From NCBI GenBank assembly GCA_002179805.1, contig NAVB01000358.1, forward strand, positions 1 to 64,000: 64,000 nt of DNA, given 5' to 3'. This document shows positions 1 through 64,000 of this stretch, one piece after another. The notes under the pieces are model-generated. The model was not told the DNA's origin, did not search any database, and saw nothing but the letters and a program-made list of their open reading frames with translations. The translations under genes were made by a program, and so were the position numbers. Position 1 is the first letter of the stretch, and each line of letters begins with the position of its first letter. The stretch is from Acanthamoeba lenticulata. Its lineage: Eukaryota; Discosea; Longamoebia; Acanthamoebidae.

Positions 1-503
1 AAACAAACAAATATTTGAAATCACGTACTGTCCTGATTCCTCCTGTGAGGCAGAAGGCCACCACAAAAACTCGCGTAGCATGCCACTGCTCGTGCGAGCC
101 CCATGCCCGTTTGGGCCGCGAAGCGCATGCGTTGAATTTGTCCTAAATGTGTATGAGCTAGCTTTGCTATAGGAGCTCATGGGGGCCTTTAAAGTGAAAG
201 AGTGCCCTCAGCTGAGAGGTCCTTTAGGCCTTTTATGTTGGAGATGCTCGTGTGGTGGTGTGGATTACGTTTGATCGGCTCGGACGACAAAAAGGAAAAA
301 GAAACATGTTTTTTTATCATTTTTTTGCGCGCGTTTTTTACGAGAGGTACTTCTTTGCGTGCGACTCGAGGGCCAGGCCACGAGAATGCGCCATCCGCTT
401 CGCAAAGTCAGGTCCCTTCATGCTTGCACGTAAGCCACCTAACACTAATATCGACGATTAATAGAAGCACAATAAACACAACATAAAATTTGAAAAACAA
501 AGG
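1..503. other. left-edge stretch without a recognised gene
   Basis: This AT-richer stretch lies downstream of the stop codon of the leftward DUF547/Rap-GAP gene. Short open frames exist (for example 202-486 on the plus strand), but they show no family motif, no splice-consistent neighbour and no codon bias like the genes nearby. It may hold the 3' UTR of the leftward gene or part of a gene outside the window. I see no tRNA or repeat in it. Confidence 0.4.
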
Positions 504-3110
504 TCAAGTACATTTTTTGAAGATAAATTCTCGTGCTTGTGGTCCTGGCGGCAAAAGTGGCGGGTTGGGTAAAGGTGGCCCATAATCAGGAACGTCTTCT
601 CTGGACGTTACACCAAACTTATACATTGTTTCACCATTTTCCTGCTTATAAGCTTGTACAACAAGGTAGACCTTGATTCATACAATGGTGAGCACATTAA
701 TAAATAAATAAATAAATAATTAAAGCAAAAAGGGTGATAAAAGTACCTGACTATATTTTGAAGTTATACATTGTGGCTGAAAAGGTGTAGTACCATCATG
801 GAACACAATGATCACAGCATCATTGCCAAGGTGTCGTTTGCGTTCAATTTGTTGTTTGTCCTTTTTAGAATAAGGCAACATTGTGCTCACATGGAACATG
901 ATTTCATGACTGGGTGGGGTGGGTATTTGATGTAAGTTCAAACAAAAGGGGAAAAAAGTAAAAGGATAGCATACTTGTCCCAAATGGTGAAGATAGAGTG
1001 GGTGCCTGTTTGGTTTTTTTCTGTATCCAGACCAGCTGCATATTGGTTCCAGCCTTGTAATCGCACCTGTAGGTGTATACCAGACAATGTCAGTGATCAT
1101 ACAGCCAAAGACTTAATGATGCAAAAGAACCTTTTGCCCCAAGAGGGCTAGAAACTGTTCATATTCTGGTGAAGAATCAACGTTGCCGAACATATCATCC
1201 TCATTAACCTGACCATCTTTATAATACAGTACACCAAACTTGTATTCGGTGTACAGCTGCGTTTATCACATTCACCAACAATGTGTTAGTCCACGACCTG
1301 AGTACATGACACAGAAGTAACATACCAGCGTTTCATCAAGTGCCAGCAGACTCTCAGAGAATTTAGGGTCATCAATCAGTGTGAGAGTACGCTTGTCAGC
1401 AAAGCTATACACAGCTCGGAGTGATTCGAACAGCTCCCTCTGTCCTGTTGCTGTTAATACGACTTGCGTGTCGGCCTGTTCCCCCCCCCCAATTGACCAC
1501 AAAGAGTCTGTCAGCATGTAGGTGATCCTGGAAGGATGAAAGAAAATTGTATACCTTGGCGGTGCGGACGAGCACACGATACTTCTTGAAGGGTTTGGTA
1601 CCCATCTTCTTGCGGGCTGCCGGCGATGTCGGGGGTTCGGAGCACAGTGCGTGCTCAGCGTCAAGATCCTGACGTGCAACACAGATGACGACCGCCCCCT
1701 CTTCTGAGTCCCTGCAGATGAAGTTCGAGTGCAGCCTGTTCGAGCGACGTGGCGTCATCTGTGAGTCCTGACGGAAAAAGCAGGAGCATGAAGAAGAGCA
1801 AGAACACTGAGTTTGATACCGGCCATGGAAGTGCGTGCGGTAGAGGTGGGTTTCGTTGCTGTTGATTTCTTGACCGAAGAGGCGGAGGGCAGCGGTGCGC
1901 TCGGGACCCAACTCGCGCCGGAAGCTAGGGCAAGGCAGGATGAGGGGGGTCTTGTCGCCCACGACACCCAATACAGGGCGCTCCCACGCGTTGAGGTCAA
2001 AGTTCCAGTGGCCACAGCGCACCTGCCCCCCCCCCCAAATACGCCTTAGAGAGAGGGCGGAAAGAAATCGAATCTCACGGCGAGGCGCCCTACCTCGTAA
2101 TGAAGATCGCTGAGACACGAGATTATGCCAGCTCGAAGCGACGAATCGCGCAAGTACGGCAGGATCCACTTCAGCAGGTCCTTGTCACTCGCGCCAAAGT
2201 CATCGTGGAACCACCCGAACGTCCGTGCGATCAACACTTGGCGTGCTTCTGTTGTTTTGTTGTCGTTTTGTTGTTTTGTTGTTTTGTTTGAGGATTGTGG
2301 CGGAGGGGACGTATTGGGCTTTGGTGAAAAGGGGGAGGGGGGGGTCATAGACGGAGCAGCGCCAAAGGAGTACCAAATACAACAGAGGTGGTCTCGGCCA
2401 CGTAATCTTCAGTGGCCACCGTGAGCTCCTTGTCGATATCGATGCTAAGACCACTCGCGCTCGAAGGTCCAGGCGCCTTGTCGACAGAAACCAGGTGCGA
2501 GTAGCGAGCAACGACGGGCGAGTCAGCGGAGAGGGCGTAAGGCCGTGTCGGATAGACTCGCAGGCGCGAGCAGGATCGAGTGCCGCAGACCAACGCAAAG
2601 TGGACTCGGGGGTCGAGGTCATGCAACGTCCACTCCAGTCGCGGATCGGACTTGGAGAAACGGCGGACGGCCACGCCAGGAGGCTTGCGATTTCCCCTTT
2701 TAGGTATATATTTAAAAAATAAAGGGTATAAATAAATAAAAAATTACCGCCCCGTTAATTGGCTATAAAGAGTATTCATAAACTGCATGCCATGGAGAGA
2801 AGTGTGTGCCTGAGAATGCCGTGCTTGATGTCGTAGAGCGAGTAGCGGTGGCCAGCAATAATGTAGGCGAGTTCATCAAAGAAGGCGGCCCGTTCGCTTG
2901 GTGTGGAGGGTGAGCCCAAGATAGCGAGTGCATGCAGGGCGATGCCATTGTAGACATTGATGAAGAACGCCTTCCGCTGCGGCTCGCTGAGGCCGCTCAA
3001 ATTCATGGTCTGCAACTCGAGCACGGCGTTGGTGTAGTTGTGGAAGTCGACCGACCTGGCCAGCCTGCCATCGCCGGCAACAAAGGCGCCCTTTGTAAGA
3101 CCACAACAGC
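504..3110 (-). CDS. DUF547 domain protein with C-terminal Rap/Ran-GAP domain (5' end unresolved)
   Basis: Read leftwards, the first recognisable exon (about 3110-2800) carries the DUF547 core: [16 protein letters not shown], then [14 protein letters not shown]. The next exon has [15 protein letters not shown], and another has [17 protein letters not shown]. At about 1990 comes NFDLNAWE, matching the closing asparagine-containing element of the domain. The C-terminal half is a Rap/Ran-GAP domain: [12 protein letters not shown] with DDMFGN (about 1250-1170), then [20 protein letters not shown] and [14 protein letters not shown] (about 900-780), then [15 protein letters not shown] (about 580). 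The asparagine of GND is the expected catalytic Asn thumb that drives GTP hydrolysis on Rap-type small GTPases. The stop is TGA at 504-506. No in-frame ATG precedes the DUF547 exon within 150 bases, and a TATG/TA repeat follows, so an upstream exon is missing from this model. DUF547 has no established biochemical role. Confidence 0.75.
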
Positions 3111-3125
3111 TGATCTGTATCTGAT

Positions 3126-3192
3126 ATGTATGTATGTATGTAGGTAGGTATGTATGTATAAAAAAAGGTGTGTATATATATATATATATAAA
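3126..3192. repeat. TATG/TAGG and TA simple repeat
   Basis: A run of TATG and TAGG tetranucleotides (3126-3159) is followed by an alternating TA tract (3173-3192). It lies between the DUF547/Rap-GAP gene and the omega-amidase gene, which point away from each other, so it is probably part of their shared promoter or an intron of the leftward gene. Confidence 0.85.
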
Positions 3193-3249
3193 TATAAATA
3201 TGGGAATTAAAAAATGAAATGAAATGAATCTCTTTTCTTCTGCGTTGAG

Positions 3250-4561
3250 ATGTTGCGTCAAGTGGGCACGAACGGGGTTGGGCGCTTGTTGAGTGGGCGA
3301 GCAGCTGTGCGTGGTGCTGCAACGATGGCAGGAGGAGCCAAGGCGTTGGAGGGGAAGGTGCAGGTGGCCTTGATTCAGCTGCACAGTGAGTCAATCAATC
3401 CCGAGGAGAACCAAGCAAAGGCTGAAGCCTTGGTCCGAGAAGCCGCCGGCAAGGGTGCCCAGTTCATCCTTCTTCCTGAGCTTTACAGGTGCGTCGTCAC
3501 TCGTCAAGATTCGTGCATTTCAGCGTGTAATCAACAGCTTGCAGGACAATGCTGCCACGAGAGCTGATGCCCAAGTACGCCGAGCCCATCCCTGGTGGGT
3601 CCACAGCAAGGCGATGGGCGGGCCTCGCCAAGGAGCTGGACGTGTGGCTGCTCGGTGGTTCCTTGGTAGAGCCCGACGAGGACCACCCGGGCAAGCTCTA
3701 CAACACAGCCGTCCTCTTCACCAATAAGGGTTCCTTCGCCGCACCACCGCCGCTTCTCCTAGCCCTCAACTCACATGAACATATTTATTGCTCTTGCAGG
3801 CGACCTCGCCGCCAAATACCGCAAGATCCACCTCTTCGATGTCTGCGTCCCAGGCGTCGTCGACTTTCAAGAGTCAGCCCTGATCTCATCTGGCGAGCAG
3901 GTAGGCCTCGCCCCTTCCTCTAGATGAACACGATCGCTGTCGGTTGCATGACTCTTTATCTTCTCCATCGTGGACAAAGACCGCCACGGTCGCGTCGCCC
4001 TTCGGCCGGCTGGGTCTCTCTGTGTGCTACGACCTCCGCTTCCCCGAGCTCTTCCGTGCCCTTGCGAAAGAGGGCATGGACATCCTTTGCCTGCCCGCCG
4101 CCTTCAAGTACGCTGTGTTCCAGCTCCGCTCGTGCACACTTGCTCGCTCCAATGAGCGACACGCTCGCGCTTTGGCGGCAGCTGCGCGATGATCTCATCT
4201 GGCACACCTTTCAGCTACGGGACGGGCCAAAAGCACTGGCTTCACTTGCTCAAAGCGCGAGCAATCGAGAACCAGTGCTTCGTGTTGGCGCCCAATCAGG
4301 TTGGCACGGCGCCCAACAACTTCAAGTCATGGGGCCACTCCCTCATCCTCGACCCTTGGGGCGACGTACGTCATCCTGTTCGTCCACACAATAGGCAGAT
4401 CTTGGTCTTATGCTGATACACCACGTTTGCTTCAGGTGGTGGCTGAAGGTGGCGACGGGGAAGAGGTTGTGTGCGGCACTCTGGATCTATCCCTCCTGCA
4501 CAAATACCGCCAGGCGCTGCCCTCGCTCAAGCACATCCGGAAAGACATTTTTCACGTGTAA
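3250..4561 (+). CDS. NIT2: Carbon-nitrogen hydrolase, omega-amidase (NIT2) type
   Basis: About six exons encode a nitrilase-superfamily amidase. The Glu-Lys-Cys triad is visible: Glu in FILLPELY (about 3466-3485), Lys in YRKIHLFDV (about 3820), and the nucleophilic Cys in SVCYDLRFPEL (about 4020). The exon after that has YGTGQKHWLHLLKARAIENQ, followed by the family's NFKSWGHSLILDPWG segment; the last exon ends KDIFHV at the stop TAA 4559-4561. Family members deaminate omega-amidic keto acids such as alpha-ketoglutaramate, or deaminated glutathione (the NIT1 branch), which I cannot fully exclude. The first 25 residues are Arg-rich and free of acidic residues, like a mitochondrial targeting peptide; a second ATG at 3325 would give a cytosolic form. 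Introns start GTGCGT or GTACGT. Confidence 0.85.
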
Positions 4562-4688
4562 GGAAGCCTTTGAGCCAACTCAGGCTACCATAGGCCTGCA
4601 AGTTTAAAAAGCAACACAGAGCGAAGGAATAGAGAGAGAAACAAGGCTACTGTATTGAATAAGGGGCTGGGCAGGGGCGACAACTTGC

Positions 4689-6948
<2,260 letters not shown>

Positions 6949-7006
6949 GGCGGACCCAATACTTGTGTTGTTGGCCCAAAAGAGAGATAAAGCAAAGAAA
7001 AGATCA

Positions 7007-8844
7007 CTAATACGCAGACTCGGCCTCGCCCGCCTCCACCTCTTCGTCCTCGGTCTTCTCCCCGTGCTGGCCAAGCTCTTCCTCGTTGAGTTCCTCGAAA
7101 TTGTCCACGGCCCACATGGCGAGATGACCCTCGGTCACAAAGTAGAGGTCGCGCTTGTCGTAGGGCGCCTGCAGGATGTGCCGCTTGAAGCAGAGGTGGA
7201 ACCGGTTTCCTGTTCGCAGCGCGTCTCGTGGCGTCAGTTTGGTCCACCCATGTCGAGATGACGTGTGCAAAGGGCTGTTACCAGGCACGCCCCACAGCTG
7301 GGCGTAGTCGCGAGCCAGGCCAGTGATCTGGTCCGAGCCCTCCTCGCGCACGGGCGTGTAGAGGGTCTTCACGCAGTGGCTCTTCCGATTGAACGCCCTC
7401 AGGGTGTAGGGCGTGATCTTCATGTGCTTTCCTGTCGAGCGCTCCCCGCACCTACATGAGCTCTCCAGGAGCGTTCATGGGGCTGCGCTTGGAGGACATG
7501 GTACCGAGAACGACGGACTTGCCCGCAAAGACCGGGATCGGGTTGGCCAACGCGCGGTAGATAGCCGAGATGATGGCCAGGGTGGACTCACCGGGCTCCT
7601 CGCCCTCACCACACTTGACTGCGAACTCGTCCTACAGCAGGTTGAGACCGCGCATAAGTAAGACGACCAAGAAAGGGAAGATTCACGGGGAGCATACGTT
7701 GGAGAAGAAGATGAAAGCCTCGTCGTGGAGCAGCCCCTTTAACTCCTGGCGGAGGTGCTTGATGATGAGGCCCGTGATCTGTACACCCACACGTGCGATC
7801 ACAATGAGACAAGATGCTCGTAACGGGCTGCGCTGTGCTGGCTCGTCTGGGCCGCACCATCTTCTGAATTTTGCTGTTGTGCTTCGCGTTGAGGCTTCCA
7901 AACACCATCTGCCGGAAGTGCTTCGACTTGATCAGCGCCGGGTGGACGCCGAGTTTCTCCAAGAGGCTGTCCGTTTGCGTGTCAGTCAGACATACCACGC
8001 TGTTGTCGCGACCCAACTGTGGGCGACATGACCGTGACCACGCGCGTACCCAGCCCAAGAGCCCGTGAGTTGGTTCTCGTCGTCAAACAGCAGCATCGTC
8101 GTGAAGTTGGCCGAGGTCAGATCGACCGAGAGGAGCCACTCGTCGCCGTTCAGGTGGAAACGCTGTCGATCAGCGATGGACAGCTTCATGTCCGCCGGCT
8201 TAAACTCAGACCAACTGACCTCGCCAAAGCCACGTCACAAGAGCGCCACGCTTGAGCTCAACTACGAGGACATGAGAAACGTGGCGAAGCTGGACGCACC
8301 ACTTGTGTGCGTTGGACTCTCGGATGGCCGCTACGATGGAGGCCAAAGCCGACATCTTGTAGTTCCTCACTTTCTTGTGCTTCTGCTCCTCTTCCACCAG
8401 CCATCGCTCCAGCTGGAGCGATAACACAACAGCAGAACGTGAAGCGTCAGTCGGCGTTCTTTGCGATCGTGAGTTGAAGACCATCGAGAGGGCTCACCTC
8501 CACAAAAGAGTCCACCAAGCTCCAAATGTTGGCGTATTGCTTGGACTGTGCCTGAGTGGCGGTTATGAAGTCTCAACAACCTGCAACGCACACGTTCTGG
8601 GACCAAGCAAAGGGATCGGCCAAGCAAAAGGGTACCAGGCTGGAAAGGTAGTAGTGTGCCTCCGACGTCTTGGGCACCGGTGTCTTGTAAAGCTTTTCAA
8701 ACTCAGCCCACCTGAGCGCGAGCAGAACGGGTGAGCCAGCCGCAGCTTGCATAACCCAAGGGCGCGGTGTACTGTTGGGGCATCGCTCGCCCACTTGCCG
8801 AAGCCTCCATCATGTTGTGTGTTGCTGTTTGCCTGCTTGCCCAT
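7007..8844 (-). CDS. Conserved-looking protein of unknown function, multi-exon
   Basis: Several exons on the minus strand share the gene codon bias and are joined by plausible splice sites. In order they show RWAEFEKLYKTPVPKTSEAH (about 8720), QAQSKQYANIWSLVDSFVE, LERWLVEEEQKHKKVRNYK, EWLLSVDLTSANFTTMLLFD (about 8130), HFRQMVFGSLNAKHNSKIQK (about 7880), GESTLAIISAIYRALANPIP and SPMNAPGEL. The last exon has KRDLYFVTEGHLAMWAVDN and an acidic tail ending EAESAY at 7007. I do not recognise the family. The mix of well-ordered motifs argues that it is a real globular protein. My loose impression is of uncharacterised proteins seen in protists and giant DNA viruses, which I cannot check. The start is uncertain; 8844 is the most upstream ATG that fits. 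Confidence 0.55.
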
Positions 8845-8954
8845 GAAAATCGGTATTTTTATTGTGTGCTTGAGAAATTACCGTGAATTATTTTCCCACT
8901 CGTTGTCCTGCCTGGCAACTAGGGACAACTTGTTGGCTCCGCTGCCTGGCGGCC

Positions 8955-10652
8955 TCACACCAGGCGCGCTACGATGTCGGTCATGCTGACGACCCACCAG
9001 GGATGGCGCTGTGCATCGACAATAAACACACGATGGACTCTCTCCCTGTAGAGTCGTTCACGGACACACACACACGCGTGAGTTCGTCACTTTGGCGTCC
9101 TCGTGCGCCAGGGCTGCATCACACCTGGTCATCAGTTCTGCGACCTTGGCCACAGTTGTCTCAGGCGAGCAACACACGGGCGCGCGGCCGGTTTGCTGCA
9201 TCGCAAACATCGGACATACGATAGCGTCAGCAAGTGACGCGCTAGACAGGCCGCCTCAGCGCAGGAAACACACCGTTTTTACTACCTCTTGAACAAACTC
9301 GAGCACCGTCTTATCGACGAACTGGCGAAAGGCCTCCACAGTGATTCCCTGTTCACGTCAAGTGACCAAACCTCTTGTCAGTTGACAAAGCGGCTGGGAG
9401 GCCCAAGATTAACAAGAAAGGAAGACCGCACCCGCAGGTCAGAGGCCGAGAAGCAGCTGCAAAGGGCCCAGTTGTCGTCAACGATCGCCACGCCGCTGAC
9501 CCTGTAGAGGATGAAGAACGTTGTCAGAGATCGTCCCATATCGGGAACAGCGCTGGCGCACCTGTTGTTGTGGAGCAGCCTCAAGGCATCAGAGCACGAA
9601 GTCTTGAAGTGAACTGTCACGCACGGATGCAGGAGGCCAAGCTCCTTGAGCGTCCCCTTTGACTGGCCCATGTCCAGCCGCAAAAGACGTCAGAATAAGA
9701 GCGTAACGGGATCACTATCATCAAGGTAGGGCAGTACCAGACTGGGGAAGAGCGCTGAATGGCGCGCGTAGAACGTGATCAAGTCGGTCTGGGTTAGCAC
9801 ATCGGCCACGCGATCTTCATCATCCAGCACGGCCACTCTGAGGGTGAGGCGCACGACATGGAGGCCAACCGTCAATGAGGAACTTTGTAGAGAAGAGGAG
9901 GATGAAGAGGGCATCGATGTGCCTGTGGGGAACAGAGCGTGGGAGAGGCTCGCGGAGGGCCAGCACGACCGAGGCCACGGTGTCGCGTCGGCGCACGATG
10001 ATCGGATGGCTCCCCGTGGCAAAGCCTGAACAAAACATGAGCAAACTAAGTTCAAACCAAGAGCCGCAATCATGGGCAGGGGGAGCGGGAGGATGGCCAT
10101 ACGGGCCACGTCGCTGATGGAGGTGCGGAAAAACTCTTTGGCGTCCTCGACCTCGCTGCCGCCGAGCCGGCTGGCCAGCCCAAGGCCGCCCTGCGAAGCG
10201 CGTGAGCGTGAGGCCGGGGGCGAAACCATGAAGTGGCTTGGCGTACCTGCATATGCCACAAGAGGTAGGCGAGGATGTCCAGGACGTCCACAAAGCCATC
10301 GAACGTGTCCCTGAGAGAATGCGTAAGCGTGAAGAAAAATAGCCAGAAGAGAACAGCGTACAAGTCTACTCTATGATCTTTGTGACGTCCACTCGAATCA
10401 ACTACGGCCACCGAAAGGATGTTGTGGTTCTTCAGCAACTGCAGGGAGAAGAGGCGATAAGGCTCCACGTTTGGGTCATGAACTGTTCGTTTGCCAACAA
10501 ACCTGGAGGGTTTCCTCTACTGTGGCATTGCGGTCCACCATGACGGGTAGCCCTCGGAGCGCCCGCTGAGATTTGAGAGCGAGGAGGTGCTTCACTTTTG
10601 TCGTTTGCGTCAACTCAAGCCAGTCCCGGTCGTCCACTGCATGTTTTGCCAT
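8955..10652 (-). CDS. Four-CBS-domain protein, AMPK-gamma/SNF4-like
   Basis: At least seven exons encode repeated CBS motifs. The first block has LKSQRALRGLPVMVDRNATV (about 10560), then NHNILSVAVVDSSGR (about 10420) and FDGFVDVLDILAYLLWH (about 10290). A second is HPIIVRRRDTVASVVLALRE plus RVAVLDDEDRVADVLTQTD (about 9830). A third is ALRLLHNNRCASAVPD with SGVAIVDDNW (about 9500). The last is VHRVFIVDAQRHPWWVVSMT, ending TDIVARLV at TGA 8955-8957. CBS pairs bind adenine nucleotides; in AMPK gamma they sense AMP and control the kinase alpha subunit. The FVD-x-LDI and final SxTDIV signatures suit the gamma subunit, but other CBS proteins share them. The chosen start MAKHAVDDRDW is the first in-frame ATG; earlier frames are closed. 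Confidence 0.7.
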
Positions 10653-11128
10653 AACGCTCTCCACTGGGGCTTGCAGCAATTCACTTCAACCAGCCAAGTG
10701 CTAAGAGCGATAGACCTCCATCACTCAATCGCGTTAGCCGACTTGGTGGCGACCGACAGTCAAGACCACGCCGACATGTCGAGGGTACTCCTGTCAGGGC
10801 GCCATCACCATCATGGAATTGGTTAAAGAAACAACCATTTTCTTCCGATTATTTCGTTTTCGCGCCCGGGCAGCGGACTTGAATCTGCCGACCATCTGCA
10901 CTGACAATACGGCAAGCAAATGGGGCACGCTGGAAAGGGTGGCGGGCGCATGTTTGTGAGTACGTTACTGCCTCCTTGGTGCCGTCAATGTGTCTCCATT
11001 TCGGAGAATTGCGCGCAGGCCGGTAGAGTTAGCGGCCATTTGGAACATTTTGCCGATAGGGCTTGTGGCAGCACCTCCAAGTGTATTCTTCTCTTGACTG
11101 AGAATCACTAATTTTGCTGTCCATTACA
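10653..11128. promoter_or_regulatory. intergenic region between divergent genes
   Basis: This 476-base gap holds the promoters of the leftward CBS gene and the rightward mS23-like gene. Around 10866-10950 a minus-strand segment has a seven-base complementary end pair and a TTCAAGT loop reminiscent of a tRNA, but the arms do not fold properly. No other structure or gene is evident. Confidence 0.4.
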
Positions 11129-13408
11129 ATGTGCCGTTCAGATGCGGCCCGCATTCATGGACGCAAGTCCAACTTCTCCTTCCTTGAATACATGAAGGCG
11201 GAGGTTCGTCTGTTCCATGTCTTTCTGAACTCTAGACCTTGCATCACAACAAGCCCCCCTTCCCTCTTCCCAGGTGCGCGCCAGCGAGTGCGCCGTCCCG
11301 CCGTGGATGCCGGACGTGCTGGTCAGCCCACCCCTCACCATTCCCAACGTTCCTCACCCTGGTGCGTTCTTGCCCGCCAAGCTTCGTCCCATGGTTTGCG
11401 CCTTGCGCCCAGTGCCTTGGACTGACCTTGGCATGACCGACTGCGCGACGGTGGCGGCCAGGCCTCATTACCTACCCCGAGGACAAGCTCCGCCAGGTGT
11501 GGTTCGACCGCCACCCCGAGGCCATCAACATTCAGCTCAAGACCGTCTACGTCGGCGAGCACAGGTCACGCTCTTCACCTCCCCCCTCCTCCTCTCTGGC
11601 GCGGGTCGACACCTGGCTGACTCCACAATAATAATTTGGCGGCGTATGCAGGTACTGGCAGCACCCAGTCACGTCCTTTGTGCACCGACAGAGCAAGCTC
11701 ATCGAGAAGGGCTACACTGAGGAGCAGGCCTACGAAATGGTTGAAGCTGAGGACAAGAAAGGTCTCCAACAGTTGCTGGCCTCTCCTGGTGGCACCAGAA
11801 AGCAAAAACAAAGCCTGATATGCGGTGGTGTGGGTTCCCAGATGCGCGCTACCGCGAGCTGGAGCGCATGATGGCCATCGAGCAGGCCAAGGAGCTCGGC
11901 TTTGAGGATCTCGAGACGGCGCGTGACCTTCTCGCCCCGCCCGATCTGTCCAAGGCCCGCGAGTACGGCCACCTTTGCCCTGCCCGCCGTGGCCGCAACG
12001 TGGGCCAAACAAAAACTTACAAAACAACAAAAACAAAAACAATATTAATAAAATGGCAGGCGTATGCTGGAGGAGCTGGTCGACGTGCTCAAGGCCAAGG
12101 GCATCCCCGCGGTGCTCCCGGAGCTGCTGCCCAAGGGCATGAAGTGGCGTGACCTTCTCGCCTTCATCCAGAAGAATCCCCGTAAGCTCCCTTTCGCCTT
12201 TCTTGTTTCGATTCTTCTCCGGCTGAATTGTTTACATCATTTCCCGTGCGTCGCCATCAGAAAACGCACACTTCTTCAACCTGGACTTCTTGGCCACCCA
12301 CGCCATCCTGACGGGGGTGCGTAAACATTTTAATAATAATTCAATAATTTATGGGATGATCTCGCTCGATTACTGATGACCAACAATCACAGAGCGTTGA
12401 GCTGGCCGACGCTTACAAATGGATCTTTGAGGGAGACTCGGTATACCCCCTCCTCTGCGCTTGCGTGTTCGATGGCCTCTTTAAATGCTCATCGCGCACG
12501 TGACGACAGATGGAGGACATCGAGACGCCGGAGGAGAAGGAGGAGATCGAGTCCTTCCTGCAATTCACTGGCGTGGAACTTGAGCCAGAGCATGAGGACG
12601 AGCAGCCCGAGGACGGCACTTCGGATGACCACGTGGTCAATATCTCTGAGCTCGTGGACACGACTGCCATCGTACGATATCGACCCTCAAGCTCGCTGCG
12701 TGCGTGAGCGCGGCCTTTTCTCATTTTGCGGGAGCGGGCGATTGGCAATGTAGGACACTATGGCCGATCAGGCAGGAGAGACCCTCATGGGGGCGACAAT
12801 CGAGGAGCCGGATGAGTACTTTGCCGCCGACGACGTGACTCTCCGCCAAGAGAAGAGCGACGAGGGCGATGAAGAAATTGACGCGGAGGCTGGTACAGAG
12901 GATGAAGACGATTTGCGCAGCCCGAGCATGGACAGCGATTCGGCCTTGGATGACATAGAGTTGGACGAAGAGGGCAACAGCCCGATCTTGGGCAAGATCA
13001 GCCGCGAGGCAGAGGAGGCCGCCCGTGCCGAGCGCGCCGCCATGGTGGCCCAGGCCAGGGAAGAAGGCGAGAAGTACGCACGCTCATTATATTTGATATT
13101 GGTGATTAATTTCTAATAATTCATAATTAATTTGGAAATGGGTTGCGCACAGGTTAAAGAAGATCTTGAGCCGGATCGAGAAGGTGTACCGCCCGGATCA
13201 GTTCCCGGTCCTCGCTGACAGCAACATGGTGTGGGCCAACCTGGTGGACCTGCTCGCCCTCCGTCCCAAGACACCCGACGTGAAGCTCGCTCAGCAGGCC
13301 GATTTGTCGTCATCGTCCTCGTCGTCATCGTCCTCTTCTTCCTCCACGGCGCGCCGTGCTCCATCCACTCCCGTCAGCGCCAAGGGCAAGGAGAAGGAAA
13401 TCGCGTAA
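11129..13408 (+). CDS. Probable mitochondrial small-subunit ribosomal protein mS23-like, with long acidic extension
   Basis: About ten exons. The N-terminal part has NFSFLEYMKAEVRASECAVP, then ITYPEDKLRQVWFDRHPEA (about 11470) and SFVHRQSKLIEKGYTEEQA (about 11690). This order, a proline-rich lead-in, a charged P-E-D-x-L-R segment and an F-V-x-x-Q-x-x-L-x-x-x-G-x-T-E-E helix, resembles mS23 of mitoribosomes. The rest is longer than a usual mS23: helical exons with LGFEDLETARDLL, LEELVDVLKAKGIPAVLPEL and NAHFFNLDFLATHAILTG, a strongly acidic section (12510-13080), KILSRIEKVYRPDQF and a serine run (about 13306-13345) before the stop at 13406-13408. The start ATG at 11129 precedes MCRSDAARIHGRK; the protein could also belong to an amoeba-specific family. 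Confidence 0.45.
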
Positions 13409-13521
13409 AAAACACTTCGTGCTTTTGTCGACAAGAATTGAATAGAAAAAAGAACAAAAAAATAAGACAACACAGCAAAATCTGGCGTGTGTAGCAGAGA
13501 TTGAGAAGAATCAACGAGAAG

Positions 13522-14632
13522 ATGTGTGATCACCACCACCACGGCGGTTGTGCGCATGAGCACACCGAAGAGCCAGAGAAGGAACGAGGAGCCGAGTACA
13601 CACTTTATCAGTATGCACCGTACTCCCGGGACACAAAGACAGGAGCACCTGCAGAGCTGCTTCCTGCAATCCTTTTCACGCACGCTTGCTCACCAGCCCT
13701 CAATCTGTCTGCATTTGTTGCAGATACATCGACACGAGCGGGCTGAGCTGCCTCAACGAGCGCACCAGCGGCTCAGTGGCCAAAGTCTTCAAGCCTTGGG
13801 ACCAGCGCCTCGAACGTTCTGCTGTGCGTGTCCCCGTACTTTGCCCACAAACACACTTCATATTTGACAAGTTGAACTTGAACGTGCCTGTGCAGGTCGT
13901 GGAGAGCGATACTGATGAGCAGCTCATCTTCCACATCCCGTACGCCGCCTTCCCGCGTTGCTCTGTCTTCAAGTACTCTTCTCACTTGCTGTTCTCTTGT
14001 CCATCCCAGCTTCACGGCTTCTATCAAGCTCAAAGCCATCAACATCATCGGTGGCGCCGAAGGCGGCAGCCCCAGCAAGCTCAAGGCGTATGCCACTTCT
14101 CCTTTCCCCTTTCGTCTATGGCATCTCATGATAAACATCAGGTGGATCAACCGAGAGGACATCGACTTCTCGAGCGTCGACGACGTGGCCCCTACACAGG
14201 AGTGGGAGCTTGCCGAGAATCCGCAGGGCGAGATCGAGTATCCAACCAGGTGTGCTCCTGCTCCTCCTTTGGTGCCATCAGATACGATGAACTTGCGCCT
14301 GACGCGGTTGCATGGGCAGGATCACCAAATTCCAGAATGTGACGTCGCTCACGCTGTACATACCAGAGAACTTTGGTGCCGAGCGGACGGTGGTCTCTTA
14401 CATCGGTACCGTCGCTGCGGTGCTCCATCACCAGCTGCTTTCTTGGCTCTCAGCTCATGTTGGTTCACTTTGGCTGTTGCGTTGACAACAACAACAACAA
14501 CAACCAGGGCTCAAGGGCGAGTTCAAGACGCTGAGCCGCAAGGCCGTCAACGTGACCTACGAGTCGGCGGCACAGCTCAAGGACCACAAGGTGCCCGAGT
14601 CGGAGCAGATGGCGCGGCACATTGGCCAGTGA
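13522..14632 (+). CDS. PITHD1: PITH domain-containing protein (PITHD1 type)
   Basis: Seven or so exons encode a complete PITH-domain protein. The N-terminus is His-rich (MCDHHHHGGCAHEH), as in PITHD1 orthologs. Downstream are YIDTSGLSCLNERTSGS and AKVFKPWDQRLE (about 13730-13810), ESDTDEQLIFHIPY, SIKLKAINIIGGAEGGSPSK (about 14020), a DFSSVDD segment, GEIEYPTR, NVTSLTLYIPENFGAERT and finally GLKGEFKTLSRKAVNVTYES, ending MARHIGQ at TGA 14630-14632. The PITH fold was first described as the proteasome-interacting C-terminal domain of thioredoxin-like 1; this protein lacks the thioredoxin part. The animal homolog has been linked to proteasome and transcription-related roles, which cannot be assumed here. 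Confidence 0.9.
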
Positions 14633-14744
14633 AAACGAGAAGAGACTGGCCAATCCAAGAAGTTGTAAAGAGCGTTGCACTGGAGAAGGGAAGCTCCCCC
14701 ATCAACCAGGGATGTAGCGGTTGGTTGTAGGGGCGGTGTTGAAG

Positions 14745-14873
14745 ATGAACAAGCATGGTGAAAAGGCTCAAGCGGCCAGGAGTGGTGTTGTTGTCGTGCC
14801 TGCACTCCGCCCAAACGTCTACTACACTCCGTCTGGTGACGCTCTCGGCCACTGGGCAACATGCCACAAGAGG
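14745..14873 (+). pseudogene. relic first exon of the F-box/eEF1A-like gene family
   Basis: This segment matches the first exons at 15217 and 18607 from the ATG (MNKHGEKAQAARSG) through the terminal CATGCCACAAGAGGCA that marks the exon end in both intact copies. Small deletions shift the frame, so the D-M-P-Q-E end of the exon is no longer read in phase with the ATG. No F-box or GTPase exons follow before the next copy starts at 15217. It is best read as the leftover 5' end of a third tandem copy that was deleted or that failed to duplicate completely. Confidence 0.75.
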
Positions 14874-15216
14874 CACTCATGCTCCTCTCGTGGTCATGAT
14901 GCTGCAGGGTGTGGGCTACTTCATCCCTTGGGTACTCAGCTCCTCATCTGCCTGGGCGTTGACCGCCGCGACCACAAACCCAGTGGCCCCGGGCTGGTTT
15001 CGTGCGCTGCCCTGTTTGAGGGAACTACTCCACGGCGTCAACTGCTCCACTGGTCAGTCAAACAGAGTCAAATAATAAGGCCCGACCATTAGCGACTTTT
15101 GTGAAGCCATGCTGGGAAATATGCGAGAGTTGCTTGTTGGCGCTTCAGTAAAGTGTTGGACACAAGCAGGTCGTTCATCTTGGAGAGCTTCGAGGGGAAA
15201 CAAGGAGGCGTCGAAG
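14874..15216. other. spacer between relic exon and first intact F-box/eEF1A-like gene
   Basis: The 343 bases hold no recognisable gene. The segment probably contains the promoter of the gene starting at 15217, but no TATA-like sequence as clear as the one before the second copy is seen; AAATAATAAGG at about 15067 is a weak candidate. Confidence 0.4.
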
Positions 15217-18200
15217 ATGAATAACAAGAAGAAAGGTGAAAAGGCCCGGGCTACCAGAAGTGGTGTTGCCGTTGTGCCTGTACTCGGACCAAACATCTAC
15301 TACAAGGCGGCCACCCCGTCTAAAGATCTGAATGCCCTCCGACTAAGTGACATGCCACAAGAGGCACGCTCCCACTCCTCTTCCTTCTCAACCTGCCTTC
15401 TTCTTAGCGTAAAAAGCGAGAGATTGGCTTCTTAATTCGTTACCTGACGACATTTTGGGGTACCATACTAAGTAACTACGTCATGGGGCTCTTTGCGCCA
15501 CAGGTGTTGTTGCACATCTTCACGTTCCTCTTCGTGGAGGACCTCATGGTGGTCGGGGCCGTCTGTCGCGACTTTCGCGCCATTTCCAAGGACCACGGCC
15601 TCAACAACAGCTTTCGGTACGCCCTCCTCTCTTCTCCTTGCGTTTCTCCTCATCTTTATTCTGTTCTCCTCACACGACGCTGATTGTTGACGTCGTCGCA
15701 CACGCGCACGCACAGACCCAACGTGAACGTGAGCTTCATCGGCAGCTGCGGCGCGGGCAAGTCGACCCTCGTGGGCCACCTCATGCTCCTGCTCGGCGAG
15801 GCCAAGCAGGTCGACATCAAGAACGCTGAGCAAGCGGCTAAGGACTTCGAGACATCTGTGCGCCCGCATGCGCACCTGACGTTCATCGCCTCGCGCCGCA
15901 AGATTGATCGGTTCGTCGTCATTTTCGTCGTCGTCTTCGTCGTCCTTGTTGTTGTTGTTGTTCGGTGTCCTCAGCCCGTCATCATTCTGATTGTCGCGGT
16001 CGCGGTCGTGCGCAAACGCCAAATTGGTGAACGCAGGGAACGGGGCTTGACGACGGACAACAACTACCTCCACGCGCTGGGCTCGCGCCACCCGGCCGGG
16101 TTCACGCTGATCGACACGCCGGGCCACCGCGAGTACTTCAGGAACACGCTGCGGGGCTTCTTGCAGAGCGACATGGCCGTGTGGGTGGTCGATCGCATCC
16201 ACCGGTCGAGCGAGTTCTACACGCGAGCCGACTCGTTCCTCGAGGCGCCGCTCATGATCGCGGGGTCCAACATGCGGTGCGCGGTGGTGGTGGTCAACAA
16301 GATGGACGAGCGCGTACGATCCCCCCCCCCGCCTTCGCTTTGCATACTTTCGCTACTTTTGATTTATTCGTAATTTAATGAACATTCTTGGGGGGGGGGG
16401 ATGGTCAGGAGTGGAGCACGCGTCAGTATGACGAGATAAAGATCCAACTGGCGCAGATCCTCGCCAAGCGCCGTGTTGACACGAGTACCTCCCTCTTTAC
16501 ACCGCTGCCCACACAAACACCCACCTTTACACCACCCCACACAAACAGCACACCCATCACCAACACCTCACTTTCCCTCAAGGGCCGACAGCTCGTGGGT
16601 TGTGTATTCGTCTCATGTTACTTTGTCTTCATTCCTTTTTTTCTCTTTTATTAAACCTATTTTGCCTGGGCTACGACAGAGAACGTGATCGTTGTGCCCG
16701 TGAGCGCGGCCACCGGCTGGAACCTCGTCCATCGCACCACCGTCCCCTCTGGTACCGTCCAACATGCCCATTGTCGACGTCCGCATATTTTCGAGGTCAA
16801 GGAGGCTGTGATGCTCAATGTGTGTCTGTTTTGGTGGTGGGGTACAGGGGAGGAGAAACCGGACGACATCCGATTGACCTACCAGGGCCCGACCCTGTGG
16901 GAGGCCATCATCAAACTGTCCAACAACGTGCGGCCCAAGGCCCTCAAGCGGCCGTTCCGCCTGAGCGTGGTCAAGATGTGGAACACCACTCTCGCACCCG
17001 GCGTACGTCCGCCCCAATTACAAAATTATAACGATATATATTTTTAAAATAAAAGGTCAACTGATGGTGGGCACGTGACGACGGTGATCACGGACAACAG
17101 GAGAGAAGGCGAGGCTTGATCTTGGGCACCGTCCTCCAGGGTGGGCTCAAAGCCGGCCGCACCGTTCGCCTGTCGCCTGCGCCTGGTGACATGACCAAGT
17201 CTCCCGACATCACCGTACGCTCCCTCTGCGCCCTTCTCTTTATTCTTTTCCTTTTTTTCACGATAGCAAACATTTACCAATTTATTTTTATTTTTATTTG
17301 CGTTTTTACTTGGGTGCTTGCAGGTGTGGGGCATCGGCCACGGCAAGCAGAAGCGCAGTCTAGCCGCGCCGGGCTGCCTTGTGGCGCTGCTGTTGCCAGC
17401 CGGCAAGCTCATCCCGCCCATGCCCAAGCGTGGCCAGGACGGTGCGTTGCAGACCTGCGCCCGGCGTCTTTGGCCAAGTCTCAAGCGTGTGCGCGTTCGT
17501 GTGTGCCATACGTGCACAGGGAGCGGATGGGTGGCGTACGATCCAAAGAAGGAGCCTGACCTTCTCGCCGCGACGCGCTGCTTCGTGGTGCAGCTGATGA
17601 TCTTTGCCGGCAAGTCCATCAACCCGGCGCTCCTCCCCACCGCTGGCCCGAACTACGTACGTTTTTATCCTCTTGTTCTGTTTCTCCGTTATCAGGCAGG
17701 ACTGACGGACTGTGTCGTGGTGATGATCATGGCGACGGTGCAGGGCGTGGGCTTCAGCCCCATTTTCCACTTTGTGAGTGGGGCGTTTGTCGGGCGCGTG
17801 GCGGCCATCCACGAGACCATCGACGTCAAGACCAAGAAGGTAATCGAGCAGAACCCCAAGACCACGAGCGGGGTCGGGCGGCTCTACACGATGACCATCA
17901 TGGCCAAATGCGCGCGCATCATCGAGCCTTACAGCAAGAACAGCTCATTTGGGCGCTTCTTCGTCACCGACAACAGGTCCGTCGATCGCTGCCACCCCGG
18001 CGTCATCACCCACCACCAACCTTCACCACTCATTCTTGTTCCTCGGCGGCGGTGGTGATTGTCGCTTGTGCGTGTGAAAATGTCGGCGACATCGCGGGGC
18101 ATGCAGTATCTTGGTCGGGGCCGGCGTGGTCAAGTATGCGGTGCCGGCCAACAAGACGCAGGCCTGGCGCGACCTGCATCTTCCTTTAGGCTCGCGCTTG

Positions 18201-18473
18201 TACGCACTCACCCTCCCTCGCGGCCTTGCCTGCACATGCACTCTTGTCGCTCACACATGATGAACCCGATCGTGTCGGGGCCACCAACAACAAACGCACA
18301 GCGGCCCAGACCGGGGGCTCCAGCGCTGCACGCACACTGGCTACTGGGGCAATCCCCGTCCGGAGATTGGCTACATCGCAAGCCACCAGCGACATGTGGC
18401 GTGCGCCGAATGCTTCCTGACCAACGTCACGGCCAACCCTTCCATCCTCAATAATGCCTACTGCCCAGAGTGA
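15217..18473 (+). CDS. F-box protein fused to eEF1A-like translation GTPase, copy 1
   Basis: About 13 exons, roughly 620 residues. Exon 1 (15217-15363) ends DMPQE; exon 2 (15504-15616) starts VLLHIFTFLFVEDLM, and together they form an F-box (L-x-D-M-P-Q-E-V-L-L-H-I-F), the Skp1-binding motif of SCF ligases. Exon 3 (from 15716) opens the GTPase: P-loop GSCGAGKST, switch ERGLTTD, G3 IDTPGHREYF (keeping the eEF1A catalytic His), G4 NKMD, and VPVSAATGWN. Domains II and III follow (LILGTVLQGGLKAGRTVRLS, then IEQNPKTTSGVGRLYTMTI and GRFFVTDN), aligning with eEF1A to its end. A short tail has RCTH, CAEC and NAYCPE before TGA 18471-18473. The first intron (15364-15503) uses a GC donor. Translation activity is doubtful; role as an SCF adaptor with a GTPase module is inference. 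Confidence 0.85.
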
Positions 18474-18540
18474 TGATCGTCGTCATCCGTGAACATGAAG
18501 ACGCCATTGAACAGTCGGGTTGTGTCCGTCATCCGTTAAT

Positions 18541-18548
18541 TATAAAAG
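18541..18548 (+). promoter_or_regulatory. TATA box of F-box/eEF1A-like copy 2
   Basis: TATAAAAG lies 59 bases before the start codon at 18607, in the only 133 bases between the stop of copy 1 and the start of copy 2. This is close to the consensus TATA element, and at that spacing it would give a short 5' UTR, so copy 2 likely has its own promoter. Confidence 0.55.
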
Positions 18549-18606
18549 TACAAAATTTTAACTGCCATAACTGCCACAAGGGGCGGACCGGAGCAGAGTG
18601 TTGAAG

Positions 18607-21600
18607 ATGAACACGCAAGGTGAAAAGGCTCAAGCGGCCAGAAATGGTGGTGTTGTGCCCGCACTTGGACCAAACGACGACAAGGCGGCCACCCCGTCCG
18701 GCGATCTAAACGGCCTCCGGCTCATTGACATGCCACAAGAGGCACACTGAGGCTCCCCCAAAGCGTTGAATCAAAATGCATTTCATATTTTTATTTTATT
18801 TTATATTTTGCTGACGGTAATGGGCGCTATTACCACGCTGCGCCGCAGGTGTTGTTGCACATCTTCACGTTCCTCTTCGTGGAGGACCTCATGGTGGTCG
18901 GGGCCGTCTGTCGCGACTTTCGTGCTATTTCGATGGACCCTGGCCTCGAAAACAGCCACCGGTACGCCCCCTCCTCCCCTCTTCGGCCTCTCTGTTGCCA
19001 AGTTGCCTCGCGTTTCTATTCATCCTTGTCCTCGTCCTCTCCACACGACGCTGATTGTTGACGTCGTCGCACACGCGCACGCACAGACCCAACTTGAACG
19101 TGAGCTTCATCGGCAGCTGCGGCGCGGGCAAGTCGACCCTTGTGGGCCACCTCATGCTCCTGCTCGGCGAGGCCAAGCAGGTCGACATCAAGAACGCTGC
19201 CCAAGCGGCCCAGGAATTTGGCAGCCCTAGGCGCTCAGCGCATGCGCACCTGACGTTCATCGCCTCGCGCCGCAAGCTCGATCGGTTCGTCATCGCCGTC
19301 CTCGTCGTCATTGTCTTCATTGTTGTATTATCAACAGTGCGCCGTTGCCGTCGTCGTTCTCACGTTGATTGCAGGGAACGGGGCTTGACGACAGACAACA
19401 ACTACCTCCACGTGCTGGACTCGCGCCACCCGGCCGGGTTCGCGCTGATCGACACGCCGGGCCACCGCGAGTACTTCAGGAACACGCTGCGAGGCTTCTT
19501 GCAGAGCGACATGGCCGTGTGGGTGGTCAATCGCGTCCACGGCGAGTCCGACGAGGACTACACGCGAGCCGACTCCTTTCACGAGGCGCCGCTCATGATC
19601 GCGGGGTCCAACATGCGGTGCGCGGTGGTGGTGGTCAACAAGATGGACGAGCGCGTACGATCCCCCCCCCCGCCTTCGCTTTTCATACTTTTCATTCTTT
19701 TTGTATTATTTTTAAACATACTTGGGGGAGGGGATGGACAGGAGTGGAGCACGCCTCAGTTTGACGAGATCAAGACCCAACTGGAGCAGATCCTCGCCAA
19801 GCGCCGTGTTGACACGAGTACCTCCTCTCCCGCTGGCCAAAAACAAATCACGTAATCCATCACAATATTTTATCCCTTTCTCGACTTGACTTTCTTGACG
19901 TGGCTGTTGCAATAGAGAGCGTGATCATTGTGCCCGTGAGCGCGGCCACCGGCTGGAACCTCGTCCATCGCACCACTGTCCCGTCCGGTACCGTCCAACA
20001 TGCCGAACCCCATTCCGACACCATCATTCCCAATGGTGTTTTTTCTTCTTTTTTATTTGCTGATGATGGTTATCGATGGCCGCAACTTAATGTTTTATTT
20101 TACTTTACTTTACTTTATTTTATTTTATTTTATTTTATTTTATTTTATTTTATTTTATTTTATTTTATTTTTTGTTGGGATGGGGGTGGAACAGGGGAGA
20201 AGCCGGACGACATCCGATTGACCTACCAGGGCCCGACCCTGTGGGAGGCCATCATCAAACTGTCCAACAACGTGCCCCCTAAGGCCCTCAAACAACCGTT
20301 CCGCCTGAGCGTGGTCAAGATGTGGAACACCACTCTCGCATCCGGCGTACGTCCGCCCTGAGCACCCCCTCCTGGAGTCTTTTTTTTTTGTTTATCAATC
20401 AAAAAGAATAATTATGACTTTGAATGGATAGATAAATTAAAAAATTAAATGTTGATAATTTGGATTTTTTTAATTTAATTTAATGATGATCCACCGATGG
20501 ACCTCACGTGCCATCTCGGATAACAGGAGAAGAGGCAAGGCTTAATCTTGGGCACCGTCCTCCAGGGCATGCTCAAGACTGGCAGCACCATCCGCCTGTC
20601 GCCTACGCCTAGAAACATGACCAAGTCTCCCGACATCACCGTGCGCTCCCTTCCTCTCCGCTTCTATTTTGTTCTTTTTATTCAATTTATCAAAGATCTC
20701 TTGAATATGTTTTGGTTTATCATTTCGTTGTATTACTATTTTTAATATTTGAGTGTGCGGCAGGTGTGGGGCATCGGGCATGGCAAGCGGAAGCGCAGCG
20801 TGGCCGCGCCGGGCTGCCTCGTGGCACTGCTGCTGCCGGCCGGCAAGCTCATCCCATTCGATCCCATGCGCGGCCAGGACGGTGCGTTCAGGGAACCCTC
20901 AGCGCCCTTTCGTGCCGACCAAAGCTCACGCAAGCCCGCCGCGCGTGCGCGTTCGCGTGTGCCGTATGCACAGGGAGCGGGTGGGTGGCGTACGATCCGA
21001 ACAAGGAGCCCGACCTCCTCAACGCGACGTGCTGCTTCGTGGTGCAGCTGATGATCTTTGCCGGCAAGTCCATCAACCCGGCGCTCCTCCCCACCGACGG
21101 CCCGCGCTACGTGCGTTTATTTACTTTTTATATCGATCATGGATTGGTCGATCTTTAATATGGCTGCTGACGTGTCGTCTGTAATGGTGATGATGGTGCT
21201 GATGGTGATGGTGCAGGGTGTGGACTTTTGCCCCACTTTTCACTTTGTGAGTGGAGCGTTTGTCGGGCGCGTGGCGGCCATCCACGAGACCATCGACGTC
21301 AAGACCAAGAAGGTAATCGAGCAGAACCCCAAGACCACGAGCGGGGTCGGGCGGCTCTACACGATGACCATCACGGCCAAATGCGCGCGCATCATCGAGC
21401 CTTACAGCAAGAACAGCTCGCTTGGACGCTTTTTCGTCACCGACAACAGGTCCGTCAATCGCTACCGCCCCAGCATCACCACCAATCATTCTTGTCCACT
21501 CGTTCTTGTTCCTCGGCGGTGGTGGTGCGTGTGTCTTGGCTCACCGGGCGAACGCAGTGCATTGGTCGGGGCCGGCGTGGTCAAGTACGCGGTGCCGGCC

Positions 21601-21970
21601 AACATGACGCCGGCCTGGCGTGCCCTGAAACTCCCCGAACGCTCGCGCTTGTGCGCTCTCGCCCTCGCCCTCACCCTCTCTCTCCCTCTCTCTCTCTCTC
21701 TCTTGGGGTCCGGCTCCTCACCCGGGCGCGCGTGTGTTTGTGTGTGCCTGCGTCCGGTGGCGCGGATTGAGATGCAGTGGCCCGGAACAGGGAATGGAGC
21801 GCTGCGAGCACTTGACTCGCTGGCCGAGACGCCTTCCGGAGATCTGCTTCCTCCATCCCCCAGAGTTTGGGACGCGCTGGAGACGGCGTATGGTGTGCGC
21901 TGACTGCTGTCTGGTGGAAGCCAAGATCGACCCTTCCAGCCTCGGTCATGCCTACTGCCCACCAGAATGA
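18607..21970 (+). CDS. F-box protein fused to eEF1A-like translation GTPase, copy 2
   Basis: This tandem paralog has the same exon plan as copy 1. Exon 1 (18607-18741) encodes MNTQGEKAQAARNGG through DMPQE. A GC-AG intron (18742-18848) leads to VLLHIFTFLFVEDLM. The GTPase motifs are again intact: GSCGAGKST, ERGLTTD, IDTPGHREYF, NKMD. Differences cluster in spacers: HGESDEDYTRADSFHEAP instead of HRSSEFYTRADSFLEAP, and a divergent tail (RCEH, VCADCCL, HAYCPPE; stop 21968-21970). Several introns stay recognisably similar, including a poly-C run after the NKMDER exon, so the duplication is fairly recent. One intron has gained a TTTTA array. Both copies keep open frames and splice sites, so both are probably functional. 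Confidence 0.85.
20092..20172. repeat. TTTTA/TTTAC pentanucleotide microsatellite in an intron
   Basis: About 80 bases of TTTTA units with a few TTTAC variants at the left end. It sits in the intron between the PSG and EKPDDIRL exons of copy 2. The equivalent intron of copy 1 (about 16752-16849) has no such array, so it arose after the duplication. Confidence 0.95.
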
Positions 21971-22069
21971 TGATGGCGGCCACCACCGTCATCACCAGGT
22001 TCTGCTGCTGTTGTGAGGACACCTAAAGTATGACTCCGACCGCACTCTGGTATGTTTGGGCTCATTCCA

Positions 22070-22606
22070 TCACAAGTGCCAACGCGCATGCCAGGGGCAG
22101 CCATTGGCGTGCGCCCACTCGACCACGTCCAGATGACCTTCGTCGGCCTTGACGCAGGTGCTCTTGTCCCACGGGCAGCCGTTGGCGCGCGCCCACTGGA
22201 GCACGGCCAGGTGGCCTCCCTTGGCCGCCATGCGGCAGGTCCAAGAGTCCCATGGACAGCCATTGGCACGCGCCCATCGGAGCACGGCCAGCTGGCCTCC
22301 CTTGGCCGACTCGCTGCATACGCCCTCGTCCCACGGGCACCCGCTTGAGTGCGCCCACTGGAGCATGGACAGCCAGCCCTTGCTGGCCACTTGTTCGGTG
22401 TAGTTGTGGAGGAGACCGAGCGCGCCTGGTGGTTCGGCGACATAAAGATGGGAGCAGGCTTTGGCCCACTTGCGGCACACGGCACGGCAGGCCGGCAGGC
22501 TCAGGGGCTGCACGAAGCGGAGGACGCAGCTGACGAGCTCCACCATGAGGTCACTAATGCCAACTAAGGGCAACGCTCCTGTCGGCACAGGCTCTGGGTG
22601 CTGCAT
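22070..22606 (-). CDS. F-box-like protein with GCPW-type ankyrin repeats
   Basis: A single-exon 178-residue protein from ATG 22606 to the stop at 22070. Residues 15-50 form an F-box-like helix bundle (ISDLMVELVSCVLRFV, then ACRAVCRKWAKACSHLY). After that come four repeats of about 27 residues with the hallmark WARANGCPWD or WAHANGCPW; each has the form G-x-L-x-x-L-x-W-A-x-x-x-G-C-P-W. This repeat variant is common in Acanthamoeba and in its giant viruses, so gene exchange between them is possible for this family. It is likely an SCF adaptor with a repeat substrate-binding surface. It is short compared with relatives that carry ten or more repeats. Confidence 0.75.
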   Translation of the reverse strand: MQHPEPVPTGALPLVGISDLMVELVSCVLRFVQPLSLPACRAVCRKWAKACSHLYVAEPPGALGLLHNYTEQVASKGWLSMLQWAHSSGCPWDEGVCSESAKGGQLAVLRWARANGCPWDSWTCRMAAKGGHLAVLQWARANGCPWDKSTCVKADEGHLDVVEWAHANGCPWHARWHL

Positions 22607-22924
22607 TTCTGCAGCAAGAGCAAGAGGGTGGGGTGGCGGAAACGACGGTGTGGCGTCTTGTTCGGTGGTCCTCAGTTGGTCATCACTCCATTCGGCAACC
22701 GTTGGGTAAACGTTGTGTGACCCCGAAAGGAAGAATGAAAAAGACGACTTGTTTATCGCGTATTAGCTCCGGCACACTCTTGCTGCCCACACCCACGGTA
22801 CATTGAATCGTCTTCTCCGTTATCTCGCTTGCCCTTTGCGCGATATTCCACCCGCCTCGCAACGACCTGAAGGGCTTAATCTTGCCATCACTTGATTTGT
22901 ATAATTTTTAGTTCGTAACGGAAG
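22607..22924. promoter_or_regulatory. divergent intergenic region, ankyrin gene / aminotransferase
   Basis: The 318 bases separate divergent starts at 22606 and 22925. TATAAT at about 22900 lies 25 bases before the aminotransferase ATG and could be a TATA element with a very short leader. No gene or RNA is apparent. Confidence 0.4.
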
Positions 22925-24912
22925 ATGTCGCGCTGGGAGTCGTCGAAGAAGCTGCTGTCGCCCGTGTGGGGTCACCTTTCTGAGTCCATCGTCGAGCGTG
23001 CCTCGGGATCCTTCATCTACACCACCTGCGGTACGCCGGACGACCCTCGCATTTTGCTGCAATCTTGGCCAATTTAGTGAAAAATGAAGAGCACGAAACC
23101 TTACAACACTCACTTCCGATGGTGCAGGGAAGAAGCTGCTTGACTTCTCCACGGGCATCGGTGTGGTGAACACGGGCCACTGCCACCCGCGCGTGGTTGC
23201 CGCGGCGCAGGAGCAGGTGGCCAAGCTCATCCACGGTCAGCTCAACATCGTGTACCACAAGCCCGTGCTCGAGCTTGTCGAGGAGCTCAAGCCGGTCGTG
23301 CCCGAGGGGCTCGACACCTTCTTCTTCTCCAACAGTGGTGCCGAGGCCGTTGAAGCTGCCGTCAAGCTCTCCCGCCACGCCACCAAGAAGCAAAACATTA
23401 TCAGTACCGCTTGCCTTTCATCTTCATCTTTCTTCATTCTCTGATCGACAAATTCGCTGTTCGGCAGCCTTCACCAACAGCTTCCACGGCCGCACGGTGG
23501 GCACCATGTCCCTCGGCAACTCAAAGATCGTCTACAAGAACCAGTACGGGTACGTAGTCATCGCCAAGCCCCCCCCCCCCCCCCCACTTTCTACCCTTGG
23601 CCAACTGCTCACAACGGGCGCGCATAGGCCGCTGATGCCCGGCGTGCACGTTGCGCCCTACGCCTACTGCCACCGGTGTCCGTGCAAGGAGCAGCGCAAG
23701 GGCGCCGACGACTGCTGCAACCAGCCCCTGCTTGCCGTCGAGATGCTCCTCCGCCAGCAGACCGGCCCGGCCGACACCGCCGCCATCCTCCTCGTACGCA
23801 CCGTCCGCCGCGCGCGCATTGGTCTTCGCGAACGAGCGGCTCATCGCCGCGATGCGTGTTTTTGGGTGCAGGAGCCCGTGTTGGGCGAGGGCGGTTACGT
23901 GGAGCCGCCCGCCTCGTTCATGAGGGGCCTCCGCAAGATCTGCGACAAGCACGGCATCCTGCTCATCTACGACGAGGTCCAGTCTGGCTTTGGCAGGTAA
24001 CCACGACCACCCCACGCCCACCACGTTGGCGCGCGGCTGAACATGCGACGCTGACGTCCCCGCTCGCAGGACGGGCAAGTACTTTGCGGCCGAGCTCTCG
24101 GGCGTCAAGCCCGACATTCTCATCTTTGCCAAGGCCATAGCCTCTGGGTACGCGCCCTGACGCGTCACCATCCCTTCTTCTTTCTTGCGAGAGGGACGTG
24201 GCATGACGTGGCGTGACGTGGCAGCTTCCCGCTGTCGGGCCTGGTCGCGAACAAGGAGCTCCACAAGCACTGGCAGCAGGGCTCGCACGGAGGTACCTAC
24301 GGCGCCAACGCTGTCGCCTGCGCCGCGGCCGTCGCGACCCAGCGCGTCATCAAGGAAGAGAAGCTTGTCGAGAACGCCGCCGTACTGTTCTCCCTTTATT
24401 TATTTATTTTCCTTTTTTATTCTTTTCTTTATTAATGAGTACTTAATTGACTATTTTAATAATCATTTTTGTCGTGGGCGTCGGGCACGTGCAGGTCCGT
24501 GGCGAGCAGCTGCGGAAGCTGCTGTTGCAGCTGAAGGACAAGTACCCGCAGATCGCCGACGTGCGCGGGCCGGGCCTCATGGTGGGCGTCGAGTTCTACG
24601 ACGAGCGGGACAACGCCTACCCGTTCCCGGGCCACGACCCCAAGCACACCGTCAAGTACGGCTTCACGGGCCTCCTCGGCAAGAAGTGCCTCAACCACGG
24701 CATGCTCATCCTCAACACCGGGTACGTCTTCTATATTCATCTTTGTCATCGTCAATGAGCTCATTGGCGCCGTTGTGGGTTGGTGGCCGAGCAGCGCGCA
24801 CGAGACGATGCGGTTCATCCCGCCGCTGAATGTGAGCGCCGAGGAAATCGAGCTGGGCGTGGAGATCTTTGAGAAGGGCCTCAAGGAGACCCTCAAGGAG
24901 CTCGCCAACTGA
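22925..24912 (+). CDS. Class III PLP-dependent aminotransferase, 4-aminobutyrate aminotransferase type
   Basis: About ten exons, near 445 residues, typical family length. It starts [20 protein letters not shown]. Motifs in order: [57 protein letters not shown], the class [31 protein letters not shown] (Asp contacts the PLP ring nitrogen) and [15 protein letters not shown], whose Lys should form the Schiff base with [20 protein letters not shown] and [12 protein letters not shown] follow, with the end [12 protein letters not shown] at TGA 24910-24912. Family members transfer the amino group of GABA or related omega-amino acids to a keto acid. There is no obvious mitochondrial targeting peptide. 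A cysteine cluster (CHRCPCKEQ with DCC nearby) is present, as in some GABA transaminase relatives. Confidence 0.88.
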
Positions 24913-25009
24913 TGAGGACAACCAGCGCGACTCACACCCCCGACGAGCCCCTCCCCCCTTCTCCCATGTATGTGTGTGCCTCTGTTTTGGTTGTCTTTGT
25001 TGTCTTCTT

Positions 25010-25948
25010 TCATGGGCTCAAAGCCAAACAACTGAAGCGATTGCCCACCACCAAGCCAAGCTCCTCGTCCCCAGCTTCTCTGTCCTCTTCGTCCTCGTCC
25101 GCTTCCTCGCCCTTGAGCACCCTCTCTGGCTGATCCAGAACGACCTCCTCCGCTTCCTCCACCTCTCCTGGCTCAGCGTTGTTCGCCTGCTTCGGCTTGG
25201 CTGTGTTCTTTTTCTGTTTCTTTTTCTTTTCCTCTGCGCGTCGGCCCTCCTCTTCTGGTACGGCTGACTTGGAGTAGATCAGGATGTGGCCCAGACCCGA
25301 GGCCAGGGCCTTCTTGGGCTTGATTGTGGTTGGTCGTGGCTGCAGACTATCCAGGCAATACCTGGAGGACTTGTGGCGTGAGCTGCACAGTGGTGGTGAC
25401 AAGGGCACGAAAGTCACACATGGGGGACTGATCGGTTACCAAGTGTTATGCACGCGTCGGTTCGCCCAAACGTGGCCTGCAGAGAAGCTGAGGAAGGCGT
25501 CGCATTGGTCAAGCTCCTCTCGATCAAGCCGCCTCACCGTCCCACCCATCGGAATGTACTTGGTTCGATAGTTGAAGTGCTCTCGTAGGATGTAGCTCAA
25601 CACGTCAATCACTTCCTTTTCCTCATCTTGCTCTCCTTCTTCTTCTTGTCTTTGTTCTTGGCCACTTGCCTCTGCCTCTGAAGCTTGTTTGTCGTTTTCG
25701 TTTTCGTTTTCGTTCTTTTCTTTGTACGCGGTTGGTTTCACGTCAGCCAGGAGGAAGAAATGGCGAGACCCCTGCAGGTCGTAGCGGGCGTCGAAGGCGT
25801 CACATGCCGCATTGAAGCGGTTGACGTCGATGGCCGGCCGCCCAAGGGCATTGTTAAGCGCGTGCATGCGGCACCGTGGTCCATCCTTCTGCTTCTGAAA
25901 GAAGACCTTGTGTTTGCTCGCGACGTTGGCTTTCCTTCTTCGCTCCAT
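25010..25948 (-). CDS. Josephin-like cysteine protease (ataxin-3 family candidate)
   Basis: The first exon starts MERRRKANVASKHKVFFQKQ and continues KDGPRCRMHALNNALG. This matches the Josephin active-site pattern (Q-x-x-x-x-x-C-x-x-H-x-L-N-N), with the Cys as likely nucleophile. An acidic Glu/Asn/Lys-rich insert follows (about 25610-25720), then REHFNYRTKYIPMGGT and AFLSFSAGHVW. A later exon has YCLDSLQPRPTTIKP and GHILIYSKS, corresponding to the second half of the fold, before a Lys/Glu-rich tail ending CLALSP. Josephin proteases remove or trim ubiquitin chains. The catalytic His exon boundaries are not resolved by eye, so activity is not assured. No ubiquitin-interacting motifs are clear in the tail. 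Confidence 0.55.
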
Positions 25949-26041
25949 CTTCTCTCGTTTCTCTAGTTTTATCTTCTTCCCGCCCCTTGTTGTCCTTTCC
26001 TAGTAATGCGTTGCGAGAATTTCTTGAGTAACCAGTTCACG

Positions 26042-27127
26042 TCATGGCCGGGAGAGGACAAAGGTCTCTCCGACTGTGCCGGCCACGGCGGCTGGATACA
26101 GGATCTTATCCGCTGGAGAGAGTTGTGCTATGATCCGCTCCTCTTCCTCCTCGCCTTCCTCCTCCTGCTGGGTCGAGCGCACTGGCTGCCACTCGATTGT
26201 GCGGGCGTGCAGGTCGAGGGTGACGATCACCTGCAGTGCCTGAAATGGCCGCGCTCGGCTCAACTGGTGAGGATGGACGAGGCCGCCCGGTTTGACCTTC
26301 CCGTTCGTCCTTACCACACCTTCGAGCGGGGAGTAGAAGTAGCCGACCTGAAACTTCCAGTCTGTCGTGTGGCGGGCGGGCAGGTGGACATGCCTTGAGA
26401 ACCAATTCAAAAGCCAGGCATTGATGATCAAAGAAGGCAGTCAGTGGAACCTAGAAAGCTCTGGTCCCACTGCGTAAAGCGTTGGGGAAAGACACCCACG
26501 GCCGGGAAGCTGGATCGAGCCTCAATGCGCACCACCCACCTGTGCACGCCTGCACGGAAGCCGTATTCTGCGTGGGTAGCCACAATCGCCAACAGCAACA
26601 GGATGAGAACCACACTTTCATCCTGTTACGCCGGGAAGAGGAGGCACACTGGTGCGGGCCCATGAGTAGCCGTGAGAAGAGGACGGGTGAGATAGCTTGT
26701 GCGGGTCCTTTGGGTCAATCTCGAGGTGAGGAGACATGGCCTGCGGATCCCACGCGAGCGCTGCCTGCTCCACGAGGAGCCCAAAGGCCACCCGCCACTC
26801 GGCGCCCTCGAGGACCTGTGGTCTGTCGGCCTCTCCCAAGGGGCGCCGCGACGCCACGACAGCCCGCGCCCACTTCTCGCTCGACAGTCCCAAGGCGGTA
26901 CCAGCGTAGGTCTCGGCCGTCAGTGTCGCAGCGTCTCCGAGAGAGCTCTGCGGGGGGAGGCGGACAAGGCACATGGCGCGCCACAGAGCGTTGCTGCTGA
27001 TGACGGCCTGCCGCCAAGAATGGCTTACTGCGGCCGCCGCGTGAAGGTCAGCCACAGTCTCCGAGGAGACGAGAAAGGCCAGCACTTGTGCGAACGCCTC
27101 TGGCGGCAGCACCGCGCTTGCGTCCAT
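26042..27127 (-). CDS. F-box and SPRY (B30.2) domain protein
   Basis: It starts at ATG 27127 with MDASAVLPPEAFAQVLAFLV and SHSWRQAV, an F-box (P-x-E-x-x-x-x-V-L-x-F-L). Next come WARAVVASRRPLGEADRPQV and an exon ending near 26620. The second exon carries YGFRAGVHRWVVRIEARSSF and AVGVFP, the N-terminal strands of a SPRY domain. The third has YFYSPLEGVVRTNG, LQVIVTLDLHARTIEW and ILYPAAVAGTVGETFVL, the closing strands, ending at the stop at 26042. F-box/SPRY proteins act as SCF adaptors with SPRY as the substrate-binding module. An acidic Glu run interrupts the last SPRY segment. The gene lies downstream of and parallel to the GNAT gene, 65 bases away. Confidence 0.8.
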
Positions 27128-27192
27128 TTCGTGCAACAGAATTGAAAAAAAAAAAAAATCAGAAAAACAGAAAATAGAAAGAATAAAAAAGT

Positions 27193-27636
27193 TCATTTCG
27201 GGGCATAGGTCAGCACACGCCTCATGTCGACGTGAAGGATATCCGTGCCGTCCTCAATGTAGGGCTCACCCTCTCGAACGAAGCCCGCACGCTGGTAGAA
27301 ACCCTCCGCGTGGATCTGTGCGGAGAGAACGACTTCTCTGTGGCCCACCTCTCGTGCCTTCTCCACTAGGGCCTCCAGCACCTTGGCGCCGACCCCACGC
27401 CCGCGCGCAGAGGGCAGCACGGCCATACGCCCGATGTGGCCGTCCGGCAGCAGGCGCCCGGTGCCTACCGCTGCTTCCTCCGCGCCGTCGAGGAAGGCCA
27501 AAGCGTGCCAGCACTCAGCATCTTTATCGTCTAGCTCAAGCTCCGCTGGCACGCGTTGTTCCTCCACGAACACTCGCAGACGTATGTCGCTTGCCTGCCG
27601 CTCGGCCTCGCTCCACCGGCAAATGCGCACCAACAT
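27193..27636 (-). CDS. GNAT family N-acetyltransferase
   Basis: A complete single-exon gene of 147 residues, ATG 27636 to stop 27193. It shows the N-terminal strand and helix RLRVFVEEQRVPAELELDD, then ALAFLDG, GTGRLLPDGHIGRMAVLP, the acetyl-CoA-binding motif RGRGVGAKVLEALVEKA (Q/R-x-x-G-x-G/A), VVLSAQIHAEGFYQRAGF and the C-terminal HVDMRRVLTYAP. The order and the V-F-V-E-E-Q-x-V-P start resemble bacterial ElaA/YjcF-like acetyltransferases. The lack of introns, unlike most genes here, and the bacterial-type relatives make acquisition from bacteria plausible but unproven. The substrate is unknown. Confidence 0.9.
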   Translation of the reverse strand: MLVRICRWSEAERQASDIRLRVFVEEQRVPAELELDDKDAECWHALAFLDGAEEAAVGTGRLLPDGHIGRMAVLPSARGRGVGAKVLEALVEKAREVGHREVVLSAQIHAEGFYQRAGFVREGEPYIEDGTDILHVDMRRVLTYAPK

Positions 27637-27815
27637 GGTGTGGCCTTGACGCAGCAGAACAATGAAAAATGCATTTATTTATCTTCTCTTTCAAATATAT
27701 TTTATTTAAGAGAAAAAATGGGGTGGGTCCACACGTAAGCCCCTCTTGCACTGAACAACTTTAGGGCTGCACAAGTTAAACGAAGGCCGCAAACTACAAG
27801 AAATAGCCCCACAAG

Positions 27816-29268
27816 ATGGGAAACGACCACAGCATCCCGCCCCACCGCCAGCAGGTGCGCGCCCATAAGGCCACGGGCACTCACTCAACTGGCTGAGCAA
27901 CTCTGAACACAGAAACCACGCTATCCCCCATGGCGACTGCTCCGTAGGCAAGAGGCCACCCAGCGAACGCTCTATTGGCGCATCTACGGCAGAGAGTGCA
28001 CCATCCGTCTTGACATTAACGTGGCCTTGTGCTTTGGCGAGGTGTCTCGGGTGATGTGCATGCTCTATGACGATGACGCCGAGCTCGACGTTGTTTCGCC
28101 TGACGACCCGGCGCGGCGTTTATTGCCGCTCCAACATAGGCGGCCACACTATGTGGACGGCCTGGCCGTCGGCATTGACCGCGCTCGTGTTATCTTTGCC
28201 GGGAAGCAGTTGGAGGCCAACAGGCAAATCTGTCAAGTCAGTGGCCTCCAGAACGAGGCCACGCTGCAGGTCGTCATCCGACGGCAAACCCTCTGGCGCG
28301 CTCTGCCGCGGCCTTTGGACCATCCCACTCTGATCCGAGGCGCTGCCGCCGGTTGGGCGCTGCCGGCAGGGTGGGACGATGACCTGAGCACCTTGGTGGG
28401 CAACGCCAGCCGGCTAAGTATCATCGACCGCCGCAGCCTCATCGAGTCTGCCCTCAAACTGATCGTCGGGGATGAGGACATGCGCTTGCTCTCGATGTCC
28501 GCTGTCGCTAAGTCTGGGACCTCGACATCGAGAAAGAAGAACGAAGAGGAGGAAGAAGCGTTGGTCGAAGAGCTGCTCACACATGTCACGGACGGCATCC
28601 ACGACGGCCCGCTCGACTTTTGCGTCGCCTTGCGCCCTCCTGAAGAGGCCACCTATAGCTTCTCGCACACCAGCGCCGACGGCTCGTGGTCCTTTGAGCT
28701 GGTGGTGCACGTGCAGCTGCCACCGGTGTACCCACTCGCGACGGAGCGCTGCCGCATGCTGACGCCCGTGCTCCATCCCTGTGTGATGTCGTCTGGACGT
28801 GATGACGCTGAGACCGGCCGGATGGCCGTCACGACGAATCATCCGCACACAACCAACATCTACCTCCTGCTGCAGCACTTTCGCGACGTGATATTGGTTA
28901 ATCCCGTGGACTGCGCCAAGTTGGTGCTCAGTACTGAGCAAGACCCATCTCCCGAGCTGCAGGCGTGGGCTGATGAAGCAGAAGACATGAAGCGACGAGC
29001 CCACATGTTGGTGCGACTTCACTGCGGTGCGCAAAGCTGGCAGCCCGAGCTCTATCCCTTCTGTCCGCGTCCGTTCCAGGCCGAAGTGCGACAGCTGCTG
29101 CTCGTACGGCAACGTGGCGATAATCCACTGGCCGAAGTGCCTGTGGAGGTGCTTTGGCTCATCTTTGGCGCTCTTCTCCGGCTTCACAGCACCACAACCT
29201 TGTTGCCGCAGTGCGGTCTCTCGCCGCAGCGCCAACAGTCGCGCCCTCCGCTGTGTGTTCTCGCATAA
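27816..29268 (+). CDS. Ubiquitin-like / E2-like / F-box-like multidomain protein
   Basis: A short first exon (27816-27854, MGNDHSIPPHRQQ) is joined in phase 0 across a 58-base GTGCGC...CACAG intron to one long exon. The long exon begins with a ubiquitin-like domain: ECTIRLDINVALCFGEV, then [20 protein letters not shown] and ATLQVVIR, strikingly like ubiquitin's [12 protein letters not shown] middle region resembles the E2 (UBC) fold: FELVVHVQLPPVYPLATERC, TPVLHPCVMSSG and NIYLLLQHFRDVIL. In canonical E2s the HPN is followed by G-x-I-C-L, with Cys catalytic; here the corresponding stretch is GRMAVTT, so the catalytic Cys looks lost (UEV-like). The C-terminus has EVPVEVLWLIFGALLRL, the first half of an F-box; the second half is degenerate or lies in a shifted frame. 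Stop at 29266-29268. Confidence 0.65.
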
Positions 29269-29499
29269 CCTTTTTTATTTTGGTTTTCTTTTTGGATGGG
29301 AAGAAGCCAAGCTTTCTCCTGCGAAAAAGAAGAAAACAAACAAATTGGCCGTTGATTTTTGCTCGATCATCACTGCACTACAGTTTGGAACGAGCAACTG
29401 CTTGTTAGGTGCTGTGTTCTTTGAAGCACTACTACTGCACAAAGGGTTGGAGTCACTTCGCAAGGGAAATCGATTTTTAACGGCAGCGATTCCTTGGAG

Positions 29500-31865
29500 A
29501 TGGCGACATCATTGCTCGAAAAGACTCGTGCGCTCCACGAAGATGTCGAGCGCTGCATGAGAATGATCGTGCAGCTTAGAATGGAAGAGGCAAAGACTGT
29601 ACGTTTTGTTCTCCTCTCTTCGCCATTTCAGTCTCATTCTGAATGGGCTAACACGAATTTGTCTCTACAGCACAAGGCCAAGATAACACTTGATCTTAAA
29701 GTAAACAAGTACCTCGAGCTCATCCAAGACCGTAGCAACAAGTTGCGTGCCATCTACGAAGATAAGGATAACCTGCGCCATGATGACATTTCCCGGATCA
29801 CCGGTCAGGGCCCTGAGGTGTTCAGTGTCTTTTATGACACCATGCGTGAAATGCGAGCCTACTACGCTAAGTTCCCTGACATGACGATCGAGAAGCCCGA
29901 AGATGTCGCCTACAAGCTCGTCATGGAAGACGATGAGCGTATGTTCTCCTCCCCTCCCTTCCCCTACTCCCTACCAACTGCTGACGGTCGTTTTCCTGTG
30001 CATTCGCTTCCTTTTTGATCCCTTCTGGTCTCCAACATTCACTCTCCTTCAGTGTCCCAATTCACGGGTGAGGAAAGCTTCGGTCGTTTCCTTGATCTTC
30101 ACGAGCACTACCTGAACTTCCTTAATCTCAAACAGAACAAGGGCAAGTCGATCGCCTATACGGACTACCTCATGTCACTTCACAAGTTCGATGACAAGCT
30201 CGAGGTCAAGGACCAGTTCTATCGCAAGTACGCCTGTCTTTCTGTTTGCGCGCGTTGGGCACGTTGTCTGATGTGGTGGTTATGGTGATTGCGTCAGTTA
30301 CTTGCAGCTGCTGCTCGACTACCTCCTCGCGTGGTACCGCCGAGCCTTGCCGCTGATCAATGTCGAAGGCCTCTTGCGGGAGGCCGAGGAGGAGCTCGAG
30401 CGGCGCTGGGACGACGGCAACTTCACCTGGGAACGCGCCGAGCGGGTCGAGCAAGAGGAAAAGGCGAACAAGGATAAAAAGGAGTCTGCAGCGCAGAGCG
30501 TCAAGAAGGAGGGGACGACATCGTCGACCACTGATCTCGACGCTATTGACCTGGATGACGCTCCGCCTCCGGCGGCTACCTCGACGACTTCGTTGGACGA
30601 CATTGATGACGGGCCGGCTCCCGTCACCAACGACGCCAACAGCGAAAGCGACGGCGCCTCGGTCAAGCCTGAACCGACGGTCAAGATCAACATCCCCGAC
30701 GACCAGCCTATTGACCTGAAGGTTTTTGTTTTCGCAGCTTAAGTTTTATTTATTTTTGATTATGATATAACTAATACTAACACAAAAAATACACGAACGC
30801 AGAAATTTGAGTCGGCCAAGGATCTGGAAGCCGTCGGGCTTGAGCGTCTGAAGAAGGAGCTGCAAAGCAAGGGCCTTATCTGTGGTGGCACTCTCGAAGA
30901 GCGGGCAGCTCGCCTCTTCCAGCTCAAGTGCGTAAACTCTTTTCCCTCCTCTCCCTTGGGGCTTGCGCCTATCGGCTGTTTGCTCACTGGCTGGCGCTAC
31001 ACCACTTTTTTTGTTGGCAGGCACACGCCGATCGAAGCCCTGAGCTCGTCCCTGTTTGCGCAGGCCGGCAAGAAGCGGAGGAAGCGGAAGGGCAAGAAGG
31101 CCGAGACCGCCAAGACGAGCCTTGTCCTCCGCAAGCAGATCACGCTGCTCGAGTGCAAGATCCGCAAGCTGGCTCTCGCATGCCAAGACAAGCTGGAGGC
31201 CACCAAGCAGCACGTCGAGAAGAAGCAAAGCAGGACTGTCGACGAAATTTTGGTATTTCTTTATTCATTGTTTGTTTGCTGCCACCTTTACGTATGCGCG
31301 TCGCTGACCTTGTGCGTGCGTTATCAACAACAAGGCTGAGCTCGAGGAGGAGGAGGGCTCGGATGTGGAGGCCGAGTCGGAGGAGGAGGAAGAAGTGGTG
31401 GTGGGTAAGCAGAACTACCCGGTGGGTTGGGACGGCAAGCCCATCCCCTACTGGCTCTACAAGCTTCACGGCCTCGGGATCATGTACCCGTGCGAGATCT
31501 GCGGCAACCAGTCCTACCAGGGCCGGCGAGCCTTTGAGCGCCACTTCCAGGAGTGGCGGCACGCCCACGGCATGCGATGTCTCGGCATCCCCAATACCAA
31601 GCACTTCCACGAGATCACCAAGATCAAGGACGCTCAAGATCGTACGATTCTCCTTGTTTTTGTTGTTGTTGTTGATGATGATGTAGGTTGCTGACCTCTC
31701 ATTACTTCTCTCTCGTGCCGCACAGTGTGGGAGAAGCTCAAGGAGGACCAGCAGGCGACGCAGTGGAAGCCAGAGGACGAGGAGGAGTGCGAGGACGCCG
31801 ACGGCAACGTCTACTCGAAGAAGACCTACGAGCTCCTCAGGAAGCAGGGCCTGCTCAACTTTTGA
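29500..31865 (+). CDS. SF3A3: Splicing factor 3A subunit 3 (SF3a60)
   Basis: Eight or so exons, about 500 residues, full length. It starts [20 protein letters not shown]. Family blocks: [97 protein letters not shown], a SAP-like segment ([20 protein letters not shown]), and the C-terminal zinc finger [20 protein letters not shown] with [18 protein letters not shown]. It ends [16 protein letters not shown]3A3 is part of U2 snRNP and helps engage the branch site. An acidic, Ser/Thr-rich insert (about 30480-30720) between the central helices and the SAP-like part is longer than in animals. Very high motif conservation makes this call secure. Confidence 0.97.
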
Positions 31866-32568
31866 TTGCATGCTTGGCAAGATTGGTTCATTGCCGCTCT
31901 CCTCTCTGCCGGCGACCTGATTCCTGCTAGTCTAACAGTAAACACATCACACTACGCGATCAATCAATCTTGCCGTACTCTTCTTCTTCTTCTTCTCTAA
32001 GTCACTCTTCTTGTTGTTGAAGACAACTTGTGTCGACATGTGACGGCACGACGTGACTGGCCCAACGCCAGCCAAAGGGAGGAGGGCAGACCGCAGTGCA
32101 GGTGCCAAGTCAATGGGTGTGACGCGACCAGTCAATGCAATGCAACCAATGGTTGCTTATTTAGTGAAGGACGTGAGTGGACAGTCAGACGTCTGCTGGT
32201 GTCCAGGCGCCCACCGACAGAAGAAGGAGGAGCCACGCGGGTGAGTCGCGTGGGCGTTACTTGGCATTGGCGAAAATATTCAAATTTCGCCCTCATCTGG
32301 CCGTGGTCTGCAACCACCGCGCAGAAAACGAGCACGATTGCAGGTCAATCATCCACTTTTCGCAATCGTGGAGGAGGTTAAGGGAGCAGTCCGAGGTGGC
32401 GCAAGGCGGTGAGTGGCTGGCGGAGAAAGGTAGGGTGGGGGGCGTCTCGCCACGAGAGAGCAAAAGGCAGAGCGAGAGCGCTCTTCTCTTCTTTGTATTT
32501 CACAACACCACAGCGCAAGCGACCAACCCACCACCAGTACTACCACCAACCACCCATAACACTCAAAC
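31866..32568. promoter_or_regulatory. intergenic region upstream of profilin
   Basis: This 703-base gap separates SF3A3 from profilin on the same strand. It contains a TTCTTC-rich stretch (31980-31996), a GACTGGCC/CCAAT-like block (32050-32150) and a pyrimidine/CCAC-rich run just before the profilin ATG (about 32510-32565), the sort of leader expected of a strongly expressed gene. No open frame with family motifs is found. Part is probably the SF3A3 3' UTR and most is the profilin promoter. Confidence 0.45.
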
Positions 32569-33037
32569 ATGTCTTGGCAAACGTACGTCGACACCAACCT
32601 CGTGGGCACTGGCTCCGTCACCAAGGCCGCTATCGTCGGTCACGATGGTGGTAGCTGGGCTGCCTCCGCTGGCTTCGCCCTTGTTGGTAGCGAGGCCAAG
32701 ACCCTCGTCGACGCCTTCTCGGTATGCTTGCCCGACACTACAGTCATTCTCGTTCTCAGTGTCATCAACTGTTGCTAACACTCTGTTGTTCTTTCGCTTC
32801 CTCGTGCAGTCGCCCGACGCTGTCCGTGCCAGCGGCCTCAACCTCGCCGGCACGAAGTACCTGTGCATCAAGGCTGACGACCGCTCGGTCTACGCCAAGA
32901 AGGGCTCGACTGGCGCTTGCTGCGTTAAGACCAGCAAGGCCGTGCTTGTTGCCCTCTACGACGAGAAGATCCAGCCTGGCCAGTGCGCCAACGTGGTGGA
33001 GAAGCTCGCTGACTACCTCATTGCCCAGGGCTACTAA
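32569..33037 (+). CDS. Profilin
   Basis: Two exons (32569-32721 and 32810-33037) encode 126 residues, the size of amoeba profilins. It starts MSWQTYVDTNLVGTGSVTKA, continues GHDGGSWAASAGF, and ends NVVEKLADYLIAQGY, all close to Acanthamoeba profilins. The N- and C-terminal helices supply Trp and Tyr residues for poly-proline binding; the C-terminal helix and nearby strands bind actin. The middle (SGLNLAGTKYLCIKADDRSV and STGACCVKTSKAVLVALYDE) has extra cysteines compared with the Acanthamoeba isoforms I know, suggesting another isoform or a related genus. Profilin binds G-actin, promotes ADP/ATP exchange, and feeds formin-driven filament growth. Confidence 0.97.
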
Positions 33038-33323
33038 GGAGCTATCTCACTCTCCGAGGGCACTCGTCTCAGGACCAACGTCGAGGTGGACATTCGTTGA
33101 ACCTCTTCGTTTCCCTTAGACGCAACCTCGCTTGTGTCCTGTACAGAGTCTCTCCTTGTACCATGAAAAATATAAATGGGTCTTCCCAAACATCTCCTTG
33201 TCTATCTATCACTTTCCCTACTAAGGCCATGATAGGGCTCAACACCAACAAGCTCGGCCAAGCGATCAAACAGGACAGAAATGCGAAAAAAAGAGAAAAA
33301 GTTGAAGAAAATTAAATACACAG

Positions 33324-36300
33324 ATGCACAGGAGAGCGCAGACCCTGGAGGAAGAGTGGAGTGAAGAAGAGGAGGAAGAGGACGAAGATGAAGATGAGGA
33401 AGATGAGTGGACAGAGCGGCGTAAGGTGGCAGAAGTGCAGTTGACTCGCGACATTGCCGCCCACATTGCTCGCCAGCTGCCCATTGCCTTAGCAGCTTAC
33501 GAAGCATGCAAACAAGTGCCGTTTCTCCAACTGCGACCTGCCCTTCCTTTGCTGTTGCGACTGACGACTGGCGGGGGTGAGCATGTAGGTGTGGCTGGCA
33601 GAAAACATGAAGAAGTGGCGGCAGATGCATGCTGAGAGGCAGCAACGCGGACCCATGCTCACCGAAGACGTGCTTGCCCAGATCAAACCCTGCTCGGGTA
33701 CGCTCTGCCTTCCCCAGAAGAAACAAGGCACCTACATTCATCCCCATGACCTCTTCCTCCTCCCACCAGAGCCGATTTATCTCGAGGCGCTCGTGGAGCC
33801 CTTGCCCCGAGGGCGGCGCTACTGCCCACTCGTAGGCCAGTTTGGGGTACAGCCCGTGGCCTCCTTACCGCTGCCTGCCCCAAACCGCGGCCTGATCGGT
33901 CAGCGTCCGTGTTGTCCGAGTGACCTCTCAGGTGGCCGACTCGCAGGCCGTGCTGCCCTACGTACCGTGCAAAGAAAAGGACGACGGCACCTTCGAGGAG
34001 ATCCGCATCAAGAAGGCTTGGACCGAGTTCTACCCGGGCGGCACCTGGAGCGACGTTCTCGACAGCCAATGGAAGGTGTGTTGCCCCTTTGGGTTCCACT
34101 ATGCACGTATGGCCTCCGGTCCTTCGCTCATGGTGGGTGCAGCCCGAGCACGACGAGATCCTACACAGCGTGGCCAGAGTGTTTGGCGTGAGCGACGAGA
34201 CTCGTCCGCTCATCGAGGAGGCCTTCAGTCAAGAGCTGGGCTACGAGCCGTCCATCGTCCGAGACCGGTACGTTCCGGACAGCGATCCGCGTGGATTCAC
34301 ACTTTAATGTGTAGTTGACAATACGCCCTCTGCTCCGCCTCGGCCGATCGGTCTCACTGCTGCTTCGCTGCCACAAGGCTCAACGCGGACTACCCCAAGC
34401 CCCTGCCGTACGTCATTAACCGCCGCCCGCCAAGCGCCGCGCGCGTTAACGGTCCCGCGGGCAGAGGTCGTGACCGCTCTGCTGACGTCAGCACACTGGG
34501 GCGGCGTGCAGCGCCATCGCCGATCCGCGGAACATAGCCGCTTTTTTCTGTCGGATTTGCTACCAGGCCGACTGCGGCCACCACGGCGTGGTTCGTGGCG
34601 TCCTCCTCGGGATGTGAGCTCTTGGCCAACGCGTGTGTACATGCAAACACGCGCAGGGCGGGCTCGTGGAAGACAAGGCCGTGTTGCCCTACTTTCGCAC
34701 GCCCCAGGAAGACGAGCTCGCCGCCAACCGCCGCCCGTGTGGCCGCGACTGCGCCTACCGAGCGCTTGGCGACGCCCGTGCGAGCAAGGAGCCGGTCGAG
34801 CTCGACCTCGAGGCCCACCAGGCGTTCTGCATCACCTTCCCGCTGCGCGGCCCCGACTTTTGTCGTCTGGCGCTCGACGTCGGGCCGCGCTATACATGCA
34901 GCCAGGTGGCGCGCTATTACTATCAGAACAAGGGCTTCATCCTTGCCACCCTCGACGAGGAACAAGAGCGGGATCAAGCGCGTCGACCCATTGGCGGTAC
35001 ATAAGGCCGTTCGTCTCCGCCATGACCTCGCTCACCACGGTCGTCACCTTGAGCAGATCGCGTACGCCCCACAGGGAAGCGACAGCAGATATCAACGCAG
35101 GCCAAGAAGCGAATCGAGGTGCCGCGCCGCCCTTTTTGATTGGCGAGCCTCCAAGGCTCCCTTGAGCTTGAGCTTACCCCGCCTGCCTATCCGCCCGCCC
35201 GCGGGCACAACACAGGGCATCAAGCAGGGCAGTGTGCGGCCGAAATCGCGCTTCACGCCCTGCCTCTGCCGGGGGCGGTGCAGCGGGAAGTGCCATTGCG
35301 TGATCAACGGTGTGGCTCTTCCCCCACCACCATCAAGCTGCAGCCGCCCGTCTTACTCACGCGGCGCTGGACTGGGGCGGGCAGGCACCGGGTGCGAGAT
35401 CCAATGCCTGTGCTCGTCTCAATGCCCCGCCCGGTGGCGTGGCTGCACCTGCACCACTCGCAGCTCGACAAAGTGCCACTCGGACCAGGTTCGCCCTTCG
35501 GGCCCACCATGAAGAAGAAGCGAAGAGATACACATTGGCCGAGCTTGCTTTGCTCACTCGGTGTTCAATCGCGACACTGCACGACATGGCAGTGTCCGTG
35601 CTTCAAGGCCAAGCGCGAGTGCGTGCCTGACCTGTGCCGCTCGTGCGGGGCCGCAACGCCGCCGGACCAGGGTCGGCCTCATGGCGGGTGTCGCAACACC
35701 AACATGCTCTACGGCAAGTCCAGCAAGGTGCGCGCCGCGGTCCGCGCCTCGGTCGCGATCACTTCCCCGACTGTGTGAACCGTGTGTCTGTGCGCGTGTG
35801 TCTGTGTTTGTGGTGGTATCCACACCAGCGGCTGCTGCTCGGACGGAACGAGCTGATCAACGGCTGGGGCCTCTTCGCCGGCGAGCCCATCGCCGCCGGT
35901 GATTTCGTGGGCGAGTACGCGGGCGAGGTATGCGGACTTGCACTGGGCTGGGGCCGGGCCGCTCACGCCCATGGTGGCTTGATTGGTGTCGTTGTAGTGC
36001 ATATCGGCGCAAGAGGTCAGCGCGCGAGAGACGGTGATCTTGGCCGGGGGGCTGTCGTCCTATCTCTTCACGTTGGACCACGTGACCGATGGCGTGGATG
36101 CCGACCGGCTCGGCAACAAGCTCAGGTTCATCAACCACGGCGGCGACGCGTCCAACCTGTACGTCGAGACGCGCACCGTGAACGGGGTGCAACGCATCGC
36201 CTTCTTCGCCGCGTGCGACATTCCTCTCGGTACAACTCGATCTCGCTCTTCCCGCAGTGTGCACTCGATGGACGATTGACAATTGCCCACCACAAAGGCA

Positions 36301-36498
36301 CGGAGCTGCTGTTCGATTACGGGCCGGGCTACCCGAAGATGGCGCCCCTCACGCCACAAGGTGAGCCGCCACAAGACCTCCTCGGCCACGCGTTGTTGTT
36401 GTTGCGGGTTTGATTTTTCCCGACACGAAGCTGATGCTGAACACGCTACAGTGATCCCCGGCATGAAGCAGGAGGAGGACTCGCTCCCCCGGGGATGA
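33324..36498 (+). CDS. EZH: E(z)/EZH-type histone H3 Lys27 methyltransferase (PRC2 catalytic subunit)
   Basis: More than ten exons. The N-terminus is acidic (EEEEEEDEDEDEEDEW) and leads into helical exons. HSVARVFGVSDETRPLIEEA and FCRICYQADCGHHGV (about 34540) match the central SANT-like/MCSS region, where EZH2 has a CRRCFKYDC segment. The pre-SET CXC domain is clear: CSSQCPARWRGCTC (about 35405) and WQCPCFKAKRECVPDLCRSC. The SET domain has NELINGWGLFAGEPIAAGDF, VGEYAGE, LGNKLRFINHGGDASNLYVE and TELLFDYG. The S-adenosylmethionine-binding NH and catalytic Tyr of FDYG are kept; NHGGDASN replaces the usual NHSxxPN, a two-position variation. The end is GMKQEEDSLPRG at TGA 36496-36498. A few upstream exon edges are uncertain. 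It would place H3K27 methylation for gene silencing. Confidence 0.88.
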
Positions 36499-36605
36499 TG
36501 ACGTGGATGATACGGCGTTTGGCGTCTCCGAATCTGCAACAGTCGCGTGCCCCAACAGGGCGGCGCCACGTCACCCGTTAACCGCTATCCAATGGGAGTT
36601 GCTAT

Positions 36606-36613
36606 TATATAAT
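36606..36613 (+). promoter_or_regulatory. TATA-like element upstream of the hybrid kinase gene
   Basis: TATATAAT lies in the 297-base gap between the EZH stop and the hybrid kinase start (36796), about 183 bases before the ATG. It is the only TATA-like sequence in that gap. Confidence 0.4.
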
Positions 36614-36795
36614 GCGCCTTATTGGCATCTGAGACGCTTTTTCAGTCTGCCGCGGCAACGAGATGCGCCCGAGCTGGTGAACCCGTCTGCAGGTGTGGGA
36701 CGAAAAGCCCGTTCTTGCTCGCAAGCGCTGAGCTGGGGAGAGAAGACACAACTAAAACACCGCGAGCGAGGAGCCGCGGCGAGAGGAGAGAAAAG

Positions 36796-39700
36796 ATGGA
36801 TGAGGAGGAGGTGGAGAAGCTGCTGCGCGAAGAGGGCTTCCAGTTGGTATCTCCCGAAGTCGACCGAGGCGCGCACTCGGTCGTCTTCCGCTGCCGCTAC
36901 GAGCCCAGCACGAAAGGAAACAACAACAGCGATGGATTAAACGGCGAACACCACGGCGAAGCCAAGAGCGATGACGAGTGGCAACAGCCCCCACACATGG
37001 AGGCGGAGGACCTGGCGGCGGAGGAGGAACAGGGCGGCGCCGAGGGGTCCGGCTCGATCAGAGCGGTGAATCATCAGCTGCGTCCGGGCCAGCTGGTGCG
37101 GGTGAAGGTGCTCAACGTGTCGCTGCCTCTACCGCGCCATCTCACCAACTTCAACCACGAGCACCAAGTCGTGGCCTCGCTGGCCGACCAAGTCGATGGC
37201 GTGGTCCGCGTCGTGGCGCGCCTGTCGCGCCCGGGCGTGGAGGCCCTCGTCCTCGAGGACTTTGGCGGCCTCTCGCTCGACAAGTGGCTCGCGCGCGACG
37301 GCCCCTTTGCCAGCCCGCGCCGCGGCCTGGCCGGCGTGGCGGTCTTTGTGGGCCTGGCCCTCTCCATGGCCCGCACGGTGGGCCACATCCACAGCCGCTC
37401 GGTCGTCCACAAGGACCTCAAGGTACCTCTTACCCTTTTCCTTCGGTGGCCTCACCTCCTCAAGCCCTATCTCACCTGTTCCTCATTAGCACCGCTCTTT
37501 TTTTCTTTTTGGCTTCCACTTTTCGCGTAGACTTCGATAACCAAAGCACTCTGTTGGTGCAACGGAATAACATGCGTTTATGTTGATGCTGTGTTCGTTT
37601 CTCCACGCGTGTTTTGTGGCCACGATGGTGTTGTGCGATGTGATGTGTCGACACCCAGCCACACAACATCATCTGGAACAAAGATACCGGCGTGGTGAAG
37701 GTGTCCGACTTTGGGATCGCGTCCATCGTCGTTCGGTCCAAGGACACCACATCGGCCTCCTCCAACCTCGGCCGGCAGTCGGCCGTGCACCACGTCCTGG
37801 GCTCGCTGGCCTACCTGCCGCCCGAGCTGTCCCTCCGCTCGACCACGGCCGCGACGACGACCATCACCGCCGCCTCAGCGTCGGCCACGGCCACGGCCAC
37901 GGCCACCGGCGGGCAGACCGCGGCCGGCGGAGGCGGCGGAGGCAGCCGGCCAGTGGACTACAGGAGCGACCTGTACTCGCTCGGGGTGACCTTCTTCGAG
38001 CTCCTGTGCGGCGCGCCGCCGTTCCGTGAGCGATCGGCCGTGCGCATGATGCACGCTCACATGGCCAAGCAGCCGCCGCTGGCCCACGAAGTCAACGCGC
38101 TGGTGCCGCGCTGCCTGTCGACCGTGGTCAACCGCCTGCTGGCCAAGTCGGTCGAGACGCGCTATCAGAGCAGCCGCGGCCTCGTGTCCGACCTCCACCG
38201 CTGCCAGGCCATCCTCGACCTGCACATGCAAGCCGAAACCGCCCCGCAGGACAGCGAGGCGCGCGCGCGGCTCGAGGCTGAGGCCGCCGCGGCCGAGGCG
38301 GCCTTTGTCCCGGGCGAGGACGACGTGTCCGACGTCTTTGCCTTTGCCGGCAAGCTCTACGGCCGCGAGGAGGAGCTGTCGCGCCTGCACGACATCTATC
38401 GCTCGCTCTCTTATTCGCCGCCGCGCAACCAGGTGCTGATGGTGGCCGGCTACTCGGGCGTGGGCAAGACCTCGCTTGTGGCGCAGCTGCGCGAGATGAA
38501 GCACCAATTCTCGTTCTTCATGGCGGGCAAGTACGACTTCAACAAGCGCGACGTGCCCTACTCGGCCGTCGCCGCGGCTTTTACGGACGTGGTCCACCAG
38601 ATCCTGGCCGAGGAGGAGGAACAGGTGGCGCGGACCCGCGAGCGGCTGCGCGAGGCCGTAGGCGGGCACGGGCAGCTGCTGGTCGAGGTCATCCCGAGCC
38701 TGGAGCTGCTCATGGGCGAGCAGCCGGCCGTGGAGCTCGACCTGGGCATGTCGGAGATGCAGAACCTGTACAACCAGCTGTTCACGCGCCTGATCGACGT
38801 GTTCTCGAGCATCAAGCCCGGCCAGCCGCTGATCATGTTCCTCGACGACCTCCACTGGGCCGACCAGCCTTCGCTCGTCCTGCTGCAAAAGCTCGTGTGC
38901 CGCACGGCGGCCGCCGGCAGCGGCCCGCTGCTGCTGGTGGGCGGGTACAGGGACAACGAGGTCACGAGCCCGACGCACCCGCTGTGGATGCTGCTCGACG
39001 AGATCCGCAACAAGGGCGTCCAGTGCAACACGATCCTCCTCGAGCCGCTCGAGCTCCAGGACGTCAACAAGATGGTGGCCGATACCCTGCACTTTGGCGA
39101 CCGGCCCGAGCACACCGTGGCCCTCTCCGAGCTGGTCTACACCAAGACCAAGGGCAACCCGTTCTTCACCATCAGCTTCCTCACCAAGCTCTATCAGACC
39201 GACCTCATCGTACGACGATGTCCTGCCGCCCACAAGAGCGCTCGGCGCGGAACGTGACGATGATGATGACGGACGTCTCGGTGTGTGCGTGTGCGTGCGT
39301 GTGTGAGCAGTGGTTCGACTACAGCAAGGGCTGCTGGGAGTGGGACCTGGCCAAGATCGAGGGCATGCAGTACACCGACAACGTGGTCGAGTTCATGGCG
39401 CAGGACCTGCGCAACTTGCCCTACGAGGTGAACTTTCTCCTCCACTCCGAATTATGTATAATTTATTTTTTTGCTGATGTCGCAACGGTAGACGCTGCGG
39501 CTGCTGGAGGTGGCGGCCTACTTTGGCGGGCGGTTCGATGTGCGCGACATTGCCGAGTACGTGGCCTCGCCCATCGAGGTCATCGAGAGCCTCCTCTGGC
39601 AGACTCTCCACCGGGGTGCGTGATATCCTGCCCCTTCCTTGTGCCACCGAGCCACGTCATGCTGACATCAGCATGGCCCGTCGGCGCCGCGTGCAGGATT

Positions 39701-42700
39701 CGTGATGCGTTCGGGCGACTTTGACTATCGCTTCCTGCATGATCGCGTCCAGCAGGCCGCCTACGAGTGCGTTCCGCCGGAGCGGAGCCAGCAGATGCAC
39801 CTCAGCGTCGCGCGCTTCCTTCTCACCAAAGTCAACACCAACGAAGATTTTACCGTACGTAGACCATTCCGTGAAGACGACGATGCCGACGATGAAGACG
39901 ACGATGGTGATGTTGACGTCGGCGTGTGGTGGTGAAATGTGCAGCAAACGACGATCAGGAAACAGACGGAGGGCCCGAACGGGACGAATGACCAGCAGCG
40001 ATTCGACATCTTTGACGTGGTCTACCACTTTAGCGAGGCGGCTGCGCTCATCCAAGACCCGGAGCAGCGCCTGCAGATCGCGCGGCTCAACCTGAAGGCG
40101 ACGATCAAGGGCAAGAACTCCATGGGTTCGTCGGCCTTTCCCCATTTGTCGTGCTCGGCCTACGCAACGTTTTGCTGAATGTCGACGACAATGCAGCGTA
40201 CGAGATGGCACGCAAGGTGGCGGCGCAGGGGATCGACATGCTGCCGGCCGACGCCTGGGAGTCGCAGCACCAGCTCTCGTTTCAGCTCCACTTGGGTAAT
40301 CCGGCCTGAAGAACCGCTCGCTCGTCCAGCGCTACGCGCATCGGTGCTCACACGCTGTGCGTACGTGCGTGTTGTGGGCAATAGAGCGTGCGCAGTGCGA
40401 GTACCTGTGCAAGAACATCGAGGAAGCCGATCGGTTGTTCGGCCTCGTGCTGGCCAAGGCCAAGGACGCCTGGGAGCGCAACGAGATCTACATCCAGCGC
40501 AATCAGATGAGCACGTGTCTCCAGCGCTACGACGTGCGCCTCCCCTTCGCCCAAATTTGTTTTTGTTCTCCTTTTGATGGCTGACGTCGGCGGTTTGTGG
40601 CCTCGCAGGACATGATCGCGTATGGCCTCGAGGGACTGGCCTCCTTGGGGCTGTCGATGCCGGTGGATCCGGACGAGCAGATGGTCCAACAGGCTCTGGA
40701 CGAGGTCAATACGCTGCTGGCCAACCGAGAGATCGCTGACCTGATCAACGATCCGCCGGCCACTGACGAACGCGCCATCGTACGATGTTTGGCTCAGTTT
40801 CGTTGCCCCCAACCCCTGAGCTTACGTTCAACGGTGCGTCGTGGGGTGGCGGGACACAGGCCATCCAACAACTCATCAGCAAGATGGCCGTGGGCTATTA
40901 TTTCTACAAGCCGCTCGCCTACACCTACGCCCTGGCCACAGGCGTACGCCTTGCCCTCGTTTTCGTTCTTTCGTTTTTGTCGTCAAGAATTCATTTTCCA
41001 CATCCTTACAGGTGAAGACCAGCATCCAGTACGGGCACGTGGCCCACACGTCGCTCCTGTACGTTTGGTATGGCTGGGTCGGCTGCGGCCTGGCCAAGCG
41101 AGTACGTCACCCCTCCCCCCGCATACAGTGTACAGGCTGCCGACAAGTGACGTGTCCTCGGGAACAACAGTTTAGCGAAGCCTACCAGTGGGGCAAGCTG
41201 GCCATCGACCTGTGCGAGAAGCACTACGCGCACTCGCGCTTTGCAGACCGAGGCGAGGTGTGGGAGGTCTTCTACTCCTACCTCAACTGGCTCCGGCAGC
41301 CGATGCGCGAGTCCATCCAGGGCCTCGAGCTGGGCTTCAAGCACGCCGTTGCTGGCGGCAATCCGGCCTTCGGGACCGGCTGCGCCTACAACCTCGGGGG
41401 CACCCTGTGGACCACCGTGCCCCTCCCCCAGCTCATCTCCACCGTCGGTACGCGTTTTTTATATGTTTATTTTTATTTTTTATTTTTATATTTTTTGTTT
41501 ATTGGATGATATTTATTCTTTATTTTTCAGACTCGTATCGAAGATACTCGGAGGAGGCGGGATGGACGGACGTGCACAAGATGCTGCTTACGTTCGAGCG
41601 CTTCTCCAAGCTGCTCATGAACGCCAGCGTCGAAGAAACGGACGAGGAATTCGAGGCATTCATCCTCGACAACGCCCGGCCCATGCCCATCGGTGCGCGC
41701 CTGTCCCTGCGCGCTCACTTCGCGCCTCTCTTTCGCAGCGCTGACCTCCAGCTCATCGCAGGCCAACACGACACGGTCCGCATGCACTACCTGTACATCA
41801 TGGGCCGCTACCGCGAGGCCCTTTTCTACGGCTGGCGCGCGCAGGAGCGAGTGTCCTACATCGCCCAGTTCAGAGAGGAAGTCGGTTCGTGCCTCTCTCC
41901 CCTGCCCGTGCTGACGTGTATTTCTAATTTATTAAATGATTATTATTGTGGTACTTCTAGAATTCCACTTTGTGTACTCGCTGGCGCTGCTGGCCGTGCG
42001 CAAGACGGCGCAGAACCTGATCACGCCCAAGGCGCGCCTGCACGAGCTGGCCTCGGAGTGGCGCGCCGCCGAGAAGGCCATGGACGTCAAGAAGGGCGAC
42101 GCCCGGCGGCGCTCGCTCGAGAAGCAGCGGCGCAAGCGCAAGGAGCGCATGCGGTCCCTCGAGCGGGGCTACATCGCGAGCGGAAGCGATCTGGCCGCGT
42201 CCAACGGCAATCAGCAGTACGGCGAGCAGTCACGCGCGGCCGTGCTCGGCGGGCCGCCGGTGGCGATGACCGAAGCGGCCGCCGCCGCGGTCGTGGGCAA
42301 GGAGGCCGAGGAGGCCGAGCCGTGCAACACGCTCGTGGCCGCGAACCAGACCAAGCTCAAGCAGTGGGCCGACTCGGCGCCGTGCAACTTTGAGCACCAG
42401 TTCCTCTTGGTCGAGGCCGAGCGGGCGTGGGTCGAGGAGCGCGAACGGGACGCCGGCCGGAGCATGGGCCGCGTGGCCGAGATCGTCGAGCGCTACGAGC
42501 GGGCCTTTGTGCTGGCCATGGAGAACGGCTTCGTGCAGGACGCCGCCCTGGCCAAGGAGCTGGCCTGGCACGTCCTCAAGTCCATGGCCGACCAGGCCGC
42601 GGCCGAGGCCGCGTACTGCTTTGACAAGTGGGGCGCGCGGGCCGTCACCCGCCAGCGCCACGCCATGCGCAGCAGCCGCGCGTCGTCGTCGGCCTCGTCG

Positions 42701-45700
42701 TCGGCCTCGTCGTCCCGGGGCTGGTCCCCGTCGCCTCCGCCCCTGCGGAGCCTCACCTCGAACCACATCAACTCAATCTCGAGCACGACCGCCATCATCT
42801 CCAGCGCGCTGGACCTCGATGCGGTGGTCCAAGCCACGCAGCACCTGTCGTCGAAGCTCAAGTTAAGCGAGCTGCTGACGTCACTCATGGACCTCATCGT
42901 CACCAACACCGGCGCCTCGCGCGTACGGCTTCTCGCCTTTAAATTCTTTTATTCTTTTATTCTTTTATTTATTTAATCAATATTTTTTAATTTAATACTT
43001 TTAAATATTTTTTTAGGGGACGTTGTTGCTGGTGGAGGACGAGGTGCACACAACGTCGAGCGACAGCTCGCGCGGCAGCGACGAGTCAGACGAGAGCCAG
43101 CAGACGGGCCAGCTGCACATCCGCGCACGCGCCAAAGCCTCTCGAAGGGTTCCCGCCTCCCCATCACGCTCGAGGCCGCGGTGTTGGGTACACATATGGC
43201 GGCAATGGCGCTCACCTTCATGTCCACACCAACACACAAACGCACACACACACACGTGTGCACAGGGTCACGTGCGGGTGAAGGTGGTCAAGGTGGCCTT
43301 CACGGGCGAGAATCCCGACTTGCCCACGCGCGTCGTCAACTACGCCTGGCGCACCAAGAGTGCGTCGACTTATTGACATTTCTTTTTCATTTTCTATCTC
43401 AATTTATAATTTTAATATTGATTTATTAATTTATTGTGGACAAACAGGCGTGGTGGTGCTGGCGGACGTGCTGGTGGACCGGCGCTTCGAGACGGACGAC
43501 TACGTGATGCGGCGGCAGCCGCGCTCGGTGCTGTGCGTGCCGCTGGGGACACGGGAAGGCCAGCCGCCGCGCGGGCTGGTCTACCTGGAGAACGGGGGCG
43601 CCGTGGGCGTGTTCAGCGACGACCGCGTGCGGCTGGTGCGCATGCTGGGCGGGCAGCTCATCAACACGCTCGAGAACGCGCTGCTGGCCGACCGGCTCCG
43701 GCAGGCCAACCGGCAGCTGCGGGCCAAGAACGCGCAGCTGCGCGAGGTCGACCGCCTCAAGGACTCGTTCCTCGCCGTGGCCAGTCACGAGCTCCGCACG
43801 CCGCTCAACGGCATCATGGGCATGGCCTCGCTCATGGAGGACACCGCCATGAACCCCCACCAGGCCGAATGCGTGGCCGACATCCAGGACTCGTCCGAGA
43901 CCCTCCTCGCCCTCATCAACGACGTCCTCGACCTCTCCAAGCTCAAGGCCCTCAAGCTCACCATCGTACGCGCCGACCTCTCGCGAGCTAAATTCTTTTC
44001 ATTCTTGTCGACGTCGAACTGACGACAACTCGGGATTGGCTCCTGTAGGAGGCGAGCGAGAGCGTGACCGAGGAGTGGCTGGACGCGAGCTTGGGCGCGG
44101 TGGAGGGCTCGGCGGCGGCCAAGCGCATCAACGTGGCCTACGAGCTGGCGGCCGACGTGCCGCGCGTCCTGGTGACCGATTCCGCGCGGCTGCAGCAGAT
44201 TCTGGTCAACCTGTTGGCGCACTCGGTCCGGGTGTCGGAGGAGGGCGGCGAGATCGTCGTCTCCGTCGAGCCCGTCGTCGTGCCCGCCGCCACCGCCCTG
44301 TCGCCGCCCGAGCCAGAGGCCTACTCGCCCGCGCGCCAACATCGGTCGTCCACCGCGGCCGCCGCATCGGCGTCAATGCCCAGCGAAGTCTCCGCGCTGC
44401 CGCCGACGACGACGACGGCGGCGACGACAACGACGACGGCGACGACAAAGGCGCAGACGACCGAGAGCTCGCACAGCGCCGAGCCGGCGGGCTCGTGGTC
44501 CCACGTCCCGCGCCGGCACTCGCTGCCGGCGAGCCAGTCCCGCCTCTCGCGGTCGTCCTCGTCGATCCCCGAGTTTGGCCACACCAACGACGACGATGAC
44601 GACAACGCCACCAGCGGCGGCGACGAAGGCAGCAACAACAGCAGTAGCGGCGACACGAGCCCGAACGGCGAAGCCGGCAATGCCGTGCATCATCATCATC
44701 CGCAGCAGCAGCAGCAGCATCACAAACACAGGAGCCGGAGCCACAGCCGAGGTCGTGTGGGCGGCCAGTTTTACGCGTCGGCGCGCCTGCTCACGGCGGC
44801 GATGAGCACGCCGGCGCTCCTATCGGCCGACTATGCGCGCGCCAAGGAAGCCAACGCCGCTCGGCAGGCCGTGCCGCGCCGGCCGCTGATGGCCTCTGAG
44901 GAGGACCTGCCCGGCCTGCCGAGCGACGACGACGACGAACTCGAGAACGACCGGACCGGTGACGATGACGCGTCCTACGGAGGCCACCACCATCACCGCC
45001 AGACAAAGGCCAATTCGGGCGGTGATGCCGCCGGCGCGGCCGCCAAGAACGAGGCGAACACGGTGGAGCTGCACTTCCGGGTGCGGAACGCGGGCAAGGC
45101 GGTCAGCGAGGAAGAACTGGCGCAGCTCTTCCAGCCCTTTTCCTATGGCAACGCCCTCCACGCCTTCCAGTACGGCGGCGGCGGCCTTGGTACGTCCACC
45201 CCCCCTCTTTGTCGTCTTCGTTTTTGTTTTCGTTTTCTCTCTTCCTGGGCCGAGGCTGTGACCAAACGGTGCTGATGACGATGCTTGCAGGGCTGTACGT
45301 GTGCAAGAAGCTGTGCAAGATGTTTGGCGGGCGCGTGTGGGCCTCAAGCGACGGCGACTCGGGAGGCTTCTCCTTCCACTTCACCATCCGCGCCGCCCGT
45401 ACGAGACCGTCATCCCCGTGATCGATGTGCACTGTGTCCTCATGACCCTTTCTGTGTTGCGCGCAGTGCCAAAGGACAACGGGGAGGGCCGGAGCGAGAG
45501 CGCGGCCGGCGGCGGTGGCGAGTGCGCGGGTAAGCGAGTGCTCCTGTTTGTGAGCAGCGCCACGAACGAGCGCGTGCTCCGTGACCGCCTCGTCGTTGCT
45601 GGCGCCGACGTGGTGGTGGCCTCCTCGCGCGAGGAGCTGATCGCTCGTCTCGAGCGCATCAGTGCCAACGATTTTGCTGAACACAACGAGAACAAGGACG

Positions 45701-46134
45701 AAGACGAAGACGAGGACGAGCAGCAGCCCAATTTGCCAGAGCAACCCTACGACGCGGTGGTGGTGGACGCTGGGAGCTGGGCCAAGGCCGAGGTCTACCT
45801 CTTGAGCCTCGAGCGGCTCATGCCACTCGTGCTGTTGGCCTCGGCCGGGGAGCTCGAGCAAGTGGGGCGTGTGGAGGCCGTGTACGACGGGCTGGTGCAC
45901 GTGATGCGCGTGCCGCTCCGGCAGGCGCGGCTGGCCGAAGAGATGCGCGACGCGCTGGCCAGCTTCGCTTCCGGGCGGTCGACCAACACCCACGAGCGGC
46001 GCGACCGCGCACTCCCGGCCTTTGGTGGCCCTGGCGGCCGCGGCTCTGGGCGGCGGCTGAGTGTGCCCTTTGTGCGCCGGTCACGCGTGACATCAAGCAA
46101 GGCCCTCATGCACTCTGTCCCCGCCGCTATTTGA
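36796..46134 (+). CDS. Protein kinase / AAA-type ATPase / GAF / hybrid histidine kinase
   Basis: About 20 exons, roughly 2,500 residues. Order: Ser/Thr kinase-like domain (RGAHSVVFRC, VHKDLKPHNIIWN across an intron, VSDFGIAS, LPPELSL: all catalytic motifs present); an ATPase module with Walker A GYSGVGKTSL and Walker B LIMFLDDLHWAD; a long helical TPR-like region (39300-42100); a GAF domain (LSELLTSLMDLI to CVPLGTREGQPPRGLVYLEN); a coiled coil; and a HisKA with VASHELRTPLNGIMGM (His intact). The ATPase lid is split by Ser/His-rich inserts, and its N-box (LLAHSVRVS) lacks the usual Asn; its G1 box reads RNAGKAVSE. The G2 box GGGGLGLYVC survives. A receiver-like end has YDAVVVDAGSW but no acidic pair after strand 1. 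The same layout exists in cyanobacterial multi-sensor kinases and fungal Mak2/Mak3-type kinases. It is a likely stress or nutrient sensor. Confidence 0.85.
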
Positions 46135-46302
46135 CCAAGAGAATGAAACAAAGAGTTGTTCATTAAGCCAAAACAAGTTTGCGGGCCCGCCTGTGTGATC
46201 TTTGGGCCACAAGTCAACATCGTATCGGCTTCTGTCTGCTGGTGGTCTCTCCACGTTTTATCAGCAGAAAAAGATTTTTGTAAATTTTTACAAAATTACA
46301 AA

Positions 46303-49300
46303 TTAGCTGGCTGCTTCGCTGGTGGCTGGTGCCTTCCTGAACCTCTTATCTGGCAATGGCCTCAAGTTCCCGAACGTGGAGCCCGCGTAGAGGCGCACAG
46401 GCAGGGGCACGTCGAGGCGGAGGGGCAGGCCGTCCTCCATGCAGCGAACCATGAGGTCCTCCATCCAGCCGACCCGATCGGCCCGCACTTCGTAGACCAG
46501 TTCATCGTGGATCTGCAGCACCAGCGCCGCGATCGGCCCCGCGCGGGCCCCGCCTAACTCCTGGTCCAGCTCGCGGCGCTCCTCGGCGATGAGGGCGGCG
46601 TCGATGGAGAGCATGGCCAGCTTAACCATGTCGGCCGCCGTGCCCTGGATGACCGAGTTGACGGCCTGGCGCTCGGCCTTGTGCGCGTAGGCCTCAAAGT
46701 TGATCGACGGGAACAACCGCCGGCGGTTGAGCAGCGTGCGGATGAAGCCGTGCTCGTGCGCCGCTTCGGCCGTGTCCCGCAGGAACTGCGCCGTCTTCGG
46801 GAACTTGTCCAGGAACGACCGGATCCACTCCTCGGCCTCGGCGTGCTCCACTGGAACGCATCATCCGTCAGCAGCCACATTAATATTGATAACAATAAGA
46901 ATAACAATAATTAATTATTCACGTACCGTTGAGGATCTCGGACAGGGACCGAGCGCCCATGCCGTAGAGGATGCCGTAAACGATCCGCTTGGCCCGGTCA
47001 CGCTCGACCTCATCCACCTCATCCGGGTCCTTGCCCAGCCAGCGGGCGGCGATGAGCTTGTGGATGTCGCGGCCCTCGTGGAAGAACTGGCGGAGGTAGT
47101 CGTCGGCGCTCACGTGGGCCAGGATGCGCATCTCCATTTGGCTGTAGTCGGCCTTGAGCAGCACGTACCTGCACGCCGCCCGGCCGTTGAGACTGTCGAC
47201 CCAAGCCTTGAGCAGCACGTATCTGCTGGACGTACCCGGGAGGCGCCGCAAAGGCGTCGCGCACGTTGATGACGAGCCGCTCGTGGGCGCCGGGGTTGTG
47301 CTCCGCGGCCGGCGCGTCGTTGCCGTCACCGGGCCCAAGGAGCGTCGCGTCGAGGGGCTCCAGCACGATCGGCACACGCGGGAGCGCTTGCAGGTTCTGC
47401 GCGACGCCGCAGGTCAGCCAAGAAGGGCGACAAAGGCAAGGGCAAGAGGCGGACGAACGGGGTCGGTGACGGACACGCGCCCGGTGGCGGTGCCCGTGTG
47501 CTGCCACGAGGCAAAGATGCGATGGGCGCCCTGCCCATCCTCGGGCAGGGCGACGGCCTTCTTGGCGAGCGAGTGGATGTAGGTCGTCAGCAGTTTCTGG
47601 CAGTGCCGAAACTCTGTTGTTGTTGTTGTTGTGGTGTCAGTGCGGAGCCCCGGCTAGCGCGGCCCAGAAGGCCAGAAGGCCGAGACGGACAACGGACCGA
47701 GGATCAGGCCGGGCAGCGGGTGAAGCTCGCGCAGCTTGAGGAGGACCTTCTCCGACGTCGAGTGCTGGTCGGTGAGCTGCTTGCGCGAGCGGCGCGGGGT
47801 CGGGAGCTTGAGCTCCTCGAACAGCACATGCGCCACCTGCGAGAGATCCGGCGAGAGATTGCTCGCGTTGAGACATCACGCGACGACAGATGAGAGGAGA
47901 GGCCAGGCAGGCAGGCAGGGCTGCGGGCCGCAGGCGCACCTCCTTGGTGCTGGAGAGCGAGACGGCGTGGCCCACGAGCTGGCGCGCGGCCTCCTCGATG
48001 GCGCGGATGCGCAGGTGGATGGCCTGCTGGTGCGCCGTGAGGCTCGCCACGTCAAAGTACACGCCGCGCAGCTCCAGCTCTGGCCACCACCACCCGCAGC
48101 AGCCCAAGACACGACACACGCGCGCAGTCAGCCAGGAGAGGCCAGGCTCAAGGAAGGAGCGGGACGCACTGGCGAGGATGGTGGCCAGCGGCATCTCCTG
48201 CTCGTGGAACACGCGGTAGAGGTCCTCCTTCTCGAGGCGGGCCTCCAGGTTGGTCATGAGCCGGAAGCACGTCAGCATGTCTGCGCCGGGAGGGGACGTG
48301 AGAAGACTCTTCTCAGAAGGCAAGGGCGTTTCGATCAAAGACCTGCAAAGAAGCGCTTCGTGTTGGCCGTGTCCTTGGGCGACGTGCTTGTCGTCCTGTG
48401 CGTTCACAAAGTCGAAGAAGAAGAACGCGTCAATGAGGGCGATCTTCCTCGACTCGGGGAGAGGGGAGAAGAAGAGCGGGACGGACTTGGGGCTCTGGTC
48501 GACGTTGAAGGCGCTGGCGAGGAACGGGAAGTCGTAGCTCTTCATCTCCGGGTCGAACACGTACGCCGCCAGCTTCGGGTCGAGCAGGTTGCGCGTCACC
48601 ACTGCGGGGTACGGCGGTACAGGGTGAGGCCTCGAAGAGAAGAGAAGAGGAGTGGAGTGGAGGCTGCATACCGGCATGGCGCGGGTAGAGGGCGAGGATG
48701 GGCTTGAGGCTCTCCTGCACGTCGTAGCAGACCTTGCCCCGGATCGCGTCCGTCTCCACGAAGCGCTTGAGCAGGTCACATCGTTCGGCCAGCGTCACCT
48801 CCGTGCTCTGGCGGCTGGTCAGATGTTGTATGCAACAGAACACGAAAATAAATGAAGAAACACAAAAAATACTTAAATAAATAGAAAATGAAATACCGAA
48901 ACGAGTACCTGTGGGTCGGTTTCGGAGCAAGCATCGGCGTATGCGAGGGTGAGGTCGTGGGCGTTGAGCTGGACGAAATAAGGCTTCTTGGCCTTGGAGG
49001 GGAGGAAGCCCACGCCCAGCACCTGCTTGTACTGGATGGGCGCGTCCTCGGACACCTTCCGATCCTGCCCCGCGCCCGTCCTAAGCTTCCTTCCGGAACA
49101 AGAGAGAAGTTGCACACAAAACGCGATTGGTGGTACCAGGATTTCGCTTCGACGGAAGTTGGTGGTGTCGTAGCGATAGACCATGCCCCAGCAGACCAGC
49201 TCGCTGCCTTCCAGCAGCTCCTGTCGCGCACATTGTTGAAATATTTGTTGCTTTCCAGGGAATCAGGAACGGGGACGCACCTTGGCAAAGGCGTCAAAGG

Positions 49301-50795
49301 TGGCGCGGTCCTGAGCGGCGTTGATGAAGCCCTGCGGGATGTTGCCCGTCTTCTTCACGAACGTGGAAATGTCTCCTTCCGCCCTTTGTCCGCACAAATT
49401 CCCTGGCGTCAGCTCGCCCCAACCTCGAGCTCGCGCGCCCATGAGGCCAGCCTCACACAAAACGCACGTACCTGATGATGCGGCCGGGCAGGGGCGTGCT
49501 ACTCCCGCTGGCGGCGCCCGCAGTCTTGCCCCGCTTGGGCGACGGCGTGTGGGCCGTGGGCGAGTGCAGCACGCTGGCGATGGACCGCTTGGTGGGCGAC
49601 GTCGCACTCACCTCATGCTCGTGCTCGTCCTCGTCTTCACCCTCCTGCGGCCTGGGGCCGCTCTTCGTCGGGCTGGTGGTGTTGCTGCTGCTTCTGGGCT
49701 GCTCGGCCCCGGCGGCAGAGGTCGCGGTCGCGGTCGAGGTGAGCGGCTTGCCCGTGTCGACCTCCTCCTCGTCGCGCAGCCGCTTCTTCACCTGCTGGAC
49801 GTGGTGCAAGAACTGCTGCAGCGACGGTGACGACGGCGCCGAGGACGACGCAGAGCGCGAGGGCGACGGCCCGCGAGCCAGCGGCGACGGCGGCGGGGAC
49901 ATGGCCCCAGGCCGCGAGCGTGGGGGGCCAGGCTTGGCAGCGGGCTGGTCGTCATCTTCAAAGTCGAGCGAGGGCAGCCCGTGGCCGTGCTCGGTGTCGT
50001 CATTCTGAGCGAGTATGCGTGCGATTTCCTGTTCTCGACGCTCCCGCTTGCCTGCTTCAACATCGTCCTCTCGTTCTTCTTCTTCTTTTTCTTCTTCTTC
50101 GTCTTCGTTATGCTCTTGGTCGTCCTCAAGGCCGACACCAAGAGCTTCATCATCTTCATCCTCACCACCATGCTCCACACTTTCCTCTTCCTCCTTCCTG
50201 GTCTCACCATGTGGTCGTTGCTGGTTCTGCTGCTTGCCAACAAGCTCAAAGATGAGGGACTGGCGCTGCTTCTTTGGCGCCTCCTCGTCCGTTTTCTGCT
50301 TCTTGGCCGCAGCCCTGTTGGCCCTCTGTCGTGATTATCCATGGTTATTGTTGGTGTCACAACACAAGTGGACGGCAGAAGAAAGGTTGTACCTCTTGTG
50401 CGTGAAGGTAGTCGTCGAGACTGCGCGGCCGCCGCGCCTTCTTGACTGCGCTGGTGGGGGCAGCAGAAGCCTCAGGGTCTTGCTCGTTGGATGCGCGCGT
50501 GGCAGAGGCTTCTTGCTGGCTTTCGTGCAGGAGCTCGAGAAAGAGGCTGGAGGCGCGCCCTGAGCTGGTTGTGGGCGCCGGTTTGGCGGCAGCAGACGGC
50601 CGCGTGTTGTGCCACCCGAGGGCGACCTTTAGTCGCTTGCTTCCTCCCACGTTCGTCCCGCTCTCTGCACGCGCAATCAATTCGATTAAAAAACATATGT
50701 AGAAACGGGCACCTAACATGGCCGAACGCACCAGGTTCATCGATCTGTTCTTCGTGCTCATCCTCGAGTGCTGCCCTCTTGCCATGTTCTGCCAT
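46303..50795 (-). CDS. Family A DNA polymerase, theta/nu type, without helicase
   Basis: About 15 exons. Start MAEHGKRAALEDEHEEQ (50795) is followed by a long acidic, Ser/Pro-rich region (50180-49460). Then come remnants of the exonuclease-like fold (AERCDLLKRFVETDAIRGKV, DFPFLASAFNVD) and FHEQEMPLATILASMELRG. AHVLFEELKLPTPR, with a nearby HPLPGLI, matches the theta/nu thumb. The polymerase motifs are intact: motif A ADYSQMEMRILAHV, motif B RAKRIVYGILYGMGARSLSE, and motif C LQIHDELVYEV, with VNSVIQGTAADMVKLAM. The YGILYGMGARSLSE wording is closer to human POLQ than to POLN. No helicase exons are found upstream. Such enzymes do translesion synthesis and theta-mediated end joining; a separate helicase may supply the other half. 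Stop at 46303. Confidence 0.85.
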
Positions 50796-51111
50796 CTCTT
50801 TTGGATTTTCTCTATTTTAATTCTTTTTTTGTTTTTTGACTTTTCTGTTTCTTGGCACGATTTTGCTCGAGCCCAATGGAAAATTACTCCTCTTTCCAGC
50901 TTGCTGGGGTACTGGCAGGAGAGTAAGCAACACATTCCGGCTTCACGTTCTCCGCGAGACAAGATACAGCGTCCAGTCGTGCTGCAGTGGCTACGGCTGC
51001 CCTAAACAATTTGCGATCGATTTTTCAATAAACAAAGAATAAATAGGGGGGTGCCTCTTTTCGTGGCCCAAAAGAATACAAGAGAGAAAGAGGCGGTCAA
51101 GTGGTCACTGC

Positions 51112-53173
51112 TCAGTTGACGGAGAGGCGGTTCCACACGTTGGCGGCCCGCGAGTCCGGGTGGTAGCGGACCCAGAGCGCGAACCAGGAGAGGCCGATGG
51201 ACACGAGGCAGGCCGTGCCGGCGAGCACCACGAGGACGATGGCCCACACGGGCAAGAACGGCACCGAGATGATCGTGAACTTTTGGCTGCGGTTGCTGAA
51301 GTTGTTGTTCCTCGTGCTGATGAACATGTAGGCACCGGTCTGCGAGGCGCCGACCTTGTGGAGGCCGTGGTCCTGGTACTGGGTGGCCGCGTTGAGCTTG
51401 GCGCAGTTCTTAGGGTCGCGGTTGACGGCGTTCTCGTCGCCCAGGCGCGCGCGGAGCGAGGCGAGCGACTCGCAGCCCTGCTGGTTGAGGTGGGCCAGCG
51501 CGAGGCGGGCCTCCTCGCCAAAGAAGTGGCCCTCTTCGCCAAAGCTCACTGGCATGTTCTCATCGAGGTTGTTGACCTGGACGATGTTGGACTGGTCCGT
51601 GCCGTAGGTGCCCTCGCCGTCGTTGTTCTTCGGGTTGTAGATACTGCCCGTCCACTGGATGTGGATGTGATCGTTGGGCCGCACGTTGAGCGACGTCGGC
51701 GTGAAGTCGTACTCCACGGCCGGGTAGACCTGCACGATGTTGCCTCGCTTGCCGCGCACGTTCAAGTTGAAGATCTTGTCCATCGGGCCCACGCTCGATG
51801 GCCGGCTCTTGATCGCGAACGTGTAGCTCCTGTCCTGGAACGTCTGTTTTTTTCGACCCGAGACCAGTTAGTCAGTTATTCGCGTGCGCACGAAATCTGG
51901 GAAATGGGACGACGCACCCGGCCAGTCTGGGCCGTGTTGAGGGCCAGCGTGAGGTTCCTGGACTCGGAGATCGGGACAGTGTCCTTCTCAAACGTGACGG
52001 TCGGGTTGTTCTCGATGGGACTGCGTTTGCCCGTCTGCTTGTTGGCGTTCTGGTCGCTGTAGGTGTTCCAGCCGTCGTAGTCGCCCACGGAGATGTTGTA
52101 GCGGATGCGCAGGATGCAGTTCTCGTTGGGGTCGTCCGGGATGGTCCAGTTGTAGGACGAAGCCCAGCCGCTGGGCGTGTTGCCCAGGTGGTTGTCGCGC
52201 GAAAGCGGGGCCTCGAGGCAGGCGAGGTCGCCGCCATGCGGGCTCGACGTGTGCCAAGTGCCGCCGTTGGCCTGGCACTGACCCTTGTTGTTGAACTGGT
52301 TGATGGAGCAGTAGCCGCGACCGACCTTGTTCTCTGTGTTGGCCTGGTAGTAGTCGCAACGCGAGACGTCCGAAGTGAGGACGGCGATGTCCTTCCACGG
52401 CGTCGGGTGCCAGTAGGGATAGTAGTCGCGCTCCTCGGGACACTCGAAGCCGCTGCGGCCGCCGCCCGGGTTCTGCCGTGTGTGCTTGGCCGCCGAGCCG
52501 CCGAGCCCGCGGTCGGCAAGGAAGAGACCCTTGTTGCGCTCACGGGCCTTGCAGTCCTGATAGTACTGGTAGTTCTCGTGCATGCCGTACTTGTAGGCCT
52601 GGCCGACGCCGTTCAAGGTGTCCGCCGCCTTCTCGTTGTACGTGTTTGCGTCATCCGGGATCGTTTCTGGTGTTTCATTGTTGAACCTTTAGCCGGTGCA
52701 ATCAAGCAAAATTGAAGCATCAAAAAACCCGATGAAAACAAAATTAGTTTGGGGGCGTACCGGTGGTAAGACCGTCGCGGACCTCGTCGCCACACATGTA
52801 CTGAAGGACGATCTCGCAGTGCACATTGCGCTGCTTGCTATCAGGACCACATCCGTGCTGATTGGTCCATTCCACCATCAACTGCGAACCAACGTAGTAG
52901 TACATCTTGGGACCCCAGGCGTAGCCGCCCTTGCCGTTGTTCTGGCAGAATATACGGAAGCTTAGCAATTGAACCGCAAAGCAAAGGAGCAGAGGGGGGG
53001 GGGCAGCGCACCTGCGTATCGCACATGCGATTATTATTGGCGCGGTTAACGCTCTCCTCATTAAGGCGATTGTTGGAACCACGCATGTTATGCATGTAGA
53101 CGTCGCCCCAGACCCCTGCGACCACCATCATCAAAATGGCAGCGATGGCCAGCGATGCGAAAGATCGCTGCAT
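51112..53173 (-). CDS. DD3-3 family secreted/membrane protein
   Basis: Starts at ATG 53173 with a signal peptide (FASLAIAAILMMVVAGVWG), then DVYMHNMRGSNNRLNEESVN, the family signature seen in Dictyostelium DD3-3. Next exons have GGYAWGPKMYYYVGSQLMVE, WTNQHGCGPDSK, CEIVLQYMCGDEVRDG and ENYQYYQDCKARERNKGLF. The large exon has many cysteines and several N-glycosylation sequons, for example NWT, NIS and NLT. The C-terminus has a transmembrane helix (WAIVLVVLAGTACLVSIGLS) and a short cytoplasmic tail, so it is a type I membrane protein. The exons are joined at GT-AG introns. The biochemical function is unknown; DD3-3 proteins occur in amoebae and some animals. It is divergent from the RCC1-BTB gene. 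Confidence 0.9.
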
Positions 53174-53504
53174 TTCGGATTTCTAACGATCTAAAGTTTT
53201 CTTCTTTCTCTCTCTCTTCTCGAGTCGAGCTTGTTTTGGCCAACTCTAGTCCTTCAAGTCCGCAAGCAGAGCTCTGCCGCAAGCTGCTTGTCCGGTGCAC
53301 TAACTTGAAGATAGGTTTTGGTGGGACTGTGGGGAAGAGGATATCACGGCATGCAGGCATGCAGCCCCGCCCAATAGGCCGGGGGGCAGGATCGCTGCTT
53401 GGCCAGTGGTCGATAACACGCTTTTGATTCCGCCGAATAAGTGAAAACACAAAGGAAATATTTTCTTTCTGCGTAACGTTTTTGCGTGAAGCAATTATAA
53501 AAAT
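53174..53504. promoter_or_regulatory. divergent promoter region, DD3-3 / RCC1-BTB-filamin
   Basis: The 331 bases lie between opposite start codons. ATTATAAAAAT (53495-53504) sits directly before the RCC1-gene ATG and may be a TATA element or a very short AT-rich leader. A GGCATGCAGGCATGCAG direct repeat is visible at about 53349-53363. Confidence 0.45.
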
Positions 53505-56500
53505 ATGTTCTCTACAATTACAGCTTTTTTTTCAAGCTTCTCGCGCCAAAGCAAAAGGTGCCCACAACGTTTGGCGTCGGTAGAGCGCATGGGTACGTGA
53601 CCGCCCAACCTTCCTTTTCACCAAGATGCCGCAATTTCATCTTTGTTTTCTTTTTTTTCAGAGGTCTCGCAGGTGTTTGCGTTTGGTAACACGGTCGGTA
53701 CGTGTTTCCAGTGCTAGGGATCGTTTGACTCATTCGATTTCTCACTACGTCCTCCAATTCTGTCGTGATTCGTCCTGCAGGATCACACAGCTCCGCTCGC
53801 CCGTGGCCCAGATTGGTAACGCACCCGGACACCGGTGGTTGAGTTTATTACCAACCACTCACGTGAGTGCCTATGTTTGTGAGGTATGCCCAGGTGGAGA
53901 CGCTGTATGGCAAGCGTCAGCTGAAGCAAGTCTCGGCCGGCCTGTACCAGACCTGGGCCGTCCTCGGTATGGCGCGCTCTGTGAGCGGCATTTCGACTCG
54001 CGGCCTGCTTTCTCGAGACCTCATCAACGTCATCTTGCTTCCTCTCAGAGAATGGCGAGTGCCTCGTATGGGGCGAGAACAGCCCTGAGCTGCACCGCCT
54101 TGACAAGTTAAAGTGCAAGCAGGTGTCGTGTGGCCAAACCGTCCCCGCCGTCCTGCTCGAGTCTGGCGTGGTAAAACCTACTTCACGCACTCTCCTCTCT
54201 ACTTCCGCTGCCTCTTGGCTCTTGGGCTAAGCTCAAGAGCTTTTCGCGGTGGACAGGCCATGGTCTACACGAACGGTGAGTTGGTGACCTTGCCGTTCCC
54301 CCTGGCCGACGTGGCTGGCGCGCCCCCGGTCAAGCAGGTGGCCTGCTCGGACGACCACATTCTCCTCCTGCTTGAGGACGGCCAAGGTATGACTGCAGGC
54401 GCAAGCATTGCTGCAGCCCTTCTGCTTGGTGTGGCCTCATACGTGTGGTTTCGTGCACGACTCCAGTATGGCACTGCGCGACCGTAACACGCCATGCTCT
54501 GGTCATGGTTTCGTCGTGGCGCCTTCTCGACTTTGGTGGCAAGCCGGTCACCTACGTGGCCGTCGGCCAGATGTACTCGGGTGCGCCTTATTAATTAAGT
54601 AATGAAGATATATTTTATTTTTATTTTTCTACCATGGTTTGTCTATTTACCTTTCTTTTATTTTTTTATCTATTTATGCAGCTGCTGTGACAAACGACGG
54701 AGGTCTCTGGACATTTGGCATTGGCCCGCTGGGACACAACATCAACATCAAGCAGGTGCATCTTCATCACAATAACAAACTTGAAATGGATTATAACACT
54801 CCACGCGTGCACGGACAGGCTCCGGACGAAGTCGTTGCAATGAGAGGCCACAAGGTGACATCGGTCGCCTGTGGCACCTTTCACATGGGTTGCGTCACCG
54901 AGTCTGGCGAACTGTACAGTCCCGCCCCTTCCACCCACATAGCCTCTTGCCTTTCCCCCTTCCCACAAAGGGCTCACCAAAGGCGCGCGCGCGTGAGACC
55001 AGGTACACTTGGGGATCATCCGTGTGGAACCAGCTCGGTGCGTGTGGTCCACGCTAAAGCTTGTGTGCTGTCAGCTGCTGACACTCTTGAGCTCTGTGGC
55101 CAACCCCCAAATCAACCAACCAACCGAACAGGTCACGGCGATCGAAAGAACACGGTGGAACCCCGGCGCGTAGTCGCGCTCGAGGGCAAGCGCGTGGTCG
55201 AGGTCTCGTGCGGCGCCTACCACACTGCTGTACGCACGGACGCCGGGCGCGTCTACACCTTTGGCGCCGGCGCGCAGGGCGCTCTCGGTACCCAGCACCC
55301 TGCTGCCTGGCCTCTCTTTCCCTGCTCACACGCACGACATAACTATGCAGGGCACCACGACATGACGGACCAGGACATTCCGCGGCTGGTCGATTCGCTG
55401 GTCGATCGCTACGTCCAGCACGTGTCGAGCGGGTGGTACCACACCGTGGTCGTGGCCGGGATGGATCCCAACGTCTCCCTCCTCCGGTACGCCCCTCTCC
55501 CTGGTGAGTCCCAAGTCTTGGATAATAACAATGAAAAGAACGCGACTCCTTGCGGCTGGGTCGATGATGTTGTGGTGAAACAAGACAGGCAGGACATGGG
55601 GAAGCTGCTCGAGACCTCTGATTTCTTCGACGTGAGCGTGAGGTGCCTGCAGGAGCCAGCCAAGCCCGCGATTCCTGCGCACAAGGTGGGCAGCCTCGGA
55701 CCAGGCCTCGGCCTCGCATAGCGACAGCGCTCAGTGTTCCTCACTTTTTCTGCTGTATTGCAGGTGGTGCTCGCCGCGCGCTGCCCGAAGCTGGCCGAGG
55801 TTTTGTTGGCGGAGCCGGGGCTGAAGGACCTGTTCGTGGACGGCATGGACGCCGCCACGCTTGCCGAGTTTCTCCGCTTCCTCTACACCGACACCACGCG
55901 GCCGGACCTCAGCACCGGTGCGTCTGCTTCTCTTGCGTCTTTTACCTATTTCGCCATTTATTTTTTTTTAAAAAAATATAAATTAATGTTTTTTTAAACT
56001 TTTGGCTGCCATGTGACCAACAGATTTGCTGCTGAATCTGCTGAACGTGGGTGTCGACTACGACTTCCCTTCCCTTCAGACCCGGTCCGCATCGTCGTCG
56101 TCATCTTTGATAGGTTGCACCTGTGGGGCGCTGACTTGTCCACAATGACACCAGGTGTGTCAAACTGTTTGAGGACGGGCTCAGCGTCGGCAATGTGCTG
56201 GAGCGATGGCGCAAGCTGCGGGCCAAGCCCGAGTCGGGCTGGGCGCTGGACTACAGGCAGAAGCTCCACGAGGTCCTGGTGACGTTTGTCCTCAAGGAGG
56301 ACCACCTGCAGCTGCTGGCCACGACCGATATCGAAGGGCTCGAGGCGGCGCTGGCCTACGACGATCGCCTTCCGATGAACTGCTACGACCGGAGGATCGT
56401 GCGGCCCAACGGCCAGCAGGTCGTCGCCAACGTGCCTCTTTACGACGATAGTGGTGAAGATACCAAGGACGACAACAAAGATGGCGACGACAAAGCCAGC

Positions 56501-59500
56501 CAAGATGGAAAGGCAAACGAGGAGGAGGAGAAGGAGGAGGAGGAGGCCACGCCGGTTGCCGAAGACCAGTCCGCCCCCAACAAGAAAACCGATGCTGAGA
56601 CGGTCGTGCCAGAGCAGGAGCAGCAGCCTGAGCAGCTCGACCCAAAGTATCCCACACCCAAGTTCCGCGAGACGAAACAGGAAGAGCGCAAACTCGAGGA
56701 CAAGGACAAGGGCGAAGTGCTCAAGGAAGACATCGCTGAGCCACAGCACATGCTTCAACAGCACCTCACAAGCTGTGTCAAGAACCCTCAGTTTGCTGAC
56801 GTCAGGTTTGTCGTCGAGGGCGAGTTCATTCCGGCGCATAAGGTATGACCCGTCATTATCGTCGACATGGTCTGGCCCGGCGCTACTCACACGTGGCCGT
56901 TGCGCGCAGGCGATCCTGTGCGGGCGCAGCGAGCACTTCCGGGCCATGTTCACGTCGGGCATGCGCGAGTCCCAAGCCGAGCAGATCGAAGTTCCGGACA
57001 TCACGCTCCCGGCCTTTGAGGCCTTGTTGCAATACCTCTACTCGGGAACGCCGCAGATCACCGGTACGTTGACGTCTCCCCGTGCGGCCGGACCGGCGTG
57101 CGCTCTGACGTCCAATCACAAACCGGGCACGACGCAGAGGAAAACGTGGTCGAGCTGCTAATGGTGTCGAACCAGTACACGCTGAACCACCTACAAGAGC
57201 AGTGCGAGTGCTACGTGGAGAAGGGCATCTACAACGACAACGCCGCCTACATCCTTGGTGCGTGCCTTGCTGACGCTGCGACTCAGCACCACGGGCATAA
57301 CTCACATTCTCTATCCGTTCATCCATCCATCTCGCACGCACACAAATCGCAGAAATGGCGCACCGATACCAGACACACCACTTGCGCACGATCGCCATGA
57401 ACTACATGCTCCAGCAGGTGCCTCCCTCCTGCACCCTCCAGCCCGGGCTGACCGTGGCAGCCACGGTCCGCTGACATGAGCCACATGAACGCACACACAC
57501 ACACACACTCAGCGGGACCACGTCGTGCGCACCGAAGGGTTCCAGGAGCTGTCGCCCGAGCTGCTTCAAGAGTTCAAATCCAGCGGTGCGCGTCTGGGCA
57601 ACGCCGCACGTTTTGTGGCCGACTGTTATCTCATGACAGTGTTTTCACGTTTCGCAGTGGCCTTTGCCAAGAACTGCGTGGCCTCTGGGACGGGCAGCAG
57701 CCGCGCCTACGAGGGCGAGACTGCCTTCTTCAAGATCGAGGTGCGCTATCTGACGATCGTCAGCGTGAACTGGCTGGGGATTCGGCTGCCATAACAACAA
57801 CAATATTGATCGTGTGGGGGTGGGCGGGGGACAGGCCTACGACGAGTTTGGCAACAAGTGCACGCGGGGCGGCGAGAACTTCAAGGTCAAGATCCTCGAG
57901 GAGACGCCTGAGGAGCGACAGGCTCGCAAGCAATCGGCACCAGTCTCGAGCGTGCCGAATGACGCCGCCGCGACCGAGGAGGGAAACACCAAGGGGAAGG
58001 AAAGGCTCTCCGGAGAGGAAAAGCCTTCGACCGCCGCCGTCGCCAATCCTGCGTCGGACGATGTCGACAGCGAGGAGGAGGAAGCCGAGTGGCACGCGGC
58101 GCTGGAGGCCGCCCGCGCCTTGGAGCTGAGCATCGCTGATGGTGGCGTCGACGAGGAGAGCGAGCCCAAGGAGGAGAAGAAGCAACAACAGCATCCCAAG
58201 AAGCAGTGGTTCGAGACCAACGAAGAGTTCTGGGTCTGCGAGAAGTGCACCCTGCTCAACTCCAAGGTACGCGACGTCCTTGTCGTCCTCCCAGTTGCTA
58301 GTGATGCTGTGCTGACCTGCGGATTGGCGGACAGACCCAGGTCTGCGCGGTCTGCGATGCCAAGCGGCCGGTCGTGACCAGGTCGGGTTCGTCCCAGTGG
58401 ATCCGGGCGGTCCACCTGCTGGGCAACAACGACGGCTCCTACCTCGTACGACTTCACCGCCACCGCCATCACAGCGCAACCAGATCTCAGCTGGCTCTGG
58501 TGCTGTGTTTTTTTGTTGTGTACGTGCGTGCAGGTGAGCTACGTGCCGCTGCGTTCGGGCCGCTACTCGATCCACATCACGCTGGGCGACGAACCCATCG
58601 CCAGCTCGCCCTACTTTTTGCGCGTGGAGCCTGGTACGTCGCATCTCGCCTCTCCTCCCGACCAAGACATAAAACGTATGTCCATGTTGACATCAACTCT
58701 TTTTTGCAGCCTACGACGCGGCCAAGTGCACGGCCACCGGCGACGGGCTTCGGCGGGTGGAGATCCATAAGGAGGCCTCGTTCACCATCCAGGCGCGCGA
58801 CAGCCTGGGCCGGCCCATCCGCACTGGTTCCAAGTGGTTCGTCGTGCGCATCACCACCCAGGAAGAGGATTCGTACGCCTACATGGATTGGAACTCGGAG
58901 AAGGGTGTCGTGACGGACAACAACGACGGGACCTACACGGCCCGCTACACGCGCTACGCGCCGGGTCAATTCTTTGTGAGCGTGCTCCTGGGCCACATGC
59001 ACATCTGCGGGAGCCCCTTCACGGTCAAGGCCATCTCGACCATCACCCACGCTCCCAGCTGCGTCGCCTTTGGCGAAGGCCTCGAGCGGGCCATCCTCGG
59101 CCGTCCCGCCTCCTTCACCATCCAGGCCAAGGACCAGTACGACTTTATTCATTCACTTTAATTTTATTTTTCTTTTTTATTCTTTTTTTATTCTTATTTA
59201 ATTCAAATTTATAAACACAAAAACTGACATTTTCGGAAACAGGTTTGGAACCCCGCTGGACAACGGCGGCGAGAAGTTCATGGTCATCATCCAGAAGGTC
59301 AGCTCGTCCGGCGAAGCCGAGGGTCCGCTGGTGCCGCCCACGCCGGCGGAGCAGCCTCAGCTGTTGCCTCCATCCCCAAGACTCATAATCCAACCCAGGC
59401 CAAGGGCCAACTCCAGCGAAGAAGAAGAGCGCCCGGCGACGCGGTCGACGACCGCTGCGAGCAGCGACACCACATCGCGCGGTTTCAGGCGTGCACGACG

Positions 59501-60723
59501 GCGCAACCCTCTCGACGCGGCGTCCGTTATCTTGGGCCTCCCCGCGACGACTTCGGCGCCGATCGGCGCCGCGGACGACAAACCAAAGGACGACGAGCCA
59601 GAAGACGACCAGCCAAAGGCCGACAAGCTGGAGGAGATGTTGTCTTCGTCGTCGTCGGAGTCGTCGGAGTCGGCAACAGCCGTAGACAACGACGGTGGAG
59701 CCACCGCTGAGACGCGGGTGGGCCGCCGCAAGGCGTCCGACTCGGCCAGCCCCGACGTGGACCAGCGACCCGTCCTGGCCGTGCCCTTGCCTCCGCCAAT
59801 GGTCCTACAGACCCAAGCAAGTTGCGCAGGTACTCCTCGGCTCCATATTTCTCACCTTCTTCGCTTTAATTCATTTTGTGGTTGAATTCTCAGCGGAGAA
59901 GAGCGAGCGCGAGTTTGAGGTGAGCATCGAGGACCAGGGCGTGGGCGTCTACCTCGTGCAGTTCACCATCCGCGAGGCCGGCGAGTACCGCATCCAGGTG
60001 CTGCACCAGTTCAAGCACATCCAGGGAAGCCCGTTCATGCTGCGTGACGTGCGGGAGGCCCCGCCGCAGCCCACGCTGCTGACGCCGGCCGAGAAGCAGC
60101 GCGAGTCGTCCTTCCTGTCGTTCATCATCGACGACGAGGCAGCCCGCTCGTCTAGCGCCCGGCGGGCCCAGCGCCGGACCAAGAGCCCCAATCGGCCACC
60201 GGCGCCCCGCAGCCCGTCTCCCTTTGGCGACGACGACAACGACGACACTGCCTCCACTGATGCCGCCATCGTCGAGGCCGCAACGCAAGAAAGCGAGGAG
60301 GACAACCCAGAGGCTGAAGACAAGTCGTCGTCGACGACGACGCCTGCGGCCGGCTTCACGCTCAGCTGGGAGGACCCCATGGGGTACTCGTTGCCTCAGA
60401 CCACGGTGCAGACGAACGACACCTCGTCCCCCTTCTTCCGGCCCTCTTTCACCTTCTCGCTTGCCAGCGAGGTGCCGGCCACCGCCACCACCGCTGGTCC
60501 TGAGGATGACGCCCCCTCGCCGTCCTCGTCGCCGTCACAGTCGCCGTCGCCGTCGCCGTCGTTGTCCTCATCGCCCTTTGCACCGTTCTCGCCCAGCTTC
60601 ACCGCCTTCTCCGCGACGTCGCCTTCGGCCACGCCGACCTCGCCATCGCGGCTCTCGCCCGGCGGCAAGACCTCGCGCCCCAAGCGCACCGGCCATCGCA
60701 AGCAGCCGGGCCCGGACGCGTGA
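53505..60723 (+). CDS. RCC1-repeat, double BTB, filamin-repeat protein with RanBP2 zinc finger
   Basis: More than 20 exons, close to 1,900 residues. Start MFSTITAFFSSFSRQSKR. RCC1-type blades: SQVFAFGNT, KQVSAGLYQTWAVL, ECLVWGENSPELHRL, VEVSCGAYHTAVRTDAGRVY, QHVSSGWYHTVVVAG. First BTB: FFDVSVRCLQEP, IPAHKVVLAARCPKLAEVLL (across an intron) and LAEFLRFLYTDTTRPDL. Acidic spacer, then second BTB: FADVRFVVEGEFIPAHKAIL, CGRSEHFRAMFTSGM, LLQYLYSGTP. Filamin/ABP280 repeats follow: EGETAFFKIEAYDEFGNKCT, VSYVPLRSGRYSIHITLGDE, NDGTYTARYTRYAPGQFFVS and SPFTVKAI. Inside the first is a RanBP2-type zinc finger, FWVCEKCTLLNSK plus QVCAVC. The region joining BTB and filamin is open and in phase (SSVAFAKNC across an intron). 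The end is Ser/Pro-rich. BTB pairs suggest Cullin-3 adaptor function; filamin repeats suggest actin or membrane-receptor contacts. Confidence 0.8.
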
Positions 60724-60945
60724 GTTTGGAAGGGCTTGTACGCGTACAATAGAAACCCAACAAGAGATAACTGTCTGTGAGGCCACTCGAAGCTCAAAAC
60801 TTTATTGTTGTTGATACTGTGGGGCGCCTTCATGCCGCAGGAAGCGGCGTGCCTACCCACCGGGGTGGCCCTGGCCTGGGGGTTGTTTTCCCGTATGTTC
60901 AATGAAAGAGGTGATGTGAGCAGAGGAGGACGAGGCTTCGTTGCA

Positions 60946-61553
60946 TTACTCTTCGTAGTAGCCGCTCGTGTGGCTAGGCTGCACTCGCTCGAGGGAAGCA
61001 TTGAAGCGATCCGACAGTAGGGTAAACTCACCCAGCAGATCCGTCAGCGCGTTCATCATCGCCGACGCTGCGCAGAGAAGCATTTTTGTTGCCTGTGAGC
61101 GAAAGAAGCGCGTTCTTTGTTGCCGCAGGCGTGCTCGTACCGGGCGAAGAGTTGTGGTTCGTCTGCACCTTGACCACAGTGGTGTGCTTAAGAGGGTGCG
61201 GCACTTTGTAGCCGGCAAAGACCACGTCCGGGTCTGACAACAGCTGCCTGCAGCCCCCCTTGGTGAAAAGTGTTGTTCCTCACGCCAAGCAAGTTGCAAC
61301 GAAGGAAGCAAGTACATGCGCAAGAGGTTGCCAACCGTGTGGTCCTCTTTCTCTATGTAGAAAGTAGCAGCATTTTGAATTTTGGTGTCCGGCACGTACG
61401 AGATTCTGATGCAGATTGCATTTGAGTATCAGCACGCCCCCTGCGGCAGGCTCAATTGCGCAAGCAACAAGATACACGTGCAGGAAAACATGTCACGTAC
61501 TTCTTCTCGCCTTCCTTCAGCACAAAGAGCTCATGTGACTCTGGTTTGTTCAT
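60946..61553 (-). CDS. RPB11: RNA polymerase II subunit RPB11
   Basis: Four exons, roughly 120 residues. Start [18 protein letters not shown], then [20 protein letters not shown] and GNLLRM spliced to [36 protein letters not shown] and finally [20 protein letters not shown] before GYYEE at the stop at 60946. The F-I-E-K-E-D-H-T-x-G-N block and [10 protein letters not shown] are diagnostic for the L/RPB11 family. RPB11 pairs with RPB3 to form the alpha-like dimer that nucleates Pol II assembly. The intron inside the TxGN-LL segment uses a GTACTT donor and CTGCAG acceptor. The three Pol II/I/III relatives can be confused, but the V-F-A-G-Y-K wording favours RPB11 over RPAC2. Confidence 0.93.
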
Positions 61554-61753
61554 CTTCCCTTCTCTGATGAAGAAACAAAAAGAAAAGATTAGCGGCGAAC
61601 CAAGAAAACATCGCAGCGATTTTGTGTCGACCGAAACTCGTTCGAAGAACAAAGTTCCCGGCCACACTTCTCGTGGCTTCGGTCTTGGCTGTGAGACAAA
61701 GTGGTGTTTGGTTGTGCGGTTTCCTCAATTCGTCACTTTGTGGAGCAGACATC

Positions 61754-64000
61754 ATGAGCACAAGCGTTATGCCCCCCTCACATGCGCAAATGGAAGACTT
61801 GGCGAAGTCGCCGAGAGGCCATCAGCAAACGGCACCCTACCTCACAATTGCCGTGCTTGAGGGCGACGAAGCTGCCGTACTCGACCTTCTCCAGCGTACG
61901 TGATCAAGTCAAGACCTTTTGCGCGCATGGCCTAACCAGAAGCGTGCACACAGAGGGGCATAGCGCAAATGAACAAGACGACCTCGGCCTGTGGCCCCTC
62001 CTCACCGCAGTCAAGTGCAATAACATGAACCTCGCGAGGTTGCTCATAGAGCATGGCGCAACGTCGTTGCAGAGAGAGCGAAAGCGAACCGAATTGCACG
62101 CGTTGGCGGAATGCCAAAAGGGTCCTTTCCCTCCCGTACGTCTACAGAGTCTTTTTTCTATGCACCTCCCCGCACTAGTGCTGTAAGTCCTAACATTCTT
62201 CCCTTTCCTCTTATCTACCATCTTAGTTGCCATCGACAGCACCCTCAAGATGGGTCAACACGATCATGCAGAGTTGGATGGGCGTCACACCGGCATCGAT
62301 CAAGTTCTGGCAGCTGCTTCTCTCCGTCGGAGCCACGCCTGACTGGTTCGCCTCTCCATTACCCTCTCTTCCTCTCTTGCCTTTCCTCTCCTTCTCCAGG
62401 CGAGGAGGTTTTCTTATGGCGCTGCCCTCGAGCAGGCAAGATCGACTGGGGATGACGCCGTTCCACTTGGCCTGCGCGCGCGGCAACTGGCCCGCCATCC
62501 AGTTCCTGCTCCAGGGCAAGCACATCACCAACGTGGACCACGCGGACAAGGACGGCCAAACAGGCCTCCACTACGCCGCCCACTTTGGCCACGCCGCCGT
62601 GGTGTCGCTTCTCCTCGCCAACCGCGCCGACGCGCAAGCCCAAAGCAAGTATGGCGATGCGGCCGAGGTGGCGCGACGCGAAGGCCACATGGCCGTGGCA
62701 GAGATGATCGAGAGCTGGAGCTACCGCGCCTGCCCTCTGCTTTTCATGCCGCTGGAGCTGTTTCACTACATCCTGGCTCGTCTCGAGCCCAAGGATCTGT
62801 GCGCTGTGGCTCAGACCTGCTCGGTACGTTGTCCGTTCCATCGTGGAGGCGACTGATGGTAAAGCTGACTCATCCGCGGCGGCTGGGCAGACGCTGAACG
62901 AGGTCAGCAGCGCCGACTGCCTGTGGCGCCGTTTTTGCAGCGTGCAAACCTCCACACGGGCTGAAACGGACAGTGCGCAGCAAGGCGACGAGAAGCAGGG
63001 GGAGACGTCGTGCAAGCGGCGCTACATGGCGTGGCTCCAACCGCGACTCAAGCAATACGCCCGCTTCCGCAGTACGCCAGGCCTGCGTTTTGCTTGCAAT
63101 TAAATTGGCCCATTCCTCTCGCGCTCATACCCTGGCCTGGATCTGATCAACAGAGAGCCACGGGGTGAACTCTCTGCGTCCGGCGACCAATGATCATCCA
63201 GACCGCAACTATGACTACCTGCTCAAGCTCATCATCTGCGGCGATGCGGGTACACCCCTTCACCATACGCTCTCTGCTTTCTTCCGACACGTCGAGCGCG
63301 GCGCTGTTAACCAGTCGATTGGGGATAATGGGGTATCAGGGGTGGGCAAGACGCAGATTCATAACCGCTTCATCCACAGCTCATACCACTCACCCTACCA
63401 GTCCACCATCGGGGTCGAGTTTGGCATCCGGACGATCGATCTCCTGGGCCTTCGCTTCAAGCTGCAGGGTAGGCCCCTCGCTCCAGCCCACCTTGTCCTC
63501 GTTCCTCCGGTCGAGGGTTTTCTCGGGTGGCTGATCCGCTCTCTTGTTGCTGCACAGTGTGGGACACGGCGGGGCAGGAGCGCTTCCGCAGCATGGCGAG
63601 AGCCTACTATCGCGGTGCCAAGGGTATCATGCTGGTCTACGACATCACGTGCCGGCAGTCGTGGGTGGACGCCTATCGATGGGCTGCGGAAGTGCGCACA
63701 CACAACCAAGAGGCGGCCCTTTTGCTCGGTATGCGCCACGATGAACCCTGTCAATGGAAGTGGGTGAACGTGCAATTCTGACATTTCTGTTATCTTATGC
63801 AGTGGGCACCAAGAGCGATCTAGCGCCAACAAGGAGGCAGGTGACGCCTGAGGAAGGCTTGGCCTTGTCCGAGGAACTGGGCGCCATCGGGTGGGCCGAG
63901 GTCAGCAGCCTCACTGGCGTTGGTGGTGCGTCTTTCTTCTCTCTGGTTCTCCCTCACACCTCTGCCCACAGACACACAAGCAACTCACCAACAGCTCGTG
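61754..64000 (+). CDS. Ankyrin-F-box-Rab GTPase fusion (3' end outside the window)
   Basis: Start MSTSVMPPSHAQMEDLAK. Ankyrin repeats follow: LLTAVKCNNMNLARLLIEHG, MTPFHLACARGNWPAIQFLL and GQTGLHYAAHFGHAAVVSLL. An F-box comes next: FMPLELFHYILARLEPKDLC plus AQTCS, continued after an intron by LNEVSSADCLWRRF. The intron 63072-63153 joins the codon A|AG in phase, giving RFRKSHGVNSL, with no in-frame ATG before the GTPase, so the Rab module is not a separate gene. The Rab motifs: G1 GDAGVGKT (itself split by an intron, 63250-63339), switch I TIGVEF, G3 WDTAGQERFRSM, G4 GTKSDL (Asn to Thr) and G5-like EVSSLTGVG. The prenylation tail, if any, is beyond the edge. Function as an SCF adaptor controlled by a Rab switch is inference. 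Confidence 0.85.

Follow-up and report, generated by a model that had tools for sequence, protein, structure and literature searches.

F-box proteins share a docking domain that is paired with many substrate modules, and the eEF1A paralogues eRF3, HBS1, and SKI7 bring partners to the ribosome. Two tandem genes of Acanthamoeba lenticulata, located in a window of 64,000 nucleotides (the whole stretch of DNA that was analyzed, from contig NAVB01000358.1), share features with both groups. Like F-box proteins that serve as SCF receptors (FBXO type), their products possess an N-terminal F-box scoring over the Pfam cut-off and then a separate folded module, which here is a translational GTPase, a partner module that was not found described in the literature searched. 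As in HBS1/SKI7 and eRF3, an eEF1A paralogue carries an N-terminal addition and its aminoacyl pocket is changed, but here the addition is an F-box, the proteins sit outside the HBS1+eRF3 clade, and they lack the P-loop Asp. Compared with eEF1A and archaeal EF1A, they have ~25% identity, have lost the pocket residues and the P-loop Asp, and are fused to an F-box.

A precedent for a ubiquitin link is the N-terminal domain of HBS1L, which binds ubiquitin according to the consulted part of PMC13232801. Ankyrin/F-box-like proteins of Orientia also join an EF1-type protein to SCF1, although EF1-alpha is there the target of the bacterial adaptor, while in the amoeba genes the adaptor itself includes the EF1-type part (PMC4148323, consulted sections). 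Divergent, amoeba-linked EF1-group GTPases have likewise been described in giant viruses (PMC6582330, consulted sections), of which our viral scans contained no placeable member; the term “F-box” has no occurrence in the main text of that study, which gives eEF1A1, eEF1A2, eRF3, and HBS1 for Acanthamoeba castellanii. Among the EF1 relatives, a survey of translational GTPases includes eRF3, Hbs1, Ski7, EFL, and GTPBP (PMC4342817, consulted part), and the consulted part of PMC8409312 names F-box and GTP_EFTU among mobile domains and holds nothing on an F-box-GTPase fusion. A full-text literature search, covering the titles and abstract beginnings of its best matches, gave no description of an F-box/translational-GTPase fusion. 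The two parts come from known families, while their combination, in a clade of its own that has lost the P-loop Asp, is to our knowledge new. If the fusion is conserved, it would tie SCF ubiquitylation directly and physically to the translation-factor fold and offer a case, open to testing, of a ubiquitin ligase with a nucleotide-binding switch for its receptor; it would also add to the EF1 group a clade without the P-loop Asp that is present in 36 of 36 reference rows.

Gene structure and selection

The models of the two copies (Table 1) are the genomic sequence spliced by hand-placed anchors, and each reads from ATG to a single terminal stop without a frameshift. All 12 introns have the same place and phase in both copies; a mean of 6.2 introns per gene is given for the published genome of A. 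castellanii (PMC4053784, consulted part). GT-AG borders are found in 22 of the 24 introns, the exceptions being intron 1 of both copies, which is GC-AG. The 22 remaining donors read GTNC, and the GC donors differ from this pattern by one letter; intron 1 of copy 1 also has an alternative in-frame GT donor 45 bases downstream. The preliminary description had reported two tandem intact copies with the F-box before the GTPase in one frame, which the gene models and Pfam bear out. Its junction at 15616/15716, with the phase CG/A, was likewise correct, while the GC donor of intron 1 had gone unmentioned. Among the genomic matches listed (45 matches in all; genome of 48.5 Mb in 1825 contigs), those with at least 60% identity are all within the locus itself.

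Table 1. Features of the tandem F-box/GTPase locus (positions in the window)
Feature	Positions	Strand	Details	Evidence
Copy 1, F-box/translational-GTPase gene	15217..18473	+	13 exons, 633 aa	Gene model, Pfam
Copy 1, exon 1	15217..15363	+	N-terminal tail and F-box start (ending LRLSDMPQE)	Gene model, Pfam
Copy 1, intron 1	15364..15503	+	GC-AG, donor GCACGC	Gene model
Copy 1, exon 2	15504..15616	+	Remaining F-box (VLLHIFTFLFVEDLMVVGAVCRDFRAIS) and linker	Gene model, Pfam, Skp2 alignment
Copy 1, G domain	15716..16915	+	Exons 3-6 and part of 7, residues 87-316; boundaries approximate	
Copy 1, domain II	16916..17527	+	Residues 317-425, without the aminoacyl pocket residues; boundaries approximate	
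Copy 1, domain III	17528..18149	+	Residues 426-560, GTP-eEF1A_C; boundaries approximate	
Copy 1, C-terminal tail	18150..18473	+	Residues 561-633, fast-evolving, Cys-containing	Gene model, dN/dS
Copy 2, F-box/translational-GTPase gene	18607..21970	+	13 exons, 637 aa	Gene model, Pfam
Copy 2, exon 1	18607..18741	+	N-terminal tail and F-box start	Gene model, Pfam
Copy 2, intron 1	18742..18848	+	GC-AG, donor GCACAC	Gene model
Copy 2, exon 2	18849..18961	+	Remaining F-box and linker	Gene model, Pfam
Copy 2, exons 3-13	19087..21970	+	G domain, domain II, domain III, C-terminal tail	Gene model, Pfam
Third-copy relic	14736..14876	+	Exon 1 and beginning of intron 1	BLASTN, 76% to copy 2, E 7e-23

Over ungapped columns, a hand-summed comparison of the copies gives 88% identity for exons and 64% for introns. 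The core (residues 42-560) is under purifying selection, with a dN of 0.064, a dS of 0.175, and a ratio of 0.37 (dS at or below dN in 0 of 300 bootstraps). By region, dN/dS is 0.21 in the F-box (43 codons, ratio without bootstrap), 0.31 in domain III (bootstrap 0.01), 0.56 in the G domain (bootstrap 0.027), and 0.97 in the C-terminal tail (bootstrap 0.48). Given this constraint on the core, the genes appear to be functional, with a fast-evolving tail, and the unbroken frames together with the constraint speak against a pseudogene or a chance fusion. The G-domain ratio of 0.56 was counted against reading the proteins as SCF receptors.

Domain order and its recurrence in relatives

Over the Pfam cut-offs, both spliced proteins match the F-box-like family PF12937 (36.8 bits, E 3.4e-9, for copy 1 and 36.0 bits, E 6.1e-9, for copy 2; cut-off 24.3), the F-box family PF00646 (27.4 and 23.0 bits; cut-off 20.5), GTP_EFTU (E 9.7e-26 and 9.2e-27), and GTP-eEF1A_C (40.3 and 41.9 bits; cut-off 27). 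Domain II falls below its cut-off in copy 2 (12.9 against 30.3 bits) and has no match among those listed for copy 1. A profile-profile alignment to the EF1A group nevertheless spans residues 85-558 (E 1.1e-53), and in a fold comparison the predicted structure of a relative matches EF1A across all three domains. With a G domain and two beta-barrels in the EF1A order, the module is an EF1-group translational GTPase at the superfamily level. The motifs are present in both copies (P-loop GSCGAGKST, ERGLTTD, DTPGH, NKMD), and the G domain of copy 1 holds the P-loop, switch I, DTPGH, NKMD, and SA. The Pfam search that the preliminary description had proposed thus returned the F-box, GTP_EFTU, and the eEF1A C-terminal domain, and its motifs (GAGKST, ERGLTTD, DTPGH, NKMD) were all recovered; of the two further domains it had named, domain III is found by Pfam and domain II by profile alignment and structure, not by Pfam. 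The closest solved F-box is that of Skp2, with 13 of 39 residues identical by hand count and an E of only 0.005.

Protein searches, in which 8000 candidates were scored each, gave 154 and 149 matches (best 120 listed), and a query of the first 293 residues gave 57 matches from 5280 scored candidates. These searches were limited by shared words, length, and the number of candidates scored, and further relatives may exist elsewhere. Two proteins stand out among the 154 matches (best 120 listed), P0001 with 826 bits and P0002 with 348, the next having 90. P0002 (586 aa, 2163-base contig, 39% identity) encodes the complete F-box and the GTPase in a single open frame; its F-box is over the cut-off for PF12937 and under it for PF00646 (18.7 against 20.5), and residues 1-66, the F-box region, have a pLDDT under 50. 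P0001 (573 aa, 1792-base contig, 63% identity; predicted structure with pLDDT 72.9 and pTM 0.75) begins within the F-box and extends into the GTPase, has no Pfam F-box match when taken alone, and reads across the positions of introns 2-11 and probably 12, where the tail is less alignable. As both are without introns, their contigs are probably transcripts. No gap interrupts the stretch from F-box to P-loop, and the linker has equal length in all four family members, P0002 with its 39% identity included.

A third relative, P0135 (163 aa, 2829-base contig), came from the 293-residue query and stops short of the GTPase. Its sequence appears related to exons 1-2 but unspliced, and its introns lie where they do in the two copies: MPEE is followed by a Val codon (GTN), unrelated sequence, and then VLLHIF, a layout that supports the placement of intron 1 and points to a GT donor in that relative, while its reading past NNYR agrees with intron 2. 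The same domain order, which the preliminary description had suggested looking for elsewhere, is therefore found in P0002; P0001 shows it from the 3' half of the F-box onward. Because of this recurrence the fusion is not a chance one, and at the level of sequence it is confirmed as real and as recurrent outside the source genome.

The zinc-binding role considered for the C-terminal tail was rejected: cysteines recur there, but a sub-threshold DUF3716 match of P0001 (17.2 bits; cut-off 22) is the sole hint of a domain, and the tail has low confidence in the predicted model of P0001.

Kind of GTPase

The tree comprised 39 hand-picked rows, with HBS1, eRF3, and CysN labels taken from names and Pfam and with L043 dropped as a fragment. 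The four family members group together (100/100), and 2.28 changes per site lie on the stem of their clade. Both the eEF1A rows (100/99) and the 13 HBS1+eRF3 rows (97/98) form clades that exclude the F-box family, which falls with these two rather than with CysN (sister support 93/56). With this support and the long stem, a place beside HBS1/eRF3 is possible. Kinship with CysN, hinted at by DTPGH, is not supported: the 9 CysN rows separate at 100/99 without the F-box family in the tree as built. The TIGR00483 (EF-1 alpha) profile, with a cut-off of 540.1 bits, gave 146.7 bits for P0001 and 184.6 for P0002, and 57.9 bits on one stretch of copy 1, the sole part of the window scanned; the ~25% identity to the EF1A group comes from the profile-profile alignment. 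The F-box GTPases are a long-branched clade of their own near eEF1A/HBS1/eRF3. Their earlier designation as eEF1A-like thus holds for the superfamily, but tree, pocket, and TIGR00483 show a divergent member of the eEF1A/HBS1/eRF3 group that is not eEF1A.

When viral contigs were scanned with the family alignment, P0002, and P0001, no relative was found in them. The EF1A/HBS1/eRF3 alignment found five loci, of which L104 (57% identity over query residues 1-112) was kept out of the tree as a fragment and four were placed, all with CysN; L102 and L105 are identical where they overlap. The four added rows left the position of the F-box family unchanged, with the HBS1+eRF3 clade at 96/99. A viral origin was rejected, as the viral contigs scanned hold no family relative and the placed loci belong to the CysN group, with no giant-virus EF1-type member among them.

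Key sites were compared between the four family members and 36 reference rows. All four keep the P-loop Lys/Ser, the Asp and Gly of switch II, the catalytic His, and NKxD; the switch I Thr is kept in three of four in the key-site alignment and in four of four in the family alignment. The EMHH, DN, and R residues, which we take to form the aminoacyl pocket, occur in 14 of 14 eEF1A/aEF1A rows and in no family member, and most HBS1 and eRF3 rows are likewise altered there. This absence weakens the earlier suggestion that tRNA-linked substrates are recognized. Every member has a basic residue at the position of K100 (R, R, R, K), where all 13 HBS1/eRF3 rows have Pro; the likeness to HBS1/eRF3 is thus mixed.

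All 36 references have D at the P-loop Asp position, where the family has G, G, G, and N, with Gly in both window copies. We know of no published rule that makes this residue defining for EF1-group GTPases. In P-loop NTPases, a position of this kind, which we matched to our column by motif reading, is Asn or Asp together with an activating cation and elsewhere usually Gly or Ala (PMC6310460, consulted part). As the Asp is lost while the nucleotide motifs are kept, the window GTPases should bind nucleotide and may hydrolyze it differently. With these motifs and the catalytic His kept and the Asp lost, the nucleotide-gated adaptor of the preliminary description is possible.

Proposed role and alternatives

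The reading that we favor, and hold to be an even call, is that the locus contains two working genes for an SCF substrate receptor, with a nucleotide-binding, HBS1/eRF3-like substrate module that has a protein ligand. From the sequence, we infer that the F-box would dock on Skp1-Cullin-1, and the gap-free linker would set F-box and GTPase at a fixed angle. The G domain with domains II and III would bind GTP and hold a protein ligand, rather than aminoacyl-tRNA, in a nucleotide-dependent shape, on the model of eRF3 with eRF1 and HBS1 with Pelota; this ligand or its carrier (a translation factor, nascent chain, or ribosome) would then be ubiquitylated. Given that both window copies have Gly in place of Asp, their hydrolysis is probably either slow or independent of triggering by the ribosome, so that nucleotide may, perhaps, keep the binding shape rather than cycle fast. 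The GTP gating, the ligand, and the ribosome link are what we infer. In its most specific form, which we propose only tentatively, the protein would be a GTP-switched SCF receptor in which a GTPase that has lost both tRNA binding and its cation trigger serves as substrate arm, its target being a translation-linked ligand (a Pelota/eRF1-type protein, a nascent chain, or the ribosome), and the nucleotide state would decide on ubiquitylation.

The F-box might instead govern the GTPase itself, which would have its own job in translation, the cytoskeleton, or signaling, while the F-box determines how fast it is turned over or keeps it on Skp1, without ubiquitylation of other proteins. F-box proteins with SCF-independent roles exist (PMC3814724, consulted part) and the GTPase core is nearly whole, yet the equal linker length of all four members, despite the 39% identity of P0002, suits a receptor of set geometry; this point is not decisive, and we consider such self-regulation unlikely. 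Improbable, too, is a special translation GTPase that acts on the ribosome and that the F-box would merely bring to a Skp1-containing complex: the catalytic His, NKxD, all three domains, and the basic residue at the K100 position in four of four would fit it, but the aminoacyl pocket is gone and the P-loop Asp changed in four of four members, the latter in none of the 36 references.

An integrated decoy is quite improbable. Here a mimic of eEF1A mounted on the cell's own SCF would trap proteins with which parasites or viruses attack eEF1A and lead them to destruction. Bacterial ankyrin F-box-like proteins do have Skp1/Cullin-1 and EF1-alpha as binding partners, and one of them reduces EF1-alpha (PMC4148323, consulted sections). 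The tandem copies, the third-copy relic, and the tail dN/dS of 0.97 suggest turnover, but a core that evolves conservatively and an identity of ~25% to the EF1A group speak against a decoy. The earlier idea, a decoy that recruits Skp1-Cullin-1 to eEF1A partners, is possible, with the same identity of ~25% counting against it. At Ser53, presumably the target of a bacterial glucosyltransferase, the four members have H, H, N, and E; a decoy for Ser53-modifying bacterial enzymes was rejected, as none keeps the residue. The least likely rival, to which we give hardly any credence, is that the fusion is only apparent, with exons 1-2 and 3-13 in separate transcripts or with intron 1 unspliced and the genes decaying. 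A GC donor at intron 1 of each copy and the in-frame GT alternative in copy 1 would suit it, whereas P0002 has both parts in one uninterrupted frame, P0001 joins the 3' half of the F-box to the GTPase, and the copies have neither frameshift nor stop and are under purifying selection; moreover, the last Met before the P-loop is residue 64, inside the F-box, in copy 1 and residue 74, at the F-box end, in copy 2.

For the favored receptor reading, an SCF role is plausible because the F-box aligns with that of Skp2 and the genome has Skp1 and cullin genes. Besides the G-domain ratio, the points counted against this reading are the GC donors of intron 1, the low-confidence model of the F-box in P0002, the E of only 0.005 for the closest solved F-box, the PF00646 score of P0002, and the basic residue at the K100 position. 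Over 375 residues, actin from this genome has the same sequence as PDB 4efh (Actin-1), an Acanthamoeba protein. At least 149 matches to F-box exons (150 scored of 656 candidates), 6 to Skp1, and 27 to cullins, part of these under the cut-off, were found in the genome, and multiple matches may partly represent two haplotypes of one gene. Three matches are of the eRF1/Pelota type.

Neighborhood and introns of the tandem pair

The tandem F-box::GTPase genes are closely preceded by an exon stretch matching the PITH domain and adjoined on the other side by a gene of ordinary F-box architecture, in which the F-box (PF00646, 24 bits; cut-off, 20.5) is combined with ankyrin repeats. A remnant of a third F-box::GTPase copy, comprising exon 1 and the beginning of intron 1, is 76% identical to copy 2. 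Intron 1 has a GC donor in both intact copies, while the donor is GT in P0135, a database relative read as unspliced exons 1 and 2 of the same family; the GT/GC change may be older than the duplication that produced copies 1 and 2. Intron 6 of copy 2 contains a long TTTTA-type repeat.

Features in and around the tandem pair
Feature	Position	Strand
PITH-matching exon stretch	13560-14339	
Third-copy remnant	14736-14876	
Intron 1 donor, copy 1	15364-15369	
Intron 1 donor, copy 2	18742-18747	
TTTTA-type repeat	20090-20170	
F-box/ankyrin-repeat gene	22070-22759	-

Other EF1A-type loci

Besides the canonical eEF1A gene (contigs C930/C1297), the genome (G000) carries divergent eEF1A paralogues on contigs C422, C717, and C1579 (loci L037, L035, and L036, respectively), and switch II reads DVPGH in those on C717 and C1579. 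Eukaryote-type eEF1A genes were also found on DYPS01 contigs labelled Desulfosporosinus (L043 and L044, 78% and 77% identical to that of the amoeba), which probably represent contamination of this bacterial metagenome assembly. A contig filed as viral (IMGVR_UViG_3300030818_000095) contains an EF1A-type gene fragment (L104), of which 112 residues are 57% identical to an archaeal EF1A.
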